In this document: piece by piece, positions 1 through 33,331 of the stretch
How positions within the stretch are numbered: position 1 is the first letter of the stretch
Layout of the letters: each line of letters starts with the position of its first letter
Assembly (NCBI GenBank): GCA_022788185.1
Contig: JALEVV010000066.1
Coordinates: forward strand, 1-33,331
Direction of reading: 5' to 3'
From: Spirochaetales bacterium
GTDB lineage: Bacteria > Spirochaetota > Spirochaetia > Sphaerochaetales > Sphaerochaetaceae
DNA length: 33,331 nt
Program-made: the position numbers and the translations under genes
The notes under the pieces: generated by a model
Told to the model about the DNA's origin: nothing
The model's database searches: none
Seen by the model: the letters and a program-made list of their open reading frames with translations, nothing else

Positions 1-819
1 TGCATCAGGAAATACCATGATCCGTCACCGCTTGCGATGCACAGGATAGTGCTTGCGCCGTGTTCACCCTTCAGCGTGACCGCCTCGATCATGAGGGACA
101 GCGCTGAGCTGGCCAGAAGGTACAGCGTCAGGCTTCACACCCACCTCTGTGAGACAAAGGATGAGGAGAATCAGTGCCTTGACATGTATGGCATGAGACC
201 TCTGGAGCTTATGGAAAAATGCGGTCTCATCGGACCGGACGTATTCTATGCCCACGGAATTCACTTTTCCGACAGTGAGCTGGAAATTCTGAGGGAAACA
301 GGCACTGCAATATCCCACTGTCCTTCAAGCAATATGAGACTCGGAAGCGGAATATGCCGTGTCAGAGAGATGCTGGATCTGGGAATCAATGTTTCCCTTG
401 GTGTCGACGGATCGGCGAGCAATGACTCCTCGGACATGCTGGGAGAGATGAGGGCAGCCCTGATGCTGCAGAGAGTCAGGTACGGCTCGGACAGTCTCGG
501 AGTAAGGGATGTCTTCCGTATGGCAACCGTGAACGGGGCCAGAACACTGGGATATGAGGGCTTTCTGGGAAAGATAAAGGAGGGATATGGTGCCGATCTG
601 GCCATCTTCGACGTGAATAAGCTTCCATATGCCGGTGCCCAGAGTGATCCTGTGGCTGCACTCCTTTTCTGCGGTACCTCCCATGAGACGAAACACACGA
701 TCGTAAACGGTGAATTCACCGTCAGGAACGGTGTCCTGCTGGGCTTTGATGAGGAAGTCATCAGGGACAGGGTCAATGAGATCTCCGCATCAATGCTAGG
801 TCTTTCCCCATGGAAGTGA
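1..819 (+). CDS. 8-oxoguanine deaminase-type amidohydrolase, C-terminal part
   Basis: The reading frame is open at the left window edge, so this is the last 272 residues of a protein that in its family is usually about 450 residues. Visible metal-dependent amidohydrolase motifs, in order: HTHLCET (metal His), YAHGIHF (second metal-binding His), the stretch ISHCPSSNMRLGSG, and GVDGSASNDSSDM with the conserved metal/catalytic Asp. The sequence RKYHDPSPLAMHRI just inside the edge, together with the SSNMRLGSG and DGSASND blocks, is typical of the 8-oxoguanine deaminase / hydroxydechloroatrazine ethylaminohydrolase branch. That enzyme hydrolyses an exocyclic amino group from a purine or triazine ring in the cytoplasm. 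The exact substrate is inferred; the amidohydrolase assignment is firm. The stop overlaps the following GNAT gene by 10 bases, so the two are probably co-transcribed. The ATG at 37 is internal, not the real start. Confidence 0.85.
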   Translation, partial: CIRKYHDPSPLAMHRIVLAPCSPFSVTASIMRDSAELARRYSVRLHTHLCETKDEENQCLDMYGMRPLELMEKCGLIGPDVFYAHGIHFSDSELEILRETGTAISHCPSSNMRLGSGICRVREMLDLGINVSLGVDGSASNDSSDMLGEMRAALMLQRVRYGSDSLGVRDVFRMATVNGARTLGYEGFLGKIKEGYGADLAIFDVNKLPYAGAQSDPVAALLFCGTSHETKHTIVNGEFTVRNGVLLGFDEEVIRDRVNEISASMLGLSPWK

Positions 820-1331
820 CGAAATGCCTGGGCAATGATTTTGTCAGTCTTAGGACTTTCTACAAGTACGTGATAGACAACACGCCTGAGATGAAAACCC
901 ATTGCCCCTGGATATATGGAAAGCATCCGACTGATGAGATGATCATGAAGTACATCGACGCTGGATGGATGTACTCGGTGAAGGAAGGTGAAAACATCCT
1001 GGCGGCTTTGGCACTTGTACCCTTCCAGGATGATGAGTACCGTGACCTTGACTGGGGCGTGGATGCTTCTGATGACGACGTGCTTGCGGTCCACATCCTG
1101 GCAGTCCATCCTGACTGTCAGGGAAGGGGAGTTGCAAAGGAAGTGATGGAAGCGGTAATAGGAATCGCCAGGGAGAGGAAGTTCAAAACAGTACGCCTTG
1201 ATGCCCTTTCAACCAATACCCCAGCCCACCGGCTCTATGAGAAGTGCGGTTTCACTCCGAGAGGAAGCGCTTCATGGTATGCATCCAATACGGGTGTTAC
1301 CGCCTTCAGACTTTTTGAGTATATACTTTAA
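810..1331 (+). CDS. GNAT family N-acetyltransferase
   Basis: This 173-residue protein has the standard length and fold signature of a single-domain GNAT acetyltransferase, which transfers acetyl from acetyl-CoA to an amine. The acetyl-CoA pyrophosphate-binding motif A is clear at about residues 98-120 (ILAVHPDCQGRGVAKEVM, with the Q-G-R-G-V-A signature). The motif B region follows (RLYEKCGFTPRGSASWY). An N-terminal segment (GNDFVSLRTFYKYVIDN) resembles the substrate-side helices of this group. It starts inside the 3' end of the amidohydrolase gene, suggesting translational coupling. The substrate cannot be told from the sequence; the purine-type deaminase upstream is only weak context. Confidence 0.85.
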   Translation: MEVTKCLGNDFVSLRTFYKYVIDNTPEMKTHCPWIYGKHPTDEMIMKYIDAGWMYSVKEGENILAALALVPFQDDEYRDLDWGVDASDDDVLAVHILAVHPDCQGRGVAKEVMEAVIGIARERKFKTVRLDALSTNTPAHRLYEKCGFTPRGSASWYASNTGVTAFRLFEYIL

Positions 1332-1333
1332 CC

Positions 1334-1726
1334 ATGCGAAAGAATAACTCAATTCACTTCGGACTGCCCTGGATCGGGATTTCACTCCTGGTCGGTCTTG
1401 TAATTCCCCTCATGGTAAGATTGTTTACCGGTGTATTCCCCTGGCCCCTGTCCGTTGCAGGAGGAGCAGGGCTCGTTTCCTTTGTCTTTGCCATCGGGAT
1501 GCATCGGGACAACTCTGGGAAAAAGAACCTTTCAGAGACTGTTCCTTATGACCCGGAAAGGCAGATTCCGGTGCTGAAATGCTCAATATGCACAGGGGAA
1601 CGCGTCGCGGGCTTTAAGGATACTGAGACAGGTCACATCACTGAGGTTATGGTCATAAGAAGTGATGATGATCTCAGGTACTTCAGAAAGCACTATGGCA
1701 TAGACACCCTGAAGGAGGAGTACTGA
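1334..1726 (+). CDS. Small membrane protein with conserved CSICTGE tail
   Basis: This is a 130-residue protein with two hydrophobic segments, at about residues 10-30 and 36-54, followed by a soluble tail. The tail carries the motif PVLKCSICTGERVAGFKD followed by EVMVIRSDDDLRYFRKHYGI. I recognise this tail as a small conserved module found alone in many anaerobic Firmicutes-like genomes, where it is sometimes labelled aspartate dehydrogenase by transfer. Nothing in it supports that enzyme: there is no Rossmann motif and it is far too short. The two cysteines in CSIC could bind a metal or form a disulfide. It follows the GNAT gene by 2 bases and its stop overlaps the next ATG (TGATG), so it lies in the same operon. 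Function unknown. Confidence 0.7.
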   Translation: MRKNNSIHFGLPWIGISLLVGLVIPLMVRLFTGVFPWPLSVAGGAGLVSFVFAIGMHRDNSGKKNLSETVPYDPERQIPVLKCSICTGERVAGFKDTETGHITEVMVIRSDDDLRYFRKHYGIDTLKEEY

Positions 1727-1992
1727 TGCACTATTCAGTTATGACTGAGTCTGATGTAAAAACCATCGCAGGACTCTACCTGGATTATTACAACACCAAT
1801 GAGAACGGGTGATGGACTTCTGAAAAGGCGAATAAGCGTATCCGTCAGATTTTGACGTACTCCCACAGGCAAGCCCCAATAAGGGAATCGGCTGCAAGGG
1901 TGAATGCTGTATTTGATTCATGGTCCGATGCTTTTGGTGCCCTGAAGGAAGACATCAGGGCACCAGACGGAAAGAATAAGGATGTTTTATAA
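1726..1992 (+). pseudogene. Broken GNAT acetyltransferase fragment
   Basis: An excellent Shine-Dalgarno (aaggaggag, 1712-1720) precedes the ATG at 1726. The first 28 codons (MHYSVMTESDVKTIAGLYLD...) and the following WTSEKANKRIRQIL read like the N-terminus of a GNAT acetyltransferase. An in-frame TGA at 1810-1812 separates NTNENG from WTSEKA. After about codon 43 the similarity to GNAT ends and an unrelated stretch runs to the TAA at 1990. No acetyl-CoA-binding motif is present. The locus therefore looks like a GNAT gene that has suffered both a nonsense change and loss of its 3' part. Readthrough is not supported because the rest of the domain is missing. Confidence 0.6.
1935..1965. terminator. 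Perfect 10-bp stem-loop between convergent genes
   Basis: TGGTGCCCTG (1935-1944) and CAGGGCACCA (1956-1965) are perfect reverse complements with an 11-nt loop. The hairpin lies inside the 3' end of the GNAT remnant and about 40 bases beyond the stop of the convergent S41 peptidase gene. Neither side has a good run of T, so it is not a textbook intrinsic terminator. It could still act as a bidirectional transcription barrier or 3'-end stabiliser. Confidence 0.4.
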
Positions 1993-2003
1993 ACAAATCC
2001 TGC

Positions 2004-3560
2004 TTATGGTGTACTCTCTGTTTTAACCCAGTCAAAGGCTTTCTGAAGACGGTTGTCTTTACCATTCTGAAAGTCTTCTAAGTTGAAATCAACTTTAATG
2101 TCAGGAATACACCCCTTTCCTTCATGAGAGACCCCATTGATGTCAACAATCTGCGCAAACGGGGTATAGACCTGCGAAATATACTTGCCGACAGTGAACT
2201 GACCTGCATTGAGTTCAAGGAATGATGATCCGAGCGTACCCTGACCACCGAAGGTCGTTGATCCTATCTGACAGCCTTTGGGCATGCTCTTTGCGAGGAA
2301 CACTGTCATTTCCGCATTGGATACACTGAAGCAATTCGTGATTACCGCAAAAGGCTTGTCATAAAGATGGGTTGCATCAGTGTCCTTATATACATCAGCC
2401 ATAGTTTCCGCCTCGGGGTAGACATATACCGGAAGGAGTGCGGAGAAGTCCAGTCTGTTGTCCCCTGTCTTTGTCTTCTGATAGCCGAACAGCTGTTTTT
2501 CCTTCATGATGTCGCCGAAAAGATACTCCCTGTCAAGGTTGTATCCGCCTCCGTTACCCCTGACATCAACGATCATGCCCTTTGCATCCGGATTAGCCTT
2601 GATGTCGTGAAATGCGGAAAGATACTCATACACTCCGGCTTTTGTTGCCTCATCCTCTATATATCCCGTAATGAAAAAGTCTGAGAATGCCATGTATACG
2701 ATATCTGCCGCTATATTCCCGTGTGCTTTTGAAAGTCCCGCAAAGTTTACTGAGTCGATAGATACTTGGTAATCTCCTTTTTCCTTATCATAAGTGTTGT
2801 TAAGGACTAACATCAGTGTCCAGGAAGAGAAGCACTTATTGACCTTTTTGCTCCCGATTACTTCCGATGGGTTGTAATAATTTACTATTACTCCGCTTCT
2901 TTCTACCTCTGCTCCTTCCAGATAACGGTTTGAATAGAGCAATACGGTTTTCCCTTGCGAATTTGTAAATTTGGAGTGGTTCTTAATAACGGACTTCAGA
3001 CTGTTGTTTGATTCAAAAAAACTGAATCCGAAGTCATTTGTAAGGATCTGCGTTGTTTTTTCATGCATTACCTCTTCGGGAAGAAATCTTAAGATGTTTT
3101 CTATAGAGGCATTTGTCCCGTATTCAGCCTCAAATATTTCGTCATCACTCGCACCCGTTCCCTTTGCAAGCCTGACAAGGCCGGGATGAATAATGAATTT
3201 CTGGATTCCTCCGTCAAACATGTCATCCTCAAGATTCAGTGTAACACTTAGGTGTCCGTCTGAAAGACCTGTCACGATGTCATAGAAATACCGTGCAGCC
3301 TTTTCATTTTTTTCGTCATCATTTTCGTATTTTCCAAGATCCTTAAAGAGTGGGAGATAAGTTCTGTAAACATTATCCCAATCAGTTTTGTCTACATCCC
3401 AGAAGACGTAGTTTTCGTTCATGCCGTGCCAGAAGCCTGAGAAGATGCCTTCCCAGGTACCGTCATCTGAATACTCGTACGGCAGCTTCGGATTGAAGTC
3501 CCCGCTGCATGATGTGAAAAGAACCGCTATCAGGAGCAAAAGGGTTATGAGCTTTTTCAT
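2004..3560 (-). CDS. S41 family peptidase lipoprotein
   Basis: A 518-residue protein that begins with a lipoprotein signal peptide (MKKLITLLLLIAVLFTSC; lipidated Cys18), so it is likely anchored to a membrane facing the periplasm or the cell surface. The C-terminal half is a tail-specific (CtpA/TSP-like) S41 peptidase domain. VDVRGNGGG lies near residue 332 and the presumed nucleophile block NCFSVSNAEM near residue 413, followed by GSTTFGGQG. The family cleaves C-terminal regions of exported proteins with a Ser-based catalytic site; the catalytic Lys could not be assigned with certainty. No PDZ domain is obvious, which fits the lipoprotein subgroup of S41 enzymes common in Bacteroidetes and spirochaetes. 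The start overlaps the stop of the upstream beta-barrel gene by 4 bases, so the two are translationally coupled. Confidence 0.82.
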   Translation of the reverse strand: MKKLITLLLLIAVLFTSCSGDFNPKLPYEYSDDGTWEGIFSGFWHGMNENYVFWDVDKTDWDNVYRTYLPLFKDLGKYENDDEKNEKAARYFYDIVTGLSDGHLSVTLNLEDDMFDGGIQKFIIHPGLVRLAKGTGASDDEIFEAEYGTNASIENILRFLPEEVMHEKTTQILTNDFGFSFFESNNSLKSVIKNHSKFTNSQGKTVLLYSNRYLEGAEVERSGVIVNYYNPSEVIGSKKVNKCFSSWTLMLVLNNTYDKEKGDYQVSIDSVNFAGLSKAHGNIAADIVYMAFSDFFITGYIEDEATKAGVYEYLSAFHDIKANPDAKGMIVDVRGNGGGYNLDREYLFGDIMKEKQLFGYQKTKTGDNRLDFSALLPVYVYPEAETMADVYKDTDATHLYDKPFAVITNCFSVSNAEMTVFLAKSMPKGCQIGSTTFGGQGTLGSSFLELNAGQFTVGKYISQVYTPFAQIVDINGVSHEGKGCIPDIKVDFNLEDFQNGKDNRLQKAFDWVKTESTP

Positions 3561-4264
3561 ACCGCGCCTCCGATTAAGAATCTCATTCCGGCTTCAGCAC
3601 GGAACGTGCTGTCATGTCTTACCACCCTGTCGATCTGGTAGTCCGATGAAAGGTCCGTAAGTGCGATATCATAGACTCCTCTCAGGAACATCACCGTTTT
3701 TGATATTTCAACTTCCACGCCTGCAGTGAAGATAAAGCCGAACTCGAACCTGTTGTCCGCTTTGGTGAAGTCATGATATCCGGATACTGTATCATCCTTT
3801 CCTTCTTCTTTCAGTCCCACGGAAGAGTTATAGGGCCTGTCAGTCCTGTAGGAGTGTGCCCAGACGCCGATGTAAGATCCTGCCGAGGCAACTGCCGACG
3901 CTGTTCCGTTAGTGATGGAAAAGCACAGTGACAGCGGGAATTCCACAAAACCGTTTGTCTGCGTCTGTGAAAACGTCATGGTTTCGGAGTCTGAACGGTA
4001 TGTCTTTGACCAGGTGAAGTTTTTCTGGACATATGTAACTCCTGATTCAACGCTGAAGGAATCATTAACCTTATAGTTTACAGGGATGGAAACGGAAAAT
4101 CCGTGGCCGTTCTCATATCCGGTATCGATCCTGTAGCCCTTCTGAGAAAGGACTGCATTGTTGCTGTAGCCGGAGGAAAAGCCTATGCTCCAGGTCCCGT
4201 CGGGCGATGCCCACAGAGTGAACATCAAAGTGAGAAGAAAAAGCAGGGTAATGAGTTTCTTCAT
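3557..4264 (-). CDS. Outer-membrane beta-barrel protein
   Basis: A 235-residue protein with a cleavable signal peptide (MKKLITLLFLLTLMFTLWA). The rest alternates short amphipathic strands with polar turns and ends in an aromatic/hydrophobic strand (AEAGMRFLIGGAV), as in small outer-membrane beta-barrels of the PF13568-like porin-family type. Typical features are FSVSIPVNYKVNDSFSVESG and VEFPLSLCFSI. The start has a good Shine-Dalgarno (AGGAG, 8 nt upstream of ATG on the minus strand). It forms a two-gene operon with the S41 lipoprotein downstream. Both proteins begin with the same eight residues MKKLITLL. A structural or sensing role at the outer membrane is inferred; no substrate is visible. 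Confidence 0.7.
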   Translation of the reverse strand: MKKLITLLFLLTLMFTLWASPDGTWSIGFSSGYSNNAVLSQKGYRIDTGYENGHGFSVSIPVNYKVNDSFSVESGVTYVQKNFTWSKTYRSDSETMTFSQTQTNGFVEFPLSLCFSITNGTASAVASAGSYIGVWAHSYRTDRPYNSSVGLKEEGKDDTVSGYHDFTKADNRFEFGFIFTAGVEVEISKTVMFLRGVYDIALTDLSSDYQIDRVVRHDSTFRAEAGMRFLIGGAV

Positions 4265-4300
4265 TCCGGAATCTCCTGTGTACCATGTTTTGGCGGATAA

Positions 4301-4306
4301 ATTATA
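4301..4306 (-). promoter_or_regulatory. -10 element of the beta-barrel/S41 operon
   Basis: On the minus strand the sequence reads TATAAT about 37 bases upstream of the beta-barrel ATG, with AGGAG between. No convincing -35 hexamer is seen at 16-18 nt. Confidence 0.4.
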
Positions 4307-4384
4307 ATTCTTAACATATCACATTTATTATCTGTCATAATAGTCGAATTGATAAGTTATTAATTGCAAAACTCACTGTTTTTG

Positions 4385-4414
4385 TTGTCATATTTCGCTT
4401 TGTCATAATATAAT
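4385..4414 (+). promoter_or_regulatory. Sigma-70 promoter of the EAL gene
   Basis: TTGTCA (4385-4390), an 18-nt spacer and a perfect TATAAT (4409-4414) lie 20 bases before the ATG at 4434. A GGTGGA ribosome-binding site lies between. Confidence 0.6.
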
Positions 4415-4433
4415 ACAGCAGACTGGGTGGAAT

Positions 4434-6380
4434 ATGAAGATACTGTACTTTGACATATGTGCGATACTCATTATGGTTGTCATGACAGCGGACCTCTTTC
4501 TCAGGAAGAACCGGGGAACCCATACGAACAGGATGCTGCTGGCACTTTATCTTAACGTGCTCATTACCACCGTCCTTGATCTCTGGTCCGAGGCATACAA
4601 CATCTGGGTTCTGGCAAGTGAGACAGATTCCACTTTACGTTATATTCTGTACTATGGATATTTCCTAAGCCGGAATTTCACACCACTGCTGTACCAGCTC
4701 TATCTCTGTGCCGTTACCGATACCTGGCACATACTGCGAAAGCGAAGAAGACTTCAGGTCCTTCTCATCGTACCCTACACGGTTGTCTGTCTGCTGCTGC
4801 TCTCAAATGTCTTCTTCCACAACATCTTCTACTTTGATGAGAACCTGATTTACACCAGAAGCTATATGTTCTACAGTCTCCATGCCTGTGCAATGGTCTA
4901 CCTTGCAGGCGGAATAGTTTTCCTCATCACCTACAGGAAGGTCCTTCCGAAGGATAAGCTGCTCGCGCTCATCTGCTTCTATCCCTGGAATCTATGCGCG
5001 ATACTCATCCAGGCATTCATCCCAGAGTATCTGATTGAGATGTTCCTCAACACCATGTCGCTCTTCCTGATATCGAACATAGTACAGAAACAGGACGAGA
5101 TGCTTAACCCGGCAGTGGGAATTGAGAGCCACATAGCTTTTTCATCCGACATGAGAAAGGCTCACTGCATCCGTAAGCCCATGCAGCTCATGATCGCCGG
5201 GGTAGTGAACCATCAGTCCCTTTATACGATCCTGGGCAACGATGCCTTCAGCCAGCTGATGAAACAGATTGCCGATAAACTCAGATCCTCCTTTGGCGGA
5301 AGGTCCGGCTCGATCGATTACTACTATCTTGAAAACGGACTCTTTGCCACCGTTACCGATTCTGCTGATCCCGTTCTCTTCAGACAGTCCGTCCGACGAT
5401 TTGCCTCATGCCTGCAGGAAAGCATGAGGATGGGCAGGATGGAGGTTGAAACCGACATGTGTCTTGCCGTCTTCAGGTGTCCCGAGGACTTCACCGATTA
5501 CGACAGGATGATGTCATTCGTATACAGCTTCACTTCGTTCCTCCCGGCAGGTGGAACAATTACCTTCCTTGAGGATGGCAGCGACGACGGAAAGTCAGGC
5601 TTCCTTCTCAGAAATGACATAGACAGGATAATATCCGATGCGCTGGCGGACAACAGGTTTGAGATGTACTATCAGCCGATATACTCCGTCGCTGAAAAGC
5701 GCTTCAGGTCGGCCGAGGCCCTGATCAGGCTCTATGATGATCACTATGGCTTCATATCACCGCAGCTCCTGATCGATGCGGCGGAAAGGAACGGTACCAT
5801 AATCCAGATCGGTGATTTCGTGCTGGACAGCGTATGCCGGTTTACTTCCGACTGCCTCCGTTCAGGGCTTGATCTGGATTTCGTCGAACTTAATCTTTCC
5901 ATGAAGCAGTGCGTGCAGGTGGACCTGAAGGACAAGGTGCTCTCCTTCCTTAACAAATACTCTCTCGCTCCCGACCGGATCAACCTGGAGATAACGGAGG
6001 GTTCCGTATCAGCCGATCAGGACATTGTGGAGGAGAACATCAGGATACTTTCTGAGTACGGGATCTCCTTCTCCCTGGATGATTACGGAACTGGTTACTC
6101 CAATCTCAGCAGGCTCATCTCGCTTCCTTTCCGCATCGTCAAGATAGACAGGAGCATGACTGAGATGGTCTTTGACGAGAGGATCCATACCGTACTGAAG
6201 CACACGATAAAACTGCTGAAGGATATTGGAATCAGTGTCGTCATCGAAGGTGTGGAGACAAAGGAAGTCTTCGATCAGTTCGTAGCCCTTGGAGCTGATT
6301 ACATCCAGGGATATTACTTCTCCCGGCCGATTCCTGAAAATGATTTCGCCGAATTCATCAGGCTCCACTCCGGTACCTGA
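4434..6380 (+). CDS. Membrane-bound EAL-domain cyclic-di-GMP phosphodiesterase
   Basis: A 648-residue protein in three parts. Residues 1-210 hold about six or seven hydrophobic helices. Residues 225-385 look like a degenerate GGDEF domain: the fold-like pattern remains but the GGDEF active-site motif is replaced around YYYLENGLFATV. Residues 409-645 form a complete EAL domain. EAL residues visible in order: EALIR, the Asn of ELNLSMKQ, the Glu of INLEITE, the Asp-Asp of FSLDDYGTGYSN, the Lys of IVKIDRS, the Glu of VVIEGVET and the Gln of YIQGYYFSRPI. This set is what an active enzyme hydrolysing c-di-GMP to pGpG needs. The predicted role is to lower c-di-GMP in response to a signal sensed by the membrane region. 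It is a single-gene transcript with its own promoter. Confidence 0.88.
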   Translation: MKILYFDICAILIMVVMTADLFLRKNRGTHTNRMLLALYLNVLITTVLDLWSEAYNIWVLASETDSTLRYILYYGYFLSRNFTPLLYQLYLCAVTDTWHILRKRRRLQVLLIVPYTVVCLLLLSNVFFHNIFYFDENLIYTRSYMFYSLHACAMVYLAGGIVFLITYRKVLPKDKLLALICFYPWNLCAILIQAFIPEYLIEMFLNTMSLFLISNIVQKQDEMLNPAVGIESHIAFSSDMRKAHCIRKPMQLMIAGVVNHQSLYTILGNDAFSQLMKQIADKLRSSFGGRSGSIDYYYLENGLFATVTDSADPVLFRQSVRRFASCLQESMRMGRMEVETDMCLAVFRCPEDFTDYDRMMSFVYSFTSFLPAGGTITFLEDGSDDGKSGFLLRNDIDRIISDALADNRFEMYYQPIYSVAEKRFRSAEALIRLYDDHYGFISPQLLIDAAERNGTIIQIGDFVLDSVCRFTSDCLRSGLDLDFVELNLSMKQCVQVDLKDKVLSFLNKYSLAPDRINLEITEGSVSADQDIVEENIRILSEYGISFSLDDYGTGYSNLSRLISLPFRIVKIDRSMTEMVFDERIHTVLKHTIKLLKDIGISVVIEGVETKEVFDQFVALGADYIQGYYFSRPIPENDFAEFIRLHSGT

Positions 6381-6467
6381 CACAGTGCTGTCACATTAGG
6401 TATGGTACATTTCCCCTGAAAAGGAAAGAAATGTATGTATAATGTTTATCTTTACTAAACCGACACA

Positions 6468-7058
6468 ATGGCTGACTGGGAAACCGGATATGTCATGGCG
6501 GAGCTGAACTCAAAGAGGTTCTTCAGAAAGAATGCCCCTGAAGTTAATGTCACTGCCGTCGGCCTTACGAAACAGCCGGTTATTACAATGGGCGGGCTGA
6601 CCATAGTTCCAGACATCACTCTGAAAGAGATATCGGTATTGTCACAAAGCATCCTTCTGCTTCCGGGAGGAAACACCTGGAGTGAGGAAAAGCACGGACC
6701 CGTCGTCGATAAGGCAAAGGAGATCCTCACATCCGGTGGAACGGTGGCCGCCATCTGCGGCGCAACCCTGGCCCTTGCCTCGGCAGGACTTCTGGATGAG
6801 CGCCCTCACACCAGTAACGGTCCCGGTTTTCTCGATATGTTCTGCCCCTCCTACAGGGGAAGGAACCACTATGTTGATGAGCCTGCGGTATCGGATGGAA
6901 AACTGATCACGGCAGCAGGTACGGCTCCTCTGGAGTGGGCCCGGGAAATACTTGATGTGCTCGGTGTTTTCACGTGTGAAAAACTTCAGGCGTGGTACTC
7001 ATATTTCCGCACGGGTGAGGCTGAGTACTTTCATAAGCTGATGAACGATTGCAGATGA
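6468..7058 (+). CDS. DJ-1/PfpI family protein, probably 5'-interrupted
   Basis: The 196-residue ORF has the DJ-1/PfpI (class I glutamine-amidotransferase-like) pattern: MADWETGYVMAELN, then SILLLPGGNTW and AAICGATLALASAGLLD, whose Cys is the elbow nucleophile, then a C-terminal region with AAGTAPLEWAREIL. Family members act as peptidases, chaperones or glyoxalases; the role here cannot be told. The first beta strand is missing when reading starts at 6468, and no ribosome-binding site precedes that ATG. An in-frame ATG at 6435, with aaaggaaag 7 nt upstream, gives MYNVYLY-stop-TDTMADWE. Without the TAA at 6456-6458 this is the expected N-terminus. The gene is thus likely a nonsense mutant, or is translated from the internal ATG. 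Confidence 0.65.
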   Translation: MADWETGYVMAELNSKRFFRKNAPEVNVTAVGLTKQPVITMGGLTIVPDITLKEISVLSQSILLLPGGNTWSEEKHGPVVDKAKEILTSGGTVAAICGATLALASAGLLDERPHTSNGPGFLDMFCPSYRGRNHYVDEPAVSDGKLITAAGTAPLEWAREILDVLGVFTCEKLQAWYSYFRTGEAEYFHKLMNDCR

Positions 7059-7068
7059 TGGGTGATGG

Positions 7069-7097
7069 TTGCCAAAGTAAAAGGTTGATGCTACAAC
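7069..7097 (+). promoter_or_regulatory. Promoter and likely MarR operator
   Basis: TTGCCA (7069-7074), a 17-nt spacer and TACAAC (7092-7097) form a plausible sigma-70 promoter. The ATG of the MarR gene is only 7 nt after the -10, with no Shine-Dalgarno. The inverted repeat GTTGATGCTACAAC (7084-7097) covers the -10, as expected for an autoregulatory MarR-type operator. Confidence 0.5.
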
Positions 7098-7104
7098 TAA
7101 ATTC

Positions 7105-7536
7105 ATGAGAGAAATCACGAAGATCGCCAGGGAGGCCAATAAGCTGGTGCTTAGGACACTCCGGGCCGATGGCATCGGATCAGGGGAGATGGACATGATC
7201 CATCTTGTCCGCCATAACCCCGGGATAACCCAGAAGGAAGCCGGAGAGCGGCTCAGCATGGACAAGGGAGCCGTGGCCAGAAGGGCAAGAAGCCTTGAGG
7301 AGAAGGGGTATCTTGTCAGGAAGGTCAATCCCGATGATGCCCGCAGTCAGCTGCTCTATGCGACAGAGTCTGCAGAAGAGCTGAAGCGCACCAAGGCCGA
7401 TATTGAGCAGGCCTTCTATGAGTGGCTCTTTTCCGATCTGGATCCGGATGAGAGAGAAGCCTTTCTGAAGACGCTTGAGAAGCTCTATTACAGGTCAAAG
7501 GCTGAGAGCCGCGGTGGTTTCAGGTCAGTGAAATGA
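7105..7536 (+). CDS. MarR family transcriptional regulator
   Basis: A 143-residue winged-helix protein of the usual MarR length. The recognition region is visible at residues 36-80: NPGITQKEAGERLSMDKGAVARRARSL, then the wing EEKGYLVRKVNPDDARSQLLY with its conserved D-x-R. Flanking helices would form the dimer interface. It overlaps the following ABC exporter gene by 4 bases (ATGA). MarR plus two ABC half-transporters is a common arrangement in which the regulator represses the exporter until a toxic compound binds. The upstream palindrome over the -10 supports autoregulation. The ligand is unknown. Confidence 0.88.
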   Translation: MREITKIAREANKLVLRTLRADGIGSGEMDMIHLVRHNPGITQKEAGERLSMDKGAVARRARSLEEKGYLVRKVNPDDARSQLLYATESAEELKRTKADIEQAFYEWLFSDLDPDEREAFLKTLEKLYYRSKAESRGGFRSVK

Positions 7537-9212
7537 AAAGAAGCAGTGATACCGTCCTGTACTGGTTCCTGAGGGAAGCCCCGATACTCCTTGCGGTGAC
7601 GGTGACCGGAATCATATACAATGCAGGTCTTGCCGCAGGCCCCTGGTTCGAGGGGAAGCTTGTCCAGTGCCTGGCAGACATCGCAGGCGGTACTCAGAGT
7701 GCCGAGGACATGTTCCGTCTGGCATTCCTTTACGTGTTCACGATTATTCTTGTTCAGACCTTCAGGGCCCTGAAGCGGCTTGCAGTCAGGGTATTCGCCA
7801 ACAGGATAGGAAAAGGTCTTAAAGTAAGTCTTTTCCGTACTCTCATTTCCGGCAGGACCGGGGATGGGGCGGGTGAGATGATGACCAGGATCCTATCTGA
7901 TGCCGATGCCTGTGCCGAAGGCATGAGGAAGTTCACGACTGAAATCTTCGATACCGGTATTGCGCTGCTGTCATATCTCATCATGCTGTTCCTTTATGAC
8001 TGGAGACTTACCCTGCTTACCGCTTTGTTTCCTCCGCTGAGCTGCATCGTGGCTGAGAAACTTAAGGTAATGGTCACTGCCACCGCCACGGATGCCAGAA
8101 GGAGCACTTCCAGTCTCAATGCCATGACCCTTGACCGGGTAACAAATGCCATCACCTACCGGATCGCGGGAGCGGAAGCGGAGCGGGACAGGGAGTATGA
8201 AAGACTCCTTGCATCCCACGAGCGTAAGGTGCGAAGGGCAAATGTCTGGGAGAACGCAATGCCGCCCCTGTACTATGTGGCAGCCCTCCTGGGAACACCC
8301 ATAATAGCTTACTTCGGAAGCAGGAACATCCTTAATGCCGGATGGGCAGCCTGGGATATCGCCGCGTTCACTACCTTCTTCTCCTGCTATCTGAAGCTTG
8401 CCGTAAAGGCTTCAAAGGCCGCAAAGCTCTTCAATTCCGTTCATAAGGCAGAAGTGTCATGGAAGCGGATCAAACCCTTCCTGAAAAGCGGTGAGGAGGA
8501 AAGAAGGGAGGATGAACCCTGGGGCGCCGGGCTGCAGCTTTCGGATGTTTCAGTCTCATATCCAGGACAGGAAACCCTTATTGACCACCTGACATTCAGT
8601 GCATCACCCGGTGAGATAATCGGAGTAACCGGGAAGGTCGCCTCAGGTAAGTCAGCCCTTGGAAGGGTACTTGCCGGTGAGCTGCCGTTTTCGGGAAGCA
8701 TCGGGCTTGGAAAGTTGGAATACAGGGGAGGTGAATATGTTTCAGGTGTCTCGTACATGGGACACTCTCCCGATCTTTTCTCAGCAACTGTCCGGGATAA
8801 CATCGCACTGGGGGATGACGGGGATGTAATGCCTTATCTCAGGGCAGTATGCATCGATGCTGAGGTAACTCCCGATACCATGATCGGGAATGGCGGGGTG
8901 CGGCTTTCCGGCGGGCAGGCGGAGCGTATCGCACTTGCCCGGACGCTTTTTCACAGGGCACCTCTCATCATCCTGGACGATCCTTTTTCCGCCCTGGACC
9001 TGAAGACTGAGGAGGAAATTTTCAGGAACATGAGACTCCTGACTCAAAACAGCATCGTTATCCTCATCTCCCACCGTCTTACCCTTTTTCCTGAGACGGA
9101 CAGAGTGGTGTTCATCTCTGACGGCAGGGCCGTGGTTGCCGACCACGGAACCCTGATGAGGGTAAACCCTGATTACAGGGCCCTCCTGGAGGCCCGGGAG
9201 GAGGGAAGATGA
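7533..9212 (+). CDS. ABC exporter half-transporter, degenerate Walker B
   Basis: A 559-residue half-transporter with an N-terminal exporter transmembrane domain (residues 1-310, about six helices) and a C-terminal ATPase domain. Walker A is GKVASGKS (about residue 365), the signature LSGGQAERIALAR is canonical (about 459), Walker B is LIILDDPFSALD and the H-loop is ISHRLTLFPETD (about 514). The catalytic Glu after Walker B is Asp here, as in the non-hydrolysing site of heterodimeric exporters such as TM287/288 or BmrCD. It overlaps both the MarR gene and the next ABC gene by 4 bases, so the three genes are tightly coupled. The likely role is export of a drug, lipid or peptide at the inner membrane. 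Confidence 0.88.
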   Translation: MKRSSDTVLYWFLREAPILLAVTVTGIIYNAGLAAGPWFEGKLVQCLADIAGGTQSAEDMFRLAFLYVFTIILVQTFRALKRLAVRVFANRIGKGLKVSLFRTLISGRTGDGAGEMMTRILSDADACAEGMRKFTTEIFDTGIALLSYLIMLFLYDWRLTLLTALFPPLSCIVAEKLKVMVTATATDARRSTSSLNAMTLDRVTNAITYRIAGAEAERDREYERLLASHERKVRRANVWENAMPPLYYVAALLGTPIIAYFGSRNILNAGWAAWDIAAFTTFFSCYLKLAVKASKAAKLFNSVHKAEVSWKRIKPFLKSGEEERREDEPWGAGLQLSDVSVSYPGQETLIDHLTFSASPGEIIGVTGKVASGKSALGRVLAGELPFSGSIGLGKLEYRGGEYVSGVSYMGHSPDLFSATVRDNIALGDDGDVMPYLRAVCIDAEVTPDTMIGNGGVRLSGGQAERIALARTLFHRAPLIILDDPFSALDLKTEEEIFRNMRLLTQNSIVILISHRLTLFPETDRVVFISDGRAVVADHGTLMRVNPDYRALLEAREEGR

Positions 9213-10804
9213 GTGTTGCGAAGATAATTATCCAAACCCTCAGGAGGAATATCATCCTGACATCAGGAATGGCCGCTGTCATCACAGCCGCAATAGTCAC
9301 CTCACTGCTTCCGCCCCTGATCCTGGAGCGAATGATAAACCTGCTCGCTGACGGAACAGGTCTGTCACTTCTGACGGTGTTTTCCTACTTCCTTACGGCG
9401 GCTCTTTCCGGAATCCTTGATGCCTTCAAGGAGGTACTCATAAACGCATTCGGTCAGAAGATGACCCACGCTGTCAGGACGGGAATGACGGATAAGCTGA
9501 GGCGGCTTCCCGCCTCATACTTCACCGATAATGATCCCGGGGCAACTGCCAGCCGGATAGTGGGTGATGTGAGTACGGTGGACGGACTATTCACGTCGGG
9601 AATAATCAGCATGGCTGCTGATCTTTGCCGCGTGATTTCCATCCTATATGTGGTCCTTTCCAGAAATGCTGGCCTTTTTGTCCTGCTTACTGCCGTGCTT
9701 CCGTTCATCTTCCTCTTCACCCGCCGCGTGCAGAAGAGGATGCTTTCCTCCCAGCTTGCCAACAGGGAGGCAGCCTCCGAGGTCAATCAGGAGATACCTG
9801 AGACCATTGCCTGCTTAAGGACCGTGAGGATACTCCATGGGGAAGCCTTCATGGAGAAACGCTACGGCACATCCATTGAGAAAAGCTTTCAGGCCCAGCG
9901 TAAGACGAACTTCTATGATGCGGTGTACTCACCTGTTATAGTGAGTGTAAGTGCCCTCATTACAGGTATTATCATGGCAGCATCGGCAGCAAATGAGTTT
10001 TTTTCAATGAGTGCGGGGACTGCCGCCGCCATGATAGCCTATGTATCGGGCTTCTTCGGACCGATTGACAGCATCGGCATGGAAATCCAGAACGTCCAGG
10101 CAGCCGTTGCGGGCGTAAAGAGGATAAATGCATTTCTCAGTGAACCTGAAATGGATGTTCCCGATGATAATCCCGTTCCCGTAACCGCTGCAGCAGAGCT
10201 TTCCCATGTCACCTTCAGCTACACAGGTGAGGAAAGGGAAGTTCTGCATGACCTGTCCTTCTCCGTCATGGAAGGGGAGAGGATAACGCTTGCGGGACGC
10301 ACCGGGGCCGGTAAGAGCACGCTGGTAAAGCTCATTGCAGGGCTTTACTCTCCCTCATCGGGGAATATAACGGTATTCGGAAGGAACCCTGTCTCACTGC
10401 ACGACAGTGAGAGGAGGAGCACGATAGGGTATGTGGAACAGTCGTTTCACCTCATTCCCGGAAGCGTTGGGGAGCAGGTATCGCTTCATGACCCTGAGGT
10501 GAGTTATGATGAGATCAGGAGGGCCCTGGAAACGGTGGGCCTGCTGGAGACTGTGGACAGCCTTCCCCAGGGTATGGATACTCCGTGCACCGGGGATCTT
10601 TTCTCCCAGGGACATTTCCAGCTCCTGTCCATAGCAAGGGCAACGGTGAAGAACCCGAAGCTCCTGCTTCTCGATGAGATCACAGCAAACCTGGACTACG
10701 GGACTGAAGCCCAGGTGATAAAGGCCCTCAATGAGGCCTCGGGAAACCGTACCGTGATATCTGTCTCCCATCGTCTTGCCGGTACACGTACCGTTTATGT
10801 GTGA
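9209..10804 (+). CDS. ABC exporter half-transporter, degenerate signature
   Basis: A 531-residue partner of the preceding protein: a transmembrane domain (residues 1-315) and an ATPase domain with Walker A AGRTGAGKS (about 361), Walker B LLLLDEITANLD with the catalytic Glu, and H-loop VSHRLAGTR. The signature motif is FSQGHFQLLSIAR in place of LSGGQ. In the heterodimer this weak signature would pair with the partner's Asp-type Walker B to form the degenerate site. This protein's intact Walker B would pair with the partner's LSGGQ to form the working site. The protein ends nine residues after the H-loop Arg-Leu, so the usual last 20-30 residues of the domain are missing. Confidence 0.87.
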   Translation: MSVAKIIIQTLRRNIILTSGMAAVITAAIVTSLLPPLILERMINLLADGTGLSLLTVFSYFLTAALSGILDAFKEVLINAFGQKMTHAVRTGMTDKLRRLPASYFTDNDPGATASRIVGDVSTVDGLFTSGIISMAADLCRVISILYVVLSRNAGLFVLLTAVLPFIFLFTRRVQKRMLSSQLANREAASEVNQEIPETIACLRTVRILHGEAFMEKRYGTSIEKSFQAQRKTNFYDAVYSPVIVSVSALITGIIMAASAANEFFSMSAGTAAAMIAYVSGFFGPIDSIGMEIQNVQAAVAGVKRINAFLSEPEMDVPDDNPVPVTAAAELSHVTFSYTGEEREVLHDLSFSVMEGERITLAGRTGAGKSTLVKLIAGLYSPSSGNITVFGRNPVSLHDSERRSTIGYVEQSFHLIPGSVGEQVSLHDPEVSYDEIRRALETVGLLETVDSLPQGMDTPCTGDLFSQGHFQLLSIARATVKNPKLLLLDEITANLDYGTEAQVIKALNEASGNRTVISVSHRLAGTRTVYV

Positions 10805-10849
10805 CAGAAAGGCGGTTTGTCATTATATTTGGTTAAAGGAGATTTTGTT

Positions 10850-11452
10850 ATGATCAGAAAGATAATCAGGATTGATGAGGAAAAGTGCACAGGCTGTGCC
10901 CTCTGTGCCACTGCATGTCATGAGGGTGCCATCGGCATGGTGAACGGTAAGGCAAAGCTGCTCCGAGAGAACTACTGTGACGGTTTCGGCGACTGTCTTC
11001 CGGCATGTCCTGCAGGTGCCATCTCCTTTGAGGAGAGGGAAGCTCCTGCCTACGATGAGAATGCGGTTCTGAAGTCCAAAACCTCAGTGGGAAGGCTCTC
11101 CCAGTGGCCTGTCCAGATCAAGCTGGTTCCGGTAACCGCTCCGTTCTTCAAAGATGCCGACCTCCTGATAGCGGCAACGTGTTCTGCATTTGCTTATGGT
11201 GCCTTCCACGAGCATTTCATCAAAGGTCGTGTCACGCTTGTGGGATGTCCCAAGCTCGACGGTGTCGATTACGCTGACAAGCTGTCTCAGATCTTTGCCG
11301 CAAATGACATAAAGAGCATAAGGCTTGCAAGAATGCAGGTTCCCTGCTGCGGCGGGCTTGAGAGTGCCGTTAAGAGGGCAGTTGCCGCATCGGGTAAGGA
11401 TATTCCCGTGAGCGTGTCAATCATCTCCTCCGACGGAAGGATCCTGAACTGA
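10850..11452 (+). CDS. 2[4Fe-4S]-type ferredoxin domain protein
   Basis: The ATG at 10850 is chosen because TAAAGGAG ends 8 nt upstream; the frame could extend to a TTG at 10817 but without reason. The 200-residue protein begins with a ferredoxin domain: CTGCALCATAC (a full C-x2-C-x2-C-x3-C set), then CDGFGDCLPACP, where the middle Cys position of the second motif is Phe. The second cluster would therefore have three Cys ligands or be of 3Fe type. This variant is normal for a small-ferredoxin family of anaerobes that I recognise by MIRKIIRIDEEKC. The rest contains further cysteines (ATCSAF, LVGCPKLDG, VPCCGG) that may hold redox centres. It overlaps the next gene by one base (TGATG). An electron-transfer role is likely, but the partners are not known. 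Confidence 0.8.
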   Translation: MIRKIIRIDEEKCTGCALCATACHEGAIGMVNGKAKLLRENYCDGFGDCLPACPAGAISFEEREAPAYDENAVLKSKTSVGRLSQWPVQIKLVPVTAPFFKDADLLIAATCSAFAYGAFHEHFIKGRVTLVGCPKLDGVDYADKLSQIFAANDIKSIRLARMQVPCCGGLESAVKRAVAASGKDIPVSVSIISSDGRILN

Positions 11453-11841
11453 TGAACGGTGAAGTTTTAAGCGCCCTTGTCGCCCTGGCAAGGGCTGCGG
11501 AGGGCAATGAGTGGAACATCACTGCTGATACCAGGGGACTCATCACTGAAGCGATAAATGATGACGGTGGAAATACCGAAAGCCTTCTTAAGAGGATTGA
11601 GGATGAGAGGAAACGTCTCGTTCCCGACTGTTTCCACTGTGCCTCTCCCTGCGGCAGGACAGCACCATACGACCTTGAAGGTTTCATCAATGCCGATGAG
11701 GAAACTAAAAAGGCAAAGCAAATTCTGCTTTCAAGCTTAAAAGAGGTTTCCGGAAAGGGTGATGATCTTATCTTCCGTGTACTCTATGCCATAGGCCGCG
11801 ATGACTGGAGTGCGGAGGAGCTGCTTCAGGTACTGAAATAA
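11452..11841 (+). CDS. Small CxxC protein coupled to the ferredoxin
   Basis: A 129-residue helical protein with one striking motif, CFHCASPCGRTAPYD (about residues 62-76). Similar Cys-rich loops occur in small proteins linked to hydroxylamine-reductase (Hcp)-like or ferredoxin-like genes of anaerobes, so a redox or cluster-binding role is plausible. I cannot name a function. It starts on the last base of the ferredoxin stop (TGATG), so the two are translated together. A strong stem-loop follows the gene. Confidence 0.65.
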   Translation: MNGEVLSALVALARAAEGNEWNITADTRGLITEAINDDGGNTESLLKRIEDERKRLVPDCFHCASPCGRTAPYDLEGFINADEETKKAKQILLSSLKEVSGKGDDLIFRVLYAIGRDDWSAEELLQVLK

Positions 11842-11862
11842 ACTTATTCCATCAGATATTTC

Positions 11863-11892
11863 TGCCCATCACTGTGAACTGATGGGCATTTC
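11863..11892 (+). terminator. Intrinsic terminator after the ferredoxin operon
   Basis: TGCCCATCA (11863-11871) and TGATGGGCA (11880-11888) form a perfect 9-bp stem with an 8-nt loop, followed by TTTC. The T run is short. It also sits directly before the promoter of the next gene. Confidence 0.6.
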
Positions 11893-11902
11893 ACTCTATA
11901 GG
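11891..11902 (+). promoter_or_regulatory. TCACTCTATAGG promoter-like motif
   Basis: A TCACnCTATA element 16 nt before the ATG at 11919. It matches similar elements at 14443-14454 (-), 14515-14526 (+), 20833-20844 (-) and 21239-21250 (-). The CTATA part fits a sigma-70 -10. Confidence 0.45.
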
Positions 11903-11918
11903 GAAACGGAGGGTGAAA

Positions 11919-12461
11919 ATGTCGATGATAACTGAGATCATGAGAAAGGAATCAGAGTGCAGGAAAGTGATAAGGAAGAAGTATCCCGGTCTTCCTTCTT
12001 ATGACTGTCCGAACCTGGATGTGTACATGATTATAGCATACGGACATGCAGGAAAATCCTATCCTGAAGAAACATTAAGCACTGCCGAAGAACTTGAAAA
12101 TCTCTTCAGCCTTAATTCAAGGCTGTCCTCCCTTATCGGAAGACCTCTTGACTGGATTCATGATGCTGATGAAGCGGAATACTATCTGAGTCATACGGAA
12201 GAGTATGAAAATCTCTTAGCCATATACGAAAGTGAATTACACTCATTCAGATACATCGTGTCAGAGCTGGAAAAAAGAAATGTCCTTGCCGTTCATCCAC
12301 AGGAGGATGGTATCCTAGTATTTGACTGCATGAGAGAAGAACTGGACCTATCGGATAAATGGTCCCCATCCATCAGGAAAATCAGTTACGCCATCGCTAT
12401 TAAGCCATGTAACATGGATGCTTTTCTGAATAAACTCAGAGTATATGAGCTGTTTAGTTGA
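11919..12461 (+). CDS. Unrecognised cytoplasmic protein
   Basis: The ATG at 11919 is preferred over the GTG at 11913 because CGGAGGG lies 6-7 nt upstream of it. It encodes 180 residues with no signal peptide or membrane segment, rich in Glu and Ser/Leu. The sequence looks helical with a central acidic part (DWIHDADEAEYYLSHTEEYENLLAIYESEL) and a C-terminal alpha/beta part (ISYAIAIKPCNMDAFLNKL). I do not recognise the family. The gene stands alone between a terminator and the next gene's own promoter, and shares its promoter motif with other small accessory genes here. Confidence 0.6.
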   Translation: MSMITEIMRKESECRKVIRKKYPGLPSYDCPNLDVYMIIAYGHAGKSYPEETLSTAEELENLFSLNSRLSSLIGRPLDWIHDADEAEYYLSHTEEYENLLAIYESELHSFRYIVSELEKRNVLAVHPQEDGILVFDCMREELDLSDKWSPSIRKISYAIAIKPCNMDAFLNKLRVYELFS

Positions 12462-12548
12462 ATCAGAATCATTATTCCATAACATAGAAACAGAGACATC
12501 GAATCTCGTTGTCCTTCGTGTTTGGCTAATTGTATATGTAAATCATTG

Positions 12549-12576
12549 TTGTAGCGCAAAGAGTGTCTGGTATAAT
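12549..12576 (+). promoter_or_regulatory. Promoter of the PD-(D/E)XK nuclease gene
   Basis: TTGTAG (12549-12554), a 16-nt spacer and a perfect TATAAT (12571-12576) lie 20 bases before the ATG at 12596. An AAGGGG ribosome-binding site lies between. Confidence 0.6.
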
Positions 12577-12595
12577 TCCAACAAGGGGTTGAGAT

Positions 12596-13765
12596 ATGAG
12601 TGAATTCACAAAGGGAATATTTGAAATAAAAAAATCAAGATCGTACTGTGAATACGTAAAATACCATTCGAACAATTTACTTGATATAACCAAGGTTTCA
12701 AGACAGGAACATATGCACAGCAATTTCATAGCGTGGCTTCTTAACCCAACTGAATCACACTTTCTACATACGTATCCTCTTGAGAAATTTCTGCTTAATC
12801 TTGAATTTCTGAAAGATAAGGAATGTAATGCTGAATCAAGATTGGACAAAAAAATAATCTGGAAATTCTATGAGCAGGGTTTTGTCGATACTGCGCAGGT
12901 GCGCAGAGAATACCATTATATAGATATTCATATACTGGTAAGGACAAAGGAAAAAATACTTCCTGTGATAATTGAAAATAAAGTTAAGTCACACGAGACA
13001 GGAGAACAAACTGACGAATATTTCAATTATTGTGAAAAAGTATATCAAGATAGAGATTATTATTATGAACCAATTTATGTGTATTTGGTACCTGAGTTCA
13101 ATAAAAATAAAAAGCCCACAAACAAGAATTTCCTTATAATGTCGTATCAGGAATTGGTTGAGAATGTTATTGAACCTTCAATGGCTATGTGCAAAGAGGA
13201 AGTTTCAAAAAACAATATGAGACTTTATCTTCAGTGTTTATCATACCAGGATGATGATAAAGGAGGAACAGCTATGGCAATTAGCAATGAAGAAAGGAAG
13301 ATACTCAGTGACTTCATCGAAGAAAACAGGAATCTTCTTATTTCTGTGTTGAATGAACTTTCCAGTGATGTGGATGAAAGTGTTATTACCAAAATGACCG
13401 GAGCAGTAAGAGATTATAGCAAATACTTGTTTAATGGCGTTGAATATTCAAAAAGCAGACTTGTCCTTGCTGTAGTAAAACAATATGTCAATGATCTTAA
13501 GCCTGTGGACTATAATTCTCTATTAGAAGTTTTTCCTGATTCTTTGCAAGGAACAAATAGAGGCGTAGTAAGATTAGCAGATGATGTTAGAAAAACAGAT
13601 AAAGGTAATGGTGGTAAAAAGAGATATTTTGTTGAAGATGGAGATATTATTAGGCTGCCTTCTGGACAAAATGTATTGGTGTGTAATCAGTGGGGAATCG
13701 ACAATATCTCTTCTTTCATTGAACATGTCAGTAAAAGGTTAAACTATAGAATACAAAAGATATAA
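12596..13765 (+). CDS. PD-(D/E)XK nuclease with C-terminal module
   Basis: A 389-residue protein, visibly more AT-rich than its neighbours (many AAA/AAT/ATA codons), which suggests horizontal transfer. Residues 35-60 (SRQEHMHSNFIAWLLNPTESHFLH) and 105-145 match the PDDEXK_4-type nuclease core. Asp110 lies in HYIDIHI, Glu127 and Lys129 in PVIIENKV, and Gln138 follows in EQTDEY. These are the expected metal-binding and catalytic residues. Residues 285-385 form a second module (KSRLVLAVVKQYV, LEVFPDSLQG, RYFVEDGDIIRLPSGQNVLVCNQWG). I recognise it as a small domain appended to several nuclease-type and defence-type proteins. A role in cutting foreign DNA or RNA is inferred. The gene has its own promoter and a strong terminator, so it acts as a single-gene unit. 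Confidence 0.75.
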   Translation: MSEFTKGIFEIKKSRSYCEYVKYHSNNLLDITKVSRQEHMHSNFIAWLLNPTESHFLHTYPLEKFLLNLEFLKDKECNAESRLDKKIIWKFYEQGFVDTAQVRREYHYIDIHILVRTKEKILPVIIENKVKSHETGEQTDEYFNYCEKVYQDRDYYYEPIYVYLVPEFNKNKKPTNKNFLIMSYQELVENVIEPSMAMCKEEVSKNNMRLYLQCLSYQDDDKGGTAMAISNEERKILSDFIEENRNLLISVLNELSSDVDESVITKMTGAVRDYSKYLFNGVEYSKSRLVLAVVKQYVNDLKPVDYNSLLEVFPDSLQGTNRGVVRLADDVRKTDKGNGGKKRYFVEDGDIIRLPSGQNVLVCNQWGIDNISSFIEHVSKRLNYRIQKI

Positions 13766-13778
13766 CACAACGGTGGGC

Positions 13779-13810
13779 AACATGAGCAGACAGCCTTTTG
13801 CTCATGTTTT
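13779..13810 (+). terminator. Intrinsic terminator of the nuclease gene
   Basis: AACATGAGCA (13779-13788) and TGCTCATGTT (13799-13808) are a perfect 10-bp inverted repeat with a 10-nt loop. The T run partly lies in the stem end (GTTTT). It lies 14 bases after the stop codon. Confidence 0.75.
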
Positions 13811-13922
13811 AAAAGAGGTTTGAATAGTAAAAGTGGCTTTGTCCGCACCTTCCTCTCTTTAGGCAGGAATTACTTGTTTCCCCCTTCATGTGTGCCTGAA
13901 CATATCAGATTCCTCGAACTTC

Positions 13923-13950
13923 CGGCAGTAAAAACACTTACTGCCGTTTT
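13923..13950 (+). terminator. Second plus-strand intrinsic terminator
   Basis: CGGCAGTAA (13923-13931) and TTACTGCCG (13938-13946) form a perfect 9-bp stem with a 6-nt loop, followed directly by TTTT. No credible plus-strand gene lies between the previous terminator and this one. It may end a short untranslated RNA from about 13811-13922, or be a fail-safe terminator. Confidence 0.65.
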
Positions 13951-14045
13951 ATCCTATTGCCCGGAAAATACAACTTGCCTGTATATCACTGATATCATGA
14001 CATCCGTCTCAGGAGGGCTCCCTAAGCCCTTGTTAACACAGGTGA

Positions 14046-14249
14046 TCAATCGAAGTATTTCTTTAAGTCCTCATCTTTTATCTCACCGGGCCTGACATCC
14101 CTCACGTTTACTTCCTTTATCTCGATGCTGTTTATATCGAAAGCGACCTGGAAGACTTTTTCCAAAGTGGGGCTTATGAAACTCAGGGCACATTCGACCG
14201 GATATGCTTCATAGAAATTTGCCATTAAGGAATCAATAAGATGTCTCAT
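14046..14249 (-). CDS. Small unrecognised protein, maybe 3' part of a split gene
   Basis: The ORF encodes 67 residues (MRHLIDSLMANFYEAYPVEC..., ending PGEIKDEDLKKYFD), acidic and without membrane segments. A weak GGAAG lies 5 nt upstream of the ATG. The same frame upstream reads GESYNPED without interruption, back to the TAA that ends the 42-residue ORF at 14286. The two may therefore be halves of one roughly 125-residue protein cut by a nonsense codon. I do not recognise the family. Confidence 0.4.
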   Translation of the reverse strand: MRHLIDSLMANFYEAYPVECALSFISPTLEKVFQVAFDINSIEIKEVNVRDVRPGEIKDEDLKKYFD

Positions 14250-14285
14250 GTCTTCCGGATTGTAGGACTCTCCCCGTTTTCCCCA

Positions 14286-14414
14286 TTAATCTACACTTTC
14301 TTCCAGCTCGTAGCAGATTCTGTCTTCAAATCCGACAGAATCCAGCTCCTTGGAATCATCCCGCTCCATAATGCCTGTCATAACTTCATAACTTTTGATT
14401 TCAGATCTTTTCAT
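14286..14414 (-). CDS. 42-residue small protein, or 5' part of a split gene
   Basis: The start at 14414 is supported by a perfect AAGGAGG seven bases upstream on the minus strand (14421-14427 on the plus strand). The 42-residue product (MKRSEIKSYEVMTGIM..., ending CYELEESVD) is acidic and soluble, with no known motif. A TCACCCTATAGA promoter-like motif lies 28 nt upstream. The next 15 codons after the stop and the following small ORF are in the same frame. Confidence 0.4.
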   Translation of the reverse strand: MKRSEIKSYEVMTGIMERDDSKELDSVGFEDRICYELEESVD

Positions 14415-14442
14415 TAAAATCCTCCTTATGGGTATCTGAAAT

Positions 14443-14454
14443 TCTATAGGGTGA
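14443..14454 (-). promoter_or_regulatory. TCACCCTATAGA promoter-like motif
   Basis: On the minus strand, a member of the TCACnCTATA set, 28 nt before the small ORF start at 14414. Confidence 0.4.
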
Positions 14455-14514
14455 AAACATGTGTGAACCACAGCAGAGCATGTGCGTGATGAACTTTTTG
14501 TCAGATTCCCATTA

Positions 14515-14526
14515 TCACACTATAGG
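14515..14526 (+). promoter_or_regulatory. TCACACTATAGG promoter-like motif
   Basis: A TCACnCTATA element 19 nt before the ATG at 14546. TTGTCA sits 16-17 nt upstream of the TATA, so this is a plausible complete sigma-70 promoter. Confidence 0.5.
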
Positions 14527-14545
14527 ACAGTATGGGAGGAAAACG

Positions 14546-14890
14546 ATGAGAAGCTATGAGGAAATAAAGGCTTCAGGGCCCTGGGATGGGCTTTCGGATG
14601 ATGAGGAGATCATGTTTTCAGTCATGAAGGGTGCAGAGGAAATAATTGCCGGGGGAGAGGAGCTGACACTCATCACGATGTACGATCTCTGTGATGACGT
14701 GATGGAGGAGTACGATGCATGCTTCACTGAGTCAGGGGTGTATTCCGCAGGAGGAGATAACTGGTTCTCAAAGTGCATTTACGAGAACAGGGACAAGGGT
14801 ATCAGGTATGAGATAACCATCATGCCTGACGGATACACGGTAACTGATGTGAACGTCTCGCTGATGTATACGGAAATGAGTGATGAATAA
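14546..14890 (+). CDS. Unrecognised small acidic protein
   Basis: The ATG at 14546 is chosen over the longer frame from 14459 because GGGAGG lies 6-7 nt upstream and a promoter-like element lies directly before that. The 114-residue product is strongly acidic (LSDDEEIMFSVMKGAEEIIAGGEE) with no membrane segment or known motif. The C-terminal half looks like alternating beta strands (KCIYENRDKGIRYEITIMPDG). Function unknown. It is followed by its own terminator hairpin. Confidence 0.6.
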   Translation: MRSYEEIKASGPWDGLSDDEEIMFSVMKGAEEIIAGGEELTLITMYDLCDDVMEEYDACFTESGVYSAGGDNWFSKCIYENRDKGIRYEITIMPDGYTVTDVNVSLMYTEMSDE

Positions 14891-14917
14891 GGGCTGCCGG
14901 AGGGCAGTCCTCTTTGT
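14891..14917 (+). terminator. Intrinsic terminator
   Basis: GGGCTGCC (14891-14898) pairs with GGCAGTCC (14903-14910) over 8 bp with one G-U pair and a 4-nt loop, followed by TCTTTGT. It begins directly after the TAA of the preceding gene. Confidence 0.65.
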
Positions 14918-14960
14918 GTCTACCCGCATCCTCACAAACTTAAACAGGCATGGTAATTAT

Positions 14961-15029
14961 CTTACAAAACACCGAAAAAAATCTTTGCAAAACGCTGAAA
15001 AAAATCTTTGCAAAACGCTGAAAAAAATA
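14961..15029 (+). repeat. Three tandem 23-bp direct repeats
   Basis: Three units of 23 bp at 14961-14983, 14984-15006 and 15007-15029. Units two and three are identical except for the last base. Unit one differs at four positions. The core is TTTGCAAAACGCTGAAAAAA. Because 23 is not a multiple of 3, the units cannot be a coding repeat. They end about 15 bases before the ATPase start, where TACAAT (15028-15033) could be a -10. They look like iteron-style operator sites. Confidence 0.75.
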
Positions 15030-15044
15030 CAATTATTTCATTGT

Positions 15045-16319
15045 ATGAAAGAGTATAAATCAAGAGTAGTAGATATAGTTCTGGCAAGGAAACTTGAAGC
15101 CAAAGGTGCTGTTCTTATAAAAGGGCCAAAGTGGTGTGGGAAAACCACTTCCGCATTACAGCAGGCGAAAAGCATTCTGAGAATGGATAATCCCCTGGAA
15201 AAGGATCAAAACCTGTATCTTTCAAAGCTGAATCCTCAAAGACTGCTTAACGGTAACACTCCACGGCTGATAGATGAGTGGCAGATAGCTCCGACACTCT
15301 GGGATACTATACGATTTGAAGTTGATCAGAGAGGAGAGAAGGGGCAGTTCATACTGACAGGTTCAGCAGTACCTCCTGATACGAAAGAGATCACACATTC
15401 AGGTACAGGACGTTTCTCATGGATTACGATGAGACCAATGAGCCTGTATGAGTCAGGTGAATCCAGCGGTGAAGTCAGTTTGAAAGATTTATTTGATGGT
15501 AAACTGGAAGTTGATGGAGAAAACACACTTGATATTGATGGACTTGCTTTCCTTGTCTGCAGGGGAGGATGGCCACAGTCCGTCGGATTGAAAACCTGTG
15601 CCGCACTTCAGCAGGCTTTGGATTATTATGATGCAGTTGTTAAATCAGATATCAGCAGGGTTGATGGTGTGGCCCGGAATCCTGAACGGGTAAAAAGGAT
15701 AATGAGATCATATGCCAGAAATCAGGGAAGTCAGGCTGCCTATACGGTCATTGCAAGAGATATTTCTGATAACGGAGTAATGAGTGTCAATGAAGACACT
15801 GTGCTTTCTTACACTGAAGCTCTGAGAAAAATATTTGTCATTGAGGATATGCCCGCATGGAATCCCAAGCTGAGGTCAAAGTCAGTAATCAGGACAACCG
15901 ATACCAGATATTATGTAGATCCTTCAATTGCTACTGCCAGTCTCGGTATCGGACCTGACGACTTAATAAATGATCTGAGAACGTTCTGACTGTTCTTTGA
16001 AACTCTCTGCGTAAGGGATTTAAGGGTCTTTGCGGATAGCCTGGATGGTACTGTATATCACTACAGGGACAACACTAACCTTGAATGTGATACCGTTATC
16101 CATTTGAGAAATGGCTCCTATGGACTGATAGAAATCAAGCTGGGCGGAGAGGATCTGATCAGTGAAGGGGCAGCAAATCTGCTGAAACTGAAAGATAAGA
16201 TTGATGTTTCAAGAATGAAAGCACCATCCTTTCTGATGGTACTTGTCGGAGTAGGCAGGTATGCATACAGAAGGGAAGACGGGGTTCTTGTCGTGCCTAT
16301 AGGTTGCCTGAAAAACTGA
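15045..16319 (+). pseudogene. AAA ATPase with DUF4143, interrupted by TGA
   Basis: The frame from ATG 15045 to TGA 16317-16319 encodes a 424-codon protein, the normal length of the AAA_14/DUF4143 ATPase family. One TGA at 15987-15989 cuts it after residue 314. Walker A is GPKWCGKTT (residues 27-35), followed by RLIDEWQIAPTLWD (Walker B region), the sensor-like FILTGSAVP, and a C-terminal DUF4143 part. The family normally reads TFG-LxFE where this gene reads TF-stop-LFFE, so a Gly codon (probably GGA) became TGA. The downstream part is intact (CVRDLRVFADSLDGTVYHYRD, YGLIEIKLGG), so the break is recent. Family members are ATPases of unsettled function, often in accessory regions. No Shine-Dalgarno is visible. 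Confidence 0.75.
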
Positions 16320-16337
16320 CTTCATCTTTCGCCTGAA

Positions 16338-16475
16338 TCATTCCGGAACAGTAATAATGAAATCCTTGATATCCGGAGCGGTATCAAGACTCCAGTCCCT
16401 GTATCGAAGTAAACCCCGTCTTTTCAAATCGTGATCTGTATTCCTGTAATTACTGTGGTAAATGAATGTGAGCAT
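16338..16475 (-). pseudogene. Possible remnant of a minus-strand gene
   Basis: The minus strand holds a 45-codon frame reading MLTFIYHSNYRNTDHDLKRR then GLLRYRDWSLDTAPDIKDFI and ending ITVPE. It looks like the real C-terminus of a larger protein rather than random translation, but no ribosome-binding site or homologous family is evident to me. A 7-bp inverted repeat (TGTGGTA/TACCACA) overlaps its start. Confidence 0.25.
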
Positions 16476-16689
16476 GAAATACCACAATCTGAGTTTTTAA
16501 GCTAAACATTTTTATCATGGTTGTTTCCAACCATCTTTAGTTCGCACCAATTTCCGGATTCTGTCATTCTGCAGTATGGAGGTTGTATTTTTTTTCATCT
16601 TTATCATGCTTCCTTTTTCCGGATCTCTTTATATTAATAGCATGCGGAGAAAATTTAATTGTTTAGTTTAAATAAAACAATTATTTTTC
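16476..16689. other. Non-coding gap with small hairpins
   Basis: AT-rich, with no credible ORF on either strand. A hairpin ATGGTTG-TTTC-CAACCAT lies at 16517-16534 with only weak T-rich flanks. Nothing else was recognised. Confidence 0.35.
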
Positions 16690-16927
16690 TTGACAATTGC
16701 GGTGATGTGTTTTAGGTTTAAATTGTATAAAACATATTGGAGGAGATTATATGTTTTATGGTATTTGTGTTTAATGGTTTTACCTCCGGCTTCCTGAAAG
16801 CCTGAGTTTCCCTGAAAAGAAAAATGATATGTCCTGACATCCTTTCTGATGAGGAAGGATGTGGGATTTCGCTCTTGAAACAACGACAGAAAAACTGGCG
16901 TGAGGCTGCTGTCGTCTCCTGAGGAGG
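16690..16927 (+). promoter_or_regulatory. Promoter and structured leader of the sigma factor gene
   Basis: A perfect TTGACA lies at 16690-16695; the matching -10 is uncertain (TAGGTT at 17 nt, or TATAAA at 16726). GGAGGAG (16739-16745) with ideal spacing precedes a 7-codon ORF, MFYGICV (16751-16774). A stable hairpin ACATCCTT/AAGGATGT (16837-16862) and a stem ACGACAG/CTGTCGT (16883-16915) follow. The palindrome CTCCTGAGGAG (16916-16926) contains the Shine-Dalgarno of the sigma gene. The arrangement resembles a leader peptide with RNA structures that could control translation. Regulation is inferred. Confidence 0.45.
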
Positions 16928-16933
16928 ATGAAA

Positions 16934-17695
16934 ATGGATAGGTATGAACTTGACAGACTGGCAACGATGACAAAAAAGGATAAGAGCTTTTTTCCCCTGC
17001 TGATGGAAAACTCAAAATCCATAGTGGAACTTACGGTGTCCAGGTATGCCCAGGATGCAAACATGTCATATAAGGACGATTACACGTCGGAAGCTTACTT
17101 CGCTCTGTTCAGATGTCTTGAGACTTATGATGCATCCTGCGGAGCATTTGCATCCTATGCATCCTATGCGGCAAAGCAGGGAATTCTTGACTACATGAGA
17201 AACAGTCAGAGTATGATAAGTGTCGGCAGCACCAAGCTTAACGAGATTAAGAAGGTTGAGGAGGCCATTTCCACGATCAGGGAAAGCGGACTTGAGCTGA
17301 ATAATGACAATCTCAGGAAGTTTTCCGGAATAAGCTCTGAGAAGACTCTCCGTACTGTGCTCTGGGCCAGAACGGTAAAGGATTGTTTGTCACTGAATGC
17401 ACCGGTAGGTGATGATGGAAAGCAGGAACTGATGGATATTGTTCCCATGGATTGCTACAGCGTTGAAGATGAGGTTTTTGAGAGCGAGGAGCTGAGAATG
17501 CTTGAAGAAAGTATCTTCAGTCTTTCCAGAGATGACAGGTTCATTATCATCAGTTCATACGGCCTTTACGGACATGATGTGCTCACGAACAGGGAAATCG
17601 CATCAAGGCTCGGTATTTCGGAAAACACGGTTGTTAACAGGAAGAAGTCCATTCAGGCTCGTCTTCGTGAAAGGATGGAATCATGGGCTTCCTGA
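16934..17695 (+). CDS. RNA polymerase sigma-70 family factor
   Basis: The ATG at 16934 is preferred over 16928 because AGGAGG (16922-16927) is then 6 nt away, not adjacent. The 253-residue protein has region 2 at about residues 40-95 (YTSEAYFALFRCLETYDASC then GAFASYASYAAKQGILDYMR, the core-binding and -10 helices). A middle region 3-like part follows, with region 4 at the C-terminus (LTNREIASRLGISENTVVNRKKS, a helix-turn-helix for the -35). There is no region 1.1, so this is an alternative sigma factor and not the housekeeping one. It precedes, on the same strand, the HsdS-like and HsdM-like genes, with a 64-base gap. Its target promoters are unknown; the downstream pair is the obvious candidate. 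Confidence 0.85.
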   Translation: MDRYELDRLATMTKKDKSFFPLLMENSKSIVELTVSRYAQDANMSYKDDYTSEAYFALFRCLETYDASCGAFASYASYAAKQGILDYMRNSQSMISVGSTKLNEIKKVEEAISTIRESGLELNNDNLRKFSGISSEKTLRTVLWARTVKDCLSLNAPVGDDGKQELMDIVPMDCYSVEDEVFESEELRMLEESIFSLSRDDRFIIISSYGLYGHDVLTNREIASRLGISENTVVNRKKSIQARLRERMESWAS

Positions 17696-17741
17696 AGCTC
17701 ATGATTAGTCCTAATAAAACAACTGTTTCCCATATGGTGTC

Positions 17742-17756
17742 TATCATGGTATGATA
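17742..17756 (+). promoter_or_regulatory. Palindromic extended -10 before the HsdS-like gene
   Basis: TATCAT-GGT-ATGATA is a perfect inverted repeat. The same bases include TGGTATGAT, an extended -10 (TGnTATnAT). A start point near 17762 would put the AGGAG at 17769 and the TTG at 17782 in a normal leader. Confidence 0.4.
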
Positions 17757-17781
17757 ATGGATGTTTTCAGGAGAAAGACTA

Positions 17782-18402
17782 TTGAAACTCAGTGATATTG
17801 CCGGTGAAATCTACACGGGGGTGCTTACACGCCGTGTCGTATTTGAGGAGGGGGAGCTTGCAGCCATGAGTGAGGCTGAGACAGCAACACTTGAAAGTGC
17901 CCGTATTCTTATGCCCAAAGCCATAGCGGATGGCGTTATTGATCACAGCCAGCTTCAGGAAGTGAAGCTGAAGAAGGAAGTGAAGGAAAAATTCCGCACT
18001 CACCTTGGCGATGTGATCATGAAGCTTTCCTCGCCATACGACTGCTGTGTCATTGAGAAAGAGGAAGATGAGAACCTGATAGTTCCATCCTTCTGCCTTC
18101 GCATAGGTTCGATAGATGAAGCGTACGATCCTTACTTCATAATGGCTTTCCTTACCTCCGCATCCGCCTGGAAACAGATAGAAAAGACAATGATGGGAAG
18201 GGCTCTGTCGATTATCAGCAATGAGAGCGTGTCTGAACTTATGTTTCCTGACATGACTCCCGAACAAAGGCATGAAGCAGGGTACAGATATGAGAGAACA
18301 CTTGAGTTCAGAAGAACAGCGGATCGGATCATCAGGCTTGAGAAGGAAAGAAATGATTCATTATTCCTTTCAATGGAGGTAAATGATGAAGCGAAGCTAT
18401 GA
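17782..18402 (+). CDS. HsdS-like protein with a single target-recognition domain
   Basis: The TTG at 17782 is chosen because AGGAG lies 8 nt upstream; the ATG at 17761 has no ribosome-binding site and lies at the predicted transcription start. The 206-residue protein follows the pattern of one half of a type I restriction specificity subunit. LSDIAGEIYTG opens it, then ILMPKAIADGVID, LGDVIMKLSSPYDCCVI, LIVPSFCLRI and DPYFIMAFLTSASAWKQI. Next come ALSIISNESVSELMFPDMTP with EQRHEA, and a C-terminal helix (EFRRTADRIIRLEKERNDSL) like the HsdS spacer helix. Full HsdS proteins have two such halves and about 400 residues; this has one, so a dimer would be needed. It overlaps the HsdM-like gene by 17 bases. 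DNA recognition is the inferred job. Confidence 0.65.
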   Translation: MKLSDIAGEIYTGVLTRRVVFEEGELAAMSEAETATLESARILMPKAIADGVIDHSQLQEVKLKKEVKEKFRTHLGDVIMKLSSPYDCCVIEKEEDENLIVPSFCLRIGSIDEAYDPYFIMAFLTSASAWKQIEKTMMGRALSIISNESVSELMFPDMTPEQRHEAGYRYERTLEFRRTADRIIRLEKERNDSLFLSMEVNDEAKL

Positions 18403-19645
18403 CAGCCTTAAAATGAGTTATAACGGACCTCGTTCCGATGCGGAAAAAAATAAAAGGGAAATACTCAGACACTGTATGGAAACCTCATTGGGTGAGTTTG
18501 ACCCGGGTGAAATGACTTTGATCTATCTTTTCCTGCTTTTTCTTACTGCCGCCGAAGACGGAATTGATATGACTTCCGGTCTCAGTTTTGAGGAAATGAC
18601 CGAGCTTGCGTACCGTGCCAGGTGGATGGAAAAGGAAGCTCATATGGAGGGTGATGAGGTTTTCCGCTTCATCTGTTCCATACGTGACAGGGAGTTCCGG
18701 AGCACACGGGAAGCAGTGAAAAGGGGCTTTGATGACAATGTGAATCCTTTCTTCATCCGGAAAGGGAAGCAGCTCACCTCAGAAGAAATAGCTGAAACAG
18801 TTAATTCCTGTTTGTCATCAACAAGAGTGACCCGGTTTAATGAATGGCAGGTTGCCATGGCTGAAAACCTGCTTTCCATTACCGACGGTGACCGGATACT
18901 GATTGAAACTGAAGACATGCCAGGAGCCTTCATGAGCATTGGAGAGGGCTACGACCGTAATGTAATCATTGCAGTTACGGATTCAGTTCAGAGAGTGCTG
19001 ACCAAGATGGTCTTTTTCATGCTTATCCCCAAGGCCGAGCAGGGCAGGTATACAATAACAGCCAGGCCTGAGAACAATGAGGAGTACCGTGGCCTTGGAT
19101 ATAATAAAAGCCTGGTCCTTTTCCCCGGAGTTTTCTTACCCCTCCGTGAAAGAGCTGAGCTTGAAGAGGATATCGGAAAAGGCGTGACCATGCTGTTTGT
19201 CGTAAGTGACCGGTTTCTCAGTATCAGGAATGGGAGGAACTATGAAAACCGAAGAACTCTTATGGAACTTGGAAGTGATGTTTCCGTTCTTTCATTCGGT
19301 ACGAAAAGCCGTATTGCGCCTTCAATGATACTGCTGTCTCCGAAGAGTGCTGACTCTTTCGTTTCAATGCTCAGTGTGAGATTCTGTGATGAGATCCTTA
19401 ATGATGAGTCATGTCATCAGATAGCATCAGCCCTGAAAGGTTGTGAGGAAAACGGGTTTTCCCCTTCAGTAAAAAAAGTGTCACGTGAGGAAGTATCCTC
19501 ACATGACTATATGCTTATCCCTGAATATTACAGCCAGCCAGTGAGCAGTGAGTTCAGGAATCTTTATGAAATTGACAAAGAACTGGATAGAGAGTACTGG
19601 AAAATGAGAAAACTCTGTTCCTTCTTTTCCGGACGGTCATATTGA
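18386..19645 (+). CDS. HsdM-like protein without catalytic motifs
   Basis: The ATG at 18386 has GGAGGT 5 nt upstream; the ATG at 18383 is too close. The 419-residue protein aligns by eye with the order of parts in N6-adenine methylase subunits of type I systems. GDRILIETEDMPGAF (about residue 167) stands where motif I (DPACGSG) should be, and NVIIAVTDSVQRVLTKM follows. LVLFPGVFLPL (about 241) stands where NPPF should be. Then come MLFVVSDRFLSIRNG, RIAPSMILLSPKS, and the typical C-terminal VSREEVSSHDYMLIPEYY. Motif I and the NPPF motif are both lost, so no methylation is expected. It is co-translated with the HsdS-like protein and probably binds it. The assignment rests on pattern comparison only. 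Confidence 0.5.
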   Translation: MKRSYDSLKMSYNGPRSDAEKNKREILRHCMETSLGEFDPGEMTLIYLFLLFLTAAEDGIDMTSGLSFEEMTELAYRARWMEKEAHMEGDEVFRFICSIRDREFRSTREAVKRGFDDNVNPFFIRKGKQLTSEEIAETVNSCLSSTRVTRFNEWQVAMAENLLSITDGDRILIETEDMPGAFMSIGEGYDRNVIIAVTDSVQRVLTKMVFFMLIPKAEQGRYTITARPENNEEYRGLGYNKSLVLFPGVFLPLRERAELEEDIGKGVTMLFVVSDRFLSIRNGRNYENRRTLMELGSDVSVLSFGTKSRIAPSMILLSPKSADSFVSMLSVRFCDEILNDESCHQIASALKGCEENGFSPSVKKVSREEVSSHDYMLIPEYYSQPVSSEFRNLYEIDKELDREYWKMRKLCSFFSGRSY

Positions 19646-20305
19646 GCTGATGCACCGGATCATAACATCGGCAATGACTGCGTTACCTTCATCATTAAAG
19701 TGAAGACCATCCACTGTATATTTCTCCCTGTCTTCAGGTTTCTTGGGATCAATTCCAAGTTCTTCAAACATGTCAAAGACATAAAAGCCGTTCTGTGGAG
19801 CAATTGTCTTAATCGCTTGCGAGAATTCTGAGAGGAAGTGCTCTTCCCTGACAAGACCTTCAGGTCTGATCTGGGAAAAACCATCATCACAGAAACAGTG
19901 GGCAGGTGTGAAGAAGACAGGTAATGCATTGGGATAGAGCTCCCTTATTGTACGTGTCAGGTAGTCGACACTGCCGCAGAAGGTATCCCGTCCTTTGTCA
20001 CCGGGCTTTCCGAGAGGCGCATCGCCATGGAGATAGTCATTGACTCCGCCGAAGACTATTATCACATCGGCATCCCTGTTCATATCATGGCATCGTCCGC
20101 AGAAATTCATGTCGTGACGTGCCTTCTCACTTGGCTGGGTTTTGTGTGCGATTCTGGTGCCACCTATCCCATAGTTGTTCACCTTCCTGCATCCGCACTT
20201 TTTCCCGATGATACTGTCAAACCTGAAGCAACTGACATCCGAAACACCAACACCCTCGGTGATGCTGTCACCGAGGAAGTTAACTGTCTTATCCCTTAGA
20301 TCCAT
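19637..20305 (-). CDS. GDSL/SGNH-family hydrolase
   Basis: The ATG at 20305 is chosen because GGAGG lies 7 nt upstream on the minus strand; the longer frame has no such site. The 222-residue protein shows block I FLGDSITEG (Ser14 nucleophile), block II with NYGIGGTRI (Gly), block III IVFGGVNDY (Asn) and block V VDGLHFND (Asp199, His202). All SGNH catalytic residues are therefore present. There is no signal peptide, so it acts in the cytoplasm as an esterase or lipase on an unknown ester. It converges on the HsdM-like gene and overlaps its end by 9 bases. The preceding small gene (20356-20814) is on the same strand 50 bases away and may share its transcript. Confidence 0.85.
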   Translation of the reverse strand: MDLRDKTVNFLGDSITEGVGVSDVSCFRFDSIIGKKCGCRKVNNYGIGGTRIAHKTQPSEKARHDMNFCGRCHDMNRDADVIIVFGGVNDYLHGDAPLGKPGDKGRDTFCGSVDYLTRTIRELYPNALPVFFTPAHCFCDDGFSQIRPEGLVREEHFLSEFSQAIKTIAPQNGFYVFDMFEELGIDPKKPEDREKYTVDGLHFNDEGNAVIADVMIRCISSI

Positions 20306-20355
20306 AGTAGTCCTCCACTTGATGATAAGATAAAGCGGGGTCACATTTCAAATCC

Positions 20356-20814
20356 TCAAGCGTGCCTTATCGTAATGGTGTGTGCATCGGGATGACAGTA
20401 ATCAAATCCCGTAATCCTGAAGGCAGTCTTCAGGCTTTCATCGCTGAAGCATGACTCCAGTACTATTTCCTTCTCTGTGCTGATTTCAAGATCAGCTCCG
20501 TTGAAAGAAGCAAGGAACCTGAAGAAGTGGAAGTTGAAGAGCCTGTGCTCAAAGGTCAGTTCAATCCTGTCATCGGAAAGAGCTGACAGCGAAACAAGCG
20601 GTAGTGCATACTCGGCATCTTCCCAGGATGAATATGAGCTGTTCTCCTTCGCAAAGCAGGTATATAGCTCGGGGTACTCCTTTACGCATGATTCCTTCCA
20701 GGGTGCAAATGCCTCATAAAGGTCCGCAAGTCTGTAATTGCCGGTCAGGTTTTCAAGTTTTCTGACTAGGTCCGTGAATGTGCTGTCTTTTCTGGTCATG
20801 ATAATTTTATCCAT
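20356..20814 (-). CDS. Unrecognised protein
   Basis: A 152-residue soluble protein with no signal peptide. The start has AGGAG 7-8 nt upstream. The N-terminal half is helical (FTDLVRKLENLTGNYRLADLYEAF) and the C-terminal half looks like beta strands (RIELTFEHRLFNFHFFRFLA, DLEISTEKEIVLESCF). This resembles small immunity-like or SMI1-like folds only in general outline, so I assign no family. A TAACACTATATG element 18 nt upstream of the ATG belongs to the promoter-motif set shared by other small genes in this region. Confidence 0.55.
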   Translation of the reverse strand: MDKIIMTRKDSTFTDLVRKLENLTGNYRLADLYEAFAPWKESCVKEYPELYTCFAKENSSYSSWEDAEYALPLVSLSALSDDRIELTFEHRLFNFHFFRFLASFNGADLEISTEKEIVLESCFSDESLKTAFRITGFDYCHPDAHTITIRHA

Positions 20815-20832
20815 ACAAATCTCCTACACATA

Positions 20833-20844
20833 CATATAGTGTTA
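20833..20844 (-). promoter_or_regulatory. TAACACTATATG promoter-like motif
   Basis: On the minus strand, a variant of the TCACnCTATA set, 18 nt before the ATG at 20814, with AGGAG between. Confidence 0.4.
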
Positions 20845-20862
20845 AATCCGCGGTTAAACACA

Positions 20863-21222
20863 TCATTCTTCCACAGGATGAATCGTGACTTCAAATACTT
20901 CAAATGTGTCTGCGTAGAACAAAACCTCAAAACAGTAGCCTTCGCTGTTCTCATAGGCTGCATCTCCTATGCCGAATCCACAGCCTCCTTGAGTGTATAC
21001 AGCACCATGCAGCTCTTTCATGTATATGTCAAAGGAGGTACAGAACGACGCATAGTCGAGTTCTGTGACGGAAAGTATTATTTCCCTGATGACTTCGGCA
21101 TCCCGTATGATGACATGGTTCAGACACTCAGGATGGTGACCTTCTGCTTCCTTCTTCATGATTTCTGCAAGCGAACTTCTATCTTCGTTGTTTATTAGCT
21201 CTTCTGAAAACGGGTATTTCAT
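20863..21222 (-). CDS. Unrecognised small protein
   Basis: A 119-residue acidic soluble protein with a strong Shine-Dalgarno (AAGGAGG, 5 nt before ATG). The first half is helical (MKYPFSEELINNEDRSSLAE). The second half has YTQGGCGFGIGDAAYENSEG and then a beta-like CFEVLFYADTFEVFEVTIHP. No family is recognised. It carries the best copy of the shared promoter motif directly upstream. Its neighbours are the toxin-antitoxin pair upstream and another unrecognised gene downstream, all on the minus strand. Confidence 0.55.
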   Translation of the reverse strand: MKYPFSEELINNEDRSSLAEIMKKEAEGHHPECLNHVIIRDAEVIREIILSVTELDYASFCTSFDIYMKELHGAVYTQGGCGFGIGDAAYENSEGYCFEVLFYADTFEVFEVTIHPVEE

Positions 21223-21238
21223 TTCAGCCTCCTTCCTG

Positions 21239-21250
21239 ATTATAGTGTGA
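21239..21250 (-). promoter_or_regulatory. TCACACTATAAT promoter-like motif
   Basis: On the minus strand TCACACTATAAT includes a perfect -10 TATAAT, 16 nt before the ATG at 21222. No clear -35 is seen. Confidence 0.5.
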
Positions 21251-21292
21251 AAAAGTATGGATAATCAGTCAGAGGGGGCTGTGGGTGGTGAT

Positions 21293-21955
21293 TCAGCTGT
21301 CAGAATCGTACGGCCATCTTTCCATCAGATCCTCAGGGTGGCAGTACATTGCCTTTGAAAGTCGGTACAGCGTATCAAAGGACGCTTTGTTGATATTCCT
21401 GTTCCGCTCCTCGTACATCTGTATGGAACGCAGTGATACTCCTGATCTATTTGAAAGCTCCTCCTGCGTAATATTAATGCACATGCGTGCCCGCTTGAGT
21501 TCTGTCTCCCTGAATGTTTCCCTGAACCGCTCTTCCGCGATATCCATGAATTTGGAAATATCAGCTTCGTGAAGAGTCGTGTACATCTTCTCGAAGTCAC
21601 TGTATGGGATGGACGTGAACAGTTCACGAAAAGACCTGTCAGTGTACCACTGACAGTATGCGGCGGTCCATCCTATCCAGTGTTCCTTTGTTCTGAAGAA
21701 TCTGCATTCAGGCTTGATTTCAGGTGCCCTGCCTGTGGTTTCCTCAATTACGTCGACGAGTATTTCAATACCACTTTTTCCAAGAGCATAGCGTGATTCA
21801 CCTCTTTCGAGGCTCCTGCATACCTGGCTCCTGCAGAAGAGCTCCGTGAACTCCTCGCCGGGTATTAAACAGACGTTGATGGCATAGTCGAACGCAATGC
21901 CAAGCCGTGTCTGGACTTTATTCACATATATTTCGTGGTATGCGTGGATCGTCAT
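21293..21955 (-). CDS. HTH antitoxin-like partner of the DUF3990 protein
   Basis: A 220-residue protein with a C-terminal XRE-type helix-turn-helix at about residues 150-210 (INITQEELSNRSGVSLRSIQ, then the linker MYEERNRNINKASFDTLYRL). The N-terminal part (LGIAFDYAINVCLIPGEEF, YALGKSGIEILVDVIEET) and the middle (IGWTAAYCQWYTDRSF) match a protein family that I know as the regular partner of DUF3990 genes. It starts inside the toxin gene with a 38-base overlap, so the two are translated together. It most likely neutralises the toxin and represses the operon through the two palindromes at 22635-22688. The repressor role is inferred from context. Confidence 0.75.
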   Translation of the reverse strand: MTIHAYHEIYVNKVQTRLGIAFDYAINVCLIPGEEFTELFCRSQVCRSLERGESRYALGKSGIEILVDVIEETTGRAPEIKPECRFFRTKEHWIGWTAAYCQWYTDRSFRELFTSIPYSDFEKMYTTLHEADISKFMDIAEERFRETFRETELKRARMCINITQEELSNRSGVSLRSIQMYEERNRNINKASFDTLYRLSKAMYCHPEDLMERWPYDSDS

Positions 21956-22625
21956 TACCTATTTTCCCTCTCATAATATCCCTGATATACAGCCCGTCAC
22001 TTTCTTCAGAAAGCATATTTAGATATGAATCAGAAGCCTCTTTCTCCCTTGTTTCGCGGTTTTTGAAATAAATGTCGGCAGGAGCATTGATGCATCCGTC
22101 ATAACAGATGGAGGCAAAAGCAGCCTTCGATTTGATGACTATCTGTTCTCCAAGCTTGCCGAGTCTCATTGCCGATGCAAGCTGTTCGATGGAAATGGTG
22201 TTGCTGAGAAAAGCCGCGGCGAAATCATAATATGAATCATCCGCTCTGTACCCAGTTACAATGTCATAAGCATTTACGTTCACCGAAAAGTTTCTTATCA
22301 GATAATTTCTCGCCTGACTCTCTACAGGAGTGGACGGTGTAAAGAGGCGATGTTCGATAAGCACGGCTATCCAGTTCAGCACTGTGTATTCCGGGCTGTT
22401 CAGGTTAAGTATCCTGAGGTATTCGGCATCGACAAGATATCTGTTTGCATAGCCATCCCTGCCTGCAGAGGTTGCCCATTCCTTTGCAAGCTCTTCACTT
22501 TCCGTGCAATAAAATCCCTGTCCGAAATCATTGTTCTTTTTTCCAAGTCCGAACCTGGGTGTTTCGATTATCTCTTGAGAGCCATGGTAAAGAGTTATGA
22601 TTTTGTTAATGCCCTGTCTTATCAT
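21918..22625 (-). CDS. DUF3990 ADP-ribosyltransferase-like toxin
   Basis: A 235-residue protein with the DUF3990 signature: TLYHGSQEIIETPRFGLGKK (His14), then NNDFGQGFYCTES (Tyr39), and GEQIVIKSKAAF with the third conserved polar residue near residue 180. DUF3990 belongs to the ADP-ribosyltransferase-like group, so the expected activity is NAD-dependent modification of a cell target. The C-terminal 50 residues are charged and helical. The ATG at 22625 has no Shine-Dalgarno and lies only a few bases after a possible -10 (TATATT), so the transcript may be leaderless or the start uncertain. It is the first gene of a two-gene operon with the HTH protein. Confidence 0.75.
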   Translation of the reverse strand: MIRQGINKIITLYHGSQEIIETPRFGLGKKNNDFGQGFYCTESEELAKEWATSAGRDGYANRYLVDAEYLRILNLNSPEYTVLNWIAVLIEHRLFTPSTPVESQARNYLIRNFSVNVNAYDIVTGYRADDSYYDFAAAFLSNTISIEQLASAMRLGKLGEQIVIKSKAAFASICYDGCINAPADIYFKNRETREKEASDSYLNMLSEESDGLYIRDIMRGKIGNDDPRIPRNICE

Positions 22626-22634
22626 AACAATATA

Positions 22635-22688
22635 CTATCACCAGAGTGATAGTTAAATCAAATACAATTTCTATCACTGCAGTGATAT
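22635..22688 (-). promoter_or_regulatory. Twin palindromic operators of the toxin-antitoxin operon
   Basis: Two near-identical 16-bp palindromes, TATCACCAGAGTGATA (22636-22651) and TATCACTGCAGTGATA (22672-22687), have centres 36 bp apart. The first one fills the 17-nt gap between a possible -35 (TTTAAC) and -10 (TATATT) of the minus-strand promoter. This is the expected layout for repression by a dimeric HTH protein. Confidence 0.7.
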
Positions 22689-22754
22689 TACTGTTGATAT
22701 GAATTTCAGACGTTTCCTTAGCTTATTTCCCAAAGCAGTTCATGACAAATGCTG

Positions 22755-23432
22755 TCAGGTCAGATCCTGCCATGCCTTTACTTCATCCTTCAGCCAGGAA
22801 ATGACAGCCTCAAGGCCTTCTCCTGTCTTTGCGGAGACGGGGAAGATCTTAAGACTGGGGTTCCTCATGAGGGCTGCTTCCTTCACCTTTTCAAGGTCGA
22901 AGTCGAAGTAGGGCATGGTGTCGATCTTGTTGATGATGAGTGCGTTTGCTACCTGGAACATCAGAGGGTACTTAAGGGGCTTGTCATGGCCTTCCGGTAC
23001 TGAGAGTATTACCAGGTTCTTCACTGCCCCTGTGTCGAACTCTGCAGGGCATACGAGGTTGCCGACGTTTTCAAGAACCACGAGATCAAGGCCGTCGCAT
23101 CCCAGTTCGGTAAGGCCCTGTCTGGTCATTGAGGCATCGAGATGGCACATGCCACCCGTATGGAGCTGGATTGACTTTATCCCGATGTCCGAGATTGCCT
23201 TGGCATCCACATCGCCGTCGATGTCAGCTTCCATCACCCCTATTTTAAGCTCCTTCGCAAGGCTTGGAAGGATACCCTTGAGAAGGGTGGTCTTGCCGCT
23301 TCCGGGGGAGGACATGAGGTTTAAAAGGAAGGTCTTCTTCTCCTTCAGCTCATTTCTCAGTTTTGCCGCATCCCTGTCGTTGTCGGCAAATACGCTCTGC
23401 TTTACTTCAATTATCCTTATCTTATCACTCAT
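22755..23432 (-). CDS. hypB: Hydrogenase/urease nickel-insertion GTPase HypB
   Basis: A 225-residue SIMIBI-class GTPase. Walker A is SPGSGKTT (residues 42-49), the metal site is GGMCHLDA (Cys96, His97), and NLVCPAEFDTG and NKID follow in the proper order. The N-terminal CxxCGC nickel site and the His-rich stretch of some HypB proteins are missing, which is common. HypB uses GTP hydrolysis to pass nickel, with HypA, to [NiFe] hydrogenase or urease. It overlaps hypA by 8 bases, and both lie in one minus-strand operon behind a large oxidoreductase. No hydrogenase subunit is in the window. Confidence 0.92.
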   Translation of the reverse strand: MSDKIRIIEVKQSVFADNDRDAAKLRNELKEKKTFLLNLMSSPGSGKTTLLKGILPSLAKELKIGVMEADIDGDVDAKAISDIGIKSIQLHTGGMCHLDASMTRQGLTELGCDGLDLVVLENVGNLVCPAEFDTGAVKNLVILSVPEGHDKPLKYPLMFQVANALIINKIDTMPYFDFDLEKVKEAALMRNPSLKIFPVSAKTGEGLEAVISWLKDEVKAWQDLT

Positions 23433-23775
23433 CGACTGCTACCATTTCCTTTATCATTATTTCATTGCCTTCAAGAAGGTATGTGTGCTCACTGCCGCAG
23501 TGAGGGCATACCTTTCCGTGCTCGACCGTGGGATACTTTTCCCCGCAGTCCTCACAGTAGGTCACCGCCTTTATGATCTCGATCTTTATTGCCGCATCCT
23601 TAAAGACGGTTTCCTTCTTTACGGCCCACTTCCAGCAGTCCTCAAACAGGTAGGGGATCACGGTGGAAACCTCACCGAGCATTACGGTGACGGAGTTCAC
23701 CCGTTTCACCTGGTTTTCCTCCGCAATCCTCTTCACCTGATCGAGGCAGTGGAATACCACCCCGAGTTCATGCAT
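23425..23775 (-). CDS. hypA: Nickel metallochaperone HypA
   Basis: A 116-residue protein of normal HypA length. The N-terminus is MHE, giving the nickel-binding His2. The zinc site is formed by Cys74, Cys77, Cys90 and Cys93 (TYCEDCGEKY, KVCPHCGSEH). HypA delivers nickel with HypB during maturation of [NiFe] hydrogenases and can also serve urease. It overlaps the oxidoreductase gene upstream and hypB downstream by 8 bases each, a very tight operon. Confidence 0.92.
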   Translation of the reverse strand: MHELGVVFHCLDQVKRIAEENQVKRVNSVTVMLGEVSTVIPYLFEDCWKWAVKKETVFKDAAIKIEIIKAVTYCEDCGEKYPTVEHGKVCPHCGSEHTYLLEGNEIMIKEMVAVDE

Positions 23776-26587
23776 CTCCCTTGTCCTTTCCTGAGAACAG
23801 GATCTTCACGCCTCTCTTTGCGGCATAGGGGATGATATGGCTGAATTTGTCTTCGGCCACGACCATCTTTGTTGCCTCCGGATGGTCACGCTTCAGGTAA
23901 ATCGCATCGAAGGCACACTTTGTCGTACAGATTCCGCAGCCTATGCACTTGTTCGGGTCGGCAATTGTGACGCCGCAGCCGAGACATCTGGATGTTTCAG
24001 TCTTCACCTGCTCTTCAGTCAGGATGCCTGTGCTTTCAGTGAATGCACCTGTGTACTTCTCATCGGGCTCCTGACGTCCTGCAGTGTCGTAGGAAATGAG
24101 TGAGATGTCATCCTTGTCCAGTTCGATGAACTCCCTTCTGTTCCTGCCGATAGTCATGTGGCCGTTCTGCACATGGCGGTGGAGGGACTCGGCTGCCTCA
24201 TGGCCCTGGGCTATCGCATCGATGGCGAACTTCGGACCTGTGAGCACGTCGCCGCCGATGAAGATGTCGGGAACCGCACTCTGGTATGTGAGCTTTTCTG
24301 CCCTGGGGTATGAACCATGGTGGAATTCAAGGGCTTCGCCTTTGAAGAGGTCTCCGGCATCAACGCTCTGTCCGATTGCATAGATGACCATTGAGGCATC
24401 GGCTGAGAAGGTCTCCCTTTCATCAAAGACAGGTGAGAACTTACCGTTTTCATCAAATACGCGGGTACACTTCCTGAAGACGACTGACTTCACCCGGCCA
24501 TCCTCTGCCACTATCTCCTTAGGTCCCCAGCCCGGTGTGATGATGACACCATCCTCGCGGGCTTCCCTTATTTCATTCTTCGAGGCAGGCATAATGTCCT
24601 CGCTCTCGAGGGACACCATGGTGACGCTCTCGGCTCCGCTTCGCTTTGCGACCCTTGCCGCGTCGATGGCGACGTTGCCGCCTCCGATGACGATGCATGA
24701 GCCTGTAAGCTTGACGCTGCCTGTATTGGCCTTCCTCAGGAACTCGACTGCCGTTGATGTGCCCTCCGCCTTCTCGTTCTCAAGACCGGGATATTTTCCG
24801 CCCTGGCATCCGATGGCGATGTAGAAGGCCTTATAGCCTTCCTCCCTGAGCTGGCTTATGGTCACATCCTTGCCGACCTCGACGCCGCACTTTATCTCAA
24901 CCCCGATTTCCCTCATGATGTCTATTTCGGCATCGATGACATTCTTTTCCAGTTTGTAGGAAGGGATTCCGTAGCGGAGCATTCCGCCGGGCTCTGCATT
25001 CTTCTCGAACACGGTGGGATAATATCCCATCTGGGCAAGGTAGTAGGCACAGGAAAGACCTGCGGGACCTGCTCCTATGATCGCAATCTTTTCCTTCCAT
25101 CTGCCTTTGTTAGATGCGATCACGATCTCGGGCACATAGCGGTGTTCCGCTTCCAGATCCTTCTGGGCTATGAATTTCTTCACTTCGTCGATCGATACTG
25201 CCCTGTCGATGGTGCCTCTCGTGCATGCATCCTCACATCGCTTGTTGCACACCCTTCCGCACACTGCGGGGAAGGGGTTTTCCTTCTTTATGAGTGCAAG
25301 GGCATCCCGGTATTTACCCTGAGCTGCCTTCTTTAAGTATCCCTGGACCGCAATGTGTGCGGGACATGCCGTCTTACAGGGGGCCGTACCGGTCGTATGA
25401 CAGTTTATGCGGTTTTTGTCCCTGTAATCCTCAGTCCACATGTCGCGGGACCACTTCCTTTTATCGGGAAGGGGCTGCTTCGGATACTTCACCTCGCTTC
25501 CGTCCTTTCTGCAGAGCTTCTGTCCGAGCTTCAGGGCTCCTGCGGGACAGTATTCAACGCACTGGCCGCAGGCAACGCAGTTTTCCTTCTTTACGTGTGC
25601 CCGGTAAGCCGATGCCGACATATTGGGTGTGTTGAAGAGTTGGGAGGTTCTCAGGGCATTGCAGATCTTCACGTTGCAGTTGCAGATTGCAAAGATCTTG
25701 TTCTCACCGTCGATGTTCGTGACCTGATGGACGAAGCCGTTGTCCTCGGCCCTTTTCAGGATTTCCATCGCCTCATCATAGGTGATGTCACGGCCCCTTC
25801 CGGTCTCACGGCAGTAATCGGCCATGTCACCGACGCCTATGCACCAGTCCTGATAGTCATCGGCACACCCTTCATCCAGTTTCTTCCTGCCGTAGCGGCA
25901 TGAACAGATCGAGGCTCCGATGTGGCCCTCGTATTTCTTAAGCCAGTAGGAGATGTGCTCCAGGTCCATGGTCCCGTTCTCCATCTCAATCGCCTTTTCG
26001 ACGGGAATGACGTGCATGCCTATTCCACCGCCTCCGGGAGGAACCATCTGCGTGATCCCGGCAAGCGGAAGGTAAGTCATGCGCTCGAAGAACATGGCAA
26101 GCTCCGGGTGCCGGTCCATGAGGGCCGTGTTCATGTTGGTATACTCGGCTGAGCCCGGTACGAAGAGGGGAATCCAGTAGTGTCTGTCTTCCTTATTGTA
26201 AGTGGTGCCGGGAACGGGTCCGTCCTTGGTGTACCTGTCACCATAGTCATATTCAAGCATCCCGAAGAAGGAAAGGCGGTCAAGCAGTGCCTCTGCCTTC
26301 TCATCACTCATGCCCAGCTTCCTGCACATGTCCATCATCACGGAATACTGATACTTCTTCCTGACCTTCATCTTCAGCAGCAGGTCGAGGGCGTTGTCGC
26401 TCATTTCCTTATCAAGCTCGTCCTCGAAGATACAGGCAAAGCCCCAGTACTCCGGATCCTGAGTCGAAATACCCTTAATCTTTCCAAGTGCCCTGTCGGT
26501 AACCTTTCTTACGAACTTCAGCAGCTTCGGATTCGGATTTGTGTCATTAGCGTGTGCCGGAACATACTTTTTGCTTATCTCTGGCAT
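23768..26587 (-). CDS. Large GltD-like flavin/Fe-S oxidoreductase
   Basis: The ATG at 26587 has GGGAGAT upstream; the longer frame has no such site. The 939-residue protein has several parts. An N-terminal region of about 330 residues includes SICSCRYGRKKL and FAICNCNVKICNA, rich in possible Cys ligands. A ferredoxin motif ENCVACGQCVEYCPAGA follows near residue 334. A GltD/DPYD-type domain with many Cys (about 396-460) precedes two Rossmann folds (IIGAGPAGLSCAYYL near 499, IVIGGGNVAIDAARV near 629). A C-terminal ferredoxin domain (CIGCGICTTKC, near 884) ends it. This is the glutamate-synthase-small-subunit-like, FAD and NAD(P) dependent oxidoreductase pattern. It is co-transcribed with hypA and hypB, so a link to hydrogen or another nickel-dependent metabolism is inferred; the electron acceptor is unknown. 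Confidence 0.85.
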   Translation of the reverse strand: MPEISKKYVPAHANDTNPNPKLLKFVRKVTDRALGKIKGISTQDPEYWGFACIFEDELDKEMSDNALDLLLKMKVRKKYQYSVMMDMCRKLGMSDEKAEALLDRLSFFGMLEYDYGDRYTKDGPVPGTTYNKEDRHYWIPLFVPGSAEYTNMNTALMDRHPELAMFFERMTYLPLAGITQMVPPGGGGIGMHVIPVEKAIEMENGTMDLEHISYWLKKYEGHIGASICSCRYGRKKLDEGCADDYQDWCIGVGDMADYCRETGRGRDITYDEAMEILKRAEDNGFVHQVTNIDGENKIFAICNCNVKICNALRTSQLFNTPNMSASAYRAHVKKENCVACGQCVEYCPAGALKLGQKLCRKDGSEVKYPKQPLPDKRKWSRDMWTEDYRDKNRINCHTTGTAPCKTACPAHIAVQGYLKKAAQGKYRDALALIKKENPFPAVCGRVCNKRCEDACTRGTIDRAVSIDEVKKFIAQKDLEAEHRYVPEIVIASNKGRWKEKIAIIGAGPAGLSCAYYLAQMGYYPTVFEKNAEPGGMLRYGIPSYKLEKNVIDAEIDIMREIGVEIKCGVEVGKDVTISQLREEGYKAFYIAIGCQGGKYPGLENEKAEGTSTAVEFLRKANTGSVKLTGSCIVIGGGNVAIDAARVAKRSGAESVTMVSLESEDIMPASKNEIREAREDGVIITPGWGPKEIVAEDGRVKSVVFRKCTRVFDENGKFSPVFDERETFSADASMVIYAIGQSVDAGDLFKGEALEFHHGSYPRAEKLTYQSAVPDIFIGGDVLTGPKFAIDAIAQGHEAAESLHRHVQNGHMTIGRNRREFIELDKDDISLISYDTAGRQEPDEKYTGAFTESTGILTEEQVKTETSRCLGCGVTIADPNKCIGCGICTTKCAFDAIYLKRDHPEATKMVVAEDKFSHIIPYAAKRGVKILFSGKDKGDA

Positions 26588-26722
26588 GGTGTGATCTCCC
26601 TTTCCGTACAGTGTACAGGAAGATGGTGTCATTTGGAACAGGAAAATAGTGTGTCATAAATACCGGCATGTAAGCCTTTCCATGATTGAACATAAGTGCC
26701 TCATTAAGGATAATGGGTTTTC

Positions 26723-27889
26723 ATGAACAGGAAGGTAAGAGCCTGGATGATCGCAGTGTCGGGGACGGTCATGACAGGTACGGTATATGCGGCTATAGTC
26801 AACTGCTTCTCGCTTTTCATCATCCCGATCTGCAGCGAGACGGGTTTCTCCAGGGGAATGCTGAATCTTTCCCTGACCCTTCTGTATGTGGCGTACATGG
26901 TCGGTTCGATGGTGTCGGGAAGGGTATTCAGGCGATATGACCTGAAAAAACTCATGTGTGCGTTTTCAGCCATAATGCCATTGCTCTTCTTCCTGCTTGC
27001 GGGAATACGCTCCCTTGCCGCCTTTTATGCGGTATACATTTTGCTTGGCCTCATGATGCCCTATGTTTCCTTTGCCGCCTACACGATACTGATCCACGAC
27101 TGGTTCGAGGAAGGTGAGGGGACTGCAGTCGGCATCGCCTTCATGGGATCGGGCATCGGAGGAATGATCCTGAATATCCTGTCCGAATACTGGATAGGCC
27201 TCTGGGGCTATCCGGGGGCCATGAGGGCACTGGCAGTCCTCATGGCGGCGGTTGCAGTTCCGGTATCATTCTTTCTTGTCAAACCGAACCATGAAAACTA
27301 CGGAATTCCGGCAGCTGACTCTGAGAAGAATGCAGCTTTCCCCCAGGGCGCAGGCCGCCTTGCCCTTATTGCCCTGATGACCGGTTTCGGAATCACGATC
27401 ATGTCGCAGACAATGCCGCCCCGCATAACCGATCTGGGCTTTTCATCCCGCTATGCCGCCTCGATGAACTCCCTCTTCATGGGCGCACTATGTCTTGCAA
27501 AGGTAATTATGGGAAGGCTCTATGACAGGCTGGGAGCCGTAAGGACCACAGTGCTCTCATGCATTATCGGCATTGCAGGTGCCTTCTCCTATCTCTTCGG
27601 AGCTCTTCAGCTGCTCCATCCCCTGATGATAGCGGGCGCTGCTATGGCAACTGCCCTGGGCTCGGTGTCATACCCGGCCCTGACGAGATATCTCTGTCGG
27701 GAGGAGGACTTTGCCGCAGCTTCGGGAAGTGCGTCCGCGTTCAACTTCCTGGGCTCTGCCGCCGCACCCTTCTTCATGAACATCCTCTATGATTCAGTGG
27801 GAAGCTACTCGACCGGGTATGTGGTTTCGGTTATAACGCTTCTCATCGTCATGATCACGGTGGGAACCTCCCGCCGGGTTAAGGTCTGA
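26723..27889 (+). CDS. Major facilitator superfamily transporter
   Basis: A 388-residue integral membrane protein with about twelve hydrophobic segments. The loop VSGRVFRRYDLKKLM between helices 2 and 3 is the MFS motif A region, repeated in the second half as LAKVIMGRLYDRLGAVRT. The pattern resembles the monocarboxylate/oxalate-formate antiporter branch, but the substrate cannot be told. The AAGGA is 12 nt from the ATG, rather far. The gene converges on the TetM-like gene and overlaps its end by 11 bases. Confidence 0.85.
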   Translation: MNRKVRAWMIAVSGTVMTGTVYAAIVNCFSLFIIPICSETGFSRGMLNLSLTLLYVAYMVGSMVSGRVFRRYDLKKLMCAFSAIMPLLFFLLAGIRSLAAFYAVYILLGLMMPYVSFAAYTILIHDWFEEGEGTAVGIAFMGSGIGGMILNILSEYWIGLWGYPGAMRALAVLMAAVAVPVSFFLVKPNHENYGIPAADSEKNAAFPQGAGRLALIALMTGFGITIMSQTMPPRITDLGFSSRYAASMNSLFMGALCLAKVIMGRLYDRLGAVRTTVLSCIIGIAGAFSYLFGALQLLHPLMIAGAAMATALGSVSYPALTRYLCREEDFAAASGSASAFNFLGSAAAPFFMNILYDSVGSYSTGYVVSVITLLIVMITVGTSRRVKV

Positions 27890-29762
27890 TGTGCATGTAA
27901 GCTTCCGCTTCCTGCCAGGGGACGGTGTATCCCGCCCCATGGGAGCAGAACACGCTTGATGCCGGATTATCCTTATCGGCTTCGGCGTCGTAGCCGGTTT
28001 CCTTAATCACCTGGTCGGCTGAGAGACACTCCTCATAGCCATCGGGAGTCAGGGAAATGATTCCTTCACCTCTTGTGTACGATCTCAGCGTCACCGAGTA
28101 GTTCAGCATCGTCGACACAGGGCCTCTTCCTGCGAGCGTCACAATTCCTGATCTGCATTCGATCACGGTGCATGAGGCCTTCATTCTCTCCGCATCGCTC
28201 ATGAATCTTCCGACACTCTCCTCAGGAATGGAGGCGCTGTATGAAAAGTAAGGCTCAAGCAGGATGTTCTCTGCCCTCATCAGGGCGTGCCGTATGGCCC
28301 TGTAAGTTGCCTGACGGAAGTCGCCTCCCTCCGTGTGCTTCAGATGGGCACGTCCCGCCGTCACCTCGATCATGATGTCCGTTATGGGAGAGCCTGTCAG
28401 CACTCCTCTGTGCTGCTTCTCGGCAAGGTGGGTGAGGATTAGACGCTGCCAGTTCGTATCAAGCACATCCACGCTCAATTCTGACTTAAAGATCAGACCT
28501 GTTCCCCTGGGAAGAGGGGACAGCAGGAGGTGCACTTCGGCGTAGTGCTTCAGAGGCTCATAGTGACCCATTCCCGTTACAGGGGACTTTATCGTCTCTC
28601 TGTATGCGATCCTGCCGTCGGAGAAGGAAAGAGATACTCCGTACCTGTCCTTCACCGTTTCAGTTATCACTTCGGTCTGGATCTCACCCATCAGGGAGAG
28701 TGTGACGTCTCCCTTCTCGCTTAAGGAAACCTTCAGTTCGGGCATTTCATCACTTATTTCCCTCATCATCGCCAGGAGCTTTGACGTGTCGTTCACATCG
28801 CACGAGGTAACAGTGTAGATGAGGGGTGCCTCGATAGATGCCCTGTGTCTTATTGCCGCACATCCGTAAGTACATCCGGGATATGACTCCTTAAGTCCCG
28901 TCACGGTGCACACCTCACCCGCATGAACTTCCCTGACGCTCTCATACTTCTCACCGGAGAAAAGCCTTACCTCATTTGCCTTCTCACCTCCGAGCTCATC
29001 CCGGGCATGGAGCACGCCTCCCGTTATCTTCATATGGGTAAGCCTGTTACCCCTTCTGTCCCGGCTTATCCGGTAGACAATGGCCCCGAAGGACTCATCT
29101 TCAGGAGCAGGGGTGAAGTATTTTTCAAGGACCTCGAGCACTTCAAGGGTGCCCTGAAACTTCAGTGCCGAGCCGAAGAGCAGGGGGAAGAGCTTCCTTT
29201 CCCTTATGACTCTTTTTATGTCCTCATCGGTGATATCCTCACCTGAGAGATACTTTTCAGTGAGCTCATCGTCTGATGAGGCAATTTCCTCCGTGTTCAT
29301 TGCGGTGAAGTCACAGATGTTTTCCGAGAGACCCGCCTTAAGCTCCTTTATGAGGGAATCTTTATCCGATCCTGTCATGTCCATCTTGTTTGCGAAGATG
29401 AGAACGGGGACTCCGGCTGCTTCCAGCAGCTGCCAGAGCGTTCTGGTATGGGCCTGGATCCCGTCAGGGGCACTTATGACCAGTACTGCGGCATCGAGTA
29501 CTGAAAGAGTGCGTTCCATCTCGGACGTGAAATCCACATGGCCCGGAGTGTCTATGAGGGTAACTTTATCAGAAAGGATCGCTTCCTTGGCGTAAATCGT
29601 GATGCCCCTTCGCTTCTCGATCTTCTCGGTGTCAAGAAAGGCATTTCCGTCATCGACCCTGCCAGCCTTCCTGATCGCCCCTGAAGCCAGAAGAAGCGCT
29701 TCCGAAAGCGTTGTCTTTCCCGCATCTACATGTGCCGTTATACCCGTGATGATCCTGCTCAT
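27879..29762 (-). CDS. TetM/EF-G-like translation GTPase, probably not tetracycline resistance
   Basis: The ATG at 29762 begins MSRIITGITAHVDAGKTT, the usual start of this family. The 627-residue protein has G1 AHVDAGKTT (10-18), G2 RRGIT, G3 DTPGHVDF and G4 NKMD, then EF-G-like domains II-V. It has the length and order of ribosomal protection proteins such as Tet(M). The loop in domain IV that displaces tetracycline in Tet(M)/Tet(O) (Y-S-P-V-S-T) is here GRAHLKHTEGGDFR (about residues 464-478). That marks a related chromosomal group usually labelled translation factor GTPase. Its C-terminal SVFCSHGAGY also belongs to that group. Resistance is therefore not supported. The start has no Shine-Dalgarno. 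Confidence 0.82.
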   Translation of the reverse strand: MSRIITGITAHVDAGKTTLSEALLLASGAIRKAGRVDDGNAFLDTEKIEKRRGITIYAKEAILSDKVTLIDTPGHVDFTSEMERTLSVLDAAVLVISAPDGIQAHTRTLWQLLEAAGVPVLIFANKMDMTGSDKDSLIKELKAGLSENICDFTAMNTEEIASSDDELTEKYLSGEDITDEDIKRVIRERKLFPLLFGSALKFQGTLEVLEVLEKYFTPAPEDESFGAIVYRISRDRRGNRLTHMKITGGVLHARDELGGEKANEVRLFSGEKYESVREVHAGEVCTVTGLKESYPGCTYGCAAIRHRASIEAPLIYTVTSCDVNDTSKLLAMMREISDEMPELKVSLSEKGDVTLSLMGEIQTEVITETVKDRYGVSLSFSDGRIAYRETIKSPVTGMGHYEPLKHYAEVHLLLSPLPRGTGLIFKSELSVDVLDTNWQRLILTHLAEKQHRGVLTGSPITDIMIEVTAGRAHLKHTEGGDFRQATYRAIRHALMRAENILLEPYFSYSASIPEESVGRFMSDAERMKASCTVIECRSGIVTLAGRGPVSTMLNYSVTLRSYTRGEGIISLTPDGYEECLSADQVIKETGYDAEADKDNPASSVFCSHGAGYTVPWQEAEAYMHIRP

Positions 29763-29769
29763 GGGAAAG

Positions 29770-29778
29770 ATGATAGCA
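29770..29778 (-). promoter_or_regulatory. Extended -10, leaderless start of the TetM-like gene
   Basis: On the minus strand TGCTATCAT (extended -10) ends 7 nt before the ATG at 29762. The transcript would start at or next to the A of ATG, in line with the absence of a ribosome-binding site. Confidence 0.45.
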
Positions 29779-29940
29779 CATGAGACTGCGGGCCGGAAAC
29801 TCAAAGGGCGTGCCAGGCCATATTTCATTCCTTTTTATGGTTGGTGGTACATGAAGAGACTCATGAAACGCAGTAAAAAAAGAGAGCTGATAGGGATTCT
29901 GTCAGTGGAAAAAGATGAGCTTCAGTATTAAAGTACAGAC

Positions 29941-30837
29941 ATGAATAAGACCCTCGTAATCGGATCATGCACCGTTGACATAATAATTCCATCACCCCGG
30001 CTTCCCTCTTCCACCGAGTCAGTCATAACTGGAGGTCATCACATCTCCCTGGGAGGATGTGCGAACAATGTGGCTGAAGCCCTGAGGATCTCAGGCGCAC
30101 CCTACCTTCATGCCTTCACGCTCGGCAGTGGGATTTATGGTGAGTATGCTAAAGGCGAGCTTGCACGAAAGGGTCTTAAACCCTTCAGGACTTCCCCGGA
30201 CCCACATGGAGCATGCATATGCATAGTTGAACCCGACGGAGAGCGGAGCTTCATGGCTTACCACGGTGTCGAGTATACCTTCCGGGGCGAGTGGCTTGAC
30301 GGCGTCGATCTCTCAGAGTTTACGCAGGCTTACATCTGCGGGCTTGAACTGGAAGTGGACAATGAGGATGAGATTGTCAGGTTTCTGGAGAAGTCCGGTA
30401 TCAGGGATATATATTTTGCACCGGGTCCCAGACTGATGACCCTTAAGAAGGAGCGTCTTTCCCGCCTCATGGCACTCTCCCCGATCATCCATCTAAACGA
30501 TAAGGAGATCACCGATTATACAGGTGTCGGCGACATCGCTGAGGCTGTGAAAATCCTGTCCTCGGAAAGTCACAATGACGTCATCGTGACGCTTGGTCCT
30601 GAGGGCTCCCTGGTTTATTCCGACGGCATCATCACAAGGCACGCCGGTGAGAAGACGGTGGCGGTCGACACCGTGGGTGCAGGGGACTGCCACCTCGGAA
30701 CGTACATGGCCTGCCGCGCAAGGGGCTATGACAGGCTCTCCTCACTCAGAGTGGCGGACCATATTGCCTCTAGGGTGATCATGGTTCACGGACCGACCCT
30801 GGATGACAGCGATGTCTCAGAAGAAGACTATCGGTGA
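29941..30837 (+). CDS. PfkB family carbohydrate kinase
   Basis: A 298-residue ribokinase-like protein. The N-terminal signature region is GGHHISLGGCANNVAEAL, and the C-terminal PfkB signature is VDTVGAGDCHLGTYMA (about residues 241-256), whose Asp is the catalytic base. Family members phosphorylate sugars, sugar acids or nucleosides with ATP. The GH105 hydrolase nearby makes a sugar-acid kinase possible, but this is only context. The gene converges on the aspartate dehydrogenase gene with a 21-base overlap. No Shine-Dalgarno is visible; TATTAA lies 9 nt before the ATG. Confidence 0.85.
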   Translation: MNKTLVIGSCTVDIIIPSPRLPSSTESVITGGHHISLGGCANNVAEALRISGAPYLHAFTLGSGIYGEYAKGELARKGLKPFRTSPDPHGACICIVEPDGERSFMAYHGVEYTFRGEWLDGVDLSEFTQAYICGLELEVDNEDEIVRFLEKSGIRDIYFAPGPRLMTLKKERLSRLMALSPIIHLNDKEITDYTGVGDIAEAVKILSSESHNDVIVTLGPEGSLVYSDGIITRHAGEKTVAVDTVGAGDCHLGTYMACRARGYDRLSSLRVADHIASRVIMVHGPTLDDSDVSEEDYR

Positions 30838-31608
30838 ATTAAGGTTTCTCATAAGCGCGACCACGGACCAGGCTGCAATATCACTTGTGGCAGAGTAGAT
30901 GTCGACTGTGGCCTTCAGTCCCGCTGTCTCTGCGGTAATCATGTGGTCATCCCCGATGAAGCCGGGCACGCTTGTTATGGCGGCTCCCGTGCTGCCGGGG
31001 CCTGCTGTTGCGAGTGCTGAGGCAACGGCCACGTTGACCTTGGTGGGAAGCAGTGCGATCGCTTCCTTCGTGGTTCCTTCAAACACTGTTTTCTCACTGT
31101 CCATGAGTTCATCACTGTAGAGCGGAGTGTTCTTCAGCGATAGGGGCCCTTTATGGGTGTGAATCCCGGCTTTGAGCTCCGTCTTTCCGTAAGTGGCCAT
31201 GAGTGAAATCGTGGATAGTACGTCAAAGCCTCCCACCGCACCGGAGGGGATGTGAATCTTCGAGCCACCCCTGATGGCCGCCTCCACCGCTTTCTTGTGA
31301 AAGTCTTCATCGGCAAAGGCCCCGATGGACAGGGGAATTACCGAAGTTCCGTTTTCAAGCAGACGCACGCATACTTCCTTCAGCAGTGCGATCGAGGCAC
31401 ACTCCGCGGTAAAGTCAGGCTTAAGTGCGTATATCTCCTCCATGTCGTCACATGCAATTGCACCCGTTCCTGCTGCAAGACGCTCGGCATCTTCCTTCTT
31501 TCTTGAGAAAATTCCGGTGAGGGTGTATCCCTCCAGAAGTCCTGCCCTGTAGCTTTCGGCTATGATGGCGGAGAGCTTCCCCGCACCGAGTATCGTGAAT
31601 GTTTTCAT
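30817..31608 (-). CDS. Aspartate dehydrogenase (NadX type)
   Basis: A 263-residue NAD(P)-dependent dehydrogenase. The N-terminal Rossmann motif is ILGAGKLSAIIAESY, and the family block HIPSGAVGGFDVLSTI is clear, followed by KVNVAVASALA and the C-terminal NLNSPI. This set is characteristic of L-aspartate dehydrogenase, which makes iminoaspartate for NAD synthesis, and of related DUF108 enzymes. It has a GGAAGG site before the ATG and an upstream TGCTATCAT extended -10 (31632-31640, minus strand). It stands alone; no nadA or nadC gene is in the window, so the pathway role is inferred from the family. Confidence 0.82.
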   Translation of the reverse strand: MKTFTILGAGKLSAIIAESYRAGLLEGYTLTGIFSRKKEDAERLAAGTGAIACDDMEEIYALKPDFTAECASIALLKEVCVRLLENGTSVIPLSIGAFADEDFHKKAVEAAIRGGSKIHIPSGAVGGFDVLSTISLMATYGKTELKAGIHTHKGPLSLKNTPLYSDELMDSEKTVFEGTTKEAIALLPTKVNVAVASALATAGPGSTGAAITSVPGFIGDDHMITAETAGLKATVDIYSATSDIAAWSVVALMRNLNSPIVFF

Positions 31609-31772
31609 TATTTCCTTCCCTTATCCCGCAAATGATAGCATATCATGCCCGGGGCGGGAATCTTCCGCCTTTACCCTGTCGGGATAAGACAAAAAACAGA
31701 CAGAACCGGATGATGTGAAAAAAACAGCGCCTCTGAATCATTCTCTTTTTCACAACCACCACCCGCATGTGA

Positions 31773-31778
31773 TATCAT
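31773..31778 (+). promoter_or_regulatory. Extended -10 of the GH105 gene
   Basis: TATCAT preceded by TGA (TGnTATCAT) lies 8 nt before the ATG at 31787 with no Shine-Dalgarno between, so a leaderless transcript is possible. Confidence 0.4.
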
Positions 31779-31786
31779 TTCCTCAT

Positions 31787-32914
31787 ATGTACGAGAACAT
31801 TGACAGATATATTGAGAAACTGATGACGAGCGCACCTGACATGCCGCTCTGGAATATTGAATCGATCAAGCAGGGAAAGAAGCCTGCCTGGAACTACATC
31901 GACGGATGCATGACCACGTCACTTCTGGAGATGTATAAGACCACAGGGGAGAGCAAGTACCTCGACTTCGTCGTCAACTTCGTCGACTACTATGTCTTCG
32001 AGGACGGCTCGATCAGGGGCTATGACCCGAAGAAGTTCTCCACCGATGACGTGTGTGAGAGCAGGATTCTCTTCGACCTCTATGCCTACACCGGGAAGGA
32101 GAAGTATCTCAAGGCCATTGAGCTTTCCTACTCCCAGATAAAGGAGCACCCCAGGACGAAGGAAGGCAATTTCTTCCACAAGGCGATCTACCATGATCAG
32201 GTGTGGCTGGACGGACTTTACATGATCCAGCCCTTCTATACCCGCTACATGACAGCCTTCGGCGGTAAGGACTACTCTGACATCGTGAGACAGTTCTCAA
32301 ATGTCAGGAAAATCATGTTCGATGAGAAGGCAAAGCTCTACTACCATGGATATGACTCCTCAAGAACGCTCTTCTGGGCCGATAAGGTAACGGGCCTGAG
32401 CCGTAACTTCTGGCTCCGCTCGATCGGCTGGTTCCTGGTCGGACTCATTGACGTGTACTCCTTCATGGCTGAGGACTGCGTAAGCGACCGTGAAGTAATC
32501 GCAGGAATCTTCCGTGAGGCAATTGACGGCATCCTTCTCTATCAGGATGCGGAGACGAAGATGTTCTGGCAGGTTCCCAACTTCCCGGGCAGGGAAGGCA
32601 ACTACATAGAGACCTCAGGCTCGGCAATGGTTGCATATGCACTTTTGAAGGGAGCACGCCTCGGTGTTCTTTCAGAGGATTACAGGTCCAAGGGACTGGA
32701 TGTCTTCAACGGAATCGTGAAGAACCGGATGTCCGCCGAAAACGGGGATCTTAACCTCCGTGGAATCTGTCTGGTGGCAGGTCTCGGACCAGAGAACAAC
32801 ACCCGCCGTGACGGAAGCTACGAATACTACATCTCCGAACCCGTCGTCGACAACGATGCCAAGGGTGTGGGGCCTTTCATAATGGCTTACACCGAAGTAA
32901 AGAAGATAAAGTGA
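31787..32914 (+). CDS. GH105 unsaturated glucuronyl/rhamnogalacturonyl hydrolase
   Basis: The ATG at 31787 starts the conserved part (MYENIDRYIEKLM); the longer frame from 31715 adds 24 low-complexity residues. The 375-residue protein matches the GH105 (alpha/alpha)6 barrel. It has WNYIDGCMTTSLLEMY, YHDQVWLDGLYM (about residues 137-149, with the catalytic Asp), HGYDSSRTLFWAD, and NFWLRSIGWFLVGL. These enzymes remove an unsaturated uronic acid from oligosaccharides made by pectin or rhamnogalacturonan lyases. No signal peptide is present, so it works in the cytoplasm on imported sugars. A terminator-like hairpin follows the stop codon. Confidence 0.88.
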   Translation: MYENIDRYIEKLMTSAPDMPLWNIESIKQGKKPAWNYIDGCMTTSLLEMYKTTGESKYLDFVVNFVDYYVFEDGSIRGYDPKKFSTDDVCESRILFDLYAYTGKEKYLKAIELSYSQIKEHPRTKEGNFFHKAIYHDQVWLDGLYMIQPFYTRYMTAFGGKDYSDIVRQFSNVRKIMFDEKAKLYYHGYDSSRTLFWADKVTGLSRNFWLRSIGWFLVGLIDVYSFMAEDCVSDREVIAGIFREAIDGILLYQDAETKMFWQVPNFPGREGNYIETSGSAMVAYALLKGARLGVLSEDYRSKGLDVFNGIVKNRMSAENGDLNLRGICLVAGLGPENNTRRDGSYEYYISEPVVDNDAKGVGPFIMAYTEVKKIK

Positions 32915-32923
32915 ATCATGTAA

Positions 32924-32950
32924 AAGGGTCAGTTATCTCTGCCCCTTCTT
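32924..32950 (+). terminator. Terminator after the GH105 gene
   Basis: AAGGGTCAG (32924-32932) pairs with CTGCCCCTT (32939-32947) with one mismatch and a 6-nt loop, followed by a T/C-rich stretch. It overlaps the 3' end of the AraC remnant on the other strand. Confidence 0.5.
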
Positions 32951-33150
32951 CTTTCTGAGGGGCTCATTCCCTTTCTCTGGCGGAAGGTCCTGGCAAAGTG
33001 GCTCATGTAGGAAAAGCCGCACATTCCTGCTATCTCGCTGATGGTCCTTTCAGTGGTTATGATAATGCGCTCTGCCTTATCAAGCCTCAGGGAAAGCAAG
33101 GGCATCACGAAAAGGGATGTGTTGAATATGAACGCCGTCCTGTTTCTCAC
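32929..33150 (-). pseudogene. AraC-family regulator remnant
   Basis: A 73-codon frame from GTG 33150 encodes only the end of an AraC/XylS DNA-binding domain: LRLDKAERIIITTERTISEI then AGMCGFSYMSHFARTFRQRK and GMSPSE. That is the second helix-turn-helix and the last helix of the first. The ligand domain and most of the first helix-turn-helix are missing, and the rhodanese gene occupies the space upstream. The frame overlaps the rhodanese stop by 3 bases (GTGA). It is best read as a truncated remnant, though a short coupled product cannot be excluded. Confidence 0.55.
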
Positions 33151-33331
33151 TTAACCGTCTTTCCTTTCCATGAGTTTATGCCGCCGAACTCGATAATGTC
33201 CGTGTACCCGAGAGCGGCAAGCTTTGAGGCTGCCTGCCGGCTCCTGTTTCCGCTCCTGCAGTAGACGAAGATCCTCTGATTTTTATCGGGAAGCTCCTCC
33301 GGCATATTCTTTCCGATAGTTTCGTTCGGTA
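33147..33331 (-). CDS. Rhodanese-like protein, C-terminal part
   Basis: The minus-strand frame is open at the right window edge and ends at TGA 33147-33149; 60 codons are visible. RIFVYCRSGNRSRQAASKLA followed by GYTDIIEFGGINSWKG is the classic end of a rhodanese domain, with the active-site Cys in CRSGNR. Such proteins transfer sulfur or bind persulfide. The N-terminal part lies outside the window. Confidence 0.85.
   Translation of the reverse strand, partial: PNETIGKNMPEELPDKNQRIFVYCRSGNRSRQAASKLAALGYTDIIEFGGINSWKGKTVK

What the first reader, a model, noticed from the sequence alone, without database searches (positions are those of the whole stretch)
16690..19645. Sigma factor linked to a one-TRD HsdS-like and a dead HsdM-like protein
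Three same-strand genes form a unit: a sigma-70 family factor, a 206-residue protein that looks like half of a type I specificity subunit, and a 419-residue protein with the layout of HsdM but with ETEDMPGAF in place of the SAM motif and LFPGVF in place of NPPF. No HsdR and no true HsdM are near. Losing catalysis while keeping the order of segments suggests the pair is used for DNA recognition only, for example as a sequence-specific repressor, an anti-phage sensor or a transcription system directed by the sigma factor. I know of no described system with this composition.
Basis: partly seen in the sequence, partly recalled or inferred. Interest (0 to 1): 0.75.

Follow-up and report, generated by a model that had tools for sequence, protein, structure and literature searches.

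The report
Dead methyltransferase guarding a sigma-factor switch
In a few spirochaetes, a broken-down DNA-methylating enzyme pair (one half-size recognition subunit, one subunit without its catalytic motifs) is kept in an operon with a private sigma factor, and the surrounding DNA carries matching operator-like sites and small genes with a shared promoter box, so the pair probably works as a sequence-specific repressor and not as an enzyme.

Summary
Window 16928-19645 encodes a full sigma-70 factor, a half-length HsdS (confident fold) and a 420-aa HsdM relative without catalytic motifs I and IV. The triad keeps its order in 5 of 139 family genomes; among the relatives M is under purifying selection (dN/dS 0.14-0.21). 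Two non-coding features were found. (1) A 20-bp motif, KGWTTA-N6-WTAAAACA, occurs three times in each of the five operons: two copies flank the TTGACA-N17 promoter of the sigma gene, the second over its -10 at a constant offset; the third lies in the sigma-S gap. In the window's genome the stricter form occurs only there (3 of 3). (2) Four small unknown genes around the triad share a promoter-like box; all 4 genome-wide matches of box-SD-ATG lie within 9.4 kb. Two sigma-less half-S/degenerate-M operons carry twin copies of a different motif round their promoter. Best reading: half-S/dead-M represses its own sigma operon, and the sigma drives the small genes. Binding and regulation are inferred; three of the five loci are close relatives. 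Ten paper searches found no such system.

The parts
16660..16679 (+). operator copy 1, TGTTTAGTTTAAATAAAACA, upstream of -35
   Evidence: a copy at this place in 5 of 5 triad loci
16690..16718 (+). sigma-operon promoter TTGACA-N17-TAGGTT
   Evidence: TTGACA-N17-TA(T/G)G(A/T)T in 5 of 5 loci
16715..16734 (+). operator copy 2, overlapping the -10; 55 bp from copy 1
   Evidence: its GWTTA starts 26 nt after the TTGACA start in 5 of 5 loci
16928..17695 (+). sigma-70 family factor, 255 aa, regions 2-3-4
17702..17721 (+). operator copy 3 in the sigma-S gap, TGATTAGTCCTAATAAAACA
   Evidence: a copy in this gap in 5 of 5 loci (in three of them with TTAAAACA)
17761..18402 (+). half-length HsdS: one TRD (about residues 46-165) and one 45-residue C-terminal helix; 213 aa, or 206 aa from TTG 17782
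18383..19645 (+). HsdM-like protein without catalytic motifs I and IV, 420 aa
11893..11900 (+). target promoter-like box ACTCTATA before the 182-aa gene
11913..12461 (+). small gene of unknown function (likely ATG 11919), putative sigma target
   Evidence: no family
14517..14524 (+). target box ACACTATA before the acidic gene whose likely ATG is 14546
14546..14890 (+). small acidic gene (114 aa), putative sigma target; 26-28% identical in a MAFFT alignment to genes beside the triad in other loci, significance not tested
20835..20842 (-). target box ACACTATA before the 152-aa gene
20356..20814 (-). 152-aa gene of unknown function found in all 5 triad genomes and 1 other of 139; putative sigma target
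21241..21248 (-). target box ACACTATA before the 119-aa gene
20863..21222 (-). 119-aa gene of unknown function, putative sigma target

Best explanation
The locus is a small transcriptional switch. The half-HsdS dimerises through its helix, binds two dead HsdM-like subunits as in a type I methyltransferase, and the complex binds the 20-bp operators. Two of these straddle the housekeeping-type promoter of the sigma-S-M operon and one lies between sigma and S, so the complex represses its own operon. When it is released (trigger unknown), the sigma factor is made and transcribes the small unknown genes around it from an ACWCTATA-type promoter (in some relatives with TTGTGAT 13 nt before it). SHOWN: gene order and co-occurrence; HsdS-half fold; loss of catalytic motifs with constraint in the relatives; operator positions and near-exclusivity; shared box at flanking genes. 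INFERRED: HsdM fold of the window M (moderate support), assembly, that S-M is the protein that binds the operators, repression, and that this sigma reads the target box.
For: M (A7) in 5 of 139 family genomes; in a phylum sample of 392, among whose listed matches the other four triad genomes do not appear, only the window's own genome matches strongly. Sigma clade in the same 5 plus 1 divergent; 152-aa gene in the same 5 plus 1; hypergeometric P 1.5e-8, ignoring kinship. M dN/dS 0.14-0.21 and S 0.06-0.19 in the pairs of relatives where dS is measurable. Operator pattern GWTTANNNNNNATAAAACA: own genome 3 of 3 in this operon; 15 of 17 matches in the 5 genomes lie at sigma promoters or sigma-S gaps, against 1 match of the backwards control pattern in these 5; 28 matches in 24 of the other 134 genomes, no two on one contig. 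With [GT]G[AT]TTA-N6-[AT]TAAAACA, three copies per operon in 5 of 5 loci. Synonymous sites of sigma, S and M between window and B. porci are saturated (ps 0.76-0.85), so this is footprinting at deep divergence. The S TRD is the best conserved part of S (67 against 56 and 49%), against the usual trend for TRDs (recalled). Two sigma-less half-S/degenerate-M operons have twin copies of a different 20-bp motif round a TTGACA promoter, as expected if each S has its own target. Half-HsdS proteins dimerise and read bipartite palindromes (PMC6158711 passages; PMC3874165 section 26). Target box: all 4 box-SD-ATG matches of the own genome lie within 9.4 kb round the sigma gene; CACWCTATA alone has 3 matches in the window, reached by 1 of 100 shuffles.
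Against: No binding or expression data. The five loci are about three independent lineages: G102, G104 and G129 are close (M dS 0.09-0.35). dN/dS of the window's own M could not be measured (saturated). The operator is only imperfectly symmetric (8-16 of 20 positions self-complementary); the second motif type has 4-8 of 20, about what chance gives, which does not fit a homodimer site. Twin-repeat scores against 25 shuffles each: reached by 0 for window, L091, L021, L023; by 2 for L020 and 1 for L022. One of three sigma-less pairs (L024) shows no twin repeat; of 8 other half-S loci only L062 looks similar, and it scores 14 of 20 in the anchored test, a background value. The M model has pLDDT 49, and A7 against A8 gave no support (probability 0.3). 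Target box: 74 of 139 genomes have at least one match; in the four other triad genomes 4 of 10 matches lie away from the locus; G005 has 1 match against 4 of the backwards control. Of 34 upstream stretches looked at, 9 have the exact box. The -35 part is poorly conserved in the window; the full two-box pattern is no better than shuffles there. A third sigma in G129 lacks operator and S-M (L090).
Confidence: 0.5

Rival explanations
1. The operators are bound by another protein (the 152-aa product, or a regulator elsewhere), and the dead S-M pair has a separate role, for example sequestering the sigma factor as an anti-sigma or tethering it to DNA.
For: The 152-aa gene co-occurs as strictly as the sigma and carries the target box. 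Sigma operons often carry their anti-sigma (recalled). RptR shows that a separate small repressor can control type I loci (PMC12255303, abstract and passages).
Against: S is the only protein of the unit besides the sigma with a recognised DNA-recognition fold (the 152-aa protein was not modelled). The 152-aa protein evolves fast (dN/dS 0.55-0.59 between genera) and also occurs in G103 without the triad. Two sigma-less S-M' operons also have twin repeats.
Confidence: 0.22
2. One reading: the S-M complex is a DNA-targeting partner that brings the sigma-holoenzyme to chosen sites.
For: Same operon and co-occurrence.
Against: The operator motif is at the sigma promoter, over its -10, and at none of the 4 target promoters in the window; the target boxes lie at a near-fixed distance, 18-21 nt, from the start codon as ordinary promoters would.
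Confidence: 0.1
3. S-M still methylates DNA with unorthodox motifs and the locus is an ordinary, diverged solitary methyltransferase with a neighbouring sigma gene.
For: HsdM-like fold hits; relatives L022 and L023 keep a motif-I-like DYVAGxG and pass the N6_Mtase cut-off.
Against: No motif I or IV in any of 5 sigma-linked Ms; co-occurrence and shared operators tie sigma to S-M.
Confidence: 0.06
4. The unit is a decaying restriction-modification remnant without function.
For: Half S, no HsdR noticed, degenerate M.
Against: Constraint among the relatives, open frames in 5 loci (the G104 M runs off its contig), operators conserved at saturated neutral divergence.
Confidence: 0.03

Closest known systems
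Type I methyltransferases with half-length S subunits (EcoR124I delta-50, EcoDXXI truncation, NgoAV; engineered CC398-1 half-S)
   Same: One TRD and one helix per S chain; half-S working with an HsdM; bipartite, symmetric DNA site (PMC3874165 section 26 and PMC6158711 passages)
   Different: Those methylate DNA; here M lacks motifs I and IV, no HsdR was noticed, and the likely sites are operators of the pair's own operon, which also encodes a sigma factor
Half-S + HsdM loci of other spirochaetes
   Same: Order half-S then M; half-S profiles match (hhalign E 1e-12)
   Different: HsdM intact (motifs checked by script in L057 and L062; by eye in the others); a full-length S follows in several; no sigma gene noticed beside them (by eye)
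RptR repressor of type I loci
   Same: Repressor binding repeats at the promoter of a type I locus (PMC12255303, abstract and passages)
   Different: RptR is a separate 79-aa helical protein with a 6-bp palindrome; here the candidate repressor is the S-M pair itself
Ronin and PrrC/EcoprrI (type I complexes as sensors of phage anti-restriction proteins)
   Same: A type I-like complex reused to sense phage and gate an effector (PMC12409349 passages)
   Different: They gate a toxin; here the output would be a sigma factor, and M has lost its catalytic motifs; sensing is not shown
Esub1 (PDB 8vsq/8vsr, 'Co-crystal structure of Prx with Esub1')
   Same: Best structural match of the S model (Foldseek E 1.1e-7, target TM 0.73, 185 residues)
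   Different: Only the PDB titles were seen; no paper naming Esub1 was listed; that Prx is the phage protein paratox is my inference from the listed abstracts

Membership tests
Sigma-70 family factor | Regions 2, 3 and 4 in order | tested here: met
   TIGR02937 1.1e-18 over cut-off; profile A6 aligns to SigA residues 223-441 in one stretch
Type I HsdS | TRD and conserved helix fold | tested here: met
   PADLOC 2.2e-8; model pLDDT 87; Foldseek ranks 1-3 Esub1, ranks 4-20 S subunits or TRD-bearing methyltransferases, BREX included
Type I HsdS | Two TRDs in one chain | tested here: not met
   206-213 aa, one TRD
Type I HsdM | HsdM fold | tested here: inconclusive
   hhalign in register, P 2.9e-4, probability 40%; Foldseek top 10 of 241 all M chains, but model pLDDT 49 and TM below 0.3
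Type I HsdM | SAM motif I and NPPF/DPPY motif IV | tested here: not met
   0 of 5 sigma-linked Ms by regular expression
Type I restriction-modification system | HsdR and a catalytic HsdM in the same locus | tested here: inconclusive
   No N6_Mtase match in the window; HsdR was not searched with a profile; the only ORF over 700 aa, 23768-26632, was not scanned
MADS defence system | Full mad gene set | tested here: inconclusive
   S matches mad5 models weakly (1.4e-5 and far below cut-off; 2.1e-4); no mad model among the hits of the sigma, M or island genes scanned; the M of L023 hits mad2 at 7.5e-9; not every window ORF was scanned
RptR-controlled type I locus | RptR homologue as first gene | not tested
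   First gene is the sigma factor; no RptR search was made
Ronin-type sensor | Sensing of anti-restriction proteins by M-S | not testable with these tools
   needs infection or protein assays

The most novel reading that the evidence does not exclude
A guard system: a catalytically dead type I methyltransferase complex is kept folded as bait for phage anti-restriction proteins (DNA mimics such as Ocr or ArdA) or for phage DNA carrying its sites. While intact it sits on three operators and silences a private sigma factor; when titrated off by a phage factor, the sigma operon fires and switches on a battery of small effector genes in the island. That would turn restriction machinery into a transcription-level infection alarm.
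Probability: 0.15. Interest if true: 0.93.

Novelty: categorically new. Interest (0 to 1): 0.8.

Why it matters
If right, it shows how a restriction-modification recognition complex can be turned into a transcriptional repressor: catalysis lost, half-S specificity kept, operators at its own promoter, and an alternative sigma factor placed under its control. A likeness between half-HsdS dimers and homodimeric transcription factors has been pointed out (PMC6158711, passage in section 20); this gives a natural, testable candidate with mapped sites. It also proposes a recognition sequence for a half-S protein from sequence alone, and names small genes of unknown function as its likely output.

Tried and rejected
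Viral contig scans with M and S: no relative. Genome-contig scan with S: only Bullifex porci. tblastn of the L022 M: none in phages; in plasmids 51 records with partial matches, the 20 listed annotated as type I M proteins. Profile of sigma-linked M against PDB sequences: nothing credible; combined profile A4 hits EcoR124II M at 2.1e-13, but it contains the L022 and L023 relatives, so I do not use it for the window M. A7 against A8: no support. Full TTGTGAT-N13-ACACTATA with up to 3 mismatches in the window: 1 match, reached by 57 of 100 shuffles, not at a target; the test was then moved to the box-SD-ATG pattern. That pattern and the operator pattern were derived by eye from the triad loci in which they then score; only their scarcity elsewhere in those genomes and in the other 134 is independent. 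Twin-repeat test on other half-S loci: L055, L056, L057, L060 and L061 at shuffle level; L056-L060 without a TTGAC anchor, L058 and L059 tested only so; L061 at background when anchored; L062 15 of 20 with 0 of 25 shuffles reaching it but 14 of 20 when anchored. Start positions used for L058-L060 were approximate; L058 has a short half-S frame and no HsdM was seen next to it. Paper searches (10 of 10 used): no sigma + half-HsdS + dead HsdM system in the listings; the library lacks most subscription papers.
Full report
WHAT IS THERE. The window is a whole 33,331-bp contig (G000:C20) of a 2.27-Mb genome in the same genus as G005, whose triad contig has the length (14,687 bp) of the Bullifex porci record found by sequence; B. 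porci is a spirochaete. At 16928-19645 lie a sigma-70 factor, a half-length HsdS and an HsdM-like gene on one strand, the last two overlapping. The sigma has regions 2, 3 and 4 and aligns to SigA in one stretch. S matches type I specificity models and half-S proteins of type I loci (hhalign E 1e-12); its AF2 model (8 sequences) has pLDDT 87 and shows one TRD and a C-terminal helix, residues 167-211. Of 154 Foldseek matches (50 shown) ranks 1-3 are Esub1, of which I saw only the title, and ranks 4-20 are S subunits or TRD-bearing methyltransferases.

M. No family model matches. Against a profile of 7 HsdMs it aligns over 238 columns in register (P 2.9e-4, probability 40%), with ETEDMPGAF near DPTCGSGG. 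An AF2 model from 5 sequences is poor (pLDDT 49), yet the top 10 of 241 PDB matches are M chains of type I or PacII systems (best 3lkd, E 2.4e-5); TM-scores stay below 0.3, so the fold call is moderate. Two relatives in sigma-less pairs (L022, L023) pass the N6_Mtase cut-off and keep DYVAGxG but have DPPL or EPPL; none of the five sigma-linked Ms has motif I or IV. A direct comparison of the two M groups gave no support, so their link rests on HsdM and on the shared half-S neighbour. Among the relatives M evolves under constraint, dN/dS 0.14-0.21; pairs with the window are saturated.

CONSERVATION. Triads in the same order: window, G005, G102, G129 and G104 (M cut by the contig end). M profile: 5 of 139 family genomes; in a 392-genome phylum sample, among whose listed matches the other four do not appear, 1 strong match, the window itself, and 3 marginal ones. 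Sigma clade (E below 1e-25): the same 5 plus G101, divergent. 152-aa neighbour: the same 5 plus G103. G102, G104 and G129 are close kin (M dS 0.09-0.35), so the five are about three lineages. Half-S/degenerate-M pairs without sigma: G127, G137, G136 (L022-L024). In other spirochaete families half-S genes precede HsdM in 7 of 8 loci opened, which gives a likely origin of the S-then-M order.

OPERATORS. Upstream of the window sigma gene stands TTGACA-N17-TAGGTT; TTGACA-N17-TA(T/G)G(A/T)T is present in 5 of 5 triad loci. Two 20-bp copies of KGWTTA-N6-ATAAAACA flank it, 54-56 bp apart, the GWTTA of the second starting 26 nt after the TTGACA start in all five; a third copy (WTAAAACA) lies in the sigma-S gap in all five. 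Searching 139 genomes for GWTTANNNNNNATAAAACA: own genome 3 of 3 in this operon; G005 3 of 5; G102, G104 and G129 3 of 3 each at sigma genes (in these three, one copy belongs to the promoter of a second sigma gene); the other 134 genomes 28 matches in 24 genomes, no two on one contig; the backwards control pattern has 1 match in the five triad genomes together. The window has 48.6% G+C. Synonymous sites between window and G005 are saturated.

A SECOND MOTIF TYPE. The sigma-less operons of L022 and L023 (146-aa gene, half-S, degenerate M) also have twin copies, TGTACMTAAAAAATATATCA-like, 63 bp apart round TTGACA. In the 25-shuffle control the best twin score was reached by 0 shuffles for window, L091, L021 and L023, 1 for L022, 2 for L020. 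Among 176 TTGAC-anchored stretches of nine loci 8 score 15 or more of 20; six of these are loci in question and two are not. The second motif is not symmetric beyond chance (4-8 of 20; sigma type 8-16). L024 has no twin repeat. One locus with an intact HsdM, L062, has two palindromes flanking TTGACA. So self-regulation by half-S pairs may be older than the loss of catalysis; this rests on few loci.

TARGETS. Four small genes around the triad carry AC(A/T)CTATA 18-21 nt before the start codon, with a Shine-Dalgarno sequence between; they are the window's only four matches of that box. CACWCTATA has 3 matches in the window, reached by 1 of 100 shuffles. In the whole own genome ACWCTATAN{5,16}GGAGN{5,9}ATG has 4 matches, all here within 9.4 kb (backwards control 1); in the five triad genomes together 10 of 14 lie on contigs of the triad or its second sigma (control 6 in all, 4 of them in G005, which has 1 match); 74 of 139 genomes have at least one match. 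Of 34 upstream stretches read, 9 have the exact box. In hand-picked sites of relatives TTGTGAT stands 13 nt before the box (152-aa genes of L091, L089, L118, L119, L120, acidic gene of L091), the box itself varying in four of these six. The sigma gene has a housekeeping-type promoter. Inference: the sigma reads the ACWCTATA promoters.

MECHANISM. Half-HsdS chains dimerise and read bipartite palindromes (PMC3874165 section 26, read whole; PMC6158711, passages). The TRD is the best conserved part of this S, and the repeats round the operon are the obvious target. I therefore take S-M as an autorepressor of the sigma operon (confidence 0.5). What releases it is unknown. Type I complexes are known to act as sensors of anti-restriction proteins (PMC12409349, passages), and the island holds PADLOC candidate defence genes, so an infection alarm is the boldest reading (0.15).

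LIMITS. No experiment; motif patterns were derived from the loci they describe; genomes are related, so the co-occurrence P-value is too small; only Spirochaetota were searched by whole genome; the paper library lacks most subscription journals.

Noticed in passing
window 12596-13765, 14880-15989, 21293-22625: Candidate defence genes around the triad by PADLOC: PDC-S26 (PD-(D/E)XK), PDC-S01 (AAA_14/DUF4143) and a PDC-M42A/M42B pair (DUF3990 with an HTH partner); by eye a similar pair is on the G005 triad contig (L091 12025-13312).
   Followed up: partly
L020 8135-8896, L122 6257-7018, L089 503-1264: A second sigma paralogue near the triad in three genomes, with one operator copy before its TTGACA and a large gene with a weak AAA-lid match next to it.
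   Followed up: partly
L089 2508-3056: G104 holds a second, partial M (182 aa, cut by the contig end) that overlaps the M of contig C141 in profile columns but differs in sequence.
   Followed up: no
L090 4074-5036: A third sigma of the clade in G129 without S-M and without the operator, next to a 157-aa RHS-repeat protein.
   Followed up: no
L022 5542-5982 and L023 4559-4999: A conserved small gene (YYIVTAACGHVGRG or similar) leads the sigma-less half-S/degenerate-M operons, in the place of the sigma gene; no Pfam family at a credible E-value. In L022 an intact HsdM and an HsdS follow the pair.
   Followed up: partly
window 16752-16775: Possible 7-codon leader peptide (MFYGICV) with a good Shine-Dalgarno in the roughly 200-nt leader of the sigma gene.
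   Followed up: no
window 14962-15030: Three tandem 23-nt repeats near the start of the AAA_14/DUF4143 ORF; the ORF as listed may start later.
   Followed up: no
L118 1881-3349, L120 2777-3277: Repeated small genes with an R-P-x-Y-D-Y motif beside extra copies of the 152-aa gene.
   Followed up: no
L062 upstream of 5480 (- strand): Two palindromes (ACAGTAAC-N3-GTTACTGT type) flank the promoter of an intact half-S + HsdM locus.
   Followed up: partly
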